From: Microbacterium sp. oral taxon 186 str. F0373
GTDB taxonomy: Bacteria; Actinomycetota; Actinomycetes; Actinomycetales; Microbacteriaceae
DNA: 64,000 nt
Direction of reading: 5' to 3'
Assembly (NCBI RefSeq): GCF_000411455.1
Contig: NZ_KE150458.1
Location: forward strand, 62,001-126,000
The notes below the pieces were generated by a model. That model was not told where the DNA came from, did no database searches, and saw nothing but the letters and a program-made list of their open reading frames with translations. The translations under genes were made by a program, and so were the position numbers. The first letter of the stretch is position 1, and every line of letters begins with the position of its first letter. Below are positions 1-64,000 of the stretch, one piece after another.

Positions 1-1
1 T

Positions 2-658
2 CAGAAGACCGGTGACGGCGGGTGTGCCCTCGGCGTCGTCCTCGAAGACGAAGGATGCCGGGTCGACCCCGCCGAGAACGACGGTCGTCTCGAAGCGCCA
101 CAGCGGATCGGATCCGATGGCGGTGCTCCAGCGTCGCAGCAGCCCGAAGGGCAGGAGCCCGGTCGCTTCCGCCCGATCCAGGAGGCGCTCGGCGTCGTCG
201 CGCACCTGCGCGGAGGTCCGCATGGGCAGTCCCGCGTCACGGATCACGGTCACCGGGAGATCGTGGACCGCCGCGATCGCGGCGGCCAGAGCGGTGGCGA
301 CGCCCCGCCCCGCGGGCACGTGGGCCGCATCGACCCGATAGCCCGGCAGCAGCGTCTGGACGAGGGCGCTGCGACCGTCGACCGTCGTCTGGCCCAGAAC
401 ATCGGGGGCGCCGAACGGCAGCACACCCCGCACGCCGGCGGTCAGCGACGTCAGGGCACGCGCCTCGGACAGCAGATCCTGCTCCGCCTGGTCGTTGACG
501 GGCACACGCACCACGACCCGCCGGCCGTCGTCGAGCGTGGCGATGGCGCTGTCGTAGCGGCCGGAGACGCCCTCGGTCAGCGGCGCCACACCGACCACCG
601 CGACGCGGGGAAGGGCCGACGTGACCGACGCGGCTAGAGTGAGAGGTGAGCGTGCCAT
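2..658 (-). CDS. Phosphotransferase (aminoglycoside/macrolide kinase-like), partial
   Basis: The reading frame is open from an ATG at 658 to the left edge, giving about 219 residues with no stop, so the C-terminal half lies outside. The visible part looks like the N-lobe and hinge of the APH/choline-kinase fold: a strand-rich start with GRYDSAIATLDDG and RRVVVRVPV, then a helix, then a GYRVDAAHVPAG hinge-like stretch. The catalytic HGD loop and DFG-like motif would be beyond the edge and cannot be checked. It diverges from nudC across 65 bases. A drug kinase is possible, but genes of this type beside nudC/uvrD2 are common in this family and their substrate is unknown. Confidence 0.65.
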   Translation of the reverse strand, partial: MARSPLTLAASVTSALPRVAVVGVAPLTEGVSGRYDSAIATLDDGRRVVVRVPVNDQAEQDLLSEARALTSLTAGVRGVLPFGAPDVLGQTTVDGRSALVQTLLPGYRVDAAHVPAGRGVATALAAAIAAVHDLPVTVIRDAGLPMRTSAQVRDDAERLLDRAEATGLLPFGLLRRWSTAIGSDPLWRFETTVVLGGVDPASFVFEDDAEGTPAVTGLL

Positions 659-723
659 GCCCCCAGGGTAGGTGTGCCGCGCCCCGTCCCCGTGTGCGCC
701 ACGCCCGTCGAGGAAGGTCCCGG

Positions 724-1656
724 ATGTCGCCATCGGCTGAGCCGCCTGTTCCCGTGCGTCCTCCCGCGCTTGCGCGCGGCGGTATCGACCGCTGCGCCGA
801 CGAACGCAGCGCACCGGATCTGCTCGCGCGTCTGCGGGGCGAGGCGCCGACGCGGGTTGTCGCGGTGCACGGCGATCGCGCGCCGCTCGACGGCGACGGC
901 GCTCTGCTGACGGTACCCGTCGGACACATCCGCGAGGGGGTGTCGTGGGCGTTCCTTGGGCGGGATGCCGAGGGAGCGGCAGTGCTGCTCGCGGCGTCCG
1001 GCGCCGACGAGGACATCCCCGTGGCCGCGCATCCCGCCGACGCGTGGGGGTCGTTGCGCGCGATCGGCGGCGAGATGTCGGCCACGGACGCCGGGCTGCT
1101 CGTCGAGGCGGTCGCCCTCGGGCGTTGGCTGGTCGAGGCGCCCTTCTGCTCCCGCTGCGGTGCGCGCACCGAGGAGCGCACGGGTGGGTGGGCGCGTCAC
1201 TGTCCGGTGTGCGGGCGCGAGCACTTTCCGCGCACCGACCCCGCCGTCATCGTCGCCGTGATCTCTCCGGACGGCTCGTCGCTGCTGCTGGGCAAGAACG
1301 CGCTGTGGGCGGATCGCAATCTCTACTCGACGTTCGCGGGCTTCGTCGAGGCGGGGGAGTCGCTGGAATCGGCGATCGTCCGCGAGGTGCAGGAGGAAGC
1401 CGGCGTGCTCGTCGAGGCGCTGCAGTACCGGGGGTCTCAGTCCTGGCCCTACCCTCGGTCACTCATGCTCGGCTTCCATGCGACGGCGGCGGACATTTCC
1501 GCGGCCCGCGCCGACGGCGAGGAGATCGTCGACGTGCGGTGGTTCTCGCGCGAGGAGATCCGTGCGGCGCTGCGCGGCGACGGCGACATCCTGCTTCCCG
1601 GCACGACGTCCATCGCGCACCGGCTGATCGCCGACTGGGCGGGGGACCCGGCGTGA
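724..1656 (+). CDS. nudC: NAD(+)/NADH diphosphatase NudC
   Basis: This 310-residue protein should hydrolyse NAD(H) to NMN(H) and AMP and may remove NAD caps from RNA. The order is an N-terminal domain, a zinc ribbon with Cys142/Cys145 and Cys160/Cys163, then a complete Nudix box at about 206-228 (GFVEAGES...REVQEEAGV). It is followed by the NudC-type signature SQSWPYPRS near 239, which separates NADH pyrophosphatases from other Nudix enzymes. The ATG at 724 is chosen because GAGGAAGG lies just upstream; the frame is open further upstream but that stretch is low in conserved sequence. Its stop overlaps the start of the helicase gene (GTGA), so the two are probably co-translated. Confidence 0.93.
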   Translation: MSPSAEPPVPVRPPALARGGIDRCADERSAPDLLARLRGEAPTRVVAVHGDRAPLDGDGALLTVPVGHIREGVSWAFLGRDAEGAAVLLAASGADEDIPVAAHPADAWGSLRAIGGEMSATDAGLLVEAVALGRWLVEAPFCSRCGARTEERTGGWARHCPVCGREHFPRTDPAVIVAVISPDGSSLLLGKNALWADRNLYSTFAGFVEAGESLESAIVREVQEEAGVLVEALQYRGSQSWPYPRSLMLGFHATAADISAARADGEEIVDVRWFSREEIRAALRGDGDILLPGTTSIAHRLIADWAGDPA

Positions 1657-3368
1657 GCGGACGTGCGCTTGAGGGCCTCGACGACGAGCAGCGGGTCGCG
1701 GCGGCGATGCTGCGTGGACCGGTCTGCGTGCTCGCGGGAGCCGGCACCGGCAAGACACGCGTGATCACCCACCGCATCGCCCACGGGGTCGACACCGGCG
1801 CCTACTCTCCATCGCGGGTGATGGCGGTGACCTTCACGGCGAAGGCGGCGGGGGAGATGCGCGGGCGTCTGCGGGCGCTCGGTGTCGAAGGGGTCGCGGC
1901 GCGCACGTTTCACGCGACCGCGCTGGCGCAACTGAACTTCTTCTGGCCGCAGCTCGCCCGCGATACGGCGCCGTCGATCATCGACAACAAGGTGCGTGTG
2001 CTCGGGCAGGCCGCCGACAGCCTCGGCCTCCGTCTGGACGGCACCACCCTGCGCGACGTCGCCAGCCGCATCGAGTGGCGGAAGGTCGCGATGCGAACGA
2101 TCGATCAGGATGCCGCTGCGCACCCCGAGGGCCTCGGCAACACGCTGGATGCGCAGGTGCTGGCGGATCTGCAGCGGCGCTACGAGAAGGTCAAGGACGA
2201 GCGGCGTCAACTGGACTTCGAAGACGTGCTGCTGGCGTGCGCCGGGATGCTGGAATCGGAGCCGCGGGTCGCAGCCGCGGTGCATGAGCAGTATCGCCAT
2301 CTGACGGTCGATGAGTTCCAAGACGTCTCGCCCGTGCAGCACCGCCTGCTGGAGCTCTGGCTCGGGGATCGGCGCGATATCTGCGTCGTCGGCGACGCGA
2401 GCCAGACCATCTACTCGTTCGCCGGGGCCGACCCGCGCTACCTGCTCGGATTCCCGGACCGTTACGAGGAGGCCACCGTGGTGCGCCTCGAACGCAACTA
2501 TCGCTCCGACCCGGCGATTCTCGGGGTCGCGAACGCGCTCATGCGCGGCCGACCGGGCGCCCTCGCGCTGCGTTCGGATCGTTCAGCCGGCCCCGTCCCG
2601 TCGGTCACCGCCTATGACGACGATCAGGCGGAGGCCGAAGGTGTGGCGACGGCGGTGGCCGCCCAGCTCGCGTCGGGCATCGAGCCGAACGAGATCGCCG
2701 TGCTGTATCGAGCCAACGCGCAATCGGCGCCCGTGCTCTCGGCCCTGGCCGCGCGCGGAATCGCCGCGACCGTTCTCGGCGGCAAGCGGTTCTTCGATCT
2801 GCCCGAAGTGCGTCAGGCGGTCTCGCTGCTGCGGGGCGCCTCCGTCGCGCCCACCCCGAACGGTCTGGTCGCGGCGGTGCGCGACGTGCTGCGCTCGGTC
2901 GGCCTGACCGATGATCCGCCTCCGGCCGGCGGAGCGCTGCGTGACGCCTGGGAGGCACGCGCCGCCGTCCTGCGTCTGGCCGAGCAGGCGCCGGAGGGCA
3001 CCACTTTGCGGGCATTCACCGACGAGCTGATGGTGCGCGGACGCGGTCAGCATGAACCCACCCTGCGCACCGTGACACTCGCCACGCTGCATGCGGCCAA
3101 AGGCCTGGAATGGGATCACGTCCATCTCCTCGGCCTCGCGGAAGGACTCCTGCCGATCTCCTACGCCACCGGTTTCGACGAGATCGACGAGGAACGACGA
3201 CTCGCGTACGTCGGCGTCACGCGGGCTGCGCGTACCCTCTCGATGAGCTGGTCGCAACGGTCGGGATCGCGCTCACGTCAGCGCTCCCGCTTCCTTCAGG
3301 AGATCGGCACAGGCACTGTGCGTGCGGCCGGTGCGCATGCCACGTCCGCCGGACGTGGGAGAGGCTGA
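1653..3368 (+). CDS. uvrD2: UvrD2-like superfamily 1 DNA helicase
   Basis: A 571-residue ATP-dependent 3'-5' DNA helicase of the UvrD/PcrA family. Motifs in order: Walker A GAGTGKT with Lys34, DEFQDVSP (motif II), VVGDASQTIYSFAGAD (III), ERNYRSD (IV), LHAAKGLEWDHV (V) and RRLAYVGVTRA (VI, about 515-525). It is shorter than mycobacterial UvrD2, about 700 residues, and ends soon after motif VI in an Arg/Ser/Gly-rich tail, so the HRDC and four-cysteine domains of that enzyme are missing. The GTG start overlaps the nudC stop by 4 bases. The last 152 bases overlap the convergent gene on the minus strand. Confidence 0.9.
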   Translation: MSGRALEGLDDEQRVAAAMLRGPVCVLAGAGTGKTRVITHRIAHGVDTGAYSPSRVMAVTFTAKAAGEMRGRLRALGVEGVAARTFHATALAQLNFFWPQLARDTAPSIIDNKVRVLGQAADSLGLRLDGTTLRDVASRIEWRKVAMRTIDQDAAAHPEGLGNTLDAQVLADLQRRYEKVKDERRQLDFEDVLLACAGMLESEPRVAAAVHEQYRHLTVDEFQDVSPVQHRLLELWLGDRRDICVVGDASQTIYSFAGADPRYLLGFPDRYEEATVVRLERNYRSDPAILGVANALMRGRPGALALRSDRSAGPVPSVTAYDDDQAEAEGVATAVAAQLASGIEPNEIAVLYRANAQSAPVLSALAARGIAATVLGGKRFFDLPEVRQAVSLLRGASVAPTPNGLVAAVRDVLRSVGLTDDPPPAGGALRDAWEARAAVLRLAEQAPEGTTLRAFTDELMVRGRGQHEPTLRTVTLATLHAAKGLEWDHVHLLGLAEGLLPISYATGFDEIDEERRLAYVGVTRAARTLSMSWSQRSGSRSRQRSRFLQEIGTGTVRAAGAHATSAGRGRG

Positions 3369-4098
3369 GCCCGACCGACATGCTCGTATGCACCTCCCCG
3401 GAGCGCTCCGTGGGCGCGTCCAGGGCGTCGCGCAGGAGCCGGCCGGTGAGGACTCCGGCTTCGATCAGCAGACCGGGATCCGTGCGCACCGGATCACGAC
3501 CGAGTAACTGGGCGGCGATGAGCGGCCACTGCGGGTCCTCGGCGGTGCGGCGTGCGTGCTCGCACGCGGTGCACGCCGTCGCACCGGGGATGACCACGGG
3601 TCCGACGCGCACGCGGTCACCGGCGAGCTCGATGGGGATGTGGGTGACGTCGGCGCGCATGAGCCGCGCGGCGCGGCGCGGGTCCATGAGCCGGTCGGCG
3701 ACGACGATCACCGGCACCCCGCGCTGCGGCGCGTCGGCGGCCCAGGTGCTGATCGAGACGCGCGCCAGGCCTGCGGCGTCCCACCCTGCCAGCAGCGCTT
3801 CACGCTCGGCGCTCGTCAGCGACTCGGGCACCTCCACCCCCACGGCACGCGGGGTCGGTGGTTCTCGGATCAGGGCCTGCTCGATTCGTCCCGTGAACTC
3901 CGCGGCCTCCGCAGACGTGGCCCCGAAGCTGCGTGCCAGAGGTCCCAGTCCCGCATCGGCCACGCCGTCGGCAAGGGCGTCGAGGAGGCGCTCCTGCCAA
4001 GGGAGCACGCCGTCGACGCGGATCGCCGGATCCGTGCCGAGCTGGAGACTCGAGGGCGTGCGCCACAGCGGCGGGGACGAAGCGGCCAAGCGGAGCAT
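3217..4098 (-). CDS. ThiF/E1-like protein, possible TOMM cyclodehydratase relative
   Basis: A 293-residue protein with an N-terminal winged-helix-like part and a CTAC pair at 176-179, matched near the C-terminus by CLC at 262-264. A CxxC plus CxC tetrad is the zinc site of E1-like partner proteins of azoline/RiPP cyclodehydratases and related actinobacterial proteins that sit next to uvrD2. The ATP-binding GxGxxG loop of true E1 enzymes is not obvious, so it may be a peptide-binding rather than an adenylating protein. No YcaO partner or precursor peptide is near. ATG at 4098 is chosen; the frame is open further upstream but there overlaps the next gene. The final 51 codons lie antisense to the uvrD2 tail. 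Confidence 0.6.
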   Translation of the reverse strand: MLRLAASSPPLWRTPSSLQLGTDPAIRVDGVLPWQERLLDALADGVADAGLGPLARSFGATSAEAAEFTGRIEQALIREPPTPRAVGVEVPESLTSAEREALLAGWDAAGLARVSISTWAADAPQRGVPVIVVADRLMDPRRAARLMRADVTHIPIELAGDRVRVGPVVIPGATACTACEHARRTAEDPQWPLIAAQLLGRDPVRTDPGLLIEAGVLTGRLLRDALDAPTERSGEVHTSMSVGLSLSHVRRTWHAHRPHAQCLCRSPEGSGSADVSAIPTVATSSSRGYAQPA

Positions 4099-4198
4099 GT
4101 CCCGATTCTGAGGCGAGACGGGCCCCCGTGCCGCGACTTTCCACAGCCGCGACACGTGCGGGTGTCCAGACCGGTGAGGGGGAGGAGGCCCCGTCGGA

Positions 4199-5608
4199 TC
4201 ACACCGGGCGCGGATCCTCCGGACCGTCGTCGTCGGAGGCTTGCGCGCCGGGTTCGCCGGTGGCGTGCTCCGCCTCCTCGGCCGCTTCGGCCAGCAGTGC
4301 GTCCAGCGCCTCGTCGAGGGCGTCCCGTTCGGGGTCCTCGCCGCGCTCGTGGGCCACCAGACGCGCCACGAGCGCCTGCGGGTCGTCGATGTCACTCGCC
4401 CCCGGCATGAGGTCGGGGTAGTCCCAGAGTCGGTCGCGGGCCTCGATGCCCACGGCATCCGTCACGGCGCGCCACATCGCCGCCGCTTCGCGCAGTCGTC
4501 GCGGGCGCAGCTCCAACCCGACGAGGGAGGCCATCGCCTGCTCGGCGGGACCGCCCACGGCTCGCCGGCGACGCACGGCCTCGGCGATCTTCGCCGCGGC
4601 GGGAAGGCGCGAGGTCGCGTCGGCGGTCACGACATCCACCCAGCCTTCGATGGTCGCCAGGAGGTTCTCGAGCCGAACAAGCGCAGCATCCTGCGCGGGC
4701 GTGCGTTGAGGAAGCAGCGCCCCGGACTCGAGGGCGGAGCGCAGCTCCTCCGGTGAGGACGGGTCGAAGCGCGACGCGAGGTCTTCGAGGGCGGTGGTGT
4801 CGACGTGGATGCCGCGGGCGAACTCGGTCACCTGGGTGATCACGTGCAGCCGCAGCCATCGGGCGTGGCGGAAGAGGCGAGCGTGCGCGAGTTCACGGGT
4901 TCCGAGATACAGCGCGAGCTGGTCGTCGGTCACGTCCAGGTCACGGGCGAAGTCGGTGAAGTTCTGCGGCAGGATCGCCGCGACGCCGTCGGGCATGACG
5001 GGAATGCCGACATCGCCGCCGGACACCACCTCCTGCGACAGGCGTCCGATGACGCCGCCGAGCTGAGCGGCGAACAGCGAACCGCCCACGCGTCGCATGA
5101 ACGTGCCCGCTCCGGCGACGAGCTGTCGCATCTCCTCCGGGGTCTGCTCGTCGATCGCGGCCGTCAGCGCCCCCGCGATCGAGTCGGCGACGGGCTCGGC
5201 GAGCTCCTGCCAGACCGGAAGCGTCGTCTCGACCCACTGTCCGCGGGTCATGGCCTGCGCCGGGGCCGCAAGGTCCGAGATCGTCGTGGCCTCGCTCAGC
5301 CAGAGGGTTGCGAGGGCGAAGGCCTGATCGAAGTCGTGGCGAGCGCCCGTCGTGATACCGAGCCCGTCCTTGTTCGCCAGGTGCAGAGCCTGCGTCTTCG
5401 CCGCGCTCCAGTCGATGCCGTCATCGCTGCCGGTGGCGAAGGCGTGCTGCATCTGCGCCATCATCTGCTGCAGCATGGCGGGATCCACGCCCATGCGCGA
5501 GAGGTTCTCGAGCTGTTCGGGGTCAAGGCCTGCGCCTCCACCACCGAGCAGGTTCCGCAGCAGTTCTTGGAAGTCGTCTTCGGGGCGGTCGGGAGTCTCA
5601 TCAGCCAT
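4199..5608 (-). CDS. Zincin-like (putative metalloprotease/hydrolase) protein
   Basis: A 469-residue protein resembling the actinobacterial zincin_2 / putative hydrolase family (the neighbour divergent from the PDZ protease in mycobacteria). The N-terminus is Gly/Gln/Met-rich (ELLRNLLGGGGAG, MLQQMMAQMQ). The middle carries the family-like region TRELAHARLFRHARWLRLHVITQV. A textbook HExxH site is not present, so catalytic activity is not shown. The C-terminus is acidic and Ala-rich. It diverges from the PDZ/Lon-type protease across 135 bases, an arrangement conserved in actinobacteria that suggests a shared envelope or quality-control role. Confidence 0.7.
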   Translation of the reverse strand: MADETPDRPEDDFQELLRNLLGGGGAGLDPEQLENLSRMGVDPAMLQQMMAQMQHAFATGSDDGIDWSAAKTQALHLANKDGLGITTGARHDFDQAFALATLWLSEATTISDLAAPAQAMTRGQWVETTLPVWQELAEPVADSIAGALTAAIDEQTPEEMRQLVAGAGTFMRRVGGSLFAAQLGGVIGRLSQEVVSGGDVGIPVMPDGVAAILPQNFTDFARDLDVTDDQLALYLGTRELAHARLFRHARWLRLHVITQVTEFARGIHVDTTALEDLASRFDPSSPEELRSALESGALLPQRTPAQDAALVRLENLLATIEGWVDVVTADATSRLPAAAKIAEAVRRRRAVGGPAEQAMASLVGLELRPRRLREAAAMWRAVTDAVGIEARDRLWDYPDLMPGASDIDDPQALVARLVAHERGEDPERDALDEALDALLAEAAEEAEHATGEPGAQASDDDGPEDPRPV

Positions 5609-5743
5609 ATCAGGCGCCTTTCAGCAGGCGGATACCGTCGCGTTCTACGCTAATGGCTGGACTTCCCCGCACGGCCGCCTCGGCCCGCCACGGAGGATGT
5701 CCCGTGTACGCCGATCGCGAACGATCGGCCGGGAGGATCTGCT

Positions 5744-6862
5744 GTGGCACTGTTCGACGAGGGCACGACCGTCGTGCCCGCTCGCCGCCGTCCGGTGTCC
5801 CGCCCCCTGCGCGTCGGAGTCTGGGCTCTCGCTGTCGCCCTCGTGGCGTTGCTGACGCTCACACTGCTGCCGAGCACCTACGTCATTCAGCGTCCGGGCC
5901 CCGTCTTCAACACGCTGGGGTCGGCCCCGGACTCCTCGGGCGCCGATGTGCCGCTGATCACCGTGAAAGGCGCGCCGACCTTCCCCACCTCCGGTGCACT
6001 GGACCTGCTGACGGTGCAGGTCGTCGGCAATCGCGAACGCACCCCGTCGTGGTTCGAGCTCGCCCTCGCCTGGTTCGACCCCGCGAAGGCGGTGCTGCCG
6101 CTGGACGACGTCTTCCCGCAGGGGCAGACGACGCAGCAGCGCAACCAGGAGAGCGCGGTGATGATGGTCGACTCGCAGAAGGAGGCGACGGCTGCCGCTC
6201 TCACGCAGCTCGGCTACGACGTCAAGCCGATGGTGGAGGTTTACGCACTCACCGACGACTCCGCAGCGCAAGGCATCCTGCAGAAGGGTGACGTCATCCG
6301 CAGCGCGAACGGTCAGGCGATCACCGAGACCGATCAACTGCGCACCATCATCAACGCCGGTGCGGGCGCTCCCGTGCGACTCGCGATCGAGCGCTCCGGC
6401 GCGAGCGAGAACGTCGAGGTGACCCCCAAGCAGGCGACCGTCGACGGCAAGAGCACGTGGCTCGTCGGCATCTCGACGATGCACGACTACGACTTCCCGA
6501 TCGACGTCACCCTCCAGCTCAACAACGTCGGCGGGCCCAGCGCCGGCATGATGTTCGCCCTGGGGATCATCGACACGCTCAGCGATGGGAACCTCAACGG
6601 CGGCGCACAGGTCGCCGGCACCGGGACGATCGACGCCGCCGGCACCGTCGGGCCGATCGGTGGCATCCGCCAGAAGATGTACGGCGCGGTCGGCGCCGGA
6701 GCGACGTACTTCCTCGCCCCCAGAGACAACTGCGACGAAGTGGTCGGTCACGTGCCGTCCGGTCTTCGCGTGTTCTCGGTCGCCACGCTCAAGGACTCGC
6801 TGCAGGTGCTGTCGACGATCCGCGACAAGGGCGACCTGGACGCGCTGCCGACCTGCCGCTGA
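5744..6862 (+). CDS. PDZ/Lon-type membrane serine protease (YlbL-like)
   Basis: A 372-residue protein with a basic cytoplasmic start, one membrane helix (about 23-45), a PDZ domain (about 165-225) and a C-terminal Lon protease-like (S16) domain. The Ser-Lys catalytic dyad is visible: Ser266 in NNVGGPSAGMM and Lys311 in GGIRQKMYGA. It would cleave envelope proteins on the outer face of the membrane, the PDZ domain choosing substrates. GTG at 5744 is preceded by GGGAGGA at good spacing. It is followed after 63 bases by the UPF0182 gene on the same strand, an order conserved in actinobacteria. Confidence 0.87.
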   Translation: MALFDEGTTVVPARRRPVSRPLRVGVWALAVALVALLTLTLLPSTYVIQRPGPVFNTLGSAPDSSGADVPLITVKGAPTFPTSGALDLLTVQVVGNRERTPSWFELALAWFDPAKAVLPLDDVFPQGQTTQQRNQESAVMMVDSQKEATAAALTQLGYDVKPMVEVYALTDDSAAQGILQKGDVIRSANGQAITETDQLRTIINAGAGAPVRLAIERSGASENVEVTPKQATVDGKSTWLVGISTMHDYDFPIDVTLQLNNVGGPSAGMMFALGIIDTLSDGNLNGGAQVAGTGTIDAAGTVGPIGGIRQKMYGAVGAGATYFLAPRDNCDEVVGHVPSGLRVFSVATLKDSLQVLSTIRDKGDLDALPTCR

Positions 6863-6925
6863 GCTCACGGCATCCTGGAAGGTTGGTCGGCGTCCCGCCA
6901 GAATCACCCCACCTAGGATGGTGGT

Positions 6926-9838
6926 GTGACCACGACCTCAGCGCCGAATCAGGCCACGCCGAACCCCGTCCGTCGCGCGATTGCCATCACGCTCGCGGTC
7001 ATCGCGGTCGTCGTGGTGGGCTTCTTCGTCTTCGCGAGCCTCTACGCCGATTGGCTCTGGTACGACCAGCTCGGGTTCTCGAGCGTCCTGTGGACGCAGT
7101 GGACGGCGCGCGTGATCATGTTCGTCGTCGGCTTCCTGGCGATGGCCGTGCCCGTCTTCATCGCGATCCAGCTCGCCTACCGTCTGCGCCCGGTCTACGC
7201 GCGTCTGACCTCTCAGCTCGATCACTACCAGGAGGTCGTGGAGCCGCTGCGTCGCCTGGCGATGTGGGGCATCCCGGTCTTCTTCGGCTTCTTTGCGGGC
7301 TTCGCCGCCTCGGCGCAGTGGCAAACGGCCTGGCTGTGGTTCAACCGCGTCGACACCGGCGATCTCGATCCGCAGTTCCAGATGGACACGGGCTTCTACC
7401 TGTTCTCGCTGCCGTTCTTCAGTTCCGTGCTCGGGTTCGCGTCGGCCGTGCTGCTCGTCTCGCTGCTGCTCTCGGCACTCGTCGCCTATCTGTACGGATC
7501 GGTGCGCGTCGGGCAGCGTGAGCTGCGCATCTCCAAGGCCGCGCGCATCCAGCTTGCGGTGCTCGCGGGCCTCTACCTGCTGGTGCAGGGTGTGAGCATT
7601 TGGCTCGACCGCTACAAGACACTGACTCAGCAGAGCGATCGCATCACCGGCGCGAGCTACGTCGATGACCATGCGGTGATCCCCGGCCTGACGATCATCG
7701 CCATCGCGGCCGCGATCGTCGCCGTCCTCTTCTTCGTGACCGCGATCATCGGGCGGTGGCGGTTCCCGCTGATCGGTGTGGGCCTGCTCGTCGTCTCTGC
7801 CCTGGTCGTCGGCGTGGCGTACCCGTGGGTCGTGACCAACCTGCAGGTGCGTCCGAATCAGGAGACGCTGGAGAGCCCGTACTACCAGCGCAACATCGAC
7901 GCCACGAAGAAGGCCTACGGCATCGACGGCCTCACCAAGAACGACTTCCAGGCGGTCACGAACGTCGCACCCGGCCAGCTCCGCTCCGATGCCCAGACGA
8001 CGGCGTCGATCCGCATCATGGACCCCGCGATCATCTCGCCCACGGTGCGTCAGATCGAGCAGTACCGCGCGTACTACCAGTTCACCAACCCGCTCGATGT
8101 CGACCGCTATCAGATCGACGGCAAGTCCCAGGACACGGTCGTGTCGGTGCGTGAGCTGAACATGGCCCAGCTCGGTCAGGCCGCGTCGTGGTACAACTCG
8201 ACCCTGGTCTACACGCACGGCTACGGGATGGTGGCGGCCAAGGGCAATGAGCGCACGGCCGACGGCAATCCCGTCTTCATCGAGCGCGGCATCCCGACCA
8301 CCGGCGCGCTCACCACGAGCGAGAAGTACGAGCCGCGCATCTACTTCGGCGAGAACTCGCCACCGTACTCGATCGTGGGCGCCCCGGAGGGCACCCCCGA
8401 CATCGAGCTGGACTACCCGCGCGGCACGGGCGATGCGGCGCAGACGAAGACGACCTTCGAAGGAAACGGAGGGCCGAACGTCGGCAACCCCTTCAACCGT
8501 CTGATCTACTCGCTGAAGTTCCAGTCGACCGACATCCTGCTTTCTGACGGCATCAACGCGGACTCGCAGATCCTCTACGACCGCGATCCGATCGACCGCG
8601 TCAACAAGGTCGCGCCGTACCTCGAGCTCGACAACGACCCGTACCCGTCGGTCGTCGACGGACGCATCGTCTGGATCGTCGACGGTTACACGCTGAGCGC
8701 GAACTACCCGTACTCGTCGATCGTGAGCCTGCGCGACGCGATCAGCGACACGACGAACACGACGCCGCGCGTGGCCCTCGACGACGTCAACTACATTCGC
8801 AACTCCGTCAAGGCCACCGTCGACGCGTATGACGGCAAGGTGACCCTGTACGCGTGGGATGACACCGATCCGCTGCTGAAGGCGTGGCAGAAGATCTACC
8901 CGTCGACGGTGAAGCCGCTGTCGGACATGAGCGCCGACCTCATGAGCCACGTGCGCTACCCGACCGATCTGTTCAAGGTGCAGCGCGCCATGCTCGGCAC
9001 CTACCACGTGGACGATGCGGGGTCGTTCTACCAGCGTGACAACGCTTGGAAGACCCCCAACGATCCGACGCAGAAGAACCCGGTGCTGCAGCCGCCGTAC
9101 TACCTGACGATGAAGATGCCGGGACAGGATGCCGCGAGCTACTCCATGTTCACGACGTTCATCCCGGGCGGTGACGACACCCGCAACGTGCTCATGGGGT
9201 ACCTGTCGGTGGACTCGGATGCCGGGGCCACGGCGGGCGTCAAGAGTCCGAACTACGGCAAGCTGCGCATGCTGGAGATCAACGCTGAGACGCCGGTGCC
9301 CGGACCCGGACAGGTGCAGAACACGTTCGACGCCGATCCGAGCGTGTCCGCGTTCATCAACATCCTGAAACAGGGACAGTCGGATGTCATCAACGGCAAC
9401 CTGCTGACGTTGCCGGTCGGTGGGGGACTGCTCTACGTCCAGCCGGTGTTCGTGCAGTCGTCCGGCTCGACGAAGCTTCCGACGCTGCAGAAGGTGCTCG
9501 TGGCCTTCGGTAACCAGGTCGCCTTCGAGAGCACGCTCCAAGATGCGCTCGACAAGCTGTTCGGTGGCGACTCGGGCGCGAGCGCCGGGGACGGCGACGT
9601 CACCCCGTCGGCGACGCCGAGCCCCTCTGCGACCGCCGGCTCGGGGTCCGGCTCGGGTGCGACCGGCGGCGGCACCGGGACCAGCGTCGAGTTCCAGGCG
9701 GCGCTCAAGGACGCGCAGCAGGCGATGCTGGATCGGCAGAGCGCCCTGACGCAGGGCGACTGGACGAAGTACGGCGAAGCGGACGCACGGCTGACGGCGG
9801 CGCTGCAGAAGCTGATCCAGCTGGAGGGTCAGGGCTGA
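6926..9838 (+). CDS. UPF0182 family large membrane protein
   Basis: A 970-residue protein of the UPF0182/COG1615 family. The first third has about seven membrane helices (for example around residues 15-37, 58-85, 110-130, 165-190, 210-225, 255-275 and 285-300); the rest is a long outward-facing domain, starting near YYQRNIDATKKAYG, with many aromatic and acidic residues. The tail contains a Ser/Gly/Thr-rich linker (about 885-920) and a short Gln/Ala-rich helix. The role of the family is not established. The GTG start has only a weak upstream site. A bidirectional terminator follows. Confidence 0.9.
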   Translation: MTTTSAPNQATPNPVRRAIAITLAVIAVVVVGFFVFASLYADWLWYDQLGFSSVLWTQWTARVIMFVVGFLAMAVPVFIAIQLAYRLRPVYARLTSQLDHYQEVVEPLRRLAMWGIPVFFGFFAGFAASAQWQTAWLWFNRVDTGDLDPQFQMDTGFYLFSLPFFSSVLGFASAVLLVSLLLSALVAYLYGSVRVGQRELRISKAARIQLAVLAGLYLLVQGVSIWLDRYKTLTQQSDRITGASYVDDHAVIPGLTIIAIAAAIVAVLFFVTAIIGRWRFPLIGVGLLVVSALVVGVAYPWVVTNLQVRPNQETLESPYYQRNIDATKKAYGIDGLTKNDFQAVTNVAPGQLRSDAQTTASIRIMDPAIISPTVRQIEQYRAYYQFTNPLDVDRYQIDGKSQDTVVSVRELNMAQLGQAASWYNSTLVYTHGYGMVAAKGNERTADGNPVFIERGIPTTGALTTSEKYEPRIYFGENSPPYSIVGAPEGTPDIELDYPRGTGDAAQTKTTFEGNGGPNVGNPFNRLIYSLKFQSTDILLSDGINADSQILYDRDPIDRVNKVAPYLELDNDPYPSVVDGRIVWIVDGYTLSANYPYSSIVSLRDAISDTTNTTPRVALDDVNYIRNSVKATVDAYDGKVTLYAWDDTDPLLKAWQKIYPSTVKPLSDMSADLMSHVRYPTDLFKVQRAMLGTYHVDDAGSFYQRDNAWKTPNDPTQKNPVLQPPYYLTMKMPGQDAASYSMFTTFIPGGDDTRNVLMGYLSVDSDAGATAGVKSPNYGKLRMLEINAETPVPGPGQVQNTFDADPSVSAFINILKQGQSDVINGNLLTLPVGGGLLYVQPVFVQSSGSTKLPTLQKVLVAFGNQVAFESTLQDALDKLFGGDSGASAGDGDVTPSATPSPSATAGSGSGSGATGGGTGTSVEFQAALKDAQQAMLDRQSALTQGDWTKYGEADARLTAALQKLIQLEGQG

Positions 9839-9845
9839 GTTCGCA

Positions 9846-9891
9846 CGCAGGAGCGAAGGGCCGGGGGCGTGATGCCTCCGGCCCTTCTGCG
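9846..9891. terminator. Bidirectional terminator between UPF0182 gene and carotenoid operon
   Basis: A long inverted repeat with core arms GAAGGGCCGGGGGC and GCCTCCGGCCCTTC, flanked by CGCAG/CTGCG. It lies between two convergent genes, which fits a shared hairpin terminator. There is no clear T-run, as is common in this GC-rich group. Confidence 0.75.
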
Positions 9892-9922
9892 TGGTCGCGT
9901 GAGGATGCGCGCGCCGGGGTCG

Positions 9923-10795
9923 TCAGCGGCCGAGCGCGTACCAGATCAGCAGCAGCGTGACCGCGAAGCCCGTGAACTGATTGAGCCAGAGGAAGCGATC
10001 CCACCCGCGTGTGGCGCGCTCGGCATCCTCATCGGCAACGTTGCGGTACGGCCACACGGTGACGATGTAGGGCAGCGCGAGCACCGCTGCCAGCGGGCCC
10101 GGCCATGCGGCGCCGAGCATCATGACGCCGGCGGCGGCGTAGCCGGCGATCGCGAGACGGACGGTGGCGCGGGCGCCGAAGACCGTGGCGATCGATGAGA
10201 TGCCGGCCTGGCGATCCGCCACGACGTCCTGCACGGCCCCGAATGCGTGCGAGGCGATCCCCCAGAGGGCGAAGGCGCCGATCACCGCCCCCAGCTGCCA
10301 CGTCCACGTCGCGCCTGCCAGCACGAGAGCGTAGACCGCGGGGGAGAAGAAGTGGATGCTGCTGGTCACGGAGTCGGCGAGGGGACGCTCCTTCAAGCGG
10401 AGGGGAGGCGCCGAGTAGAAGACGACGAAGAAGAGGCTCACCGCCAGCACCAGCCAGGAGACAGGCGTACCGACGGCAACGAGGTACACCACGAACGGGA
10501 GGCACGACAGTGCGGCTGCCCACAGCGTGGTGCGGTGCAGACGGCGCTCCAGCACGGCGCCGTGAGCGCCGCCCTTGCGCGGATTGCGGAGGTCGGACTC
10601 GTAGTCGAAGACATCGTTGATCCCGTACATCGCCAGGTTGTAGGGGATCAGGAAGAAGAGGGTTCCGATGATCAGGGGCGCGTCGACCCTGCCGGTCGTG
10701 AGGAGCATGGCCGCCGCAAAGGGGTAGGCCGTGTTGACCCAGCTGACCGGTCGGGAAGAGAGCAGGAGCTGGCGTGCGGTGGCGGTCGCGGTCAT
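9923..10795 (-). CDS. crtEb: Lycopene elongase (UbiA-type prenyltransferase) CrtEb
   Basis: A 290-residue membrane prenyltransferase of the UbiA superfamily with seven to nine hydrophobic helices. The substrate motif NDVFDYESD (60-68) and a second acidic motif DVVADRQ (190-196) are both present. In C50 carotenoid pathways this enzyme adds C5 units from DMAPP to the ends of lycopene, giving flavuxanthin-like products. Its place as the last gene of a crt operon next to two small cyclase subunits supports that role over quinone biosynthesis. The start overlaps the upstream crtYf stop (ATGA). Confidence 0.9.
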   Translation of the reverse strand: MTATATARQLLLSSRPVSWVNTAYPFAAAMLLTTGRVDAPLIIGTLFFLIPYNLAMYGINDVFDYESDLRNPRKGGAHGAVLERRLHRTTLWAAALSCLPFVVYLVAVGTPVSWLVLAVSLFFVVFYSAPPLRLKERPLADSVTSSIHFFSPAVYALVLAGATWTWQLGAVIGAFALWGIASHAFGAVQDVVADRQAGISSIATVFGARATVRLAIAGYAAAGVMMLGAAWPGPLAAVLALPYIVTVWPYRNVADEDAERATRGWDRFLWLNQFTGFAVTLLLIWYALGR

Positions 10796-11136
10796 CGTGC
10801 GGGCTCCGTCTCGGTGTCGGTCGGGGCGGGAGGGACGCGTCGACGCGGGCGGAGAAGCTCAGCGATGGCCGGGACGGCGAAGGCGGCCACGATCGGGTAG
10901 GACAGGTCCTCGATGGGTGCCAGGCCCACACGGATGCCGCTGATGAGCGCGTCGGGGTAGGTGAACAGGCCCGCCGCGATCATCGCGTTGTCGAAGATCA
11001 CGGTGAGTGCGACGAGGATCACGGCCGTCACGACGCTTGCCGCCAGCCGCCTGCGCAGGCCGGGACGGCGAGCCGTCGCGGCGAACGCGAGCAGCCCGAG
11101 GACGGCGAACGGCGCGACGATCAGGGCGTACGTCAT
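10792..11136 (-). CDS. crtYf: C50 carotenoid cyclase subunit (CrtYf-like)
   Basis: A 114-residue membrane protein with three hydrophobic helices and the lycopene-cyclase-domain pattern FDNAMIAAGLFTYP...GIRVGLAPIEDLSYPI. It pairs with the adjacent CrtYe-like subunit to close the rings of the C50 backbone; both small subunits are normally needed. It overlaps the upstream crtYe stop and the downstream crtEb start by 4 bases each. Which of the two is Ye and which Yf is assigned by gene order only, and ring type (epsilon, gamma or beta) cannot be told from sequence. Confidence 0.85.
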   Translation of the reverse strand: MTYALIVAPFAVLGLLAFAATARRPGLRRRLAASVVTAVILVALTVIFDNAMIAAGLFTYPDALISGIRVGLAPIEDLSYPIVAAFAVPAIAELLRPRRRVPPAPTDTETEPAR

Positions 11137-11492
11137 AGCGCCTTCCGCACCCGCCCGCCCCGTGCGGTCAGCACCCGGATCACGGCAGCGTGGACGACCA
11201 GCGCCAGATAGCACAGGAAGGCGAGGAAGACCGGCTCTTCGATCGGAAGGTGCGGGGCCAGGTCGATCCCCAGAAGATAGGGGCTGTCGCCCTTGACGAA
11301 CACACCGGTGGCGATGCCGACGGCATCCCAGGCGAGAAAGAACACGGTCCCGACGAGGACCGCGGCGATCGCGCGCCCCCTCGTCGGACCGACGTGCCTG
11401 GGCGCCGACCACAGCACGAGTCGCAAGCGCGCATCCAGCACGATGATCCCTCCCAGCGACACCAGGAGGATGAGCAGATAGGCGCCGGGCAT
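11133..11492 (-). CDS. crtYe: C50 carotenoid cyclase subunit (CrtYe-like)
   Basis: A 119-residue membrane protein with three helices and the motif FLAWDAVGIATGVFVKG...GIDLAPHLPIEEPVFL, typical of heterodimeric carotenoid cyclase subunits. The conserved family start is MxxYLxxxLLSLxG, which matches the ATG at 11492 directly after the crtI stop; a GTG at 11540 in frame would add 16 Ala/Glu/Thr-rich residues and overlap crtI by 47 bases. It acts with the next gene product on C50 acyclic carotenoids. Confidence 0.85.
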   Translation of the reverse strand: MPGAYLLILLVSLGGIIVLDARLRLVLWSAPRHVGPTRGRAIAAVLVGTVFFLAWDAVGIATGVFVKGDSPYLLGIDLAPHLPIEEPVFLAFLCYLALVVHAAVIRVLTARGGRVRKAL

Positions 11493-11493
11493 C

Positions 11494-13089
11494 TCAGGCG
11501 TCGTCTCGGCCGGGGCCGACGCCCCGTCCTGCCCCGACACCGCTCGGTTCTGGCAGGCGGGCCGCGCCGTCGTCGCCGCGAAGCCGTTTGACGACCAGTT
11601 CGGCGGAGATCAGGCACATCGGAAGGCCGATGCCCGGCAGCACCGACGTGCCGGCGTAGAACAGTCCGCCGACCTTTCGCGATGCGTTGCGAGGTCGGAA
11701 GACGGCGCTCTGAGCAAGAGTGTGCGCGAGCCCCAGAGCACCGCCACGCCACGCCCCCAGATCGGCTTCGAAGTCGGCCGGCGCGATCGTGCGTCGCACG
11801 CGGATGCGGGCCGCGAGGTCCGGGATGCCGGTCCATGCGGCGATCTGGGCGATGACGCGATCCGCGGCTTCCTCGATCAGGGGCGCTCCTGTTCCACCGA
11901 TCCCACCGCGCCCGAGCGACGGGTCGGCGGGCATCGGAACGAGCACGAACAGGTTCTCGCTGCCGACCGGTGCCACCGTCGGGTCGGTGGCCGACGGGCG
12001 GCACACGTAGAGCGAGGCGGGGTCGGGGATCCGCGTGTCACGCCCGAACACGTCGCCGAAGTTCTTCTGCCAGTCGCGGGCGAACAGCAGCGTGTGGTGA
12101 GCCAGCTCCGGCAGTTCGCCCTCGACGCCGAGCAGCAGCAGGAGGGCGCCCGGGCCCGGATTGCGCCGTCGCCACCACCGTTGCGGGTAGGTCTGCAACG
12201 ACGCGGGCAGCATCGTCGTCTCGGTCGCGTGCAGGTCCGCCGAGGAGACGACGATGTCGGCCTCGTGCACCGTTCCGTCGGCCAGGCGGATGCCGATCGC
12301 GCGCGCGTCCTGAGTGAGGATCTCCGCCACCGGCGACGACGTGTGCAGCGTGGCGCCCTGGGCCTCGGCGACACGGGCGACGGCCGCGATGACCTCCGTG
12401 AAGCCGCCCTGTGGGTAGAGGACCCCTTCGTCCAAATCGAGGTGGCTCATGAGGTGATACAGGCTCGGTGCGTCGAAGGGTGACGACCCGAGGAAGACGG
12501 CCGGATAGCCCAGGATCTGGCGAAGGACGGGATCGGAGAAGCGGCGTGCGACGTGATCGTGGAGCGAGCGGGTGAGCAGGGGGGCGAGGCGGGGGAGCTG
12601 GCCGGCGACGGCCGGGGATCGCAGACCCTTGGTGGAGGCGTAGGTGTCGTACAGGAATCGCGACACGGCAAGCTCGTACGCATCGTGCGCCGAGTCGAGG
12701 TACTCGTCGAGGCGGGCTCCGGCCCCGGGCTCCCGGCTCTCGAAGAGCTCCCGCGCCTGAGCGCGTCCCGACACGACATCGATCGGGGTGCTGGATGCGT
12801 CGCCGTCGGGCTCGGGGTAGACACGATAGGCGGGGGTCATTGGGATGAGATCGAGCTGCTGGGCCGCCGTCGTGCCGCACAGGCGGAAGAAGTGATCGAA
12901 GACCTCCGGCATGAGATACCAGCTCGGTCCGGTGTCGAAGCGGAAGCCATCGCTCTCCCACGAGCCCGCGCGCCCGCCCACCTCGTCCGCGGCCTCGTGG
13001 AGGTCGACCCTCCAGCCGTCGCGCGCGAGCAGGGCGGCGGTCGCGAGCCCGGAGATGCCTCCGCCGATGACCAGGGCCGTGCGGCTCAT
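11494..13089 (-). CDS. crtI: Phytoene desaturase CrtI
   Basis: A 531-residue FAD-dependent desaturase that converts phytoene to lycopene. The N-terminal dinucleotide-binding motif VIGGGISGLATAALLARDG (7-25) is followed by the GGRAGSW stretch, and the C-terminus has the CrtI signature region GLFYAGTSVLPGIGLPMCLISAELV. Length is normal. The ATG overlaps the crtB stop by 4 bases. The C-terminal 20 residues are Ala/Gly-rich and dispensable-looking. Confidence 0.93.
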   Translation of the reverse strand: MSRTALVIGGGISGLATAALLARDGWRVDLHEAADEVGGRAGSWESDGFRFDTGPSWYLMPEVFDHFFRLCGTTAAQQLDLIPMTPAYRVYPEPDGDASSTPIDVVSGRAQARELFESREPGAGARLDEYLDSAHDAYELAVSRFLYDTYASTKGLRSPAVAGQLPRLAPLLTRSLHDHVARRFSDPVLRQILGYPAVFLGSSPFDAPSLYHLMSHLDLDEGVLYPQGGFTEVIAAVARVAEAQGATLHTSSPVAEILTQDARAIGIRLADGTVHEADIVVSSADLHATETTMLPASLQTYPQRWWRRRNPGPGALLLLLGVEGELPELAHHTLLFARDWQKNFGDVFGRDTRIPDPASLYVCRPSATDPTVAPVGSENLFVLVPMPADPSLGRGGIGGTGAPLIEEAADRVIAQIAAWTGIPDLAARIRVRRTIAPADFEADLGAWRGGALGLAHTLAQSAVFRPRNASRKVGGLFYAGTSVLPGIGLPMCLISAELVVKRLRGDDGAARLPEPSGVGAGRGVGPGRDDA

Positions 13090-13940
13090 GGGGTGCTCCG
13101 TTTCGGGGGGCGGCCGGCGAGGGCGCGAGCCGCGATGGTTGCTTTGACGGGAGTGGGCACCGAGACGCGCACGGTCTCGTCGTCGTCGCGCAGGCGGCGG
13201 GCCAGCTCGGCGAACAGCCCGTGTGCGGTCGTCACCGCGCGCCGGCAGTCGACGGGCAGGTCGGCGATCGCCCGGGCCGCGGCATCCAGGTCGGCGTCGA
13301 TGCGGTCGAGGACGGCGATCCGGTCCCGGTGTCCGTCCTGGAGGCCGAGGTAGTCACGGCCCAGTCGGTTCTCGTCGTCCGCGCGGTCGCGGAGGAAGTT
13401 GACGTCCTGGAAGGCGGCGCCGAGGCGGCGGGCGCCCTCGACCAGCGTCGGGTCGGGGCTCAGCGGCGTGCTGCGACCGGCGTTGACGAAGATCTGCAGG
13501 CACATCAGACCGACCACCTCCGCCGACCCGTACACGTAGGCGTCGTGCGAGGCGTCGTCATGCTGCGTGCGCGTGAGGTCGGTGCGCATGGAGGCGAAGA
13601 AGGGGCGGATGAGATCATGGCCGATCCCGCATTCGCGCGCCGCCAGCGCGAACGCGTGAACGATGAGGTTGGTGCTGAAGCCGCGCGCGACCGCCGCCAG
13701 CGTCTCGGCTTCGAGCTCGTCCAGCAGCAGCCGCTGGGTGGGTGCCGGCAGGCCGGTCGCCTCGGCCGCGCCGTCGACGACCTCGTCCGCGACCCGTACG
13801 AGTGCGTAGACGCTGCGCACATGCGTGCGCACGCGCGGGCCGAGCAGGCGGCATGCCAGCGCGAACGACGTCGAGTAGGCCGTGATCACGGTCGCGGCCG
13901 CGTCCTGCGCGCACCGGTCGTACAGGGATCCACCGCTCAC
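13086..13940 (-). CDS. crtB: Phytoene synthase CrtB
   Basis: A 284-residue squalene/phytoene synthase joining two GGPP to give phytoene. The first Asp-rich motif is DEVVD (52-56), the second is DVNFLRDRADD near 180, and YVYGSAEVVGLMC is the family's conserved helix. The GTG start overlaps the crtE stop by 4 bases, which decides the start among several in-frame candidates. Confidence 0.92.
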   Translation of the reverse strand: MSGGSLYDRCAQDAAATVITAYSTSFALACRLLGPRVRTHVRSVYALVRVADEVVDGAAEATGLPAPTQRLLLDELEAETLAAVARGFSTNLIVHAFALAARECGIGHDLIRPFFASMRTDLTRTQHDDASHDAYVYGSAEVVGLMCLQIFVNAGRSTPLSPDPTLVEGARRLGAAFQDVNFLRDRADDENRLGRDYLGLQDGHRDRIAVLDRIDADLDAAARAIADLPVDCRRAVTTAHGLFAELARRLRDDDETVRVSVPTPVKATIAARALAGRPPKRSTP

Positions 13941-15004
13941 GGGATGCGCCCCTCGATCGTGTTCGCGACTTCGGCCAGCAGCGCGACGGCGGCAGGCGGC
14001 AGCGACGGCGATGCGGCCCGCGAGCGCGCTCGGCTGAGGCGGTCGTGAATGAGGGCGACCAGGTCGTCGCGTGCGCCGCTGGCCTCGAGTTCGCGCTGTG
14101 CGCGCCGCACGGCGATCGGACCCGTATGCGCGACGGCGAGAGCCGAGCTGACCCGCGGCCAGGCGGCGGTGTCGCGCGCGAGCGCGATGAGAGGAGTGCG
14201 CTTGGCTTCGCGAAGGTCGGCCCCCGGGTCGCGGCCGGCCTGACGACGTGAGCCGAACGTCCCGATGAGGTCGTCGACCAGTTGGAAGGCGAGCCCGAGG
14301 TCGGCCGCGGCGAGCGAGAGCTGCGCGCGGGCGGCATCGGTCGCACCGGCCATCACCGCTCCGGCCAGCAGCGGTGCTTCGAACGAGTAGGCGGCCGTCT
14401 TGTCGTGCGCGGCGCCGAGCAGCGCGTCGGTTTCGGGATAGTCCGCGCGGGCAGCGTGCTCGACGTCGGCGAGCTCGCCGGATGCCGAGACGAGGATCGC
14501 GTCGTCGATGATCTGAAGCAGGGCGACGCGTGTCGGAGCATCCACGGAGGCACACGCGACCAGTCGGCTCGCCTCGAACAGCAGGAGATCGCCGGCGAGC
14601 ACGGCCGCGGCGTCGCCGACGGTCGCCGCCTGGTCGCCCGACGCTCCGAAGGCTTGCGCGCGAGTGCGGAAGCGACCCGCGACGTTCGGGATGCCGCGCC
14701 GCTCCAGATCGCGATCGATGAGGTCGTCGTGCACGACGAAGGCGGTGTGCAGAAGTTCGAGGGCGGCGGCGACGTCCCAGACGGCCGCATCGGCGGCGTC
14801 GGGCGACCCGCCGAACGCGCGGTACGCCGCGACGACGAGCGCCGGCCGCAGGCGTTTGCCGTCCGCGGCGGCCGCGGATGTCGCGGCTGCCAGCGCCCGC
14901 GCGCCGTCGCCGAGGGGCGCGGCCCGGCGTTCGAGGCGCTTGAGCGCGCCGCCGATGGCGGCGTCGATACTCTGCCGCGCGTCGTCATCGAGGAGCGTGA
15001 TCAC
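13937..15004 (-). CDS. crtE: Geranylgeranyl diphosphate synthase CrtE
   Basis: A 355-residue trans-isoprenyl diphosphate synthase. The first Asp-rich motif is HDDLIDRD (92-99); the second region reads QLVDDLIGTFG (241-251), lacking the last Asp of DDxxD but matching the DDLxGxFG form usual in actinobacterial GGPP synthases. It makes the C20 precursor for CrtB. GTG at 15004 overlaps the idi stop (GTGA), so the operon begins with idi and is translationally coupled. Confidence 0.9.
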   Translation of the reverse strand: MITLLDDDARQSIDAAIGGALKRLERRAAPLGDGARALAAATSAAAADGKRLRPALVVAAYRAFGGSPDAADAAVWDVAAALELLHTAFVVHDDLIDRDLERRGIPNVAGRFRTRAQAFGASGDQAATVGDAAAVLAGDLLLFEASRLVACASVDAPTRVALLQIIDDAILVSASGELADVEHAARADYPETDALLGAAHDKTAAYSFEAPLLAGAVMAGATDAARAQLSLAAADLGLAFQLVDDLIGTFGSRRQAGRDPGADLREAKRTPLIALARDTAAWPRVSSALAVAHTGPIAVRRAQRELEASGARDDLVALIHDRLSRARSRAASPSLPPAAVALLAEVANTIEGRIP

Positions 15005-15549
15005 GACGCTCTCCGCACGCTGGCTTCTTCGAAGACGCCGAGCTGCTCGGCCTGGAGCACCAGCCACGGGCTGAAAGCCCAGGGGGTTGCCCGCAGCGAG
15101 ACGGCGAGATCGGACGGATCGACCCAACGGGCCTCGGCGACCTCGAGCGGGTTCAGGCGCGGTTCGTCGTCGACGAGCGCGGTGTAGACCGGGCAGATCT
15201 CGTGCTCGACGATGCCGCTCGCATCGACCGCGCGGTAGCGGAAGAGCGGCAGGGCGATCTGCACGTCGCGCAGGGCGACACCGAGCTCCTGCTCTGCGCG
15301 GCGGTGCACCGCGTCGATCACCGGTTCTGCCGGTCGCGGGTGTCCACAGAAGGAGTTGCTCCACACTCCGGGCCACGTCTTCTTGTCGAGTGCCCGGCGT
15401 GTGACCAGCGTCTCGCCGCGCGAGTTGTAGACGTGGCAGGAGAACGCGAGGTGAAGTGCGGTATCGGTGCCGTGGACGCTCGCCTTGGGCGCCGTGCCGA
15501 TCTCATCCCCGTTGTCGTCGAGCAGGACCACGTATTCTGTCGAGGACAC
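15001..15549 (-). CDS. idi: Isopentenyl-diphosphate delta-isomerase, type I
   Basis: A 182-residue Nudix-fold enzyme that interconverts IPP and DMAPP, supplying both CrtE and the lycopene elongase, which uses DMAPP. Catalytic Cys68 lies in NSFCGHPRP and the metal/acid glutamates are in EHEICPVY (115-117). It is the first gene of the carotenoid operon. The GTG start is preceded by AAGGAG at 6 bases, on the leader transcript that crosses the palindromic operator candidate. Confidence 0.93.
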   Translation of the reverse strand: MSSTEYVVLLDDNGDEIGTAPKASVHGTDTALHLAFSCHVYNSRGETLVTRRALDKKTWPGVWSNSFCGHPRPAEPVIDAVHRRAEQELGVALRDVQIALPLFRYRAVDASGIVEHEICPVYTALVDDEPRLNPLEVAEARWVDPSDLAVSLRATPWAFSPWLVLQAEQLGVFEEASVRRAS

Positions 15550-15563
15550 GAGCTTCTCCTTAT

Positions 15564-15587
15564 TGCTAGTTTAGCTAGCTATTTTAA
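15564..15587. promoter_or_regulatory. Operator/promoter candidate for carotenoid operon and MarR regulator
   Basis: The only AT-rich stretch in this neighbourhood. It holds a self-complementary TAGCTAGCTA (15572-15581) and a second GCTAG at 15565. On the minus strand TAAACT (15573-15568) could be the -10 of idi-crt, so a repressor bound at the palindrome would block it. In Corynebacterium a MarR-type CrtR represses a crt operon from a divergent promoter; the same arrangement here is inference. Confidence 0.6.
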
Positions 15588-15622
15588 GGGATACTACCTT
15601 TCGAGTGAGGGGGGTGTCCAGC

Positions 15623-16090
15623 GTGACAGACCGATGGATTCCGACGACCGACCGCGACCAGCTCGTGCGCGACGCGCTCGTCGCCGTGCGCTCCTTCAGC
15701 GATTCTATGGACCGCATGCACGGCGTGCTGCGCAGCGACATGGACATGAACGGATCCGATCTGGCGGCGCTGCGCATGCTGATCGTGCGAGAGCAGCGGG
15801 GTGAGTGGGTGTCGCCCCATGAGATCGCGAGACACCTCGCGATCTCGACGGCCTCGACGACGAAGCTTCTCGATCGCCTCGCCGAGCGCGGGCATATCGA
15901 GCGCCGGCCTCACCCCGCCGACCGACGCGCTCGCATCGTCGTGCTCACCGACCGCGCCCGCAGTGACTTCTTTCATCACCTGGGCGCGCGCATGGTGAAG
16001 ATGCGCGATGTGATGAACGCCTACACCGACGACGAGCTGCGTGTCGTCGCGCGCTTCCTCGACGACATGGACGACGCGATGGTCGACTGA
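15623..16090 (+). CDS. MarR-family transcriptional regulator (CrtR-like)
   Basis: A winged-helix protein of about 155 residues. The recognition region reads SPHEIARHLAISTASTTKLLDRLAERGHIERR and the wing is HPADRRARIVVLTD, typical of MarR. It diverges from idi-crtE-B-I-Ye-Yf-Eb across about 70 bases. GTG at 15623 is chosen because AGGGGGG lies about 9 bases upstream; GTG at 15605 is an alternative. The ligand may be a prenyl diphosphate by analogy with CrtR, which is not shown here. Confidence 0.82.
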   Translation: MTDRWIPTTDRDQLVRDALVAVRSFSDSMDRMHGVLRSDMDMNGSDLAALRMLIVREQRGEWVSPHEIARHLAISTASTTKLLDRLAERGHIERRPHPADRRARIVVLTDRARSDFFHHLGARMVKMRDVMNAYTDDELRVVARFLDDMDDAMVD

Positions 16091-16108
16091 GTCTCGCGTC
16101 GGGCTCAG

Positions 16109-16146
16109 AAACGAAGAAGGCGTCCCGATCGGGACGCCTTCTTCGT
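16109..16146. terminator. Terminator after the MarR gene
   Basis: A near-perfect palindrome with arms AACGAAGAAGGCGTCCCGAT and its complement, centred at 16128/16129. It lies 18 bases after the MarR stop and downstream of the convergent tRNA, so it can serve both directions. Confidence 0.85.
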
Positions 16147-16171
16147 TGACCGGATGACACATCCGATCGAT

Positions 16172-16248
16172 TGGTTGCGGGGACAGGATTTGAACCTGCG
16201 ACCTCTGGGTTATGAGCCCAGCGAGCTACCGAGCTGCTCCACCCCGCG
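16172..16248 (-). tRNA. tRNA-fMet (CAT), initiator
   Basis: A 77-base cloverleaf with anticodon CAT in loop CTCATAA and the stem ending in three G-C pairs (GGG/CCC). Position 1 is C facing A72, the mismatch that marks bacterial initiator tRNA. The T-arm GTTCAAATC and encoded CCA are present. Confidence 0.96.
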
Positions 16249-16379
16249 GCACAAGGAATAGCCTAACACGGGTTTCGCGTGCCGGAGTACACGGGCGGGC
16301 ACGGCCGGTCGTTGCTCCCGACGCGGTGGTCGGGGAGGATGGGACGAACGCCCGCCCGCCCTTCGAGAGGACACCACCG

Positions 16380-17183
16380 ATGAGAACGGATGCCGTGGGT
16401 GTCGCCGTCGCCCAGTTCGCGCCCACGGCGGACAAAGCCGACAACCTCCGCGTCATCGACGAGCTGAGCGGCGTGGCCGCCGCTCGTGGCGCCGCGGTGG
16501 TGCTCTTCCCCGAGTACGCGAGCTACTTCGTCGATCCGTTCGATGCGACGCTCGCTGCCAACGCGGAGGACCTGGACGGAGCATTCGTCGCAGGGCTGAC
16601 GGAGATCGCGGCACATCGCGGTGTCGTGGTGGTCGCAGGCCTCGTCGAACGCGGCGCGGCCGACCGCGTGCGAAACACGGTGGTTGCCGTGGACGCTGCG
16701 GGAGTGCGGGCCGTCTCGCGCAAGCTTCACCTCTACGACGCATTCGGACAGCGAGAGTCCGATTGGGTCGAACCGGCACCGGTCAGCGCTCCCGAGACCT
16801 TCGACGTGGGCGGTCTGACGATGGCGCTCATGACCTGCTACGACCTGCGCTTTCCGGAGGTGGGGCGCGTGCTCGCCGACGCGGGCGCCCACGTGATCCT
16901 GGTGGCTGCGGAATGGGTCAGGGGACCGCTGAAGGAGCAGCACTGGCGGACGCTTCTGCACGCGCGCGCCATTGAGAACACCCTGTATGTCGCCGGCGCC
17001 GATCACCCGCCGCCGCTGGGCGTGGGCGCATCGGTGGTCGTGGACCCTCAGGGCGTCGAGATCGCCGGGATCGGAACGGCGACGGATGTCGCCGTCGGTT
17101 TTGCGGATGCCGGCACCATCGACCGTGTCCGGCGCGTCAACCCGGCTCTGCAGTTGCGCCGGTTCACCGTCGCGCCGCGCTGA
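16380..17183 (+). CDS. Carbon-nitrogen hydrolase (nitrilase superfamily)
   Basis: A 267-residue amidase/nitrilase-fold enzyme. The Glu-Lys-Cys triad is visible: Glu45 in LFPEYASYF, Lys115 in SRKLHLYDAFG and Cys153 in MTCYDLRFPE. The KLHLYDAFG and TCYDLRFPE forms resemble omega-amidase and deaminated-glutathione amidase members, but the substrate is not resolved. ATG at 16380 has GAGAGG upstream. It ends 20 bases inside the convergent aminotransferase gene. Confidence 0.85.
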   Translation: MRTDAVGVAVAQFAPTADKADNLRVIDELSGVAAARGAAVVLFPEYASYFVDPFDATLAANAEDLDGAFVAGLTEIAAHRGVVVVAGLVERGAADRVRNTVVAVDAAGVRAVSRKLHLYDAFGQRESDWVEPAPVSAPETFDVGGLTMALMTCYDLRFPEVGRVLADAGAHVILVAAEWVRGPLKEQHWRTLLHARAIENTLYVAGADHPPPLGVGASVVVDPQGVEIAGIGTATDVAVGFADAGTIDRVRRVNPALQLRRFTVAPR

Positions 17184-18381
17184 TCAGCGCGAGACGGCGG
17201 CTTGCCTCGGCGATGACCTCCATCCGCTTGCACGCGGCGAAGCGCACCAGCGTCGCGTAGTCGCGGCGGCGTTCAGGAGCGACGAAGGCCGTGAGCGGAA
17301 TGGCCACGACACCCGCGCGTGCCGGCAGCTCGCGGCAGAACTGGGCCGCGTCGATTCCCGGTTCCATCAGCGCCGCGGCATCCGCCACCGTGAAGTACGA
17401 ACCGGCTGGCGTCGACACCGTGAACCCGGCGGCGTTCAGCCCTTCGGCGAGTCGGTCGCGTTTTGCCCGCAGCGTGGCCGCAATGCCGGCGAACACCGCG
17501 TCGGGAAGCCCGAGCCCGACGGCGATGGCGTCCTGGAACGGGGTTGCACACACGTAGGTGAGGAACTGCTTGACCGCCAGGACGGCATCGATGAGATCGG
17601 CGGGACCGGTGATCCACCCGATCTTCCATCCCGTCGTGGAGAACGTCTTGCCCGCGGAGGAGATCGACAGGGTGCGTTCGGCGGCGGCCTGATACGTCGC
17701 GATCGGAACATGGGCGCCGTCGAAGACGAGGTGCTCGTACACCTCGTCCGTCACGATGAGAGCGTCGTGGCGCTCGGCGAGTCGGACGATCTCCGCCCGG
17801 ACATCGGCGGAGAAGACGGCGCCGGTCGGATTATGCGGATCGTTCACCAGGATGATCCGTGTGCGGTCGGTCACGGCGGCCGCCAGATCGTCGAGGTCGG
17901 GCTGGAAGTCGGGCCAGTGCAGTGGCACGGTGACCAGTCGCGCGCCGGCCAGCGCCACGGCGGCGGCGTACGCGTCGTAGTAGGGCTCGAAAACGACGAC
18001 CTCGTCGTCGGGCGAGTCGATCAGGGCGAGGAGTGTCGCGGCCAGGGCCTCGGTCGCTCCGGCGGTCGTCACGACCTCGCGGTCGGGATCAAGACTCACC
18101 CCGTAGAAGCGCTCCTGATGCGCCGCGATAGCCCGCAGCAGCGCCGGGACACCGCGACCGGGCGCGTACTGGTTGCGCCCGTCCGCGATGGCTGCACGGG
18201 CGGCATCGATCACCGCGGCGGGTCCGTCCTCATCGGGAAAGCCCTGGCCGAGGTTGATCGCCCCCGATTGTGCGGCCAGAGCACTCATCTCCGCGAAGAT
18301 CGTCGGCGCAGCGGCACCTTCTGCCGACAGCAATCCCGCCCCCTGTGCCGTACGGCGCCACGCGCCGGGAATCTCTCGCAT
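17164..18381 (-). CDS. Class I/II aminotransferase (DapC/YbdL-like)
   Basis: A 405-residue fold-type I PLP enzyme. Conserved sites: NLGQGFPDEDGP at 43-54, NPTG at 184-187, DEVYEHLVF at 212-220 and PLP-binding Lys245 in SSAGKTFSTTGWKIGW. The DapC/methionine-aminotransferase subgroup carries this pattern, so succinyl-diaminopimelate or a keto acid are plausible substrates. The neighbouring omega-amidase-like hydrolase makes a glutamine/methionine transaminase salvage pairing possible, since such enzymes act in sequence elsewhere. The gene diverges from htrA by 100 bases. Confidence 0.85.
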   Translation of the reverse strand: MREIPGAWRRTAQGAGLLSAEGAAAPTIFAEMSALAAQSGAINLGQGFPDEDGPAAVIDAARAAIADGRNQYAPGRGVPALLRAIAAHQERFYGVSLDPDREVVTTAGATEALAATLLALIDSPDDEVVVFEPYYDAYAAAVALAGARLVTVPLHWPDFQPDLDDLAAAVTDRTRIILVNDPHNPTGAVFSADVRAEIVRLAERHDALIVTDEVYEHLVFDGAHVPIATYQAAAERTLSISSAGKTFSTTGWKIGWITGPADLIDAVLAVKQFLTYVCATPFQDAIAVGLGLPDAVFAGIAATLRAKRDRLAEGLNAAGFTVSTPAGSYFTVADAAALMEPGIDAAQFCRELPARAGVVAIPLTAFVAPERRRDYATLVRFAACKRMEVIAEASRRLALISAARR

Positions 18382-18481
18382 CGCGCTCAGGCTACATGCA
18401 TAGGCTGGGCGAGGTGCCGGCATAAGCAACACACAGAATCGCGCGACATCCTGGTCAGGTCTTGGGAAGAAGGAAGCACAC

Positions 18482-20068
18482 ATGAGCGAGAACACCCCCA
18501 CCAACAGCGAACCGCAGGATGACGCCGTGCAGGGCATCGACGCCGCACAGCAGGGCGAGACCGTGCCGGAGCGTCCGCCGCTGCCCGAGCAGTCGGCCAC
18601 GCACGCGGCCCAGAGCTCACCGGAAGCAGCCCCGACGGCGCCTCCCGCGCCCGTCGGCGCGCCGGAGCACAACGCCGGTTACGCCGCGCAGGCGCCCTAC
18701 ACGGCCCCGACCGCGCCGTCCGCTCACGCGACGAGCCCTCAGGCTCCCCACACCGCGTACCCGGCCCCGTCCTACTCCGGCGCGGCATTCGGCACCTCCG
18801 CCTTCGGCGCGCAGCCCACCGCCGCGTACCCGGCTGCGACCACGAGGCCCGAACACGCGCCGTCCGCAAAGCTCGGCGCCGGAAAGATCGTCGGCATCAT
18901 GGTCGCCGCGGCGCTCGTCGGCGGTGCGGCCGGCATCGGCGGCGCGGCGGCGGGGGCGTCGTTCCTGCCGCAGTCGCAGACGGTGGTCAACGGAGCCCCG
19001 TCCACGGTCACGGTGAACAACACGGCGTCGGTCAACCAGACGACGGCGATCGCCGCGAAGGTCGTCCCGAGCGTGGTCACGATCTCGGCGACGGCCGGTT
19101 CCTCGGGCGGCACCGGATCCGGCGTCGTGCTCACCTCCGACGGGTACGTGGTGACGAACACGCACGTCGTCACCCTCGACGGTCAGTCCGGCGATGCCAA
19201 GTTGTCGGTCACCGCATCCGACGGCAAGGTGTACGCGGCGACCATCGTCGGCACCGATCCGACCTACGATCTCGCGGTGATCAAGCTCACGGACGCATCG
19301 GGACTGACGCCGATCGAGTTCGGCGATTCGTCCAAGCTCAACGTCGGCGACGCGACGGTCGCCGTCGGTGCGCCACTGGGGCTGTCGAACACGGTGACCA
19401 CCGGCATCGTCAGCGCGCTCAACCGATCCATCCAGATCGCCTCGTCGGCGGCGCCGAAGGGCGACACGCAGGACCAGACCCCGCAGCAGGGCGACGGCAA
19501 CGGTTCGCCGTTCCAGTTCGACTTCGGTCAGGGGCGGCAGCAGGCCACTCCGCAGAGCTCCATTTCGATCGCGGTGATCCAGACGGATGCCGCGATCAAC
19601 CCCGGCAACTCCGGCGGCGCTCTCGTGGACGGCAACGGCAAACTGATCGGCATCAACGTCGCCATCGCCTCGGCCGGCGGCTCGAGCTCGAGCGGCCAGT
19701 CCGGCTCGATCGGTGTCGGCTTCTCGATCGAGTCCGACATCGTCAAGCGCATCACCGACGACCTGATCAAGAACGGCACCGCCACTCATGGTCTGCTCGG
19801 CGCGGGGGTGCGTGATGCCGCCACGCAGGAGGGCGCGACGACCGCCGGAGCGTACATCGCGGAGGTGACCTCGGGCGGTGCCGCTGCCGCCGCGGGCCTG
19901 CGCAAGGGCGACGTCGTGACGTCCTTCAACGGCGTTCCGATCACCAACGCCACCGACCTCACGGCTCAGGTCCGCGCGCTCGCCGCCGGGTCGAAGGCGA
20001 CCATCGTCTACGACCGTGGCGGAAAGACCGCCTCCGCCGAGGTCACGCTGGGCCAGCTTCAGCAGTAG
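18482..20068 (+). CDS. HtrA/DegP-like membrane serine protease
   Basis: A 528-residue protein: a long Pro/Ala/Thr-rich cytoplasmic N-terminus (1-135), one membrane helix (about 136-160), a trypsin-like domain and a C-terminal PDZ domain (about 430-520). The catalytic triad is His228 (TNTHVV), Asp263 (TYDLAVIKL) and Ser377 (NPGNSGGALV). It would degrade or refold damaged proteins outside the membrane. RBS GAAGAAGGAAG precedes the ATG. A Gln/Asp-rich insertion (about 325-355) breaks the protease domain between Asp and Ser. Confidence 0.92.
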   Translation: MSENTPTNSEPQDDAVQGIDAAQQGETVPERPPLPEQSATHAAQSSPEAAPTAPPAPVGAPEHNAGYAAQAPYTAPTAPSAHATSPQAPHTAYPAPSYSGAAFGTSAFGAQPTAAYPAATTRPEHAPSAKLGAGKIVGIMVAAALVGGAAGIGGAAAGASFLPQSQTVVNGAPSTVTVNNTASVNQTTAIAAKVVPSVVTISATAGSSGGTGSGVVLTSDGYVVTNTHVVTLDGQSGDAKLSVTASDGKVYAATIVGTDPTYDLAVIKLTDASGLTPIEFGDSSKLNVGDATVAVGAPLGLSNTVTTGIVSALNRSIQIASSAAPKGDTQDQTPQQGDGNGSPFQFDFGQGRQQATPQSSISIAVIQTDAAINPGNSGGALVDGNGKLIGINVAIASAGGSSSSGQSGSIGVGFSIESDIVKRITDDLIKNGTATHGLLGAGVRDAATQEGATTAGAYIAEVTSGGAAAAAGLRKGDVVTSFNGVPITNATDLTAQVRALAAGSKATIVYDRGGKTASAEVTLGQLQQ

Positions 20069-20101
20069 CGACGCTCACCGCCCGTAGACACCGGGCGACA
20101 C

Positions 20102-20140
20102 CGAAGGCCACCGTGCGAGTTCTTCGCACGGTGGCCTTCG
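20102..20140 (+). terminator. Terminator after htrA-like gene
   Basis: A perfect 17-bp stem (CGAAGGCCACCGTGCGA and its complement) with a 5-base loop, 33 bases past the stop. The maltokinase gene ends 25 bases beyond on the other strand, so it may act both ways. Confidence 0.88.
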
Positions 20141-20164
20141 TCGTCGGGTGCGAGGGCGGCGGAG

Positions 20165-21454
20165 TCAGTGTGCGAGCAGACGCTCGATCGCCGACAGCGG
20201 GATCGCGAGCCATGCGGGTCGGTGCCGCGCCTCGTAGATGGCCTCGTAGACCGCTTTGTCGAGTTCGAGTGCGTTGAGCAGAGTCACCGCGGGCGCGCCG
20301 CCGGTGTCGGCATAGCCGGCGAGGAAGGCCGCGCGCGCCGTGCGGGCCCAGGCCTCGGCATCCTCGTCGACGGCAGCGTCGTGCTGCTGGGGGGCACGCT
20401 GCAGACGCAGTGAGCCCGCGACGTAGTCGAATGACCGCAGCATCCCGGCGATGTCGCGAAGGGCGAGATCCGGCGCTCGTCGTTCGGCGATCGGCCGCAT
20501 CGGTTCGCCCTCGAAGTCGAGCAGCATCCAGCCCCGTGTGGGCGAGTGCAGCACCTGGCCGAGGTGGTAGTCGCCATGCACACGCTGCAAGGGTGGCCAC
20601 GCGGAGGCCTCGGCGGCAGCGTAGATGCGGGAGATGGCCGCCTCGTGCGCGGCGAGGGCGGGAACTTCGACCATCGCGATGGAGAGTCGTCGCCGCCACG
20701 CTGTGCTGATCGCGTGGCGGGCGGCGTCGTCGGCAGACGGGGTGGGGAACAGGCGGGCGAGATCGCGATGGACGGCGGCGGTGACCTGGCCGAGGGAGGC
20801 GGCTTCGGATGTGAAGTCGGTGTTGACCGCCGCCGCAGCCAACGCCACCCGCCATGCGTCGTCGACGTCGGGCAGGAACTCCTGCGCGAACGCGAGCGAG
20901 CCTTGCTGCACGTCGCCGCCCTGCGGCATCATCCAGCGCCCGTCGAGATGGCCGACGACGGGCGGAACGTGGCGACTGCCCGCAGCGGCGAGGGCGGACT
21001 GCAGTTCGATGTCCGGGTTGATGCCCGGATGCAGTCGCCGGAACACCTTGCAGATCGTGGGGGCGGCCTGATGCGGACGGAAGATGATCGAGGTGTTCGA
21101 CTGCTCGCCGACCAGCACCTGAGAGGGGCCATCCAGATCGCTGCGCCCGAGTTCGGCGAGCAGCGCAGAAGCGAACGCGTGATCATGGGGTCCGTCGATC
21201 AACGCGCGACCGTCCTGGAGCGCGATCGTCCACGGCCCGATGACCTCGGCGGGACGTGTCACGAGAGGGACCTGATAGACGACGGCATTCTCGTCGTCAC
21301 CGTCGGCGACGATCACGACGCGCACGGAGACATCCGCGTCGCGGCTCGTCAGCTCGCGCTGGTCGAGAAGACGCAGGCGGGGGGAGCGGCCGGTGGGCGA
21401 GTACCACCGCTGCTGCGGCATCCACGTAGCCAGGTGCCCCAGCGTCGTCTGCAT
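20165..21454 (-). CDS. mak: Maltokinase-like phosphotransferase
   Basis: A 429-residue protein with the maltokinase start (LATWMPQQRWY), a cap region, and the kinase motifs VHGDYHLGQVL (about 290-300) and LLDFEGEP (about 309-316). Maltokinase makes maltose 1-phosphate for the GlgE alpha-glucan pathway, usually as a fusion with or next to treS and glgE. Neither is in this window, so the function rests on motifs alone. Confidence 0.78.
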   Translation of the reverse strand: MQTTLGHLATWMPQQRWYSPTGRSPRLRLLDQRELTSRDADVSVRVVIVADGDDENAVVYQVPLVTRPAEVIGPWTIALQDGRALIDGPHDHAFASALLAELGRSDLDGPSQVLVGEQSNTSIIFRPHQAAPTICKVFRRLHPGINPDIELQSALAAAGSRHVPPVVGHLDGRWMMPQGGDVQQGSLAFAQEFLPDVDDAWRVALAAAAVNTDFTSEAASLGQVTAAVHRDLARLFPTPSADDAARHAISTAWRRRLSIAMVEVPALAAHEAAISRIYAAAEASAWPPLQRVHGDYHLGQVLHSPTRGWMLLDFEGEPMRPIAERRAPDLALRDIAGMLRSFDYVAGSLRLQRAPQQHDAAVDEDAEAWARTARAAFLAGYADTGGAPAVTLLNALELDKAVYEAIYEARHRPAWLAIPLSAIERLLAH

Positions 21455-21475
21455 GCGTCGAGGCTAGTCAGCCGG

Positions 21476-21715
21476 TCACGGGCTGTCGAGGTCGCCGGAT
21501 TCGTCATCCCCGTCGCGGTCGGCGTCCGCGGACGGCGCCGCGTGAGGAAGGAAAGTCTCCACCGGAACCGAGATCGCGACGCCCGCCGCGCCGAACACGC
21601 CGAGATCGTCGACCGGCGGCGGCAGCACCTCCGCGGGCTGTGGCTGGTCCGGGGGGTCTGCGGGAAGCCCGCCCCACTGCGACGGATCCTCGGGCCGGCT
21701 CTGGAAGATACCCAT
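21476..21715 (-). CDS. Small acidic hypothetical protein
   Basis: A 79-residue protein, Pro- and Asp-rich, beginning MGIFQSRPEDPSQWGGLPAD and ending in a DADRDGDDESGDLDSP-like tail. No motif or membrane segment is seen. It ends 21 bases before the maltokinase start on the same strand and may be co-transcribed with it. ATG at 21715 is preferred over an upstream one because the added residues overlap the next gene and look like non-coding sequence. Confidence 0.6.
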   Translation of the reverse strand: MGIFQSRPEDPSQWGGLPADPPDQPQPAEVLPPPVDDLGVFGAAGVAISVPVETFLPHAAPSADADRDGDDESGDLDSP

Positions 21716-21765
21716 GGGCCCATTGTGCGCGACGCGCCACTGACGCGCTCCCGCCGCGCGCAGGA

Positions 21766-22698
21766 TCACTCGGTCTCGTGGGTCGCGGCATCCTCGCCGG
21801 GCGCTGTGGGGGACCGATGCGTGTTGCGGCGCGGGATGAGACCGGCGACCGTGGTCGCCGCCGATCGCCCCCGGACGCCGATGGCGCTGCCGGTGCGTCG
21901 AACGAAGCCGAACGCGGTGCGCTCCACGCGCGTCGCCCCGGGTCGCGGCTCGAGTTCTGCGGGGTACTGCAGCGGTGCCACCCCGAAGGCGCGGCGGGAT
22001 CCGACGACGACGCGTCGCCCGAGCAGGTGGTTTCCGGTGCCACCGACGGCGGCGCCGATGCCGAAGGGGAGCGCTTTGCCGATGACGGAGGCGCTGCCCT
22101 TAGCGGCGAACTGACGGATGAACGCCGACTTCAGCCGGTCGACGAGAGGACCCACCGCGGCTCGAGGCAGCGACTTCGTGACGAGCTCACCCCAGTACGC
22201 GGGCCGAGACGCGCCGGAGCCGGCGATCTGCCGGCCGAGCTGGGCGACGAGATCGACGCCCTCCTTGCCGAGCATGAGCGTCAGCACGAGAGCGCGTGCG
22301 CGGTCGGGGTTCTCCACGCGGATGCCGTGCAGCTCCGCCAGCGACTGCGCAAACAGCGCCGTGGCCTCGAGGAAGCCCACCGTCTCGACGCCGGACAGCG
22401 CGAGGGTCATGCCGGTGCCGATGCCGGGCACCACGGCGGTGGCCCCCACGGCTGCGCCGCCGGTGGTCACCGCGGCGAGGTAGCGGCGTTCGAGCATGCG
22501 GACGATGTCGCTGGTCGAAGCGTCGGGGTGACGCAGGCGGATGCTGCGCAGATGTGCGATCACGGCGGGACGCTGAACCTGAAGGACCCGGTCGAGTGCG
22601 CGAATGGTCCGGGGGTGCTCGGGGGACCCCTCCGGGGGCAGGCCGCCGGCCCACGGCGCGTCATCGGGGAGCGTGTGGATGCGGGGAATCTTGGCCAT
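21766..22698 (-). CDS. Hypothetical membrane-associated protein
   Basis: A 310-residue protein not recognised with certainty. It has a Gly/Ala-rich central region with one strongly hydrophobic stretch (AAVTTGGAAVGATAVVPGIG, about 76-95) and another near 210-225 (GKALPFGIGAAVGGTG), a layout reminiscent of EcsC-like proteins. The N-terminal half is helical and basic (HLRSIRLRHPDASTSDIVRM). The C-terminal 60 residues look disordered. It precedes the small acidic gene and maltokinase on the same strand. Confidence 0.6.
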   Translation of the reverse strand: MAKIPRIHTLPDDAPWAGGLPPEGSPEHPRTIRALDRVLQVQRPAVIAHLRSIRLRHPDASTSDIVRMLERRYLAAVTTGGAAVGATAVVPGIGTGMTLALSGVETVGFLEATALFAQSLAELHGIRVENPDRARALVLTLMLGKEGVDLVAQLGRQIAGSGASRPAYWGELVTKSLPRAAVGPLVDRLKSAFIRQFAAKGSASVIGKALPFGIGAAVGGTGNHLLGRRVVVGSRRAFGVAPLQYPAELEPRPGATRVERTAFGFVRRTGSAIGVRGRSAATTVAGLIPRRNTHRSPTAPGEDAATHETE

Positions 22699-22800
22699 GA
22701 CGGCACGATCCTATGGACGGCCGCTGAAGAGCGGCTGAGCGTTGACGCGGGTGTGTGGACGATCGGGGCGATCGTCGGGTCGGCTTGCTAGGTTTGACGG

Positions 22801-24291
22801 GTGAGCGCCCCCCATCCGACCCCCGCGGACGACGACGACGACGGCGTGCACGCACTGCCGCCGCTGCCTGTCGTGCCCGCCGCCGAGGCGGCAGCTCAGC
22901 TCGATCGCCGCGACGGCGGGCGCGAAGACGAACCGGTCGCGCCGCCGCGACCGCGCCGGCCCGCGGCCACGCCCGCCGCCAAACGCGCGCCCCGGCCTCG
23001 TAAGCCGAAGGCGACACCGAGACCGACACCGACACCGCCGCGGCCGGATGTGCCGCCGGCAGTGGCGGCCGCACGATTCGAGGCTGCCGCCCCGCTGTCA
23101 TCGATCGAGCCGGATGAACTCCCGCCGAGGCCTGCCGCAGGGGACACCACCGCCGTGAGCGGTGCGGAGACGACGACCGTGGAGATTCCGCCCGTCGAGC
23201 GAGAGCCCCAAGCGGAGCGGCCGGAGCCCGCCGTCGAGGTCGAGGTCGACGGCGAGCACGAGGGCGATGCTGTCGCGGTGACCGAGGCGGCTGTGAGCGT
23301 CGAGGACGAGCCGGTGGGTGCGGACGATGTCCAGGCCGCACTTGAGGTTTCGCACGAAGCCGCACCTGAGGTTTCGCCCGAAGTTGCGGCTGACGTCGAG
23401 TCCCTCGTGGACCCGGAGCCTCTGCCCGATCCGGACGACGCAGCATCCCCGCTCGCGGAGATCCTCGCCGTCACGGCGTCGTCGACGGCGGACGACGAAC
23501 GCACCGTCGACGAGTCCGTCGCGGACGAGCAGGTCGACGCGGTCCGCCTCAGCGGCGTGACGAAGACCTTCGGTGCGACCGTCGCGGTCGTCGCGATCGA
23601 CCTCCGGATCGCCGCCGGTACCTTCTATGGGATCGTGGGGCCCAACGGGGCGGGCAAGACGACGACGCTGTCGATGATCGCGGGTCTGCTCCGCCCCGAC
23701 AGTGGCGAGATTCGCATCGCAGGTGTCGACCTGGCCTCCGCGCCGCGTCAGGCGAAGCAGAAGATGGGCATCCTCCCCGATCGGCTGCGCACCTTCGACC
23801 GGCTGACCGGTCGACAGCTGCTCCACTACTACGGCGTGCTGCGAGGGCTGCGATCGGCGGTCGTGGAGAGTCGCACGGCCGAGCTGGCGCGGGCGTTCGA
23901 TCTCACCGATGCCCTGTCCCGACCTGTGTCGGACTATTCGGCCGGCATGACGAAGAAGATCATGCTCGCCGGCGCGATGATCCACTCGCCGCGCGTCCTG
24001 GTGCTGGACGAACCGTTCGAGTCGGTCGACCCGGTCTCGTCCGCCGTCGTCCTCGACATCCTGTCCGCCTACGTCGCGCACGGCGGCACGGTGGTGCTCT
24101 CCAGTCACGGGATGGAGCTCGTGGAGCGCGTCTGCTCCGGACTCGCAGTGATCGTCGGAGGCCGCGTGCTCGCCGAGGGGACCGTCGACGAGGTGCGAGG
24201 GGAGCTCACTCTCGAACAGCGCTTCATCGAGCTGTCCGGCGGCATCAGCGATGCGGAGGGCCTCGAGTGGTTGCACACGTTCTCCGACTGA
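22801..24291 (+). CDS. ABC transporter ATP-binding protein with long acidic N-terminal extension
   Basis: A 496-residue protein. Residues 1-240 are a disordered, Pro/Glu/Asp/Ala-rich extension with short repeats (for example EAAPEV and its variants). The ATPase follows: Walker A GPNGAGKT with Lys286, signature YSAGMTKK at about 379-386 and Walker B VLVLDEPFE at about 399-407. Family members are normally 230-310 residues, so the extension is extra. The permease gene begins 25 bases before this one ends, so they form one exporter. Confidence 0.85.
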   Translation: MSAPHPTPADDDDDGVHALPPLPVVPAAEAAAQLDRRDGGREDEPVAPPRPRRPAATPAAKRAPRPRKPKATPRPTPTPPRPDVPPAVAAARFEAAAPLSSIEPDELPPRPAAGDTTAVSGAETTTVEIPPVEREPQAERPEPAVEVEVDGEHEGDAVAVTEAAVSVEDEPVGADDVQAALEVSHEAAPEVSPEVAADVESLVDPEPLPDPDDAASPLAEILAVTASSTADDERTVDESVADEQVDAVRLSGVTKTFGATVAVVAIDLRIAAGTFYGIVGPNGAGKTTTLSMIAGLLRPDSGEIRIAGVDLASAPRQAKQKMGILPDRLRTFDRLTGRQLLHYYGVLRGLRSAVVESRTAELARAFDLTDALSRPVSDYSAGMTKKIMLAGAMIHSPRVLVLDEPFESVDPVSSAVVLDILSAYVAHGGTVVLSSHGMELVERVCSGLAVIVGGRVLAEGTVDEVRGELTLEQRFIELSGGISDAEGLEWLHTFSD

Positions 24292-25820
24292 GGCTCGACC
24301 TCCTCCTCGGCGCTCTGCGCGGAGGTCGACGCCAGACCGTGCGCACCCTGGTCGGCGGCGCGGTGATCGCGGTGGTCGTGGTGGCGGTGTGCATCGCCGC
24401 ATGGCGCCTGCACGCCTCCTCGGAGGATGCGGCTTTCGCGGTGACGATCGTCGCGGCATCCGCCCTCACTCTCGGGTTCTTCGTGACAGTGCTGGTGGGC
24501 GGCGTGGACGACCAGCTCGACCCGCGACGATTCGCCGTGGTCGGAGCCTCGCCCCGCGAGATCGCCGGGGTGACGCTGCTGGCCAGCGCGATCAGCGTGC
24601 CGGCGCTCGCCCTGATCGTCGTCGCGGTGGCGCTGAGCGCGCTGTGGACCGATCGCGGAGCTCCGGTGTGGGTGTCCATCGTCTCCGCCGTGTTGGGTGT
24701 GCTCACCTGCCTGCTGCTTGCGAAGATCGGCCTCGCCCTGGCGAGCATGGTCCGCGATCGCCACTCGAGAGAGCTGACGGGCGTGTTCCTCATCGCCCTG
24801 ATCGTCGTCGTCGTTCCCGTCGTCGTCTTCCTCGCGTCCCTGCAGTGGACACAAGGAGTCCCGTCCGCCCTCGTCGCGGCCGTCGACCTGCTCGCGCTCA
24901 CGCCTCTGGGGGCCGCCTGGGCGCTTCCCGAACGCGCGCTGAGCGGCGGCGCCGCTGCCCCCGCCGTGATCGCGGTGCTGTCGGTCGCGGTGCTTGCGGC
25001 GCTGTGGTTCTGGCTCGTCGACCGGCTGATGACGACGACGGAGCGCCCGGGGGCCGCACGTCAGCGACGCGGGCTCGGCTGGTTCGATCTGACCGGCGGC
25101 ACGGCTGCCGGCGGCATCGCGGCGCGCAGCATCATCTACTGGTTCCGCGATCCGCGATATCTGGTCAACATCATCATCGTGCCGATCGCGGCGGCCCTGA
25201 CGATCATCCCGCTCCTGCTGGTCGGCGTGCCGTTCGAGTTCGCGGTGCTGCTACCGGCGCCGCTGATCGCGCTCTTCCTGGGATGGCTGCCGCACAACGA
25301 CCTCGCTTACGACTCCACGGCCTTGTGGATGCACATCGCGGGGGCCGTGCGCGGTGCGGCCGACCGGGCCGGACGTCTCGTGCCGATCGCGGTCGTGGGC
25401 GTGGTCCTGTTGGCGGTAGCGGTGCCGGTGACGATCTCCCTGCATGGTCGTTGGGCGATGCTCCCCGCGATGGCGGGCGTGTGCGCCAGCCTCTTCCTGG
25501 GCGGTCTCGGATTGTCCTCGCTCACCTCGGTCATCGCCCCCTACGCCGTCTCCCGGCCGGGCGACAGTCCGTTTCAGCAGCCGCAGCGCACGGGCGGCGG
25601 ACTCTCGCAGGCGGTGGTCATGTTCGGTGCGGTGCTCCTCAGCGTTCCGGCGTTGTGGTGGGCCTGGCTCGCGTTGACGGGGGACGAGAGCTGGGCGTGG
25701 ACCGCGCTGTGGGGCGGCGTGGGGATCGGCGCGCTGGCGCTTTTGATCGGGATCTTCGCCGGCGGGGCCGTGTTCGACCGCACGGGCGAGCGTCTGATGG
25801 AGTTCGCCGAGTCGACGTGA
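24267..25820 (+). CDS. ABC transporter permease (multi-pass membrane protein)
   Basis: A 517-residue protein with 10-12 hydrophobic helices, for example around residues 28-45, 54-72, 95-120, 130-150, 175-195, 235-255, 310-345 and 390-410, and little extramembrane sequence. It overlaps the ATPase gene by 25 bases and follows it in the same transcript. It fits the integral part of an ABC-2-like exporter; the substrate is unknown. The GTG at 24267 is the earliest plausible start. Confidence 0.8.
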   Translation: MVAHVLRLRLDLLLGALRGGRRQTVRTLVGGAVIAVVVVAVCIAAWRLHASSEDAAFAVTIVAASALTLGFFVTVLVGGVDDQLDPRRFAVVGASPREIAGVTLLASAISVPALALIVVAVALSALWTDRGAPVWVSIVSAVLGVLTCLLLAKIGLALASMVRDRHSRELTGVFLIALIVVVVPVVVFLASLQWTQGVPSALVAAVDLLALTPLGAAWALPERALSGGAAAPAVIAVLSVAVLAALWFWLVDRLMTTTERPGAARQRRGLGWFDLTGGTAAGGIAARSIIYWFRDPRYLVNIIIVPIAAALTIIPLLLVGVPFEFAVLLPAPLIALFLGWLPHNDLAYDSTALWMHIAGAVRGAADRAGRLVPIAVVGVVLLAVAVPVTISLHGRWAMLPAMAGVCASLFLGGLGLSSLTSVIAPYAVSRPGDSPFQQPQRTGGGLSQAVVMFGAVLLSVPALWWAWLALTGDESWAWTALWGGVGIGALALLIGIFAGGAVFDRTGERLMEFAEST

Positions 25821-25875
25821 CCCTCTGTGCACGAACCGGTCCGGGGGCGCCCTACCGCCGATAGAATCGGTCACC

Positions 25876-26148
25876 ATGAGCCCCCTCGACAGCCCCGACG
25901 CACCCGGTGACGGCGGCGTCGCCACCCTTGATCGCGAGCTCGAAGAGCTTCTGCGCGAGGAGAACATCGAGCCCGGCGACCACGAGCGCTTCTCGCACTA
26001 CGTCAAGAAGGACAAGATCCTCGAGTCGGCGCTCACGGGCAAGCCGGTGCGCGCGCTGTGCGGCAAGAAGTGGACTCCCGGTCGCGACCCGGAGAAGTTC
26101 CCGGTGTGCCCCACGTGCAAGGAGATCTACGAGTCGCTCATGAGCTGA
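25876..26148 (+). CDS. DUF3039 family protein
   Basis: A 90-residue actinobacterial protein of the DUF3039 family, recognised by HERFSHYVKKDKILES and the CGKKW...FPVCPTCKEIY region. His56/57-type and Cys residues in that pattern look like a small zinc site. The cellular role is unknown. It is convergent with pncB 10 bases away. Confidence 0.85.
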   Translation: MSPLDSPDAPGDGGVATLDRELEELLREENIEPGDHERFSHYVKKDKILESALTGKPVRALCGKKWTPGRDPEKFPVCPTCKEIYESLMS

Positions 26149-26158
26149 CTCGTCCCGC

Positions 26159-27493
26159 TCACGCGTCGATGTAGACCGTGGGCAGAGCCGGGTCGGACCG
26201 GCTCAGTGCGAGCCCCGTGACGGGAAGCTCTTCGCGAACGATCGCGTGATGCTCCCTCGCGCGAGCGACGCCCTCGGCCCCCTCGAATGCGGGGTCGGGC
26301 TCACCGGCTTCGACGAGCGCCACCTGCAGGGCGCGCGCCTCGGGATGATCCGCCGCCGTCTGCATCTGCTCGAACCCGTCGGAGACGGCGATGAGCTCGC
26401 TCGTCGCGGTACCGCGGGACAGGGTGCGGAACGCGGCCTTGCGGCCACCCTTGGACCCCTTGTCGGTCGAGGTCTTGGCCACTGCGACCCAGCCTCCGGC
26501 GGCATCCTGGCGGGCGACCAGCTTGTAGACCATCCCGGCTGTGGGCGCGCCCGATCCGGTCACCACCGACGTCCCGACGCCGTAGGCGTCGACGGGGGAT
26601 GCCGCGAGTGCAGCCAGGGCGAACTCGTCGAGATCGCTCGTGACCGTGATCCGCGTGCCGGTCGCGCCGAGCCCGTCCAGCTGCGCTCGTACCTCCGCAG
26701 CCACGGTGGGCAGGTCTCCGGAGTCGATGCGCACCCCGCCCAGGCCCGTGCCGGCGACGCGGATCGCGGTCTCGACGCCGCGGCGGATGTCGTAGGTGTC
26801 GATGAGCAGCGTCGTGTCGGTGCCGTGTGCCTGAATCTGGCTGCGGAACGCGTCCTCTTCGCTGTCGTGCAGCAGCGTCCACGCGTGAGCGGCGGTTCCC
26901 ATCGTGGGAATGCCCCACTCCCGTCCCGCCTGCAGGTTGCTCGTGGCACCGAATCCGGCGATGTAGGCGGCACGAGCGGCCGCGACGGCGGAACGCTCCG
27001 CTGCGCGACGCGAGCCCATCTCGGCGAGCGGACGGTCCCCGGCGGCGATGCTCATGCGTGCGGCGGCGTTGGCCACCGCGGAGTCGTGATTGAGGATGCT
27101 GAGCGCCAGAGTCTCGAGCACGACCGCCTCCGCGAAGGTGCTCTCGACGGTGAGCACCGGTGATCCCGGAAAGTAGAGCTCGCCCTCGCGGTAGCCGTGG
27201 ATGCTCCCGGTGAAACGGTAGTTCTCGAGGTAGCGCAGCGTCTCGGCTCCGACGACGCGGTTGTCGCGGAGGTAGCGCAGCTCGTCGTCCCCGAACCGGA
27301 ACGCCCGCAGCTCCTGCAAGAGCCGTCCGGTGCCCGCGACCACGCCGAAGCGGCGCGCTCCCGGCAGGCGCCGTCCGAACAGCTCGAACACGCAGCGGCG
27401 CGCTGCGGTGCCGTCACGCAGGGCCGCGTCGATCATGGTCAGCTCGTAGCGATCGGTGAGCAGGGCGGACGACGGGGCCTCGGCGCGGGTCAT
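26159..27493 (-). CDS. pncB: Nicotinate phosphoribosyltransferase
   Basis: A 444-residue enzyme that converts nicotinate and PRPP to nicotinate mononucleotide in NAD salvage. The opening [17 protein letters not shown] is diagnostic. The conserved [30 protein letters not shown] and [21 protein letters not shown] segments are present. Length matches the family. It diverges from murI across 66 bases. Confidence 0.92.
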
Positions 27494-27559
27494 GCCGTCA
27501 CTCTAGCGACGGCGCTGGTGACGTCGCCGTCGGCACGGCGGCGGGTAGGGTGGAGAACC

Positions 27560-28396
27560 GTGAATGACGCACCGATCGGCATCTTCGACTCCGGTGTCGG
27601 TGGACTCACGGTCGCCCGCGCCGTCTCGCAGCTGCTGCCGCGGGAGTCGGTGCTGTACATCGGCGACACCGCGCATTCGCCGTATGGGCCGAAGCCGATC
27701 GCGGACGTTCGGCGCTACAGTCTCGAGGTGCTCGACACCCTCGTCGACCAGGGCGTGAAGATGCTCGTGATCGCGTGCAACACGGCATCCGCGGCGGTTC
27801 TCCGTGACGCGCGCGAGCGCTACGACGTGCCCGTCGTCGAGGTCATCGGGCCGGCGGTGCGGACGGCGATCTCCACCACTCGCAATCGCCGCGTGGGCGT
27901 GATCGGCACGGTCGGCACCATCGGATCGGGCGTCTACCAGGACATGCTCGGCGTCAACGAGGATCTGTCGGTGTTCACGCGGGCCTGTCCGCGGTTCGTC
28001 GAGTTCGTCGAGGCGGGTGTGACCGGGTCCGCCGAGGTCCTCGCCGTCGCCGAGGAGTACCTCGCGCCGCTGCGCCACGCCGGCGTGGACACTCTGGTGC
28101 TCGGCTGCACGCACTACCCCTTCCTGGAAGGCGCGATCAGCTACGTGATGGGGCCGGACGTCTCGCTGGTCTCGAGCGACTCCGAGACCGCCAAGGACGT
28201 CTACCGCCAGCTCGTCTCGCGTGACCTGCTGGCCGGGCCGGATGCCGTGGCCACCCACGTCTACGAAGCCACCGGCGACTCCGCCGACGACTTCATTCGT
28301 CTCGCCGATCGGCTGATGGGCCGCGGCGTGTCCAGCGTGCGCCTGGTGCAGACCGGCGCCATCGACCTCCCGCACCCCTGGAAGGGGACCCCATGA
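27560..28396 (+). CDS. murI: Glutamate racemase
   Basis: A 278-residue enzyme making D-glutamate for peptidoglycan. The two catalytic cysteines are Cys73 in IACNTAS and Cys183 in LGCTHYPF; the substrate loop [10 protein letters not shown] is at 8-17. GTG at 27560 is chosen because the protein start then matches the family; upstream open frame is a shadow of the pncB promoter side. The stop overlaps the rph start by 4 bases. Confidence 0.94.
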
Positions 28397-29130
28397 CCGA
28401 CTCCACCACCCGCGCCGACGGCCGCACCCCCGATCAGCTGCGCCCCGTCACCATTGAACGCGGCTGGTCCGCGCACGCCGAAGGCTCGGCGCTGATCTCC
28501 TTCGGCGGCACCAAGGTGCTGTGCACGGCATCCTTCACGGGAGGTGTGCCGCGCTGGCTCACCGGCAAGGGCAAAGGCTGGGTGACTGCGGAGTACGCCA
28601 TGCTCCCGCGTGCCACGAACTCACGCAACGACCGTGAGGCCGTCAAAGGCAAGATCGGCGGGCGCACTCACGAGATCTCCCGCCTGATCGGTCGCGCGCT
28701 GCGCGCTGTCGTCGACACCAAGGCTCTGGGCGAGAACACGATCGTCATCGACTGCGATGTCCTGCAGGCCGACGGGGGCACGCGCACCGCCGCGATCACC
28801 GGTGCCTACATCGCGCTGGCCGACGCGATCGAGTGGGGGCGTGCCAAGGGCTTCGTCGGCAAGAACGCGAAGGTGCTCCTCGACTCGGTCGCCGCGGTGT
28901 CGGTGGGCATCATCGACGGCGAGCCGATGCTCGACCTCGCCTACGTCGAAGACGTGCGTGCCGAGACGGACATGAACGTCGTGGTCACCGGCCGCGGCTT
29001 GTTCGTCGAAGTGCAGGGGACGGCCGAGGGCGCGCCCTTCGACAAGCGCGAACTCGACGCCCTGCTCGAACTGGGCGTGGCCGGCTGCGCCGACCTCCGC
29101 GACGCGCAGACTGCGGTGCTCGCGTCGTGA
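28393..29130 (+). CDS. rph: RNase PH
   Basis: A 245-residue phosphorolytic 3'-5' exoribonuclease that trims tRNA 3' ends. The start [13 protein letters not shown] and the sequence [13 protein letters not shown] are typical, with the phosphate/RNA sites in the [26 protein letters not shown] stretch and a conserved [14 protein letters not shown] motif. Coupled by 4-base overlaps to murI upstream and rdgB downstream, an order common in actinobacteria. Confidence 0.95.
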
Positions 29131-29771
29131 CCGGCGTCCCGAACTCCTCCACGCCGACCGGTGGCTTCCGCCGGATCGTGCTGGCGACCCACAACCCGCA
29201 CAAGGTGGAGGAGTTCGGGGCGATCGTCGCGCGCGTACGTCCCGACCTCGAGGTCATCGGCTATGACGGCCCCGAGCCCGTCGAGGACGGCGTGACGTTC
29301 GCGGCGAACGCGCTCATCAAGGCCCGCGCCGCCGCGGCGCACACCGGGCTGCCGGCGCTTGCGGACGACTCGGGTGTGTGCGTGGACGTGCTCGGCGGCG
29401 CCCCCGGTGTGTTCTCGGCGTACTGGGCCGGCCATCGCAAGGACGCGCGCGCCAATCTGGAGCTGCTGCTCGATCAGCTCTCCGACATCGCCGACCCGCA
29501 TCGCACTGCGCAGTTCGTCTCTACGATCGCCCTGGTCGTTCCGGGGCCGGACGGGGTCGCCCGTGAGGACACGGTGGAAGGCGTGTGGCCGGGCAGGCTC
29601 GCGACCGCGCCGTCGGGCCGTGGCGGGTTCGGTTACGACCCGATCTTCCTGCCCGACGACCAGCACGGCCGCACGGCCGCCGACCTGTCGGCGGAGGAGA
29701 AGAACGCGGCATCACACCGTGCTCGGGCGTTCGTGGCGCTGGCGCCGCTGCTGAGCACGCTGGAGCGATAA
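29127..29771 (+). CDS. rdgB: Non-canonical purine NTP pyrophosphatase (RdgB/HAM1)
   Basis: A 214-residue enzyme that removes dITP and XTP from the nucleotide pool. Conserved [15 protein letters not shown] near the start, [25 protein letters not shown] in the centre and [15 protein letters not shown] toward the end are all present. GTG overlaps the rph stop. The next gene on this strand starts 66 bases on. Confidence 0.93.
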
Positions 29772-29836
29772 CCGCTCTCATTCCCGACTAGGCGAAAGCT
29801 GCCGTGCGGAGGCTGTGCGCGCCCTAGCCTCGACCT

Positions 29837-30754
29837 ATGCACGATCACGCACCGACCGGAATCAGGCAGTCGAGCAACCGTCGTCTGCTGACGATCTCGC
29901 TCTGCCTCACCGCCACGGTCATGCTCGTGCAAGTCGTCGGCGCACTCTTCACGGGTTCGCTCGCCCTGCTCGCCGACGCCGCGCATATGTTCACGGACTC
30001 GTCGGCGCTCGTGATCGCGCTGATCGCCTCGACGGTGGCCGCACGTCCCGCGAACGACCGCAACACGTACGGATACCAGCGCGCGGAGGTCTTCGGGGCG
30101 CTCGTCAACGCGGTGATCCTGATCGCGCTGATGGTGTGGATCGCCGTCGAGGCCGTCCAGCGACTCGTCACCCCCGGCGAGGCTGAGGTCGCCGGTGGGC
30201 TCATGCTTCTCGTGGCGGCGGTGGGCCTGGGTGCCAACGCCGTCTCGATGTACCTGCTGAGCGCGGCGCAGAAGCGCAGCATCAACGTGCGCGGCGCCTA
30301 CATCGAGGTGCTCGGCGATCTCATCGGGTCGGCGCTGGTCATCGTCGCCGCCGCGATCATCTGGACGACCGGGTGGATGCCGGCGGATGCGCTCGCTTCT
30401 CTCCTCATCGCGGTAATGATCCTGCCCCGCGCCGTCGGTCTGCTGCGCGAGGTGTTCTCGGTGCTGGGGGAGCGGGCGCCGAAGGGAACCGAGGTTGCGG
30501 AGATCCGCGACCACATCCTCGGAGAGGACGGCGTCGTCGATGTGCACGACGTGCACGTGTGGCAGCTCACCCGGGGAGCGCCGGTCTTCACCGCGCACGT
30601 GGTCGTCGCCGAGGACGTGCTGGCCGGCGCATCCGGGGGCACGGGTGCGTTGCTGTCCCGTCTGCAAGGGTGCCTGTCGCGACACTTCGATGTGGAGCAC
30701 TCCACCTTCCAGTTCGAACCCGCCGGTCACCGCGAGCACGAGGCGCACGTCTGA
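29837..30754 (+). CDS. Cation diffusion facilitator (CDF) metal exporter
   Basis: A 305-residue CDF protein with six membrane helices and a cytoplasmic C-terminal domain. The zinc-site pattern HMFTDSSALVIAL in helix 2 (DxxHxxxD type: ADAAHMFTD) and GDLIGSALVIVAA in helix 5 are present, as is the C-terminal VDVHDVHVWQLT motif. Substrate is probably Zn(II) or a similar divalent ion. Confidence 0.9.
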   Translation: MHDHAPTGIRQSSNRRLLTISLCLTATVMLVQVVGALFTGSLALLADAAHMFTDSSALVIALIASTVAARPANDRNTYGYQRAEVFGALVNAVILIALMVWIAVEAVQRLVTPGEAEVAGGLMLLVAAVGLGANAVSMYLLSAAQKRSINVRGAYIEVLGDLIGSALVIVAAAIIWTTGWMPADALASLLIAVMILPRAVGLLREVFSVLGERAPKGTEVAEIRDHILGEDGVVDVHDVHVWQLTRGAPVFTAHVVVAEDVLAGASGGTGALLSRLQGCLSRHFDVEHSTFQFEPAGHREHEAHV

Positions 30755-30791
30755 CACGCGGACGTGCGTCTGATGACGCATCGGCGTTCGG

Positions 30792-31619
30792 ATGTGTCAC
30801 GATGCAGAGCATGGATGCCGCCACCCGCGAGGAGTTCGCGGCGCTGCGCCGACGCGCGTATGGCCGAACGCTGACATCGTCGACGACCCGGTGGCGCTCG
30901 CTCGGCTTCGCGAGCTCGAGGAGCGCCACGACCGCGGTTCGACCCCCGCAACGGCGGCGCGGATGGCGGAGGCGGAGGTACTGTTCGGACCTCGTCCGCC
31001 GAGACCGGAGAGCTCGGTGCCGCCGGCGGCACAGGCTCCGTCCGCCCTCGACATCGCCGTCACCTCCGCTGAGCCGCAGCGGGCGGAGGCTCACGCCCGC
31101 GCGACGCCGACCCCTCCTCGGATCGGTCGTGCGCTGCTCATCGGGTGGGCCGCGTCGATCGTCGCGGTCGCGATCGTCGTGGGTGCGCTCGTCTTCGGAC
31201 TAGCGTCACTGCGGCCGGTATCGGCAGTGACCGGTGCGCGTCAGGTCGCCAGCCTCGACGAGCCGATCACCGATCTGCCGACCGGAGAGTCGATGTCGAT
31301 TCTCACGCAGGCGACGACGGTCTATCGCTACCACGGACTCGTCATCGCCTTCTTCGACGATGGTGTTCTCGACGTCACGCAGGCGTGCATTCTTGTGGGC
31401 TCGGAGTCTTCGTCGTCGGGTGATGAAGGCATCCGGTTCACGATGGGCTGCGCGGCGGGCCCTTTCCCCGCGACTGCTAGCCGGGAAGTCGAGCTCGACA
31501 GTCCCGGTGAACTCAGGGCTGACTTCCCCGTCGGCACGGCGCTCCAGTTCGTGTGGGACGGCACCGCGGTCGCCGTGTTCGCGGCCGACCCGCCTGCGCC
31601 GACCAGCGCACCTGCGTGA
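30792..31619 (+). CDS. Membrane protein whose N-terminus is broken by an apparent frameshift
   Basis: The body of this gene encodes a protein with a single membrane helix (IGWAASIVAVAIVVGALVFGLA, about 110-131) and an outward C-terminal domain, substrate unknown. The start is odd. An ATG at 30811 opens MDAATREEFAALRRRAYG in one frame, while the continuation NADIVDDPVALARLRELEE lies in another frame from about 30864. One missing base, a C in the run at 30864-30865, would join them into the N-terminus typical of this Microbacterium protein family. As read, the long frame could start at ATG 30792, but those first residues do not match the family. Confidence 0.55.
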   Translation: MCHDAEHGCRHPRGVRGAAPTRVWPNADIVDDPVALARLRELEERHDRGSTPATAARMAEAEVLFGPRPPRPESSVPPAAQAPSALDIAVTSAEPQRAEAHARATPTPPRIGRALLIGWAASIVAVAIVVGALVFGLASLRPVSAVTGARQVASLDEPITDLPTGESMSILTQATTVYRYHGLVIAFFDDGVLDVTQACILVGSESSSSGDEGIRFTMGCAAGPFPATASREVELDSPGELRADFPVGTALQFVWDGTAVAVFAADPPAPTSAPA

Positions 31620-31622
31620 GGA

Positions 31623-34034
31623 CTACTCCTCGCGGCGGACGTCCCCCGGCTGCTTCTCGGCGCGGAGTCCTCGCCACCGCGCGTGGCGCAGCGTGCCGTT
31701 CGGAGTGAACTCCGCGTACTCGACCTCGCCGACGAGTTCCGGGCGCAGCCAGAGCGCGTCCGATGCGTCTGCGGCGGGGACACCGATGAACGGGTTCGTC
31801 TCGGTGCGCAGCGGCCGCAGCTGCTGTTCGAGGCGACCGAGCTCGCGCTCGCTGAACCCCGATCCCACGCGCCCGACATAGCGCAGGCCCTCGGCATCCG
31901 GGATGCCGAGCAGTAGCGAGCCGATGCCGTCGCGTCGTTCGCCTTTGCCGGGGCGGATGCCGCCGATCACGACCTCCTGCATGGCCGTCAGCTTCACCTT
32001 GAGCCACTCCTCCGAGCGTTCGCCGCGCCGATAGGGAGAGCGAGGGTCCTTGACGACGACGCCTTCCAACCGCAGGTCGACGGCGGCCGTCAACGCATCG
32101 GCGATGTCGTCGGTGATCGGGGGGACGACGAGCGGGGGAGCCGCATCGGCGGTGAGGGTGAGGAGCAGGTCGCGCCGCTCGCGGAGGGGGTGGGCAGAGA
32201 CATCGTCGTCGTCGACGCGCAGCAGATCGAAGACGAAGTAGTGAACGGGTGTCGCCTGGGCTTCGCGGGCGATCTCGTGAACGCCGGTCAGATGCATACG
32301 CGACTGCAGCCGTGTGAAGCTCGGGCGGCCGGCGGCATCCAGAGCGACGATCTCTCCGTCGATGACGGCGGGCAGAGCGCGGAGCCCGAGGTCGGCAGCG
32401 GTGAGCTCGGGGTAGCGTTCCGTGATGTCGGTGCCGCTGCGGGCGCGCAGGTGCAGCCGCTCGCCATCCCACGTGCCGATCGCGCGGATGCCGTCCCACT
32501 TGAACTCGACCCACGGAACGTCGCCCCAGCGCCGGGCGGCGGAGGCGGCGAGCGCCGGTGTCGTCGACACGGCGAGCATCGGCGCGTCACTTCCGGCTAA
32601 CGCGCGGGATGTGGCGCGGTGACCGGCGCGAGCGGCGCGCACGGGAGGCGTCGCGGCATCCTTCGTGCGGTGCAGGAGCCACTGCGACTTCTCACCGGTA
32701 CCCGACGTGCGGATTAGGGCGAGACGGACCTGCCCGAGGGGGCCGCCGGTGCGCCCGCTGAGCGTCGCGATGACCTCGTCGTCGCGCCACTTCTCCACCG
32801 TGAACGTGCCGGAGTCCCAGACGGTCATGGTGCCGGCGCCGTACTCGCCGGCGGGGATCTCGCCGGCGAACGTGAGGTACTCGATCGGATGCGGTTCGGT
32901 CATCACCGCCAGATGGTTGCGGTCGGGAGAATCGGGGATGCCGCGCGGCACCGCCCAGCTGACGAGCACCCCGTCGCGCTCGAGCCTGAGGTCCCAATGC
33001 AGCCGCGACGCGTGGTGCTCCTGAATCACGAACCGCCATGATTCTGCCGAGCCGCCATGATTCGGCGCGCCAGAACGTGGCGGCTCGGCGGATACATGGC
33101 GGCTCGACGGGAAGGGCTCGGGGGTGGCGGCGGGGGTGCGCTTGGCCATGTAGGGCGCGAGGGGGTCGGGTGCGAGGGCGGCGAGCAGGTCACCGTCGGC
33201 CGCGGCTCGCGCGAGCACCTCGTCGAGCAGCAGGTGGCGCAGGTCGGGATCGTCGAGCTCGGCCCAGGTTCGAGGGGCGGCGACCGTCGGCTGCGCGCGT
33301 CCGCGCAGCGAGTACGGGGCGATGGTGGTCTTGGCTGCGTTGTTCTGACTCCAGTCGACGAACACCTTTCCGGGGCGAGCCGCCTTGCTCATCGCGCTGA
33401 CGACGAGGGCGGGGTCGTCGGCTTCCAGAGCCCGCGCCAGCTCGCGCGCAACCGCCGAGATCTCGTCGCTGGAGCGGGTGGCATCGAGCGCCGCGTACAG
33501 GTGGATGCCCTTGGACCCGCTCGTCACCGGCAACGGTTCCATGCCCATGTCCGACAGGATGCCGCGGGCCCGTCGGGCCACTTCCGCGCATTCGGCGAGC
33601 CCGACTCCGGGGCCCGGGTCGAGGTCGAGCACGAGGCGGTCGGGGCAGCCGCGTCCGCCATGGTCGAAGCGCCATTGCGGCGTGTGGAGTTCGAGGCTCG
33701 CGACCTGCGCGAGGTACACGAGCCCGGCGACGTCGGTGACCAGCGGGTAGTCCTTGGCGCCCCCCGAGTGGTCGATCGCGTGTCGCGGCATCCACTCGGG
33801 CGCGCCGGCTTCGAGGTCCTTCGCGAAGAAGGGCGGCTCGCCGGTGCCCTCCGGCCAGCGCAGCCGCGTCACCGGCCTGCCGGCCAGGTGCGGCAGCATC
33901 ACGGGAGCGATGCGCGAGTAGTAGTCGATCACCTCGGCCTTGGTGGTGCCGGTGGCGGGATAGAGCACCTTGTCGAGGTTGCTCAGACGCAGGCGACGAC
34001 CGCCCACGTCGACCACCTGCGCTGACTGTGCCAT
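31623..34034 (-). CDS. ligD: Non-homologous end-joining DNA ligase LigD (polymerase-phosphoesterase-ligase)
   Basis: An 803-residue three-domain enzyme in the mycobacterial order. The polymerase/primase domain is at 1-290 (LSNLDKVLYPATGTTKAEV, metal motif LDLDPG with Asp137/Asp139, VTSGSKGIHLY). The phosphoesterase domain is at about 325-465 (HHASRLHWDLRLERDG). The ATP-dependent ligase domain is at about 495-800, with nucleophile Lys512 in EFKWDGIRA. It seals double-strand breaks brought together by Ku. It diverges from ku across 59 bases. Confidence 0.94.
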   Translation of the reverse strand: MAQSAQVVDVGGRRLRLSNLDKVLYPATGTTKAEVIDYYSRIAPVMLPHLAGRPVTRLRWPEGTGEPPFFAKDLEAGAPEWMPRHAIDHSGGAKDYPLVTDVAGLVYLAQVASLELHTPQWRFDHGGRGCPDRLVLDLDPGPGVGLAECAEVARRARGILSDMGMEPLPVTSGSKGIHLYAALDATRSSDEISAVARELARALEADDPALVVSAMSKAARPGKVFVDWSQNNAAKTTIAPYSLRGRAQPTVAAPRTWAELDDPDLRHLLLDEVLARAAADGDLLAALAPDPLAPYMAKRTPAATPEPFPSSRHVSAEPPRSGAPNHGGSAESWRFVIQEHHASRLHWDLRLERDGVLVSWAVPRGIPDSPDRNHLAVMTEPHPIEYLTFAGEIPAGEYGAGTMTVWDSGTFTVEKWRDDEVIATLSGRTGGPLGQVRLALIRTSGTGEKSQWLLHRTKDAATPPVRAARAGHRATSRALAGSDAPMLAVSTTPALAASAARRWGDVPWVEFKWDGIRAIGTWDGERLHLRARSGTDITERYPELTAADLGLRALPAVIDGEIVALDAAGRPSFTRLQSRMHLTGVHEIAREAQATPVHYFVFDLLRVDDDDVSAHPLRERRDLLLTLTADAAPPLVVPPITDDIADALTAAVDLRLEGVVVKDPRSPYRRGERSEEWLKVKLTAMQEVVIGGIRPGKGERRDGIGSLLLGIPDAEGLRYVGRVGSGFSERELGRLEQQLRPLRTETNPFIGVPAADASDALWLRPELVGEVEYAEFTPNGTLRHARWRGLRAEKQPGDVRREE

Positions 34035-34093
34035 GGCGCCAGGCTAGCGTCCAGCCCCTGGCGTCGGCGGGCGGCAGCCGCTTGGATGGCCAC

Positions 34094-34942
34094 ATGAGAG
34101 CGATCTGGAAGGGCGCATTGACGTTCGGCCTCGTGAACGTGCCGGTGAAGGTCTACTCGGCAATCGAAGACCACGACGTCCCGCTGCATCAGGTGCATGC
34201 GGCCGACGGCGGCCGCATCCGGTATCAGCGGGTCTGCGAGCTGGACGGTGAGGTCGTGCCGTACGCCGACATCGACAAGGCCTACGACGACGGCGAGCGC
34301 ACCGTGGTGCTCACGGCCGAAGACCTGGCCGCACTGCCGTCAGAGCGCAGTCGCGAGATCGAGGTGGTCGAGTTCGTCCCGAGCGACCAGATCGATCTGC
34401 TGACCCTTGACCGTCCGTACTACCTCGAGCCCGACTCGTCGTCGCCGAAGGCGTATGTGCTGCTGCGCCAGACCCTGGAGCGGACCGATCGGACAGCCGT
34501 CGTGCGCTTCTCGCTGCGCCAGAAGACGAGACTGGCTGCTCTGAGGGTCCGCGGCGACGTGCTGGTTCTGCAGACCCTGTTGTGGGCCGACGAGGTGCGG
34601 CAAGCCTCATTCGCCGCCCTCGATGAGCCGGTCAAGATCTCCGACAAGGAGTTGGAGCTGTCGGCATCCCTCGTGGAGAGCTTCTCGGCCGACTTCGACC
34701 CCGGCCAGTTCGTCGACGAGTATCAGCAGGAGCTCCGCACCCTCATCGACGCCAAGCTCGAGAAGGGCGACGCGCTCGACACGTCCGAGACCTTCGGTGA
34801 GAAGGGCGAAAAGGATGCCGGCGGTGAGGTCATCGATCTGATGGCGGCCCTCAAGGCCAGCGTGGAGCGCAGCCGCGCGGCGCGGGCGGAGAAAGAGAAG
34901 GTGGCCTCGCCCAAGAAGGGCAAGGCCACCAAAGCGTCCTGA
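34094..34942 (+). CDS. ku: DNA end-binding protein Ku
   Basis: A 282-residue bacterial Ku homodimer subunit. The start RAIWKGALTFGLVNVPVKVYSA is diagnostic, and the core RYQRVCELDGEVV and ALRVRGDVLVLQTLLWADEVR follow. The last 30 residues form a Lys/Ala-rich tail (ARAEKEKVASPKKGKATKAS) that in other Ku proteins helps DNA binding and contact with LigD. The divergent ligD gene completes the minimal two-protein repair system. Confidence 0.94.
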   Translation: MRAIWKGALTFGLVNVPVKVYSAIEDHDVPLHQVHAADGGRIRYQRVCELDGEVVPYADIDKAYDDGERTVVLTAEDLAALPSERSREIEVVEFVPSDQIDLLTLDRPYYLEPDSSSPKAYVLLRQTLERTDRTAVVRFSLRQKTRLAALRVRGDVLVLQTLLWADEVRQASFAALDEPVKISDKELELSASLVESFSADFDPGQFVDEYQQELRTLIDAKLEKGDALDTSETFGEKGEKDAGGEVIDLMAALKASVERSRAARAEKEKVASPKKGKATKAS

Positions 34943-34943
34943 G

Positions 34944-35669
34944 TCAGACGGCGGGCGCGTCGTCCTCGAGCGGCTCGACGGTCTCGGGGGTGAGTCCGGC
35001 CGCCTTCTCCTTCTTCACGACGCGGCGCTCGGAGAAGTAGTGCCAGATCGTGACGAGGGCGGTGCCGCCGACGGCGGCGAGCAGGATGAGGTCGATGTAG
35101 TTCTCGACGAACGTGGCCACCGGCGGGATGAACCCGATGAGGTAACCGAACATCGTGAGGCCGAAGCCCCAGAGGACCGCGCCGATGAGGTTGTAGAGCG
35201 AGTACTTGCGCCACGGCATGTGGCCGACGCCCGCCGCGACGGGCGCGAAGGTGCGCACGATCGGAACGAAGCGGGCCAGGATGACCGTGAGGCCGCCGTA
35301 GCGCTCGAAGAACGCGTTGGTGCGCTCGACGTTCTTGCGGCTGAACAGACCCGATTCCTTGCGTTCGAACACGGCCGGTCCGCCCTTGTGACCGATGAAG
35401 TAGCCCACCTCGCCGCCGATGAACGCGGAGAGTCCGATCAGCAGCGCCACCCACCAGACGCTGATGCCGAAGATCCCGTGCGGCGTCGTCGCGGTGGCGT
35501 GCGACAGCAGGCCGGAGATGACGAGCAGCGTGTCGCCCGGAAGAAGGAACCCGATGAGCAGACCGGTCTCGGCGAAGACGATGAAGCACACCACCAGCAG
35601 AGCCCACGGGCCCGCGTTCTGGATGATGGCTGCGGGGTCGAGCCAGGGGATGAGGGCGAGAGCGTGCAC
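34944..35669 (-). CDS. DedA/SNARE-associated family membrane protein
   Basis: A 241-residue protein with about five membrane helices. The DedA signatures are FAETGLLIGFLLPGDTLLVISG near 30-55, GEVGYFIGHKGG near 85-96 and RFVPIVRTFAPVAAGVGHMPW near 132-152. Family members support membrane lipid recycling and proton-motive force. The basic/acidic C-terminal tail is cytoplasmic. The GTG start at 35669 is supported by the family N-terminus. Confidence 0.88.
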   Translation of the reverse strand: MHALALIPWLDPAAIIQNAGPWALLVVCFIVFAETGLLIGFLLPGDTLLVISGLLSHATATTPHGIFGISVWWVALLIGLSAFIGGEVGYFIGHKGGPAVFERKESGLFSRKNVERTNAFFERYGGLTVILARFVPIVRTFAPVAAGVGHMPWRKYSLYNLIGAVLWGFGLTMFGYLIGFIPPVATFVENYIDLILLAAVGGTALVTIWHYFSERRVVKKEKAAGLTPETVEPLEDDAPAV

Positions 35670-35806
35670 AGACTTCCCGTCGGTAGATCGGCGGTGGAGG
35701 GCCCGCTCCGAGAGGTGAGCGGTCGCGGTCAGTCTACCGGGGCGGTTCCCGAGTGATTGCGGTGAATCGGCTGATCAATCCAGGCGCCGCGCGCCGACTC
35801 GCTCTG

Positions 35807-35888
35807 TGCGGAAGGTGGGACTTGAACCCACACGCCCGAAGGCACAGGAACCTAAATCCTGCGTGTCTGCCGATTTCACCACTCCCGC
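35807..35888 (-). tRNA. tRNA-Leu (TAG)
   Basis: An 82-base class II tRNA with anticodon loop TTTAGGT, extended variable arm (TGCCTTCGGGCG) and T-arm GGTTCAAGT. The acceptor GCGGGAG pairs with CTTCCGC including one G-T. CCA is not encoded. Confidence 0.95.
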
Positions 35889-35900
35889 GCGGGAGTCAGT

Positions 35901-36728
35901 CTATCCGGCGGCGTCGGCCGTCTCGGGGGCGTGGGTGTCGGTGAGGGCCGCAGCGCGGGGGCGACCGCCGACGATCCAGTAGCCGAGTCCGACGACGATG
36001 CCGCCGCCGACGAGGTTGCCGAGCCCCACCCAGAGCATGTTGTTCGCGAACAGCCCCCAGGTGAAGTGGGGGTCGCCACTGAACAGGCCGATGCCGTAGG
36101 TGGTCATGTTCGCGACGACGTGCTCGAAGCCCGAGCTGATGAAGGCGAGGATCGCGGCGAAGATCAGCAGGATCTTGGCGACGTCGGAGCGCACGCGCGC
36201 GCACATCCAGATCGCGAGGCACACGAGCACGTTGCAGAGGATGCCGCGGACGAACAGCTGCAGCGGACCCTCCTCCGCCTTGGCGGCGAGCATGTCGGCG
36301 ATCATCTTGCCGGCGGGTGCGTTGGAATGCAGGACCCCCGACGCGACGATCAGTCCGGCGAAGACGAGGGCGCCGACGAGGTTGGCGACGAAGGTGGCTG
36401 CCATGGTGCCGATCGCGCGCCACCACCCGACCGCGCCCATCAGGGCGCCCTGGGGGAGGATCATCATCGCGCTGGTGAGAAGGTCGGCGCCGGCGAAGAC
36501 GACGAGTGTCAGGGCGACGCCGAACACGAGGCCGGCGACGAGCTTGGCCAGGCCGTCACCGGCGGCGATGAGAGGACCGGCGGTCGCGACCATGAGGACG
36601 ACGCCGATGCCGATGTAGGCGCCGGCGAGCATGCCGGACACGGCGAAGCGGCTGGGGGAGCGCAGTCCGTCGGCCTTGTGGACCGCGGCATCGGCCTGCA
36701 CCTGCAGGGTCTCGGGAATCGTGAGCAC
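35901..36728 (-). CDS. Formate/nitrite transporter family channel
   Basis: A 275-residue membrane protein with six helices and the FNT pattern SGMLAGAYIGIGVV, FAGADLLTSAMMI, CNVLVCLAIWMC and GFEHVVANM. The family moves formate, nitrite or hydrosulfide; the substrate is not distinguishable here. The GTG start at 36728 lies 19 bases from a palindromic operator candidate, so expression may be repressed by a GntR-type regulator. Confidence 0.85.
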   Translation of the reverse strand: MLTIPETLQVQADAAVHKADGLRSPSRFAVSGMLAGAYIGIGVVLMVATAGPLIAAGDGLAKLVAGLVFGVALTLVVFAGADLLTSAMMILPQGALMGAVGWWRAIGTMAATFVANLVGALVFAGLIVASGVLHSNAPAGKMIADMLAAKAEEGPLQLFVRGILCNVLVCLAIWMCARVRSDVAKILLIFAAILAFISSGFEHVVANMTTYGIGLFSGDPHFTWGLFANNMLWVGLGNLVGGGIVVGLGYWIVGGRPRAAALTDTHAPETADAAG

Positions 36729-36746
36729 GACGGCAGTCTACGAAGA

Positions 36747-36759
36747 GTGGTCAGACCAC
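36747..36759. promoter_or_regulatory. Palindromic operator candidate upstream of the FNT gene
   Basis: GTGGTCAGACCAC, a perfect 6+1+6 inverted repeat, sits about 20 bases upstream of the channel start. TGGTnnnACCA is the operator form used by FadR-type GntR repressors, which often control organic-acid genes. No GntR gene is adjacent, so the regulator would be elsewhere. Confidence 0.5.
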
Positions 36760-36894
36760 ATGGGGTGGTTGGGCTGTGGAAAATCGAGCACTGAGATGTG
36801 AACGGGTAGGTTCGCAGCGGAGCGTGCAGCGGCTCTCGCGCCGACAGCAGTGCGCCTTCGTCGTGTGTCGACCAGTGCAGAGAGGTGAGTATCG

Positions 36895-37116
36895 ATGATG
36901 ATGCAGGACAAGCAGGAGGGCCGGCCTGGCTGGTTCACCACTATTTCGCGGCCCGGCCCGCACCTCTTCGCCACAGCCCTCACCTTTGGAATGATCGTGA
37001 TGGGCGTGGGGGTGAGCATCGCGGTTCCGGATGCCGCTGCCGCCGTCACCGTCGGCATCGCTATGCCTGCGTTGGCGTGGTGGTCATGGATGATGCGCGC
37101 TTCCCGGTCGAGCTAG
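36895..37116 (+). CDS. Small two-helix membrane protein
   Basis: A 73-residue protein with two hydrophobic segments (about 23-42, TALTFGMIVMGVGVSIAV, and 47-64), a polar N-terminus and a short basic end. The AGAGAGGTGAGT region upstream of the ATG at 36895 could be the ribosome site. No family is recognised. It lies between the FNT gene and the tad locus. Confidence 0.5.
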   Translation: MMMQDKQEGRPGWFTTISRPGPHLFATALTFGMIVMGVGVSIAVPDAAAAVTVGIAMPALAWWSWMMRASRSS

Positions 37117-37206
37117 CGTCACACGGCGAAGAGAGCTGTCGCTGGACAGGCGTCGGGCTGTGGATATCTCTCACCGGCGGTGCGCCGACGATGCCACGAT
37201 GCCGAG

Positions 37207-38397
37207 GTGAGCCCCTCCACGTACACGCCCGACGCGCCGCTCGTGTCGGCGGGGGCGTCGGCGAGTGTTGTGCAGGCGATCGCGGAACGTGTGCGCGACC
37301 GGCTTCGTGAGGAACAGGCCGATCCGCTCCGCCACCCCGATCGCGCCCACCAGGCGGCCGTAGCGGAGGTTCGCCGTCACAACGACTATGCCCTTGCCCG
37401 TGGGCTCGAGTTCGTCGACGACGAGGGCGCAGCCGTCCGCGACGTGCTTGCGCGGGTGACGGGCTACGGACCGTTGCAACCGCTGCTGGACGACCCGGAA
37501 GTCGAGGAGATCTGGATCAACGGTCCCGGTGCGGTCTTCGCGGCGCGCGCGGGGCGCAGCGAGCGCGTCCCGATGCGCCTCAGCGACGAGGCGGTGCGCG
37601 ATCTCGTCGAGAAGATGCTGCACGCCACCGGACGACGGGTAGATCTCAGCCAGCCGTTCGTCGACGCGTCACTTCCGGACGGAAGCCGACTTCACGTCGT
37701 CATCCCCGACATCACGCGCTCGCACCTCGCCGTCAACATCCGCAAGTTCCTTCCCGCGCGGCGGAGCCTGGACGACCTCGTCGGCGCAGGATCGCTGCCC
37801 GCGCACGTCGCTGACATGCTGCGCGACGCCATGGTGGAGGGGCGAAACGTTCTGGTGTCCGGAGCCACACATGCGGGCAAGACGACGATGCTGGCGGCGC
37901 TCATCGGCGGGTGTCGCCCCGAGCAGCGGATCATCACGGTCGAGGAGACCTTCGAACTGGCGGTCACGGCTCCCGACATCGTCGCCCTGCAGGGGCGCCA
38001 GCCGAGTCTGGAGGGGACGGGCGCGGTGAGCCTGCGTCGCCTCGTGAAGGAGGCACTGCGCATGCGCCCCGATCGCCTGATCGTCGGGGAGGTCCGTGAC
38101 GCGGAGGCGCTCGATCTCCTTCTCGCTTTGCATACCGGCGTGCCGGGCGCGGCGACGATCCACGCGAACAGCGCCGACGATGCCCTGTCTCGCCTGGCCA
38201 CCCTGCCGTTGCTTGCGGGCCGCAACATCGACGCCGCGTTCGTCCAACCCGCCATCGCGACCGGCGTCCACCTTGTCGTGCACTGCCGGCGCGGCACCGG
38301 CGGTGAGCGATTCGTCGAGGAGGTCATCGAGACGACCGGTCGCATTCACGACGATGTCATCGACACCCGCGTCGTCTTTCGGCGGGGCCGCTCATGA
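37207..38397 (+). CDS. tadA: TadA/CpaF-type pilus secretion ATPase
   Basis: A 396-residue type II/IV secretion ATPase. The Flp-type signature includes LLDDPEVEEIWINGPG, Walker A GATHAGKTTM with Lys225, the Asp-box VEETFEL, the RRLVKEALRMRPDRLIVGEVRDAEALDLL motif and the His-box VPGAATIHANSADDA. It powers assembly of the Flp pilus. The GTG at 37207 is a judgement; the frame is open to 37180. The stop overlaps tadB by 4 bases. Confidence 0.92.
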   Translation: MSPSTYTPDAPLVSAGASASVVQAIAERVRDRLREEQADPLRHPDRAHQAAVAEVRRHNDYALARGLEFVDDEGAAVRDVLARVTGYGPLQPLLDDPEVEEIWINGPGAVFAARAGRSERVPMRLSDEAVRDLVEKMLHATGRRVDLSQPFVDASLPDGSRLHVVIPDITRSHLAVNIRKFLPARRSLDDLVGAGSLPAHVADMLRDAMVEGRNVLVSGATHAGKTTMLAALIGGCRPEQRIITVEETFELAVTAPDIVALQGRQPSLEGTGAVSLRRLVKEALRMRPDRLIVGEVRDAEALDLLLALHTGVPGAATIHANSADDALSRLATLPLLAGRNIDAAFVQPAIATGVHLVVHCRRGTGGERFVEEVIETTGRIHDDVIDTRVVFRRGRS

Positions 38398-39251
38398 CGG
38401 TCGTGTGGGGCGCGGTGCTCGCTGCCGGCATCCTCCTCGTCTTGTCGCCCTGGCTGTGGCCGGCGAGCGAGCGCCGCGAGGCACCGCAGCGGGACGGTCG
38501 TGTATCGCGCATGCTCGATGAGGCGGGTTTCGCCCACGCCTCCACGATGCGCCCGGTGCTCATCGCGGCTGTCCTGTCTGCGTTGTTCTGCGCCATCAGT
38601 TGGCTGGTAACTGGGCTCGGCGCCGTCGCGCTGGTCGCGGCGGCGGCTGGAGCGGCAGCGCCCTTCACGTGGCTCCGCGGGCGTGCGCGGCGGCTTCGGC
38701 GGTCACGCCGCGCGCTGTGGTCGGACGTGTGCGACCTGCTGATCTCGTCCGCCCGGGCCGGCATGTCGCTGCCGGATGCCGTGGCCGCTCTCGCCACGAG
38801 CGGACCCCCTCCGCTGCGCCCTGCGTTCGACCGCTTCCGCGTCGACATGGCCGCGTCCGGACACTTCGACTCCAGCGCACTCCGCCTCAAGGCAGCCCTC
38901 GCCGATCCGGTGGCCGACCGGATCATCGAGACGCTCCGCATGGCACGCCAGGTCGGAGGGACCGAGCTGACCGCCGTGCTTCGTGCGCTCTCGGCATCCG
39001 TGCGGGCCGACGCCACCCTCCGCGCCGAAGTCGAGGCGCGACAGTCATGGGTGCGTGGAGCAGCGGTCGTCGGCGTGGTCGCACCCTGGATCGTGCTGGG
39101 TCTGCTGGCGCTTCGCCCCGAAGGGGCCAGCGCGTATGCGAGTCCCGCCGGCGTCGTGGTGGTGATCATCGGTGCCGTCGTCTCGGTGGGCGCCTACCGC
39201 CTCACCATTCGCATCGGTCGCCTGCCGGAGCCGCGGCGGTGGTTCGCATGA
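38394..39251 (+). CDS. tadB: TadB-like type II secretion system F protein
   Basis: A 285-residue inner-membrane platform protein with two N-terminal helices, a cytoplasmic GSPII_F-type domain (RALWSDVCDLLISSARAGMSLPDAVAAL, then LRMARQVGGTELTAVLRALSASVR) and two C-terminal helices. It docks TadA and guides pilin insertion. 4-base overlaps with tadA and tadC suggest one coupled message. Confidence 0.85.
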   Translation: MTVVWGAVLAAGILLVLSPWLWPASERREAPQRDGRVSRMLDEAGFAHASTMRPVLIAAVLSALFCAISWLVTGLGAVALVAAAAGAAAPFTWLRGRARRLRRSRRALWSDVCDLLISSARAGMSLPDAVAALATSGPPPLRPAFDRFRVDMAASGHFDSSALRLKAALADPVADRIIETLRMARQVGGTELTAVLRALSASVRADATLRAEVEARQSWVRGAAVVGVVAPWIVLGLLALRPEGASAYASPAGVVVVIIGAVVSVGAYRLTIRIGRLPEPRRWFA

Positions 39252-40174
39252 GCATCGTCAGCCTCGCCGCATCCGCCGTCGTCCTCGGTGTCGCGCTGGG
39301 AGCGGGGCTTGTGCTGGCCATCGGCCGGCTTCCGCGGTGGGCGGCGCCCTCGCTGTCGCGTCGCGTCGCGCCCTACCTGCGCGACATCGCCGATCCGCGC
39401 GGCATCACTCCGCTCGCGGCGCCGGCGGTCGCATCGTCGTGGCGGCTCGTGCGAGACCGGGTCGCCGCATCCTGGGTCGGACTCGGCGGTGGAGGGAGCG
39501 TCGCGCGTCGCCTGCGCCAGGCCGGGTGGCGCCAGGACGTCGTGGCCTTCCGCGCCCTGCAGCTCGGGTGGGCCGTAGGGGGCCTCGGAGCGGGTGGCCT
39601 TCTCGTCGTCGCCTTGACTCTCCTCGGGCGCGCAGCGCCGACCCTCGCACTTCTGCCACCACTGTTCGCCGCGGCCGGAGTTCTCGGCTGCGACTACCGG
39701 CTGACGAGAGCGGCGCGTCAGCGGATCGCGCGCGTCGAGGAGGAGCTTCCGACCGTGCTGGAGTTCCTCTCGCTGTGCCTGGCTGCCGGTGAAGGGTTGC
39801 GCGATGCGCTGCGTCGCGTGGGCGAGGTCGGCTCCGGCGTGCTGACCGGTGAGTTCCGCGCGGCAGTGCTGGCCAGCGGCACGGGCTCGAGCCTGCCCGA
39901 CGCGCTTCTCTCGGTGTCGAAGAGCCTCGACGTGCCGGCACTCGCGCGCGCGATCGAGCACCTCGTGGCGGCGATGGACCGGGGAGCGCCCCTCGCGCAT
40001 GTTCTGCAGGAGCAGGCCGTCGACGCGCGAGAGGACGCCAAGCGGGGGCTGCTCGAGCTGGCCGGGCGCAAGGAGATCTTGATGCTTCTGCCGCTCGTGT
40101 TCTTGATTCTGCCCCTGTCGGTTCTCTTCGCGATCTTCCCCGGCATCGTCATGCTGCGCCTCGGTGTCGGCTGA
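39248..40174 (+). CDS. tadC: TadC-like type II secretion system F protein
   Basis: A 308-residue relative of TadB that forms the second half of the platform. A similar cytoplasmic block is present (IARVEEELPTVLEFLSLCLAAGEGLRDALRRVG and LAAMDRG-type sequence), with four membrane helices including the C-terminal LLPLVFLILPLSVLFAIFPG. ATG overlaps the tadB stop. Confidence 0.85.
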   Translation: MSIVSLAASAVVLGVALGAGLVLAIGRLPRWAAPSLSRRVAPYLRDIADPRGITPLAAPAVASSWRLVRDRVAASWVGLGGGGSVARRLRQAGWRQDVVAFRALQLGWAVGGLGAGGLLVVALTLLGRAAPTLALLPPLFAAAGVLGCDYRLTRAARQRIARVEEELPTVLEFLSLCLAAGEGLRDALRRVGEVGSGVLTGEFRAAVLASGTGSSLPDALLSVSKSLDVPALARAIEHLVAAMDRGAPLAHVLQEQAVDAREDAKRGLLELAGRKEILMLLPLVFLILPLSVLFAIFPGIVMLRLGVG

Positions 40175-40282
40175 CCGGCTGAGCCGGGCCGGTCGTCGTC
40201 GCGCAGCGCGATACCTCGCGTCTCGTTCCCACTGCTGTGGATAACTCCCGCGTGCGAAATCTCATCCGAGCAGACTCGACGC

Positions 40283-40462
40283 ATGGACAGTTCCCACCGA
40301 TCCGCACTGCGCGAGTTCGTCGACGATGAGACGGGTGACGTTCCGGGCTGGGTGCTCGTCACATTGATGACGGCCGGACTCGTCGTCGCGATCTGGACTC
40401 TCGCCGGCCCCGCGTTGGCTGCGCTGTTCGAGCAGGCGCTGAGCCGCGTCTCGGGACTCTGA
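40283..40462 (+). CDS. Small Flp-like pilin
   Basis: A 59-residue open frame MDSSHRSALR... with an acidic stretch DDETGDV followed by a single membrane helix (about 23-45, WVLVTLMTAGLVVAIWTLAG) and a short tail. Size, helix and place between tadC and tadE-like genes match the Flp pilin. A prepilin peptidase would cut after Gly, but the Glu normally at +5 is absent. It is the only obvious pilin in the locus. Confidence 0.65.
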   Translation: MDSSHRSALREFVDDETGDVPGWVLVTLMTAGLVVAIWTLAGPALAALFEQALSRVSGL

Positions 40463-40476
40463 CTCCGGGAATCGGC

Positions 40477-40866
40477 GTGGAGAGCCTCCGCCACGATCAG
40501 CGCGGCTCGAGCACCGTCGAGTTCGTGCTCGTCGGAACGCTTCTCACTCTCTTGACCCTCGGCGTGCTGCAGCTGGCGCTCTCCGTGTACATCCGCAACG
40601 TCGTCCACGATGCGGCGGTGGAGGGCGCCTACTTCGGCGCGCTCGCCGACACGGATGCCGAAGCCGGCGCCGCACGCACTGCACAGCTGATCGCGACGGC
40701 CGTGGGTGACGGCATCGGCGCTCGGGTGAGCGCAGCCGACACCGACACGGCGCGCGGACCGGAGGTGGAGGTCCGCGTGGTGGCGACGCTCCCACTGGTG
40801 GGACTGCTCGGAGTGCCCTCCGGGATGGAGGTGAGCGCCCGTGCCCCGCGTGAGAGTTTCGACTGA
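40477..40866 (+). CDS. TadE-like pseudopilin
   Basis: A 129-residue protein with a short basic start, the TadE processing and helix motif RGSSTVEFVLVGTLLTLL (9-26), and a C-terminal domain outside the membrane. TadE proteins prime or sit at the tip of the Flp pilus. It starts 14 bases after the pilin gene and overlaps the next pseudopilin by 26 bases. Confidence 0.8.
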   Translation: MESLRHDQRGSSTVEFVLVGTLLTLLTLGVLQLALSVYIRNVVHDAAVEGAYFGALADTDAEAGAARTAQLIATAVGDGIGARVSAADTDTARGPEVEVRVVATLPLVGLLGVPSGMEVSARAPRESFD

Positions 40867-41326
40867 CGCACCGCGAGCGATCCGGGGCGCGACGCTCAGA
40901 GACGACAGCGGCTCGGCATCCCTGGAGTTCATCACCGTCGGGCTCATCCTGCTCGTGCCCCTCGTCTACCTCATCGTCGCGCTCGGCAGCATCCAATCCC
41001 AGGCGCTGGGAGCCGAAACGGCTGCACGGCAGCTCGCCCGCACGATCGCCTCGTCATCCGACCGAGCGACAGCCGACGCCCGCACTCAGCGGGTCGTCGA
41101 TGCCATCGTCGCCGAATACGGCATCGACCGCTCGACTCTCGACGTTCAGGTGCAGTGCGCCACGCCCGGGCCGTGCCCCGCGGCCGGCGCGATGCTCTCG
41201 GTCACCGTGACGGCAGAGGTGCCGTTGCCGCTCGTCCCGCCGGTGCTGGGTCTCGACCAGGCGACGCGCGTGCCAGTCACCGCGACCGGGGTGCAGAAGG
41301 TCTCCCGCTATTGGGTCGAGCCGTGA
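40841..41326 (+). CDS. TadE/TadF-like pseudopilin
   Basis: A 161-residue protein with the motif SGSASLEFITVGLILLVPLVYLIVAL, the same Gly/Ser/Glu-Phe pattern as the preceding gene, so a second pseudopilin. The C-terminal part has a Cys pair (QCATPGPCP) that could form a disulfide. The GTG start lies within the previous gene's end. Confidence 0.78.
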   Translation: MPRVRVSTDAPRAIRGATLRDDSGSASLEFITVGLILLVPLVYLIVALGSIQSQALGAETAARQLARTIASSSDRATADARTQRVVDAIVAEYGIDRSTLDVQVQCATPGPCPAAGAMLSVTVTAEVPLPLVPPVLGLDQATRVPVTATGVQKVSRYWVEP

Positions 41327-41748
41327 GGGCCCTCGCGTCGCGCCTTCGAGACGATGAAGACGGCAGCGTGCTGATCCTGGCGCTCGGCTACTTCGTCATC
41401 GCGGTCGTTCTGGTGCTCGTGTGCGTCGACGCGACGAGTCTCTACCTCACGCAGAAGCGCCTGGATGCCGCAGCGGACGCGGCTGCGCTCGCCGGGGCGG
41501 ACGGCTTCACCCTCTCCGTCGACGCGACCGGTCCCACCGCACGGTTGACGGACCCCGGCGTCTACGCTCAGGCTGAGGAGCTGCTCGCGGCCACCCAGAC
41601 GGCCGAGCTGGTTGCGGCATCCACACCCGATGGTGTCTCGGCGCGCGTCACCGTCGCGACGACCTGGCACCCTCCCGTGCTGACGCTGTTCGTCCCGAAC
41701 GGCTGGCCGCTGCGGGCCACCGCGACCAGCCGTACGGCGCTGCAATAG
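41323..41748 (+). CDS. TadG-like pilus assembly protein
   Basis: A 141-residue protein with the TadG N-terminal pattern DDEDGSVLILALGYFVIAVVLVLV then SLYLTQKRLDAAADAAALAGADGF. It is far shorter than full TadG (over 300 residues with a VWA domain), as is usual for actinobacterial members. GTG overlaps the preceding stop by 4 bases and the operon ends here. Confidence 0.75.
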   Translation: MRALASRLRDDEDGSVLILALGYFVIAVVLVLVCVDATSLYLTQKRLDAAADAAALAGADGFTLSVDATGPTARLTDPGVYAQAEELLAATQTAELVAASTPDGVSARVTVATTWHPPVLTLFVPNGWPLRATATSRTALQ

Positions 41749-41759
41749 CGACCTCCTCG

Positions 41760-42416
41760 TCACGCCTCTGCCGCGTGGCGCAGCGGCCAGGGTCTCCATC
41801 CCGACGGCAGGTCCGCCAGCGTGACGGCCGCGGCCTCGAGGCGCTCCGGAGCCACGGTGCTGATGCTCGACGAACCACCGGATGAGCCGTTGGCGAACCG
41901 CACCCGGTACCACGCCGCCGGTTCTCCGTCGCGCCGTTCGATGCTCTCGGTGTAGTTGCCGGTGACGACGGCGAAGACGTGCTCCTCGAGCTCGTCGGCC
42001 TCGCGCTGCCACGTGGTGTCGCAGGCGTCGCATCCGCACAGCGGATAGGGGAAGTCGTGCAGCAGGCCGGCGTGCACCACCACTCCCGGGAACGCGGTGA
42101 ACACGAAGGTCAACGGAGCACAGGCGGCGTCGCGCGGTCGCACCCGCACCGCGCGCGGGATGTCCCAGCTCGGTGTGGCGATCAGGTCGCCGGTGACATG
42201 CGCACCTTCGTCGACCTCGACGTCGTACGTGTCGCGCAGATGCTCGATGAGCGCCGCCGCGACCGTGTGCAGGGGCGCGTACCGTTCCGGGTGCGCGGTG
42301 ACGGAGTACGCCGCGGTGGGCGGCGAATCGGGCCACCGGTTTCCGTAGTCGATGACCTGTCCGTCGGCGTCGACGAACACCTGCGGTGCGATCGACGGGC
42401 GGGTGTACGGGCTCAT
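41760..42416 (-). CDS. Conserved hypothetical protein (possibly DUF6226 family)
   Basis: A 218-residue soluble protein. The opening YTRPSIAPQVFVDADGQVIDYGNRW and the central CGCDACDTTWQREADELEEHVFAVVTGNY are recognisable as a conserved actinobacterial family, which I recall being listed as DUF6226. The CxCDAC cluster could bind a metal. Function unknown. It ends 12 bases from the convergent TadG-like gene. Confidence 0.65.
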   Translation of the reverse strand: MSPYTRPSIAPQVFVDADGQVIDYGNRWPDSPPTAAYSVTAHPERYAPLHTVAAALIEHLRDTYDVEVDEGAHVTGDLIATPSWDIPRAVRVRPRDAACAPLTFVFTAFPGVVVHAGLLHDFPYPLCGCDACDTTWQREADELEEHVFAVVTGNYTESIERRDGEPAAWYRVRFANGSSGGSSSISTVAPERLEAAAVTLADLPSGWRPWPLRHAAEA

Positions 42417-42451
42417 CCCGTCATCCTGCCGCAGCGCTGGTCGGTGCGCAC

Positions 42452-43750
42452 TCACCGCTCGCGGGGGACGAATCTCGGCACCCAGCGGATGAAGCCGACC
42501 GCTCCCGCGAGCCCGATCACGCCGATCACGCCGGTCGCGACCGAGAGGGAGAGTACCGCGGCGACGGCCGAGACGAGCAGGGGAGCGATCGCACCCCCGG
42601 CATCCGTCAGCGTCCGCCACGACCCGAGGAAGGCCGCCGGATCCTCCTGCGGTGCCACATCGGCGCCGAGCGTGAGCAGGATGCCGCTGGAAAGCCCGTT
42701 GCCCACGCCCAGCACCGCGGCGAACAGCGCGAACCACATCGCGGCCTGCGAGAGGTCGTGCGTGAACGCGAGTGCGAGGAAGCCCGAGCCCATCAGCACC
42801 ATTGCCGGCAGCGCCGCCCAGAGGCGGCCGAAACGGTCCATCACCTGGCCGCTCGCGTAGAAGAGGGCGAAATCGATCGCGCCCGAAATACCCACGACAA
42901 GCGCGATCGTCTGCGCATCAAGCCCGATCGACACACCCCACAGCGGCAGCACCACTTGCCGCGCCGAGCGGACCGCCGACAGGGATGCCGCCGCGAGCCC
43001 GAGCCGGGACAGCACGCCGCGGAAACGCCACATCGTCCGGAACACGCCCACGCGTTCGGGCACGGGGATCGACCCGGTGACAGGCTCACCGGTGTCTTCG
43101 GCGAGCCTCGAGTCGCCGGACGAACGTGTGACGCGCGGGACCGGCACGGCATCCTCCGGATCGGGGCCGAACACGAGCAGGGCGATCGTGGCGAGCAGGC
43201 ACACGCCGAAGAACCAGACCGTCGAGTGCTCATCGCCGAAGATCGCGATGAGCGCGGCGGCAAGGAACGGCCCGACGAACATGCCGAGGCGGAATGTGCC
43301 GCCCAGCAGCGACAGCGCCCGGGCCCGGTAGGCGACCGGCACGCGCGTCGTCATGAACGAGTGCCGCGCCAGGCCGAACGCGGCCGCGCAGAATCCGATG
43401 AGGAACACCGCCGCGGCGAGCACCGGCAGGCTCGGGGCGAACAGCATGCCCGCCACGCCGCCGAGCGCGAGCACGCCGCCGATGATCATCGTCATCCGCT
43501 CGCCAATGCGGCTCACGGCCCACCCCGCCGGGATGTTGCCGCACAGCTGGCCGACGACGAGGGCGGATGCCACGAGCGCCGCGGTCGGCACGTCGGCACC
43601 CAGCTGCGCCGCGATCACCGGAAAGAGCGGGACCACGGCGCCCTCGCCAAGAGCGAAGAGCACCGTCGGACCGTAGATCATGGGCGCCAGGCGCCAGAGC
43701 ATCGGGCCCATTCCGGGGGCAGACGCGGGGTCGGGCACGCGGGAGGTCAC
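42452..43750 (-). CDS. MFS transporter
   Basis: A 432-residue major facilitator with 12 membrane helices in two halves separated by a charged loop (about 195-235). The loop-2/3 pattern [16 protein letters not shown] and the mirrored [15 protein letters not shown] are typical. It resembles drug or sugar exporters of the DHA1 type; substrate unknown. The start is only 25 bases from the divergent prfB start, and TAACGTGGATC upstream lacks a clear ribosome site, so a leaderless message is possible. Confidence 0.82.
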
Positions 43751-43775
43751 CCGATCCACGTTAGTCTGGAGTGTC

Positions 43776-44885
43776 ATGCTTGATTTCGATCCTTCCGCCG
43801 ACATCCAGGCCCTGCGTTCCACCTTCGCCGACATCCAGGCGGTGGTCGACGTCGAGGGGCTGCGTGCGGAGATCGCGCGCCTGTCCGAGGAGGCCGGCGC
43901 CCCCGACCTGTGGGACGACGTCGAGAAGGCGCAGAAGGTCACGAGCGCCCTCAGCCACCGTCAGGCCGACCTCAAGCGCGTCACCGACGTCGAGCAGCGC
44001 CTCGACGACCTCGAGGTTCTCGTCGAGATGGCGCACGAGATGGACGACGAAGACACTGCCGCAGAAGCGCGCCGCGAGATCGCCGCGCTGCAGGACGTCA
44101 TCGGTCAGCTCGAAGTGCAGACCCTTCTGGACGGCGAGTACGATGACCGTCCCGCGGTCGTCACGATCCGCTCCGGCGCGGGCGGCGACGACGCCACAGA
44201 CTTCGCCGAGATGCTCCTTCGCATGTACCTGCGCTGGGCCGAACGGCACAAGTACACCGTCAAGGTCATGGACACCTCGTACGCCGAGGGCGCGGGAATC
44301 AAGTCCGCCACGTTCGAGGTCGACGCGCCGTACGCCTATGGCACCCTCTCGGTCGAGGCCGGCACCCATCGTCTCGCGCGGATCAGCCCCTTCGGTGGTG
44401 CCGACAAGCGTCAGACGTCGTTCGCCGCCGTCGAGGTCATTCCCGCCCTGGAGGAGGCCGTCGAGGTCGAGGTGCCCGAGGGTGACATCCGCGTCGACGT
44501 CTTCCGCTCGTCGGGCCCGGGCGGCCAGTCGGTCAACACGACCGACTCCGCCGTGCGGATCACCCACTTGCCGACGGGCCTGGTGGTTTCGATGCAGAAC
44601 GAGAAGAGCCAGATCCAGAACCGCGCCGCCGCCATGCGCGTGCTGCAGACGCGCCTCCTGCTGCTCAAGCGCGAGGAGGAGGCCGCGAAGAAGAAGGAGC
44701 TCGCCGGTACCATCACGGCCAGCTGGGGCGACCAGATGCGCTCCTACTTCCTCTACGGCCAGCAACTCGTGAAGGATCTCCGCACCGGCTACGAGGTCGG
44801 AAACCCCGCGGTCGTCTTCGATGGTGACCTCGACGGTCTCATCGCCGCCGGCATCCGCTGGCGCAAGCGCAAGGACGACGACTGA
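43776..44885 (+). CDS. prfB: Peptide chain release factor 2
   Basis: A 369-residue release factor that ends translation at UGA and UAA. The stop-codon reading tripeptide SPF is at 204-206 and the catalytic GGQ at 249-251. The frame is continuous from ATG 43776, so the programmed +1 frameshift of many bacterial prfB genes is absent. It normally leads into ftsE-ftsX-smpB-ssrA; here a broken hydrolase and an IS separate it from ftsE. Confidence 0.95.
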
Positions 44886-45662
44886 TCAGTCGCGGCGGAG
44901 CCATGTCGTGACCGCGTCGCGGAACGCGGCGGGCTGCTCCACCCAGGGGTAGTGGCCGCACGCGGCGAGCCAGACGAGTTCGGCCCCGATCGCTGCGGCA
45001 TAGTCGGCCACGGGCTGCACCCCGGTGAGCAGGTCGGCGTCGCCGGCGATGACCGTCGTCGGCGGAAGAGACGCCGAGCGGATGCGCTCGGCCGCATCGC
45101 CCGGAATGTCGTCGAACCACGCGGATGCCGCGGCGAGAGACACCCGCCCGATGCGGGCATGGTCGCGCTCACGCTCCGTCCATTTCGCGTAGCTGGCCGG
45201 CGCCTGCCTCTGGAACTGTTCGACGAAGCCGGCGTCGGTGGTCGCGGTGTCCTCGCCCAGCGCGGCGAGCGCGGAAACGACCTCGGGCTCGGTGCGGGCG
45301 GCGCCGATGGTCGCCGCGTCGGATGGCGATCCGGTGAGCCACGTCGCCGGCGGAGTGATCAGCGCAAGGGACGCGATGCGGCCCGGGTAGCGTGTCGCGG
45401 TCGACAGCGCGAGCCGCGTGCCGGCCGAATGAGCGAGCACGGAGGCCGAAGGAACGTGAAGCGCGTCGAGCAGAGCGACGACGTCGTCGGCATCCGTCCA
45501 CCATCCGCGTGACCGGCCGCCGCTGCGGGTCGTGCCGCGTGGGTGCAGCACGATGACGTGCGCGCTCTCGCCGATGCCGGCGAGAGCCTCCAGGTACTCC
45601 GGGTCGCGACACGGGCCGCCGGGCAGGACGACGAGCGGGGGAGCGTCGGGGGAGCCGAATGT

Positions 45663-47088
45663 GGCTCTTCGGAATTAGGGGTGTAGCGCGGGTCTGAAGC
45701 CTCCGGCTTCGAGCAGTGATCTCGCGATGTAGTGGGTGAGGTTGCGGAAGCCGAGGGCGGAGCCGCGAAGGTGCTCGAGCCGGCCGTTGATGGCCTCCGT
45801 TGGGCCGTTGCTCGTTCCGGGGCGGTCGAAGAACGCGAGGATGTCCGCGGCGCGCTGCTTCAGCGTGCGGCCGAGGCGACGGACCTCTTTGAGCAGCGCG
45901 GGAACGCCGTTGCTGACAGAGTCAATCACCGCCCGCATCATCTCCTTCGCCTTGTTCTTGTCGGGTTCGCGGTAGGCGGCGACGATGCGCTGGTAGATGC
46001 CCCAGGTCGCTTCGACCTCGACGTGCTCCTCGGCGGCGAACACCGCGTCGAGCCGCGCGGTCTGCTTCTCGGTGAGGAAGCTCGCGCCGGTGTGGAGGGT
46101 GCGGCGGACCCCGTAGAGCGGGTCGCCGGCGTGACCGCGGTGCCCGAGAGTGTCCTGCTGAACCCTCTGCCGGCAGCGGTCCAGCGCGTCGCCCGCGAGA
46201 CGGACGACATGGAACGGGTCCATCACCGGGACCGCGTCGGGGAGCTCTTCGGCCGCGGCGGTCTTGAACCCGGAGAACCCGTCCATCGCGACCACCTCGA
46301 TCCGGCTCGACCACTCCGCAGGCCGGGCGGCGAGCCACTCCTTGAACACCTGCTTCGAGCGGCCCTCGACCATGTCCAGCAGCCTGGCCGGGCCCGTCTT
46401 GTTCCTCGCGGGGGTGAGGTCGATGATCACGGTCACGTACTTCTCGCCAAACCGTGTGTGACGCCAGACGTGCTCGTCGACACCGATCGTGGTGACCCCG
46501 TCGAACCTCGCCGGGTCGTCGATCAGGCGACGCTTGCCTTCGGCGATGATCGCGGTGTTCGCGGTATGCCACGACACCCCGAGCCCTGCTGCGGCGCGGG
46601 AGACGGTGAGGTGGTCGACCACGATCGCCGTGAGTGCCCACCCGATCCCGCCGCGGGAGATCTTCGCCCTCGGCGCCGCCGCCTTCGACGTGTCCTGCCG
46701 CCAGGTCCGGCGGCAGTGCGTGCACCGGTAGCGGCGCACCCGGACCAGCAGCGTCGTCGGCCGATGCCCGAACGGCTCATGCGCCAGCGGCCGCGTCACC
46801 GTGTCACGCGGCACGCCCTCCGCGCCGCACTTCCGACACCACGGGTCGTCCTCGACGACGCGGCACTCCAGCACCGCCCGATCAGGCTCGAGCAGCTGCC
46901 CGACGGCTTGAAGGCCGAGCTCGTCAAGACGGCAGAACGTGGTCAGGTCAGGGGTCGCGAACGTAGGGTGGTGCAAGTCGAGGTCTTCCGGCGGATGGTG
47001 AGCGTGAGAACTTCCATCCTGGAAGACCTCGACGCCCATCCGCGAACCAGCCGGCGGTCCCGGGCTACACCCTCAACTGCGAAGAGCC
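45663..47088 (-). mobile_element. ISL3-type insertion sequence with 8-bp target duplication
   Basis: A 1,426-base element. Its ends are 24-base imperfect inverted repeats (45663-45686 begins GGCTCTTCGG; 47088 back to 47065 begins GGCTCTTCGC, 20 of 24 matching). Both sides are flanked by the same 8 bases CCGAATGT (45655-45662 and 47089-47096), the duplication length of the ISL3 family. One transposase gene fills it and its stop codon lies inside the left repeat. The perfect duplication and frame restoration imply a recent insertion. Confidence 0.93.
45675..47039 (-). CDS. ISL3-family transposase
   Basis: A 454-residue DDE transposase. The N-terminal zinc ribbon uses Cys68/Cys71 and Cys106/Cys109, followed by an HTH region (SRAAAGLGVSWHTANT). 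Catalytic Asp188 lies in GVDEHVW, Asp253 in AMDGFSGF and Glu415 in GPTEAINGRL, each in the family's usual context. The first 30 residues are poorly conserved-looking, so the true start may be an internal one near DLTTFCRLDELGL. Confidence 0.9.
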   Translation of the reverse strand: MGVEVFQDGSSHAHHPPEDLDLHHPTFATPDLTTFCRLDELGLQAVGQLLEPDRAVLECRVVEDDPWCRKCGAEGVPRDTVTRPLAHEPFGHRPTTLLVRVRRYRCTHCRRTWRQDTSKAAAPRAKISRGGIGWALTAIVVDHLTVSRAAAGLGVSWHTANTAIIAEGKRRLIDDPARFDGVTTIGVDEHVWRHTRFGEKYVTVIIDLTPARNKTGPARLLDMVEGRSKQVFKEWLAARPAEWSSRIEVVAMDGFSGFKTAAAEELPDAVPVMDPFHVVRLAGDALDRCRQRVQQDTLGHRGHAGDPLYGVRRTLHTGASFLTEKQTARLDAVFAAEEHVEVEATWGIYQRIVAAYREPDKNKAKEMMRAVIDSVSNGVPALLKEVRRLGRTLKQRAADILAFFDRPGTSNGPTEAINGRLEHLRGSALGFRNLTHYIARSLLEAGGFRPALHP

Positions 47089-47220
47089 CCGAATGTGGAC
47101 ACGGCGAACGGAAGTTTCAGATCGAGCATGCGCACACGGCCACGCTATCGGGTGTGCCGTCGACACGCGGCGAGTGTCGCACCCGGCATCCGACGATCAC
47201 CGACGTAGGCTCATCGAGTC

Positions 47221-48315
47221 ATGATCCGGTTCGAGCACGTCACCAAGAAATACCGAGGGACCAGCAAGCCGGCGCTGAGCGACGTCGACTTCGAGGTGCA
47301 GCGCGGGGAGTTCGTCTTCCTCGTGGGCGCGTCCGGCTCGGGAAAGTCGTCCTGTCTGCGCTTGATCCTGCGGGAGGACAGCCCGAGCGAGGGCCGCGTC
47401 GTCGTGCTCGGTCGCGACCTCAAGACCCTCTCGACGCGCAAGGTTCCGTACTTCCGTCGGCACATCGGTTCGGTGTTCCAGGACTTCCGTCTTCTGCCGA
47501 ACAAGACCGTGTTCCAGAACGTCGCCTTCACGCTGCAGGTCATCGGCGCGTCCCGCGCGTTCATCCAGCAGGCCGTCCCCGAAGCGCTTGCCCTGGTCGG
47601 CCTGGATGGCAAGCAGAAGCGGCTGCCGCATGAACTGTCCGGCGGTGAGCAGCAGCGCGTCGCCATCGCGCGGGCGATCGTCAACCGCCCGCAGATCCTC
47701 CTCGCCGACGAGCCCACCGGAAACCTCGACCCGGCGACCTCGATCGACATCATGCAACTGCTCGCCCGCATCAACGCCGGCGGCACGACGGTGGTCATGG
47801 CGACGCACGAGGCCGGCTTCGTCGACCAGATGAAGCGCCGCGTCATCGAACTGCGCGGCGGTGTGATGGTGCGCGACGACCGCCACGGCGGATACGGCGA
47901 CACCTCGTCGCTGCCGTCGCTGCAACCGCAGATGGAACGCGGCGCGGCGGCCACCGCCGCATTGACCGCGGTGCTCGAACTGCAGCGAGAGATCGCGGAA
48001 GCGCCCGTCGAGCCCGTCCCCGCGCCTCCGACGGCGCCGGATGCCGCGCCGACCCCGCCCCTCACGCGTCCGGCAGCGCCCGCACCCGTATCCGCGACGC
48101 CCGCCGGCGCCGCTCCCCGCCCGGCCATGCAGCGCCCCACGCCTCTTCCGGCGAGCGGGGAGCCTGTGCCGCTCACGCGCCCCATCACCATCGCCGCCCC
48201 CGAGGTCGACCTCGGCGAGCTCGGCGTCGGTGACATCGACCTCGGCAAACTCGGGGTTGCCGACCGCCGCGGCCGAGAAGCAGACGAGAACGACGAAGTG
48301 GGACCGACCTCATGA
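47221..48315 (+). CDS. ftsE: Cell division ATP-binding protein FtsE with long C-terminal tail
   Basis: A 364-residue protein. Residues 1-225 are a normal FtsE: Walker A GASGSGKSS (37-45, Lys42), signature LSGGEQQRVAIARAI and Walker B ILLADEPTGNLD. Residues 226-364 are an Ala/Pro-rich low-complexity tail ending in the charged READENDE stretch. Ordinary FtsE is about 225-230 residues. With FtsX it transmits the divisome signal to peptidoglycan hydrolases. The ftsX start overlaps its stop. Confidence 0.93.
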   Translation: MIRFEHVTKKYRGTSKPALSDVDFEVQRGEFVFLVGASGSGKSSCLRLILREDSPSEGRVVVLGRDLKTLSTRKVPYFRRHIGSVFQDFRLLPNKTVFQNVAFTLQVIGASRAFIQQAVPEALALVGLDGKQKRLPHELSGGEQQRVAIARAIVNRPQILLADEPTGNLDPATSIDIMQLLARINAGGTTVVMATHEAGFVDQMKRRVIELRGGVMVRDDRHGGYGDTSSLPSLQPQMERGAAATAALTAVLELQREIAEAPVEPVPAPPTAPDAAPTPPLTRPAAPAPVSATPAGAAPRPAMQRPTPLPASGEPVPLTRPITIAAPEVDLGELGVGDIDLGKLGVADRRGREADENDEVGPTS

Positions 48316-49226
48316 GACTGCAGTTGATTCTCGGCGAGGCGCTCACGGGGCTGCGTCGCAATGCGTCGATGGTCATCTCGGTCGTCCTCGTCACCTTCGT
48401 GTCGTTGACGTTCGTCGGTGCCGCGATGCTCATGCAGATGGAGATCGGCAAGATGCGGGACTACTGGTCCGGTCGCGCCCAGGTCTCCGTGCTGATGTGC
48501 CGCGAGGATTCGACGGCGACCACGTGTGCCGACGGCGCGGCGACCCAGGAGCAGATCGATCAGGTGTCGCAGCGGCTGTCGAGCTCCGCGCTGAGCGGGG
48601 TTGTGCGCGACGTGCGGTTCGAGTCCTCCGACGAGGCCTATCAGAACCTGCTGAAGCTCTACGGCGACGAGTACAAGGACTATGTGACCCCTGCGCAGCT
48701 GGGCAACACATACTTCGTCGGTCTCATCGACCCCGAGAAGGCGGACGTCATCACCGAGGCGTTCAACGGGATGGCCGGGGTGGAAGAGGTGAAGAACCAG
48801 CTGCAGTATCTCGAGCCGCTGTTCTCCGCCCTGACGATCGCGACGTACATCGCCGTGGGCATCGCCGTGCTGATGCTCATCGCCGCCGTCCTGCTCATCG
48901 CGACCACCATCCGGCTGTCGGCCTACGCGCGAAGACGGGAGGTCGGCATCATGCGACTTGTCGGTGCCTCCAACCGGTTCATCCAGACGCCGTTCATCCT
49001 GGAGGGTGTCTTCGCCGCGTTCATCGGCTCGCTCATGGCGGGTGCGGCGATCGTCGTGGGCGTGCACTTCGGCGTGGGGCAGTACCTCAAGGGACGGGTG
49101 AGCTTCATCACCGAATGGATCGACATGGGGGACGCTGCCGTCGTCATCCCCATCATCGTCGTCATCGGCCTGGTGCTGGCGGCGCTGTCGGCGAGCTTCG
49201 CGATCCGCCGGTGGCTGCGGGCGTGA
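48312..49226 (+). CDS. ftsX: Cell division permease FtsX
   Basis: A 304-residue protein with an N-terminal helix (about 21-41), an extracellular domain (about 45-170) with a Cys pair (MCREDSTATTC), then three more helices including the FtsX core YARRREVGIMRLVGASNRFIQTPFILEGV. It partners the preceding ATPase and activates cell-wall hydrolases during division. ATG overlaps ftsE by 4 bases. Confidence 0.93.
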   Translation: MRLQLILGEALTGLRRNASMVISVVLVTFVSLTFVGAAMLMQMEIGKMRDYWSGRAQVSVLMCREDSTATTCADGAATQEQIDQVSQRLSSSALSGVVRDVRFESSDEAYQNLLKLYGDEYKDYVTPAQLGNTYFVGLIDPEKADVITEAFNGMAGVEEVKNQLQYLEPLFSALTIATYIAVGIAVLMLIAAVLLIATTIRLSAYARRREVGIMRLVGASNRFIQTPFILEGVFAAFIGSLMAGAAIVVGVHFGVGQYLKGRVSFITEWIDMGDAAVVIPIIVVIGLVLAALSASFAIRRWLRA

Positions 49227-49306
49227 GATAGACTGACGGGCTGCCGTGTCCGCGGCATCCCGTTGTCCATCGGCGGAACAACGCCATCCAGCACAGAGGA
49301 TCAGCC

Positions 49307-49783
49307 ATGCCCAGGGAACGCGGGGAGAAGGTCGTCGCGACCAACCGTCGCGCGCACCACGACTACACCATCGAGAAGACGTACGAAGCGGGCCTCGTGC
49401 TCACAGGTACCGAGGTGAAGTCGCTGCGTCAGGGGCGGGCGAACCTGTCGGACGGGTACGCCTACATCGACGGCGGACAGGCCTACCTCGACGCCGTGCA
49501 CATCCCCGAGTACTCGCAGGGCCACTGGACCAATCACGCCTCCAAGCGCACCCGCAAACTGCTGCTGCACAAGGAGGAGATCGTCAAGCTGTCGCACGCC
49601 GTCAGCGCCGGCGGGTACACGTTGGTTCCTCTCAAGCTCTACTTCTCCGACGGTCGGGCCAAGGTCGAGATCGCGATCGCCAAGGGCAAGCGCGAGTACG
49701 AGAAGCGGCAGACGATCCGCGAGCGCGAAGACAAGCGCGAGGCCGAGCGCGCGATGCGCGGTCGCAACCTCCGCGGCGAGTAG
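49307..49783 (+). CDS. smpB: SsrA-binding protein SmpB
   Basis: A 158-residue protein with the SmpB core: [40 protein letters not shown] near the start and [16 protein letters not shown] in the middle. The C-terminal [15 protein letters not shown] tail is the helix that enters the empty mRNA channel. It is needed for trans-translation with the nearby ssrA. Confidence 0.95.
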
Positions 49784-49789
49784 TCCCCA

Positions 49790-49866
49790 CGAACTCCGCA
49801 GAAAGTGACGAACTCCGCAGCCGGAGGCGCGTCTGGATGCGGAGTACGTGTGATTCTGCGGAGTCG
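49790..49866. repeat. Inverted-repeat unit of short Microbacterium-like palindromic type
   Basis: Two near-complementary arms of about 30 bases (49790-49819 and 49838-49866), each containing two copies of ACTCCGCA in inverted order. It lies just past the smpB stop. Such CTCCGCA-rich units may be dispersed intergenic repeats in this genus; only one copy is in the window. Confidence 0.55.
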
Positions 49867-49907
49867 GTGCGACGCCGTGCAGCGCGCGCCGCACGAAATG
49901 CCGCGAC

Positions 49908-50567
49908 CTAGCGTGCGATGAAGCGTGCCTCGACGCCCGCCGATACGACGATGTCGTCGGGGCGGAACTCGACGGCGGCGGCGCGATCGAACTCCGCCGC
50001 GGCCTTCGCCATCATCCGCGGCGCGGGGGTGGGGGAGGATGCGGCGCCCAGCAGCCCCAGATCAGCGATCTCCACCGGTACGACCTCGCTTCGTCCGATC
50101 GCCGCGGCATAGGCGGAGGCGCGCTCCACGGCTGCGGCGACGGCATCCGTCGCGACCTCCCGCTCGACGCGAGCGCGGGTCTCGGGCGTGAGCTGCCAGT
50201 CGACCGCGCCCACCCGCAGCCCCTCGACCGCTGCGATGTCGTTGAGCCAGTCGGAGAGGGAGCCCGGGTCGGCGAAGGTCGCGGTGATCTCCACGGACGC
50301 GTGGTGCACGAGGTCGAGCTGCCGGCCCTCGCTGTTCCAGGGTCGGTCGGCCCATACCGACATGCGCTGGCTCGACCAGTCGGCGATCGTGCCCGCCGAT
50401 GCGAGTGTGGCCAGGTGGATGCGAATCGGCTCGGTGAGGCCGGCCACCCGCGCGACGACGTCCGCGCGCTCGGGCCCGTCGGCGGATGCCGTGACGTGCG
50501 CGACCGCGCGCTCGGGCAGCACACGGGTGTGGCTTTCTCCTCGGACGGTGATCGTGAGCTCGCTCAT
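49908..50567 (-). CDS. SIMPL-domain (DUF541) protein
   Basis: A 219-residue protein of the SIMPL/DUF541 family: ELTITVRGESHTRVLPERAVAHVTASADG at the start and ERASAYAAAIGRSEVVPVEIAD toward the end are the recurring repeats. Signal peptides are usual in the family, but none is seen here, so it may be cytoplasmic. ATG at 50567 is used. It sits between smpB and ssrA. Confidence 0.82.
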   Translation of the reverse strand: MSELTITVRGESHTRVLPERAVAHVTASADGPERADVVARVAGLTEPIRIHLATLASAGTIADWSSQRMSVWADRPWNSEGRQLDLVHHASVEITATFADPGSLSDWLNDIAAVEGLRVGAVDWQLTPETRARVEREVATDAVAAAVERASAYAAAIGRSEVVPVEIADLGLLGAASSPTPAPRMMAKAAAEFDRAAAVEFRPDDIVVSAGVEARFIAR

Positions 50568-50666
50568 GGGGTAAACTGTAATGCTCGGGTGCCGACGGCA
50601 TCCGCTGATAACTCCACAGCGTGACAGTGGCTCATTCGCCGCACGGCACGTCGCCGTGACGCACAA

Positions 50667-51033
50667 GGGGCTGATCGGTTTCGACAGCGTCTGTGAATCT
50701 GCGAGAAGCGGGCCGAGGATGCAGGGTTATCTCGTAAACGATCTCTGCAAAACTACAAGTGCCGAATCCAAGCGCACTGACTTCGCCCTCGCTGCCTAAG
50801 CGAGCCCGATAGTCCGTCAGACCGTGTGTGACCCCGCCACGGACCCTGGCGTCATCTAGGGGTCTTGCTGTGTGACGGCGCCTGGACGTCACACGGGACT
50901 CTTCCCAGGCTGGGCTCGTCGACTTAGGTGTCTGTGACAAAGGTCGGAGCCGAGCAGAACGTCTTCACAGACTGCGCCCGGAGAAGACGCAGTATCTCAG
51001 CGTTGGACGGGGGTTCGATTCCCCCCAGCTCCA
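50667..51033 (+). ncRNA. ssrA: Transfer-messenger RNA (ssrA)
   Basis: A 367-base tmRNA. GGGGCTG at the 5' end pairs with CAGCTCC at the 3' end, followed by A without an encoded CCA. The tRNA-like start GATCGGTTTCGACAGCG and the T-arm GGGTTCGATTCCCC are present. The tag frame from GCC at 50761 reads AESKRTDFALAA then TAA. It rescues ribosomes stalled on broken mRNA and marks the product for proteolysis. Confidence 0.95.
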
Positions 51034-51051
51034 CGACGTCACTGTCACAGG

Positions 51052-51092
51052 CGAAGGCTCCGGCATCCGATCTATGGATGCCGGGGCCTTCG
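51052..51092 (+). terminator. Terminator after ssrA
   Basis: Arms CGAAGGCTCCGGCATCC and GGATGCCGGGGCCTTCG around a short loop, 19 bases past the tmRNA end. It also lies near the end of the convergent phosphatase gene. Confidence 0.85.
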
Positions 51093-51105
51093 TCGTCTGC
51101 GGGTG

Positions 51106-52356
51106 TCAGCCCGCCGTGCGCTTCGTGCGACGGCGCATGAGCAGGATGCCGCCGGCGATGAGCAGCGCCCCGCCGATGCCGCCGACGAGCACCACGGCCG
51201 TGTCGTCGCCGCCGGTCTCCGGCAGCGTGGCCCTCGTCGTTGCGGCCGCCGCCGCCGCGACGGGCGTCGAGGTGCCGCCCGCCGTCGCGGGAAGGGCCGC
51301 GTTCACGACGTAGCGGTCCACGGTGGTGCCGTCCTGAGCGGTGACCGTGATGGTCGCCGTGCGACCCGACACCGTGGTGGATGCCGTGGCATTCGGGTTC
51401 GTCGTCGTCACCGTCACGTCCCCGGCCGCGAGCGCGGTCTGCGGGTCGGTGATGGTGGCGCCGCCCGTGGTGGCCGCGGCATCCAGGGGGACGGAGATGC
51501 CGTCGACGGTGATCGACGAGGCGGACGCGTCGTTCGAGACGAGCAGGTTCGTGCGCAGCGCGGCGAAGTCCTGGTCGGTGAGGCCGATGGTCTTGCGCAG
51601 GTACGAGTCGATGCCGCCGTACTTCGAGTTGACGTCGGATTCGAATGTGCCCTGCAGCAGCTGGGGCGTCGCCCACCCGACCTTCAGCTGCGTGTTCGAC
51701 AGCAGGTAGTCGTGCAGGATGTCGGACTCGCTCACGCCGAGGATGTTGTACAGGAGGTCCATCACGGTGCCGGTGCGGTCCATGCCGTGCGAGCAGTGGA
51801 TGAGAACGGTGCCGGTGGTGTCCTGGGCGATGAGGCGGAGGATCTGCGCGTAGGCCGTGATCATGGGGCCGCGATCGTTCGGGCCGTTGTAGCCCTTGTC
51901 GACGAGGTCGTGGTACATCACGGTGTCGTCGGGGTAGTTGCCGTCGGCGCCGAACATGGAGATGTTCACCGACTTCGCGCCGGGGACCGGCACGTCGGGC
52001 TTCGCCGCGATCTGCGTGGCCGTGCGCAGGTCGATGACGAGGTTCACGTGGTATTTGGTCGCCAGGGTGGCGGCGCCGTCACTGGTGATCTTGTCGAGGG
52101 ACTCGGTGCGCAGCAGGCGCGGGGAACTGACCAGCTGGCCGTTGAGCCCGGTGAACGATCCGAGCTCACGCCCGTTGACGAGGCCGGGGACATCGGTGAT
52201 GGCGTGGTCCTTCGCGGTCAGCGGGGGCTGGTTGGAGGAGTCGTCGGCGCTGGCGCTGGTGGCGCTGAGGCCGACGGAGCAGACGACGGCGGCGGCGACG
52301 AGGGTGGTCGCGCCGAGTCGGCCAAGGATTCCGCGTCGGGTGCGGTGCGTGATCAC
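51106..52356 (-). CDS. LPXTG-anchored tyrosine-protein-phosphatase-like enzyme
   Basis: A 416-residue secreted protein. A signal peptide (HRTRRGILGRLGATTLV then AAAVVCSVGL, cut near ASA-DDS) leads to a phosphatase domain with the CX5R loop HCSHGMDRTG (Cys188, Arg194) and RTESLDK/VIDLRT elements of the DSP/PTP-like family. After an Ala/Thr-rich region (about 280-375) comes LPETG at 378-382, a hydrophobic helix and RRRTKR, a sortase anchor. So the enzyme should be fixed to the cell wall, working outside the cell. GTG at 52356 is chosen because the signal peptide then fits. Confidence 0.83.
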   Translation of the reverse strand: MITHRTRRGILGRLGATTLVAAAVVCSVGLSATSASADDSSNQPPLTAKDHAITDVPGLVNGRELGSFTGLNGQLVSSPRLLRTESLDKITSDGAATLATKYHVNLVIDLRTATQIAAKPDVPVPGAKSVNISMFGADGNYPDDTVMYHDLVDKGYNGPNDRGPMITAYAQILRLIAQDTTGTVLIHCSHGMDRTGTVMDLLYNILGVSESDILHDYLLSNTQLKVGWATPQLLQGTFESDVNSKYGGIDSYLRKTIGLTDQDFAALRTNLLVSNDASASSITVDGISVPLDAAATTGGATITDPQTALAAGDVTVTTTNPNATASTTVSGRTATITVTAQDGTTVDRYVVNAALPATAGGTSTPVAAAAAATTRATLPETGGDDTAVVLVGGIGGALLIAGGILLMRRRTKRTAG

Positions 52357-52584
52357 TGTTTTCTTTACAGTCGGGGGATGGTTCGTCCGGCCTCGCGCAC
52401 GCCGTTCGGGCACGGCGAGGGGGCGGACGAAGAACCAGACTGCGGGGTGCGTGCGGCGCGCACCGCAATGGTGGATGAACCTGTGCTGACGGGGGCTGAT
52501 GGGTATCGCCAGCGCGGGTTGTGGGGTCGCTGGGAAGCTGTGGAAAGACCGCGTGTCGCGTGGTGTGGACCGGCCGGGATGCCG
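52357..52584. other. 228-base intergenic region
   Basis: Between the lipoprotein gene (upstream, same strand) and the phosphatase start. TACTGT-like and TAAAGA-rich bases just before the phosphatase GTG could hold its promoter and leader; no repeat, hairpin or small gene with clear support was seen elsewhere in it. Confidence 0.4.
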
Positions 52585-53181
52585 TCAGCCGGCGGTGGCC
52601 GGCATGAGAAGCAGGTTCTGCTTCGTGTCGGAGACCGCGACCCAGCCGTCGCCGAAGAGATACGTCATGCCATAGCCCTTGTCATCGACCGTGATGACGC
52701 GGGACGGATCCTGCGTGATGTAGAAGCCGGACTCGCCCGCTTCGCGGCGCCAGCCCTCCTTCTCGAGCTGCGCGGACACCGTTTCGGCATCGGCCGAGCT
52801 GATGGGGGCCCAACCGAACTCGATCAGGTTGCCGGAGGCGACCGAGTAGTTCGCCCAGGTGCAGATCAGCCCGCCGCCGATCGGTGCGCTGGGCGGCTGG
52901 GTCTCGAAGGTGAACGGAGTCTGCTTGGCGGTCCAGCCCTTGGTCTTGAACTCAGCGAGGGTGTCGGAGACGATCATGCTGTCGCAGGTGACGGCGCCTC
53001 CCGCCGTGGCCGACGCGTCCGGCGTCGGCCCGGGCAGCGCCTCTGTCGGCGTGGGCGACACGGCGTTGCCGGTCGTGGTCGGATCGGCCGAAGGTGCGGC
53101 CGACGTGCAGCCGCTCAGCACAAGCGCGGACGCCAGAGCTACGGCGGAGAGGACGAGGGGCGCGAGACGAGCACGTGTCAT
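52585..53181 (-). CDS. Secreted lipoprotein of unknown function
   Basis: A 198-residue lipoprotein: a signal peptide with lipobox LSGC (Cys25), a Pro/Thr/Ser linker (28-60), then a compact domain with two cysteines (VTCDSM and LICTW) and the aromatic stretch YLFGDGWVAVSD. It resembles small DUF-type lipoproteins of Microbacterium. It is 18 bases downstream of the inositol monophosphatase-family gene on the same strand. Confidence 0.7.
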   Translation of the reverse strand: MTRARLAPLVLSAVALASALVLSGCTSAAPSADPTTTGNAVSPTPTEALPGPTPDASATAGGAVTCDSMIVSDTLAEFKTKGWTAKQTPFTFETQPPSAPIGGGLICTWANYSVASGNLIEFGWAPISSADAETVSAQLEKEGWRREAGESGFYITQDPSRVITVDDKGYGMTYLFGDGWVAVSDTKQNLLLMPATAG

Positions 53182-53199
53182 CGGCGGGGGTCCGATCGG

Positions 53200-54060
53200 T
53201 CAGGAGGTGGCGGACGAAGCGCCGAGGAGGGACAGGAAGTCGTCGTGCAGGCGTCCGTTGGTCGCGAGTGAGGAGCGCGAGGACAGCGAGTCGGCTCCGT
53301 CGATGTCGGTGAACCGGCCGCCGGCCTCATGGATGATCGGCACGAGGGCTGCGATGTCGTACTCCTTGACCCCGAACTCCGCCACGAGCTCGAGACGGCC
53401 CTCGGCGAGCAGCATGTACGGCCAGGTGTCGCCATAGCCGCGGTCGCGCCAGACCGCGCGGCTGAGGCGGAGCAGATCGGCCGCGCGGCCGACCTCGTCC
53501 CACTGCGCGAGGGATTGGAAACTCACGCTGGCATCGGCGACGGCGTCGACACCCGAGACGCCGAGGCGGCGCGTGCCGCCGTCGGCAGTGTTGGTCCAGG
53601 CGCCCTGACCGGATGCCGCCCACCAACGTCGCCCGAGGGCGGGTTGGCTGGCCACCCCGACACGGGGGACGCCGTCGACCGCGAGTGCGATGAGCGTCGT
53701 CCACATCGGGATGCCCTTGAGGTAGTTGGCCGTGCCGTCGATCGGGTCGATGATCCACTGCCGGGCCGCGTCGCCCGAGGTACCGTACTCCTCGCCCAGG
53801 ATGCCGTCGCCGGCCCGCTCGGTCGACAGCAGCTCGCGGAGCACACGCTCGGTGGCGAGATCGGCCTCCGTGACGTGGGAGGCGTCGGCCTTCACCTGGA
53901 CGTCGAGATCGGCGGCATCGAAGCGCGCCATCGTCACGGCATCCGCCGCATCGGCAAGACGCAACGCGAGCCGGAGATCGTCGGTCAGGTCGCCGTCGAA
54001 GGGCGTGCTCCAAGCGGACGTGGTGGCGGGGGAGGTCACACCCTCAAGGATAGGGGTCAC
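53200..54060 (-). CDS. Inositol monophosphatase-family phosphatase (HisN-like)
   Basis: A 286-residue lithium-sensitive-type phosphatase fold. The metal site is complete: GEEYG (Glu90/91), DPIDGTANY (Asp105, Asp108) and a later EYDIAAL near 240. The VKADASHVTEADLATER start and WTTLIALAVDGVPRVG are closest to histidinol-phosphatase HisN of actinobacteria, so that is the first candidate; inositol 1-phosphate and other substrates are possible. Confidence 0.85.
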   Translation of the reverse strand: MTPILEGVTSPATTSAWSTPFDGDLTDDLRLALRLADAADAVTMARFDAADLDVQVKADASHVTEADLATERVLRELLSTERAGDGILGEEYGTSGDAARQWIIDPIDGTANYLKGIPMWTTLIALAVDGVPRVGVASQPALGRRWWAASGQGAWTNTADGGTRRLGVSGVDAVADASVSFQSLAQWDEVGRAADLLRLSRAVWRDRGYGDTWPYMLLAEGRLELVAEFGVKEYDIAALVPIIHEAGGRFTDIDGADSLSSRSSLATNGRLHDDFLSLLGASSATS

Positions 54061-54154
54061 TCGGGGCCTCGATTCGCGGTGAGACGTTCGGGATGGTAAC
54101 GTTGTCCCTCGGTTCGCCAGTGATCTTCTCGAAAGATCCGGCGGCCGACGGAAC

Positions 54155-54230
54155 GCACCTCTAGCTCAATCGGCAGAGCAACTGACTCTTAATCAGTGGG
54201 TTCTGGGTTCGAGTCCCAGGGGGTGCACCA
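54155..54230 (+). tRNA. tRNA-Lys (CTT), probable integration site
   Basis: A 76-base cloverleaf: acceptor GCACCTC pairs with GGGGTGC (one T-G), anticodon loop CTCTTAA, T-arm CTGGG/CCCAG, encoded CCA. It is followed by a terminator, an excisionase and a tyrosine recombinase gene, so its 3' half is the likely att site of the element to the right. The tRNA is intact. Confidence 0.96.
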
Positions 54231-54232
54231 AG

Positions 54233-54274
54233 GAAGGCCCGCTTTGCCGCGTATTCACGCGGGAGCGGGCCTTC
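54233..54274 (+). terminator. Terminator after tRNA-Lys
   Basis: Perfect outer stem GAAGGCCCGCT/AGCGGGCCTTC enclosing an inner CCGCGT/ACGCGG hairpin. It separates the tRNA from the excisionase promoter. Confidence 0.85.
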
Positions 54275-54432
54275 TTCCGTTCACTGGCGTCAACTTCTGC
54301 GATGTGGGTAATGCAGGGAATGATCCAAGAATGGCCGTTCAGAGGCTCATTCCCGAGTCGTTGTACGCGCCAGTACGTTGGCGAGGCCGCCCACTCCTCA
54401 CCAACTCGTTGAAGACTGTGCATGTGCTTCCC

Positions 54433-54636
54433 ATGAGCACCCAGACAGCACACTCACCCGCGGCAGCACTCCTCACTCAGGACGAGGCGGCGGAGTACCT
54501 TCGAACCCCTTCGCGCACCCTCGAGAACTGGCGACTTCGCGGCGGTGGCCCCAAGTTCGTGAAGTTCGGACGTCGAGTGTTCTATCGTCAGGGTGCACTC
54601 GACAGCTTCATCGACGACCACGAGGTCGCGTCGTGA
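54433..54636 (+). CDS. Excisionase/AlpA-like DNA-binding protein
   Basis: A 67-residue winged-helix protein of the MerR-like excisionase fold: LLTQDEAAEYLRTPSRTLENWRLRGGGPKFVKFGRRVFYRQGALDSFI. The ATG at 54433 is preceded by a weak site; a longer open frame upstream is the tRNA region and is not used. Its stop overlaps the integrase start (GTGA), so both are translated together. It would set the direction of recombination. Confidence 0.85.
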   Translation: MSTQTAHSPAAALLTQDEAAEYLRTPSRTLENWRLRGGGPKFVKFGRRVFYRQGALDSFIDDHEVAS

Positions 54637-55868
54637 GCCGCCGGCAGAAGGCACCGGGCGAGCTCGGGAAGGTCACCCCCCGCAAGCTGAAGAGTGGACG
54701 GTGGCAAGCGCGCGTAGAGATTCGGGACGGCCTGGGACAGCTCGTTCCGATCTCGGCCACAGCGGACAACGAAGCTGGGGCGATCCTCGCCATCGCGGAC
54801 AAGGCCAACGCTGTCTGGGCTGGTGCGTTCATCGAGGTCACCGGGGACACGACGGTCGAGGCTCTTGGCAATATCTGGATCAACCAGCTGCGTCAGGACG
54901 GCACTCAGCCAACGACCATCCAGGCTTACCAAGATTCGCTGCGCACGCTGATTCTCGCTCGAATCTCGGCGTATCGGGTGAGCGCACTGACTCCCGCGTT
55001 TTGCGACAGCTACTTGCGCACGCTGGGAGCTGAGTCGGCTTCCAAGGCGCGCAAGGCGCGGAACGTGCTCTCCCAGATGCTTCGCATCGCGGTGCTCCAC
55101 AAAGTGTTCGCGGCGAACCCCATCCGCGAGGTGAGCCGGATCCCCAGCACGAAGCCGGTGAAGCTGAGCTACGACCTCGAACAGCTGCAGGTGCTCTTCC
55201 GACTCATGTCGGAGTTTCAGGGCAAGAACCCGAGCCGGCGCGGTGGCCGCCGCACTGACCCGCAGATCGCCCTCGACGTGATGCGCATCGCGCTGGGCAC
55301 GAGCGCCCGCCCCGGCGAAGTGCTTGCCATTCGAGAAGAGGACGTCCAATTCAGCGATCGCGTCCTTCTCAACATCAACGGGACAATCGTGAGGGTCAAG
55401 AGGGAGAATGCCCCAAAGCGTCCCGATGGTACCCCCGGCCCGCTCATCTACAGGCAGCCCTATCCGAAGAACGACGATCAGGCTCGCACAGTTCACGTGC
55501 CGGATCTTGCCGTGGAACCGCTCCGCCGACTGGTGAGCCAGTATCGAGAGAACGAGTTCAAACTGCTGTTCACTACCGGCACCGGGAACCCGGTAGACCA
55601 GAACAACGTCCGACGGGTGATCCGCGACTTCCGCGCCGTCCACGACGAAGATCTCCGTGCGATGGGTATTGACCCTGACCTGCTGACGCCCAAGGCCTTC
55701 CGGAAGACCGCCGCCACCGTGGTGTCGCAGGAGATCAATCCGGAGGCGGCGCAGGACCTGTTGGGTCACTGGAACGTGGTCCTCACGAAGGACTCATACA
55801 TCGAGCCTACGAAGGTAGTCACAGCGGGCACCGCCGAGGCGCTGGACCGCCGATTCGCGGGACTCTGA
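54633..55868 (+). CDS. Tyrosine recombinase/integrase
   Basis: A 411-residue integrase. An N-terminal AP2-like and SAM-like DNA-binding region (about 1-170) is followed by the catalytic domain with Arg226 (GTSARPGEVL), Arg357 (KAFRKTAAT), His379 (LLGHWN) and nucleophile Tyr389 (DSYIEP). The usual His two before the second Arg is replaced, giving KAFR. It adjoins tRNA-Lys in the same direction, the classical site for integration into a tRNA 3' end. Confidence 0.93.
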   Translation: MSRRQKAPGELGKVTPRKLKSGRWQARVEIRDGLGQLVPISATADNEAGAILAIADKANAVWAGAFIEVTGDTTVEALGNIWINQLRQDGTQPTTIQAYQDSLRTLILARISAYRVSALTPAFCDSYLRTLGAESASKARKARNVLSQMLRIAVLHKVFAANPIREVSRIPSTKPVKLSYDLEQLQVLFRLMSEFQGKNPSRRGGRRTDPQIALDVMRIALGTSARPGEVLAIREEDVQFSDRVLLNINGTIVRVKRENAPKRPDGTPGPLIYRQPYPKNDDQARTVHVPDLAVEPLRRLVSQYRENEFKLLFTTGTGNPVDQNNVRRVIRDFRAVHDEDLRAMGIDPDLLTPKAFRKTAATVVSQEINPEAAQDLLGHWNVVLTKDSYIEPTKVVTAGTAEALDRRFAGL

Positions 55869-55995
55869 CGACCGAATATTGGCCGGGATTCAGCGGAGCG
55901 ATTCGCGTCCATCCCGCATGTGCCGGTGTCAATAGCTGATGTCTCGACCGCAGAAGCCGAACGCGGCGCAGATCAGCTCCCTCCCACGACGCACA

Positions 55996-56032
55996 ACAAA
56001 GTGCCCCTGCCGATCCGCCAGAGGCACTTTGT
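55996..56032. terminator. Bidirectional terminator in the mobile element
   Basis: Arms ACAAAGTGCC and GGCACTTTGT around a GC loop, placed between the integrase and the convergent gene on the minus strand. T- and A-runs flank it. Confidence 0.7.
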
Positions 56033-56042
56033 AGTACGCGGG

Positions 56043-56798
56043 TCAGAAGGGCACCGATGCGCGGCGCTGCGCCTCGTCATCGCTGGGGTCCCGTCGCTTC
56101 ACCTCGTCGGCAATGCTCGCCATGAAATCCTCGTAGTGGCTGGTGAGCACGGTGAGGTCCGACCTGTCCAGCCGACCAAGAGCATTCGACGCCTCCTCGT
56201 CGGACGCGGTCGCGGCGATCAGCATGTCCGCGAAGCCGTTCCCGCCCTGGCCGAGGAGCGCGGCGCGGGTGTGAATCAGATGCGTGTCGGCTTTGCACGC
56301 GGGACCGTCGATGTCGACCTTCGGTTCGCGGATGGGGATCCGCCACAGGGTCGCCGAGACCTCACCGCCGCCGTCGCTCACGACTCGCTCGAACCCTGCC
56401 GCTTCCATCTCGCCATCCGTGGTGATGGAATGCAGTGGCACGTCGTCCAGGTCGTCGACCTGCTCGCCGTCAGCATCCTCGAGCCAGCGCGCACGGGGAT
56501 ACGCGCCCTCCCAGTCGTCTTCATCGAAGTGGACGATCGCGTACGCGGCGTCGTCGGGCGCTGTCTCGAGGATCTCTGCCATCAACTGCTCTACCTCAGC
56601 AGCGACGGCTCGGCTGTTCGCGTAGTAAGCGGAGGTTCGGGCGGCATCTGCAGCTTCGCGTGCCCGCATTGTCACTTCTTCCCGCGACGGGGCGGGACGT
56701 GTGAGCGCGTCGGCTGGCGCGCTGTTCTCCTTCGTGCGGAACTGGCCGGCGTTCGCCGCCTGACCGCGTGGGTGGAGGGACTCGTCGTGGGTGCTCAT
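56043..56798 (-). CDS. Tagged element protein A, unknown function
   Basis: A 251-residue protein whose start MSTHDESLHPRGQAANAGQF is shared with three other genes here. After the tag, residues 30-251 are acidic (EDDWEGAYPRARWLEDADGEQVDDLDD) and have no recognised domain. Cys is nearly absent. It lies after the second tagged gene on this strand, 21 bases from its stop, so they form an operon. ATG is fixed by the tag and by GTGGTC directly upstream, which is also shared. Confidence 0.7.
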   Translation of the reverse strand: MSTHDESLHPRGQAANAGQFRTKENSAPADALTRPAPSREEVTMRAREAADAARTSAYYANSRAVAAEVEQLMAEILETAPDDAAYAIVHFDEDDWEGAYPRARWLEDADGEQVDDLDDVPLHSITTDGEMEAAGFERVVSDGGGEVSATLWRIPIREPKVDIDGPACKADTHLIHTRAALLGQGGNGFADMLIAATASDEEASNALGRLDRSDLTVLTSHYEDFMASIADEVKRRDPSDDEAQRRASVPF

Positions 56799-56818
56799 GA
56801 CCACCATGAGTGCGGCGG

Positions 56819-57925
56819 TCAGCCGGCGAGGAGCCCAGCCTTCCGGAGCCGGTAGCGGACGTTGGAGGCATTCACAGGGAGGTTGCGGCCGCGAACCTCG
56901 AGGGCCCGGTCGAACTGCGCCTTCTGCCGATCGATCCACTCGTTCGCGAGCTTGCGCGTGTCGCCGCGATAGCCCGTTCCGATGACGTCGCGCGGTCGGA
57001 TGCGGCCCGCGGCGAGATCGGAACGGAGCTTGACGAGCGCGTCGAGCTCAAGGCGGCAGGTAGCCTCACCCTGCCCCCCGGCATCCGTGGTCCAGATCGA
57101 CTCGAAGATGTCGTCACCCGGGTGGGGGACCCCATCCACCCACATCCGTTCAGGGGCGCGCAGCTCGGCCAACACGCGGGCGTTGATTGCCACGCGCTCC
57201 GGGGTCACCGGGTGCAGCGATGCCTGCGCCTGAGTTTGAGCTTCCGCCTCGACGATGTCTTCGGGTCGGGGCAGCTCGTACTCGGCGAGGTGCTCTGCGG
57301 GGGTCTTTTCAGGCGGGTAAAGCACGTCAGGACCTTCCCAGTGCTCGCGGTCTTCGTTGCAGTCGCCGTCGTGGCCGTCGACGAGGACGCACCAGTCGTC
57401 GATGCTGCACCCGTACGCCTCGTTCGCTCCGCGCTCGTCGGCGACCTCAAGTCGTCCGTCCGCGCGCCGTGAGACGCGGCCGGTGGAGGGATCCGCCTGC
57501 GGCGTGAACCACACGCTCACTGGCCGTCCGGTGTCGGAAGTGTACGCCGCGGCAACGGCCTGGGCCGCAGCCAGATCGCCATCGAAGCGCTGACACATGT
57601 CGCACCGCTGGATGCCTTCGGGGCTGTCCATACCGACGAGAGCGCCTGGGACCGGGCCGTCGAAGCACTCGCAGTCTCCGTCGAGCGCGGACTGCTCGCT
57701 GCGTGTTGCTCGACCACCGGTGAGATCAATGCCGTTCCCATCGCTGTCCTGCAACCATGGGTTCGTCCTCGACGCGATCATGACGTCCGCCGAGCCGTCC
57801 CAGCGCACGCCGAACCCGGGAATGTCGGCGACGGTGATCAGACGGTCGGTGGGAGCGGAGTTCGTCTTCACTGCGAACCGTCCGGATGCCTGCCTCGGGT
57901 GAAGTGCCTCGTTGTAGGTGCTCAT
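56819..57925 (-). CDS. Tagged element protein B, Cys-rich, unknown function
   Basis: A 368-residue protein starting MSTYNEALHPR then a shortened tag (QASGRFAVKTNSAP). The body has CECFDG, CDMCQRFDGD, CSIDDWC and CNEDREHW clusters (about 78-210), which look like one or two metal or disulfide sites, and a C-terminal basic helix region (about 320-368, VRYRLRKAG). The role is unknown. Related cysteine-rich proteins occur in phage and element genomes of this group. It begins at 57925, within the 16-bp inverted repeat. Confidence 0.68.
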   Translation of the reverse strand: MSTYNEALHPRQASGRFAVKTNSAPTDRLITVADIPGFGVRWDGSADVMIASRTNPWLQDSDGNGIDLTGGRATRSEQSALDGDCECFDGPVPGALVGMDSPEGIQRCDMCQRFDGDLAAAQAVAAAYTSDTGRPVSVWFTPQADPSTGRVSRRADGRLEVADERGANEAYGCSIDDWCVLVDGHDGDCNEDREHWEGPDVLYPPEKTPAEHLAEYELPRPEDIVEAEAQTQAQASLHPVTPERVAINARVLAELRAPERMWVDGVPHPGDDIFESIWTTDAGGQGEATCRLELDALVKLRSDLAAGRIRPRDVIGTGYRGDTRKLANEWIDRQKAQFDRALEVRGRNLPVNASNVRYRLRKAGLLAG

Positions 57926-57967
57926 GACCACATGAGAGCGGCGCCGCACGTATGTGGTCATGAGCAC
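57918..57967. repeat. Perfect inverted repeat covering two divergent start codons
   Basis: GTGCTCATGACCACAT (57918-57933) and its exact complement (57952-57967), separated by 18 bases GAGAGCGGCGCCGCACGT. The ATGs of tagged proteins B and C lie inside the two arms, so the same initiation sequence is used on both strands. A similar sequence precedes the other two tagged genes. Confidence 0.85.
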
Positions 57968-58721
57968 CCCCATCGCGTTCAACGAGACCGACCACCCGCG
58001 CGGCCAGGCCTCGAACGCCGGCCAGTTTCGCGCTAAGGAGAACGCTGCGCCCGCGATGGCGCTCACCGTCGACGAGGCACCCCCGGAGTCGATCTACGGC
58101 AACGTCTCCAGCACGATCATCTTCCAGGAGGCGAACGATCGTGACGACAGCTTCGAGATCGAGCGCGCCGAGATCAACGTCGCGCGGATCCTCGACGGAC
58201 TCGACTTCGAAGACCTCCCGGAGACGGTCGATGACTACGATCGCACCGACGGCCTGTTCCGCTGGGCGGCGAACTACGGCTACATCGCCGAGCACGGCGG
58301 CCCGTTCGAGGTGATTCTTGACGACGCGGAACTCGAGTCGTATCGTGCCGCACGCGAGAAGTCTGGGCGGATGAGCGCACTGCACCCGCTACCGACCATG
58401 ACCGAGCAGGAACGGGAAGCGAAGGTCGCGCAGCTGCTCAGCGAACATCTGCCCGAGGGCGGCCTGAATGCGCTCTACAGCTGGGACATCGACCAGGCTG
58501 CGCGCTGGGCATGGGACACGCGGCAGGAGATCACGAAGGCGACGATTCAGCGGGGTATCCAGCAGCAGTACCTCTCCGACGAGACACGCACCGTGCTCGA
58601 TCGGCTGCAGAACGCCGCACTCACCGCGTACCAGAACACTCGGAAGGACACCGACATCGCTGTCATCCGCGCGGCTGCTTACGGGATCTACGAGCATCTC
58701 GCCCGCCGAGGTTCCCATTGA
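57960..58721 (+). CDS. Tagged element protein C, unknown function
   Basis: A 253-residue protein. It starts MSTPIAFNETDHPRGQASNAGQF, the same tag as its neighbours. The body is largely helical and acidic (FEIERAEINVARILDGLDFEDLPETVDDYDR), with no membrane segment or catalytic motif. The next tagged gene starts 19 bases on. ATG at 57960 is used; a GTG two codons upstream is less likely because the other tagged genes begin at ATGAGCACC. Confidence 0.68.
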   Translation: MSTPIAFNETDHPRGQASNAGQFRAKENAAPAMALTVDEAPPESIYGNVSSTIIFQEANDRDDSFEIERAEINVARILDGLDFEDLPETVDDYDRTDGLFRWAANYGYIAEHGGPFEVILDDAELESYRAAREKSGRMSALHPLPTMTEQEREAKVAQLLSEHLPEGGLNALYSWDIDQAARWAWDTRQEITKATIQRGIQQQYLSDETRTVLDRLQNAALTAYQNTRKDTDIAVIRAAAYGIYEHLARRGSH

Positions 58722-58740
58722 CGCCGCACTCATGGTGAAC

Positions 58741-59733
58741 ATGAGCACCGTCTTCGTCGAGACCGATCACCCCCGCGGGCAGGCCGCCAACGCCGGCCAG
58801 TTCCGAGAGAAGAAGAACGACTCGCCCTCGGGCGCCCTGGTCGCTGAGCATGCGAACCCGCTCGCGGTCCGCTTCGACACCCTCGAAGAGAAGATCGAAG
58901 CGATGAAGGAGGAGCTCGCAATCGGAGTGGCCGAGCTCGCCGACGACGAGAACTGGCAGCGCCACCTCGAGGTGATGAGCCAGTTCCACCAATACAGCTT
59001 CCAGAACCAGATCCTGATCTCCATCCAGCGGCCCAACGCTACGCGCGTCGCCGGTTTCAAGGTGTGGAAGGGTGTCGGACGCTGCGTCATGAAGGGTGAG
59101 AAGGGCATCGCGATCCTCGCCCCGAAGGTGATCAACCGGCGGAACAAGGAGACCGGCGAGCCGGAGCTGGACGCCAACGGAAAGCCGGTGCGAGCGGTTG
59201 TCGGGTTTACCAGCGCCACCGTCTTTGACGTTTCCCAGACCGATGGTGAGCCGCTGCCCGAGGTGTACCAGGAGCTCAGCGAGGACCCGCCCGCCGGGTT
59301 CGTCGAGGATCTCGAGGCTGCGATCGTCGCGAACGGGTTCGAGGTCGTCTACGAGAAGACCGGCAGCGCCGCTCTCGGCTACACCAGCCCGTCATCCAAG
59401 CGTGTGGTCATCGATCCGGACCTGTCGCCGGGCACCCGCGCCACGACCCTCGCGCACGAGCTCGGACACATCGAGTGCGGCCACCTGGAACGCATGGACG
59501 AGTACCACTCCGGTCACGGCGGATGCCGCGGAGAGATGGAAGTGCAGGCGGAGTCGTTCTCGTACGTTCTCGCCCGGATGAACGGGATGCAGACGAACCT
59601 GAAGCCCGCCAGCGAGTATGTCGCAGGCTGGGGGCGCCACGACAAGGACGCTCTCAGGAAGGTTGGCGACACGCTCCAGAAGGCAGTGAAGGGCGCCGTC
59701 GGGCGGGTGAAGTGGCGGAACCACGAGGCGTGA
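58741..59733 (+). CDS. ArdC-like / zinc metallopeptidase fusion with the element tag
   Basis: A 330-residue protein with the tag (MSTVFVETDHPRGQAANAG), then an ArdC-type ssDNA-binding region (about 50-120, FHQYSFQNQILISIQRPNATRVAGFKVWKGVGRCVMKGEKGIAILAP), and a zinc peptidase site HELGH at 239-243 with a later Glu (ESFSYVLARM). ArdC proteins shield incoming plasmid DNA from restriction; the peptidase half resembles ImmA/IrrE. Here the order and the tag suggest it is handled together with proteins A-C. Confidence 0.78.
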   Translation: MSTVFVETDHPRGQAANAGQFREKKNDSPSGALVAEHANPLAVRFDTLEEKIEAMKEELAIGVAELADDENWQRHLEVMSQFHQYSFQNQILISIQRPNATRVAGFKVWKGVGRCVMKGEKGIAILAPKVINRRNKETGEPELDANGKPVRAVVGFTSATVFDVSQTDGEPLPEVYQELSEDPPAGFVEDLEAAIVANGFEVVYEKTGSAALGYTSPSSKRVVIDPDLSPGTRATTLAHELGHIECGHLERMDEYHSGHGGCRGEMEVQAESFSYVLARMNGMQTNLKPASEYVAGWGRHDKDALRKVGDTLQKAVKGAVGRVKWRNHEA

Positions 59734-59780
59734 ACCGCACCAAGTAGCTGGCGTCGGGTGCCACGCGTACCGTTGGTTCG

Positions 59781-60002
59781 ATGAGAGACCTCGACGCCCG
59801 CGCCATGACCATGCCCGGCCAGATAGATCGCGACGTTGAACTCACCTACCTGCGTGCTGGCGCAGAACCTCCCTGGGAGCGTCCGCACCGCAATGGTGTG
59901 GACGTGACTTCCCAGCCGGACCTGCAGACGCCGTACCAACGTCAGCGACGCGAATCGTTCGAGGAGCGTGTTCGCGAATACCGGGCCAGCCACCTGATCT
60001 GA
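59781..60002 (+). CDS. Small element protein
   Basis: A 73-residue hydrophilic protein, Arg- and Glu-rich at its end (RQRRESFEERVREYRASHLI). The frame lies 47 bases after the ArdC-like gene. No family recognised and no tag, so the coding call is moderate. Confidence 0.45.
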   Translation: MRDLDARAMTMPGQIDRDVELTYLRAGAEPPWERPHRNGVDVTSQPDLQTPYQRQRRESFEERVREYRASHLI

Positions 60003-60031
60003 GGCGCCGATGTGCCGCAGGGGTGGAAGGC

Positions 60032-60211
60032 ATGAGCAGCGCCCCCGACACGATCAGCGCACAGGTGGAAGGCGACAACATCGACTACCACTGGCATGGC
60101 GCCGATGCCGAGCAACGACACGAAGAGTGGGCATTGAATGATGCGCCCACCTACGACGAGGCGGTACCGGTGGGAACCGCGCACCCCTCGTCATGGCGAC
60201 CGGTGGACTGA
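60032..60211 (+). CDS. Small acidic element protein
   Basis: A 59-residue protein starting MSSAPDTIS, with HWHGADAEQRHEEWALNDAPTYDEA. An alternative start is at 60023. It precedes the convergent helicase. No family is recognised; support is the open frame and position only. Confidence 0.35.
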   Translation: MSSAPDTISAQVEGDNIDYHWHGADAEQRHEEWALNDAPTYDEAVPVGTAHPSSWRPVD

Positions 60212-60259
60212 TCGCCGCGGTCGTCGTGTTTGGCCAGATGGCGGGGATCATCGTCTAGG

Positions 60260-62512
60260 TCACAGCTGGCTACCGATGAACGCCTTCGCCTCGTCGAGGG
60301 TGGTCATCTTCCGACCGAACGCTCGCACGGCGTCCATGTAGGTGAGGCGGGTCGGCTCCGGGTAGGCCAACGGAGACGGTGCCGTCGGCGTCGCCTTCAG
60401 CATGCGCGGGTCGAGCACGGCCACCAGGCCGGTGTCGCTGGAGGTGCGGATGAGACGCCCGACTGCCTGCTGGAGCAGCAGCGCCGCGTCGACCGCGTAT
60501 ACGGCGCGCTGCGCCTCGGAGACGTTGCTGATGCGCTCGTTGATCTGCTCCACGCGGGCCTCATCGAGCGGGTTACCGGGGGAGCGGGGCACCCGGTCGA
60601 TGACGACCAGCGAGCACGTCTCGCCGGGGGCGTCGACGCCGGTCATCATTGTCTTCGTGCCTACGAGCACGCTGCCAACATCCTCGCGCCACTCGCGGAC
60701 GATGCGGGTGGATGATCCGCCGTCCCACTGCGAGTGGACCTTCACGCGCGGCAAAGCGCTACGGAGCGCCTCCGTGTACGCACGTCCCTCCCGTGCTGTC
60801 GCGGAGAGGATCAGCGCTCGACCGCCAGTGGCGCGCACGAGCTCGATGATCTGCTTCGTCGCCCACTGAGCGTGCCCGCGTACGTCGAATCGCCGCTTGT
60901 TGCCCCATCCCTCTGTTGTGATCTGACCGAAGTCGGGTCCGGCGACGACGCGTGGGATGTAGAGGCCCGACCGCTGGTACGCCGCGTTGAAAGGCGACGG
61001 GTACTTCACCAGTTGCGCGGCCAGTCCAGCCTGGAACGGGTAGTTGGAGGGCATCGTCGCGCTGATCGCGGACACAGACAAGCTCACGTGCTCAGTGACG
61101 TCATCGTCGACCTTCAGGTCGTAGCCGTAGAGATTGTCCCGGAGGAGGAACCCGACGTCGATCGGAGAGACGTTCGCTCCCCACCAGTCTCGTGACTTCG
61201 CGGCGTCGCCACGATCGTCTTTCTCCACCCAGCGCGCCCAACCGCTGCGGTGGCGGGTGAGCGCTTCCACGGTCTGCTTGAGACTGTCGAGCGCGTCTTT
61301 CGCTGAGCTGGCTCGGATCCGCGTCGTGACGTCGCTCGACTCGGTGTTCTTGCCGAGGTGCTTCTTGCCCGCGTCGATCCAGTCCTTGATCAGCTTTTCG
61401 GTGTCGCCGAGAGGGCGGTCCGACTCCTTGACGCGGCGCAGGCCGTCCTTCCCGCCGAGCGTGAAGTCTCGGAGCAGCCGGTCGAGCTCCTCGGCGAGGT
61501 GCTCCCCAGCGTCGCGCCAGGTCAGCGACGCGGAGGTGTTCCCACACGCTCGGGTGACGGAGCGCCCGATGCGCCCGAGAGTGCCGCCGGAGAGCTTCGC
61601 GGCGCCCTGGGATCGCACGTGGGAGGGGAGGGTGTGCGCTTCGTCGACGATGATGTGCTCGAAGTGGCCGAGCTTCATGCTGCCGACGATGACGGGGACC
61701 GCTTTCGCGGCTTGAACGGCGAGGATCGAGTGGTTCGTGATGACGACGTCGGCGCCGGCGGCGTGCTCCCGGGCGATTGTGACCTTCGCGGTGACACCGA
61801 AACGGGATCCGTCGTCGGCTTCGCTTGACGGTGACGACACGGTCGCCCACATCGCTGCGGAGTGCTCGATGGGGCAGGAGTGGCGGTCTCCAGGCTCGTC
61901 CGGGTCGTCCGCGAAGTAGGCGCGGCACGCCCATGACACGAGGCGCCGCAGCGGCTCGAGCTCGTCCAGTTCGAGGCCGTACAGCTGTTCGAGACCGTGG
62001 AGGGGGCGGCCCTTGTCGAGCACGTCGGCAAGGTCACGGTAGCGGAACGTGCCCGCTTCCCCCGTGAGCAGTTGCGCGGTCGAGATCACCTTCGCGGGGT
62101 CGATGTAGTTCGCGACGCCCTTCATGAACGCGGCGCTGACGCTGACGTCCGGGTAGAGTTCGCCTGCCGCCTCGACGACGATGGGCACGTCCTTGTCCTG
62201 CAGCTGTGCCATCAGCGCGAGCGAGTCGGTGGAGATCACCGTGCGCTCACCGCGGCGGATCGCCGCGAGAAATGCGGCCGCCAGCGCCGCGAACGACTTG
62301 CCCGACCCGGTCGGAGCCTGCCCAGCCGTGTGCCCGCGCCCTTCCATAGCCGCGACGATCGCACGGTGCAGGGCGTCCTGGCCCTCACGAGGCTTGGCGT
62401 CGAGTAGGCCCGTGGTGATACGCACGGCGCGCGTCAGGAGCGCGGAGCTGTCTCCGATCGGGACGGTAGCGAGGTCGAGATCTGCGAGGGTCCCGGAGGA
62501 GGCGAGGGTCAT
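60260..62512 (-). CDS. DinG-like superfamily 2 DNA helicase
   Basis: A 750-residue XPD/DinG-type helicase. Walker A APTGSGKSF (Lys72), DEAH in IIVDEAHTLPSH (about 288), then ALILSATAREGRAYTEAL, GTKTMMTGVDAPG and QAVGRLIRTSSDTG (motif VI). The four cysteines that hold the iron-sulfur cluster in DinG are mostly missing: the usual NYxC reads MKGVANYID near 130, and later only WACRAY and RHSCP remain. It begins 25 bases after the kinase gene and is the last gene of this leftward operon. ATG at 62512 is used. Confidence 0.85.
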   Translation of the reverse strand: MTLASSGTLADLDLATVPIGDSSALLTRAVRITTGLLDAKPREGQDALHRAIVAAMEGRGHTAGQAPTGSGKSFAALAAAFLAAIRRGERTVISTDSLALMAQLQDKDVPIVVEAAGELYPDVSVSAAFMKGVANYIDPAKVISTAQLLTGEAGTFRYRDLADVLDKGRPLHGLEQLYGLELDELEPLRRLVSWACRAYFADDPDEPGDRHSCPIEHSAAMWATVSSPSSEADDGSRFGVTAKVTIAREHAAGADVVITNHSILAVQAAKAVPVIVGSMKLGHFEHIIVDEAHTLPSHVRSQGAAKLSGGTLGRIGRSVTRACGNTSASLTWRDAGEHLAEELDRLLRDFTLGGKDGLRRVKESDRPLGDTEKLIKDWIDAGKKHLGKNTESSDVTTRIRASSAKDALDSLKQTVEALTRHRSGWARWVEKDDRGDAAKSRDWWGANVSPIDVGFLLRDNLYGYDLKVDDDVTEHVSLSVSAISATMPSNYPFQAGLAAQLVKYPSPFNAAYQRSGLYIPRVVAGPDFGQITTEGWGNKRRFDVRGHAQWATKQIIELVRATGGRALILSATAREGRAYTEALRSALPRVKVHSQWDGGSSTRIVREWREDVGSVLVGTKTMMTGVDAPGETCSLVVIDRVPRSPGNPLDEARVEQINERISNVSEAQRAVYAVDAALLLQQAVGRLIRTSSDTGLVAVLDPRMLKATPTAPSPLAYPEPTRLTYMDAVRAFGRKMTTLDEAKAFIGSQL

Positions 62513-62537
62513 GGCTCTCACATGCACGGCGCCGGAG

Positions 62538-63146
62538 CTACGAGGCGGATCGCTCCATCGCGGCGGTGCAGGCACGCTCGTCCGCCCTCGCGTGGAGGCC
62601 TTCGAGCGTGCCGGAGTTATCGATGACCTCGTCGAAGTGGGCGGGCTCGAGGCTCCGCTCGGTCGAATGGGTTCCCGGGGCCGCCTCCATTGAAGGGCGG
62701 CTCACCCACAGAGCGGTCCCGCCGAGCTCGCGAACCATTGCGAGCTCGTTCGGGATTCGGATGCCGGTGATGACGACAAGCTGCCCGGCTGCGAGGCGTG
62801 CTGCGACACGCTCGCGCATCACGTTCACCCACGTGTCCTCGCCGAAGAACTCGCGGCCGCCTTCGCTGCCGTCCCGCTGCATGTACGCACGGAAGTCGCG
62901 GATCGACTTCGCGTCCACGAAGCCGAGGCGGTCCACCAGCCGGGATGCGAGCCGAAAGCCTGGCCAGATTCGGAGGCGGATACCTTCGCGGATACGGACC
63001 TTGATCCACGGGTCGACGGCGAGCATGTGCTCGAGGATCGGATCGCTCATGCCGAGTTTCACGAAGCCGTGGCGGGCGACGAGCCTGTCCGCGTAGGCGT
63101 CCTTCCCGGAGCGGAGCCGACCGCCGAGGGCGATGAGTACGCTCAC
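62538..63146 (-). CDS. Deoxynucleoside monophosphate kinase-like P-loop protein
   Basis: A 202-residue P-loop kinase: VSVLIALGGRLRSGKDAYADRL (GxxxxGK with Lys15) at the start and a helical body with basic residues (IREGIRLRIWPGFRLASR). Phage T4-type dNMP kinases and actinophage kinases share this layout. It would supply dNTPs for element replication. The GTG start overlaps the methyltransferase stop by 4 bases. Confidence 0.75.
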   Translation of the reverse strand: MSVLIALGGRLRSGKDAYADRLVARHGFVKLGMSDPILEHMLAVDPWIKVRIREGIRLRIWPGFRLASRLVDRLGFVDAKSIRDFRAYMQRDGSEGGREFFGEDTWVNVMRERVAARLAAGQLVVITGIRIPNELAMVRELGGTALWVSRPSMEAAPGTHSTERSLEPAHFDEVIDNSGTLEGLHARADERACTAAMERSAS

Positions 63147-63682
63147 GCGGCGGCGCCTTCCAGAACGAGGCTGGCAGAATGCACGTTGTGCAGCGGCACG
63201 AAGGTGCCGTCCAGACCTGAATCCCGCAGTGCTACAGCTGCCCAGTGCCCATACGCAACGAGGCACGACGGTGCGCCACTGTTGGATGCGGCACGGGTTC
63301 CGTCGGCACGATGGAAGTGCAGCCGCCCGTGGAGAAAAAGGACGCCGGTTGCCTTCTGCCAGACCTCGCGCACGAATCCGGCGGTCTCTGTGCGCGCAAA
63401 GACCAGCGCGACTCCACCGGCCGGGTGGTCGGCGAGCTTGGCCAGCCATGCCGACGTCTGGGCACCGTAGGGCGGGTTCAGCCAGACTCGGTCGCGTGCC
63501 CAATCAGCAGCGAGACCATCAACGGGAAGCTCGATGTGGCGCATCGCTGTTGGCCAGGGGCGGGGTGAGGGGGCCGCGCAGGGGTCTAGGTCGAACACGC
63601 CGATCGCGTCGATAAGTTCGGGCGGGGTGAGCCACGTGGTCGTGTCGGCCGCGGGGGACTGATGTGAACCCATGCCGGTCAC
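63143..63682 (-). CDS. Phage-type DNA N6-adenine methyltransferase
   Basis: A 179-residue protein of the phage Dam family: DLDPCA (31-36) and the catalytic NPPYG (69-73), with VALVFARTETAGFVREVW and GRLHFHRADG as further landmarks. It may protect the element from host restriction or mark its DNA. The GTG overlaps the exonuclease stop and the kinase gene, so four genes are coupled. An internal ATG at residue 4 or 5 is an alternative start. Confidence 0.85.
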   Translation of the reverse strand: MTGMGSHQSPAADTTTWLTPPELIDAIGVFDLDPCAAPSPRPWPTAMRHIELPVDGLAADWARDRVWLNPPYGAQTSAWLAKLADHPAGGVALVFARTETAGFVREVWQKATGVLFLHGRLHFHRADGTRAASNSGAPSCLVAYGHWAAVALRDSGLDGTFVPLHNVHSASLVLEGAAA

Positions 63683-64000
63683 GCAGCGGCCCCGACCTGT
63701 ACTGGCCAGCCGGGATCGACGTTCACGGTGGGGTCGTATCGGCGCAAGTATGCCTGCAAAGATGCGGATTGTTCAGCCCTCCAGCCGACCTGGGCAGCGT
63801 GGAGCTCCATGAGTGACAGGCCGCCGAGATCCGGGTGGGCGAGGAGCTTCTGGACGATCTTGCCGGCAGCGACGGCATCGGCCTTGGCGTTGTGCGCATC
63901 GTCGAGTTCGATGCCGTAGTGCGCAGCGACGGCGGTGAGCTGCCGGCTGCCGCGGCGATACTTGTCCACATGGCGGTCGAGCACGATCGAGTCGAGAACA
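63679..64000 (-). CDS. DnaQ-like 3'-5' exonuclease, partial
   Basis: The frame is open to the right edge; about 106 codons to the stop are visible. The sequence VLDSIVLDRHVDKYRRGSRQLTAVAAHYG and the HNAKADA motif (HxAxxD, Exo III) place it in the DnaQ/DEDDh family. The first two catalytic motifs lie outside. It is the leading gene of the operon in this window. Confidence 0.8.
   Translation of the reverse strand, partial: VLDSIVLDRHVDKYRRGSRQLTAVAAHYGIELDDAHNAKADAVAAGKIVQKLLAHPDLGGLSLMELHAAQVGWRAEQSASLQAYLRRYDPTVNVDPGWPVQVGAAA

Follow-up and report, generated by a model that had tools for sequence, protein, structure and literature searches.

The window, a stretch of 64,000 nucleotides of a Microbacterium contig, takes in one end, the left, of an element of 210 kb that sits in a tRNA-Lys gene, and four genes sharing one N-terminal tag lie at this end. 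The element is flanked by 38-bp repeats of the tRNA-Lys at C2:116192 and C2:326516, 210 kb apart. The features of this region are as follows (window coordinates).

54155 to 54230, forward strand: tRNA-Lys (CTT), the integration target (ARAGORN)
54192 to 54229, forward strand: attL, 38 bp; the second copy (C2:326516-326553) is the right end and lies beyond the window
54433 to 54636, forward strand: small HTH- or excisionase-like ORF, so described from the look of the sequence alone
54633 to 55868, forward strand: tyrosine integrase of the element (PHROG 1 integrase, E 2.5e-41)
56043 to 56798, reverse strand: tagged gene 1 (P0001), acidic body, no Pfam family
56799 to 56816, reverse strand: tag-type start box GCCGCACTCATGGTGGTC preceding the ATG of P0001
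56819 to 57925, reverse strand: tagged gene 2 (P0002), Cys-containing body, no Pfam family
57926 to 57959, no strand: 34-bp palindromic gap between divergent ATGs, with two start boxes back to back
57960 to 58721, forward strand: tagged gene 3 (P0003), no Pfam family
58723 to 58740, forward strand: tag-type start box GCCGCACTCATGGTGAAC preceding the ATG of P0004
58741 to 59733, forward strand: tagged gene 4 (P0004), tag followed by ArdC-N and an M78/IrrE zinc peptidase
60260 to 62512, reverse strand: helicase (DEAD and Helicase_C_2), an untagged gene of the element

The sequence-only reading had placed the four gene starts at 56798 and 57925 on the reverse strand and at 57960 and 58741 on the forward strand, all of which are correct, and had described a common N-terminus on otherwise unrelated proteins. 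Alignment of the four gave 13 invariant columns (MST, E, HPR, G.F, K.N, P and L), and behind these the bodies showed no similarity to each other. The proposed fusion of ArdC to a zinc peptidase was recovered in P0004 (ArdcN, E 2.8e-11; Peptidase_M78, E 8e-9), and no Pfam family was found for P0001, P0002 or P0003 at E<=1. P0001 is weakly similar to g183, another tagged gene of the element (E 8e-5), and the helicase is common to plasmid pACHL01, genome G1041 and one IMG/VR contig.

The tag, with the pattern R-x-P-x-G-x(3)-G-G-Q-F-A-x(3)-[HRQN]-x-E-P-x-V-x-L, takes up some 30 residues at the N-terminus and exists in three related forms (HPR..GQF, RQPxGIPxGGQF and RKRxTGExGNxGEF). Its median start lies at residue 1-9, and only 1/122 tags begins beyond residue 40. 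A profile built on the four genes identified 21 frames at E<1e-6 genome-wide, every one within C2:118694-308110, with the best match outside the element at E 0.03; the element makes up 6.6% of the genome, and the probability of all 21 frames falling there is 2e-25. Altogether the element holds 25 tagged genes, and no strong tags of the profiled forms were found in the rest of the 3.17-Mb genome. The suggested link of the tag to mobile DNA with a tyrosine integrase is thus borne out, and the even chromosomal spread that would have spoken against it was not seen in this genome.

The suggested kinship with GGQFA-type N-termini of other actinobacteria was supported too, as related forms of the tag recur in a family of giant plasmids and of integrated elements, chiefly from the Micrococcales, to which the 210-kb element belongs. 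Plasmid pACHL01 (427 kb) carries 51 tag frames, a 340-kb chromosomal stretch 47 and a 149-kb plasmid nine; closely read elements have from 9 to about 50 tags, and in four of them the tagged share of called genes was 6-12% (23/234, 47/533, 43/351 and 9/156). A scan of genome contigs gave 31 tag loci in 12 assemblies, mostly of Arthrobacter and its relatives, four being MAGs, one labelled Acidimicrobiaceae. The count of 0/396 tagged genomes in a phylum-wide sample refers to one tag form only, because the GGQF alignment that was used misses the 210-kb element too.

What follows the tag is highly variable: 190 tagged bodies fell into 144 clusters, 117 of them singletons, as expected of a tag on unrelated cargo and not of a motif belonging to one fold. 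In the single structural model made, that of g194, residues 1-34 are predicted to be disordered and the body mostly folded, and a Foldseek match was restricted to its KTSC-type part. The same protein may occur with or without the tag. LigA carries it on pACHL01 but not in the 210-kb element, G263 or G1041; Fic carries it on pACHL01 and in G280 but not in G1041; and GmrSD_N/DUF262 carries it in the 210-kb element but not in Glaciihabitans or G1041. In most tagged bodies no domain could be recognised; those identified by Pfam include ArdcN, LPD29, DUF2958, Fic, LigA, PolyA_pol, HD, KTSC, SprT, Sigma70_r2, ParBc_2, AbiEii and GmrSD_N (ArdcN, Peptidase_M78 and LPD29 twice each among 183 tagged proteins scanned). 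Tagged proteins have a median length of 251.5 aa and acidic bodies, and a membrane-like segment was predicted in 0/122 of them against 292/991 untagged proteins (p 8e-18). The named machine and replication genes of the 210-kb element, including DnaE g193 and SSB g199, have untagged N-termini. Where tag residues are shared, their codons differ at 0.77-0.89 times the random rate; selection therefore acts on the peptide, and this variation rules out recent copying of a single DNA cassette.

The GTGGTC or GTGAAC seen before the ATG of the four genes is real and shared; it forms part of a more extended box, GCCGCACTCATGGTGnnC directly followed by ATG, which is not part of the tag since box and tag occur apart: 39/67 boxes on pACHL01 and 13/28 in the 210-kb element precede untagged genes, and several tags have no box. 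The box takes the forms GCCGCACTCATGGTG or GCCGTGCATGTG, with separate subtypes for tagged and untagged genes; the exact forms are confined to the element, where the box adjoins many tag ATGs without a visible Shine-Dalgarno sequence. An RNA hairpin was rejected, as by-eye inspection found the GCC...GGC complementarity lost across elements, and no -35 element was evident, no position upstream of -18 and within 45 nt exceeding 0.6 bits in the sets from the 210-kb element, pACHL01 and G1041 (the G233 set consisted of two sequences). In the cluster K mycobacteriophages, the SAS is likewise a short conserved box repeated just 5' of many start codons of one element; however, its consensus GGGATAGGAGCCC (PMC3203893) differs from the box described above, which does not qualify as an SAS, touches the ATG, has no visible Shine-Dalgarno sequence and comes in tagged and untagged subtypes.

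Two hallmarks of an ICE are present in the element, namely a tyrosine integrase with att repeats at a tRNA gene, and a coupling ATPase (g040) together with a VirB4-type ATPase (g027); no relaxase was found by a Pfam scan of 20 large element proteins. This counts against a conjugative role of the tag, and so does the MOB-suite typing of tag-bearing plasmid records as non-mobilizable. The structures that best matched the g040 model were those of VirB4, TrwB and Cag-beta, HerA being close as well, and g027 is weakly VirB4-like (VirB4_CagE, E 4.8e-6, under the curated cut-off). Searching the PDB by sequence, with g040, with g027 and with the alignment of g040, returned no T4SS matches, only weak HerA and chance ones. 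About eleven genes, most of transfer or pilus type, are common to four elements; they include the coupling ATPase, two FtsK proteins (the giant FtsK of Glaciihabitans is weakly TraB-like), a NERD gene, T2SS/T4P motor genes, the PD-(D/E)XK nuclease g031, and g023 and g038, which have no known function.

The ATPase was present in 4/5 tagged versus 2/393 untagged genomes of a family sample (p 7e-8) and in 5/11 versus 4/385 of an order sample (p 7e-7). Six genomes with an ATPase match appeared tagless by both profiles, and when the surroundings of the ATPase were read tags came to light in five; the sixth, G983, has a partial ATPase match and no tag within the 40 kb read. Tags occur in every one of the 13 sampled genomes whose TrwB/Cag-beta-like ATPase of this family is intact, four of them recognised only on re-inspection. 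The third tag form was noticed from weak matches and then profiled on the same sequences, which makes that part of the test partly post hoc. Seven tagged genomes, with one to three tags each, have no ATPase. This association does not single out a receptor, since the ATPase is just one of the genes common to the four elements. Clp-N proteins and SecYEG were rejected as receptors: they occur on pACHL01, yet are the best match there of no gene of the 210-kb element.

Because the tag travels with a DNA-transfer machine, it may mark proteins which are sent onward. The best reading, to which we assign a probability of about 0.43, is that the tag is a header recruiting establishment proteins to a conjugation-type exporter. 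The element would fuse this short disordered header to many soluble accessory proteins; the conjugation-type machinery would bind it, the simplest receptor being g040, the coupling ATPase, or one of its partners from the conserved block; and the tagged proteins would enter the recipient alongside the DNA. Once inside, they could help the newcomer to establish itself, through ArdC anti-restriction, a DNA ligase, a sigma-like protein, Fic, nucleotidyltransferase and HD enzymes, and polyvalent-type domains. More tentatively, the whole may amount to a plasmid-wide addressing code, an N-terminal header in lineage-specific dialects that is read by the ATPase block, served by a separate start-box regulon, and brings a set of establishment proteins into the recipient with the DNA.

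Substrates reaching a T4SS through VirD4, TrwB or Cag-beta offer a parallel, in that soluble, otherwise unrelated proteins with a common signal-like peptide occur alongside TrwB/Cag-beta-like and weakly VirB4-like ATPases. Unlike them, the tag is N-terminal and homologous across all cargo, whereas familiar T4SS signals are poorly conserved and mostly C-terminal; this usual position counts against the tag as such a signal. For VirF, VirE2, VirE3, VirD5 and MobA, a review lists C-terminal fusions. Polyvalent proteins, known from phages and conjugative elements, overlap with the tagged set in domain repertoire (ArdC-N, zinc peptidase and LPD29) and in the predicted part of helpers that arrive early, together with DNA; their analysis by Iyer et al. 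(2017; PMC5512222) put forward ArdC-N itself as a possible delivery header at the N-terminus. As described there, however, polyvalent proteins are multidomain and often exceed 2,000 aa, whilst the tagged ones are small and have in common a disordered peptide, not a domain. The trait of several effector domains per long polypeptide is absent, P0004 joining two domains and few others having any Pfam domain. The tagged set would be the one-domain-per-protein counterpart, its members united by a short header instead of by one long polypeptide. The giant plasmids of M. avium (PMC12803027) resemble the element in their tRNA array (26-27 genes, against 26 here) and in a secretion system without relaxase genes, but are linear and have a hybrid type VII/IV system.

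The sequence-only reading had also offered the virion as a destination, and whilst the conjugation channel gains support from the association with a coupling-type ATPase, the virion loses it. The 26 tRNA genes, own DNA polymerase and jumbo-phage-like size of the element would suit a packaging signal for phage particles, but searches of 50,697 phage records with two tag forms gave nothing convincing (47 phiKZ-group records at E 6-9 and, for the other form, one record at E 9), and two tag-bearing IMG/VR contigs resemble the same plasmids, with homologues of element genes, or RtcB and further tags. Among 64 large untagged element proteins no virion family appeared in the 25 of 89 PHROG families listed, and Pfam found no terminase, portal, capsid or tail genes in 20 large proteins. 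A prophage reading of the element is thereby weakened, and packaging is the least probable role for the tag. Scarcely more credible is a passive join, in which bodies were inserted behind a common 5' end and the peptide is functionless; arrays of near-identical tags, such as the 17 tagged genes on contig C5 of G233, would fit, whereas near-random codon variation does not, nor does the tag-like N-terminus kept by 10/10 aligned members of the g194 family at 27-42% identity to the element copy.

A more serious competitor, although we consider it doubtful, is that the tag is an address within the donor, docking accessory proteins to a plasmid-encoded hub (a replication, partition, chaperone or RNA-polymerase-associated assembly) with nothing exported. 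The tag is disordered and has a short conserved core, a frequent trait of docking peptides; sigma-like, ligase and nucleic-acid enzymes would suit a DNA or RNA hub, which g031, g023 and g038 could form; and tagged genes have a start-box subtype of their own. However, DnaE, SSB and the LigA of the element (g223) are untagged, though the LigA of pACHL01 is tagged, and the genes common to all four elements are mostly of transfer or pilus type. It is unlikely that the tag sets protein lifetime as a degron, protective N-terminus or protease site: its terminal position, its disorder and the four Clp-N-domain genes near the coupling ATPase of pACHL01 would agree with this, but those genes have no best-matching counterpart in the 210-kb element. 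An equally unlikely explanation is that start box and coding tag together aid translation or transcription and the peptide itself has no task, for which the position of the box against tag ATGs and its element-specific forms could be cited; yet the two are separable, and the residues stay constant while codons vary.

If the tag is a delivery signal, as the preferred reading of a conjugative header has it, a single profile would list hundreds of plasmid-carried proteins bound for the recipient, most without annotation, and would so provide an inventory of probable anti-defence and establishment factors as well as a portable tag for protein transfer between Gram-positive cells. Even as an intracellular address, a homologous peptide on 6-12% of the genes of an element is an organisation which we have not found described in the literature. 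The tag also offers a handle on giant plasmids, as the plasmid records bearing it are typed as non-mobilizable (MOB-suite). In the large mobile elements of soil actinobacteria, this label on dozens of unrelated proteins may mark those destined for the next cell.

The proposal, made from the sequence alone, that four genes of the window share one N-terminal tag on unrelated bodies was borne out. The starts at 56798(-), 57925(-), 57960(+) and 58741(+) hold, the common N-terminus aligns as MST..E..HPR(GQAxNA)GxF..K.N..P...L with 13 invariant columns, and the bodies are mutually dissimilar when compared with each other. A Pfam scan confirmed the fourth gene as a fusion of the tag to ArdC-N and an M78 zinc peptidase and returned no family for the other three. 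Between the divergent ATGs at 57925 and 57960, window positions 57926-57959 form a near-perfect 34-bp palindrome consisting of two start boxes (conserved bases abutting the ATG) back to back, so that, except within the coding tags, little space is left for further promoters.

In the source genome (3.17 Mb, 7 contigs), where the window spans C2:62001-126000, a profile of the four tags, the HPR form, matched 21 frames at E<1e-6, every one inside C2:118694-308110, and its best match outside the element reached only E 0.03; in this genome the HPR form is thus not spread over chromosomal genes. The 38-bp 3' part of the tRNA-Lys at C2:116192 is repeated at C2:326516, which gives an element of about 210 kb. 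It has 234 called genes, and an iterated six-frame profile search gave 25 tagged genes, the four window genes included. At C2:260528 a start box is followed by a tag remnant, MSFDHSLRPRGQAIGSG, and a stop, apparently a decayed tagged gene. Outside the window the element carries an array of 26 tRNA genes (C2:211600-216039), near in size to the array units, of 26-27 tRNA genes each, reported for M. avium giant linear plasmids (PMC12803027). A second common N-terminus, MANPFLxLGxVAVGVxTAxxGVLxVPGW, is found on seven of its proteins (157-426 aa), where it has the look of a pilin-type first helix set before differing bodies.

Genes of the element with the MANPFL-type N-terminus
C2:221911
C2:224042(-)
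C2:250354(-)
C2:250939(-)
C2:313143
C2:319799
C2:324201(-)

Profile searches of plasmid records and genomes located the tag, as had been anticipated, on plasmids and integrated elements in related forms. The HPR form was found in 5 of 398 Microbacteriaceae genomes and 6 of 72,556 plasmid records, the latter being three Curtobacterium plasmids (546-608 kb), one each from Glaciihabitans (149 kb) and Arthrobacter (401 kb), and a Nonomuraea record which looks like a chance match. A second form, GGQF (RQPxGIPxGGQF), occurs on five Arthrobacter-type plasmids of 375-440 kb at 17 to at least 40 places per plasmid (a Roseomonas plasmid match is probably chance), and in 11 of 396 genomes of the order; at most 20 candidates were scored per genome in both genome searches. 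Read as a whole, pACHL01 of Pseudarthrobacter chlorophenolicus A6 yields 51 tagged frames once the final threshold is applied (the first pass gave 49). In a 340-kb chromosomal stretch of genome G1041 there are 47, some of them bridge forms such as HPRVPTGISAGGQFATKPRTESGVQL. A third form, RKRDTGExGNxGEFGxxxRGEADVxV, was found in G990 (8), G1067 (5), G1118 (3) and G372 (1), the reversed-sequence control giving a best E of 1.6, and stands together with the HPR form on two Curtobacterium plasmids. When 189 of 197 tags were aligned on G-x-F, the conserved residues were, in falling order, F (96%), L at +14 (93%), Q (79%), R at -9 and A (69% each), G at -1 (63%), E at +9 (61%) and P at +10 (59%). 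On contig C5 of G233 (loci L073-L074), 17 tagged frames lie mostly on one strand within about 28 kb and their tags are near-identical.

Phage records gave no convincing match to the HPR or GGQF forms: 47 of the phiKZ group scored E 6-9, and a single record scored E 9. IMG/VR gave three matches on two contigs, one of which has homologues of genes of our element, a tagged protein taking the position of g209 next to those of g208 and g210-g212, and the other an RtcB-like protein and additional tags; no phage hallmark was seen in the stretches examined, which are parts of the contigs.

The tag is an add-on to diverse bodies, as the sequence-only reading had it, and does not belong to one fold: 200 tagged frames gave 190 bodies of at least 60 aa, falling into 144 homology clusters with 117 singletons (own element, 25 in 24; pACHL01, 50 in 46; G1041, 45 in 44; G233:C5, 16 in 15). 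The tag is present on LigA of pACHL01 and absent in our element, G263 and G1041; present on Fic of pACHL01 and G280 and absent in G1041; present on GmrSD_N/DUF262 of our element and absent in Glaciihabitans and G1041; and present on the HD/PolyA_pol-type enzyme of pACHL01 and G1041 and absent in G263. The full comparison from which these cases come overcounts tag loss, as some of its untagged entries are sub-threshold weak tags (e.g., G808, G1073, D40). In the g194 family all ten aligned members are tagged, the G808 and G1073 copies scoring only E 0.3 by profile; the g194 model has pLDDT <50 at residues 1-34 and a mostly folded body, part of which resembles a KTSC protein by structure comparison. 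Between tags of one element, codons for the same residue differ 0.77-0.89 times as often as codon usage in the bodies predicts. Selection acts on the tag peptide, and codon differences this close to random mean that the tags were not freshly copied as DNA.

Tagged proteins are soluble, with acidic bodies. Across four elements read closely (our own, the Glaciihabitans plasmid, pACHL01 and the G1041 stretch), a membrane-like segment, defined by a cut-off chosen for this analysis (19-residue mean hydropathy >1.6), was found in 0 of 122 tagged proteins and, among the untagged ones of at least 90 aa, in 292 of 991 (Fisher 8e-18), and charge per 100 aa is -5.9 in tagged bodies versus -2.6 in untagged soluble proteins. 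The majority of the 183 tagged proteins scanned with Pfam have no recognised domain; the remainder include DUF7007 (4), DUF2958 (3), ArdcN, Peptidase_M78, LPD29, Fic, PolyA_pol, HD, KTSC and LRV (2 each), and single cases of AbiEii, GmrSD_N, Sigma70_r2 (probably g209), LigA, SprT, ParBc_2 and others.

The shared bases next to the ATG are a real conserved feature, but a separate one from the tag, with which they had been grouped, as a box also precedes untagged genes. GCCGCACTCATGGTGnnC abutting ATGA occurs at 9 sites in the source genome, all at tagged element genes, while GCCGTGCATGTGN5Y abutting ATG occurs at 18 (C2:124510-326059), all inside the element and none at a start on the tag list; backward-pattern controls gave 0 for both. 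Untagged genes behind the latter, possibly a dedicated promoter or translation signal, include dUTPase and PD-(D/E)XK, and by a looser pattern LigA. A looser pattern gave 28 boxes in our element, 15 of them preceding tagged genes. On pACHL01 a looser box has 67 sites (28 preceding tagged genes; shuffles 1-5), and GCCGYACAYN is followed by T in 30 of the 32 boxes of untagged genes and in 9 of the 29 of tagged genes (p 4e-7). The tagged-type box has 36 sites in G1041, of which 32 stand in front of tagged genes; of the remainder, two come before prepilins, one before a small membrane protein, and one a short way upstream of a tagged gene. As box subtypes differ between tagged and untagged genes, the tagged genes seem to form their own regulon.

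The genes which accompany the tag are largely a transfer machine. Common to the four elements are g023 and g038 (without assigned function), FtsK g026, PD-(D/E)XK g031, giant FtsK g035, g036 (NERD by annotation of homologues), the TrwB/Cag-beta-like coupling ATPase g040, T2SSF g168, the PilT/VirB11-like ATPase g169, tagged g194 and g202 (homologues annotated M23 or CHAP); weakly VirB4-like g027 is also in pACHL01 and G1041. One block keeps its gene order in each of the four, apart from the insertion of one or two genes:

C2:145473-154724, g040 (coupling ATPase), g038, g037 (small gene), g036 (NERD), g035 (giant FtsK)

The model of g040 best matches VirB4, TrwB and Cag-beta (for TrwB, TM normalised to target length is about 0.6), with HerA close behind, and the Glaciihabitans g035 is weakly TraB-like; the block may be a DNA-transfer module of an unusual kind, lacking any recognised relaxase. 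Relaxases are reported on some Curtobacterium plasmids, in passages which do not mention N-terminal sequences (PMC10999282). pACHL01 (NC_011879.1) has its own SecY, SecE, SecG, NrdE/NrdF, DnaE and LigA, and two pilus systems.

The g040 profile matched 7 of 398 genomes of the family and 10 of 396 of the order, samples which overlap in part. An intact ATPase was present in 4 of 5 tagged versus 2 of 393 untagged genomes (p 7e-8) and in 5 of 11 versus 4 of 385 (p 7e-7), respectively. In the six genomes with an ATPase match and no tag by either profile, 40-80 kb around the ATPase was read: G212 has an HPR tag (E 3.5e-5), G990, G1067 and G1118 have the third form, G372, whose ATPase is a fragment, has one tag, and the stretch in G983, where the match is partial, has none. 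Every genome whose ATPase is intact, 13 of 13, thereby has tags, a count resting partly on the third form, which was recognised from weak matches, profiled on the same sequences and, among the sampled genomes, sought in ATPase-bearing ones only. Seven tagged genomes lack the ATPase and have 1-3 tags each, perhaps remnants (G133, G807, G862, G1068, G1074, G1140, G1149).

An exact-word search of open-licence PMC found no description of the tag, absence there being weak evidence. The closest precedent is the polyvalent proteins, for which the proposal names ArdC-N as a possible header for delivery and cites ArdC and TraC1 as transferred proteins (PMC5512222); here, a short peptide is the header instead, and most domains sit on proteins of their own. 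The main rival is that the tag is an address within the donor cell, docking its proteins to a hub. As g023, g031 and g038 are also common to the four elements and could serve such a hub, the odds moved slightly towards this explanation, which we hold to be somewhat less likely than delivery, and away from delivery (0.45 to 0.43). The tag is homologous, removable and under selection, and stands at the N-terminus of soluble accessory proteins in giant elements of one family, which share a coupling-ATPase block; under delivery, to which we tentatively give that probability of about 0.43, this block would read the tag and the tagged proteins would be delivered.
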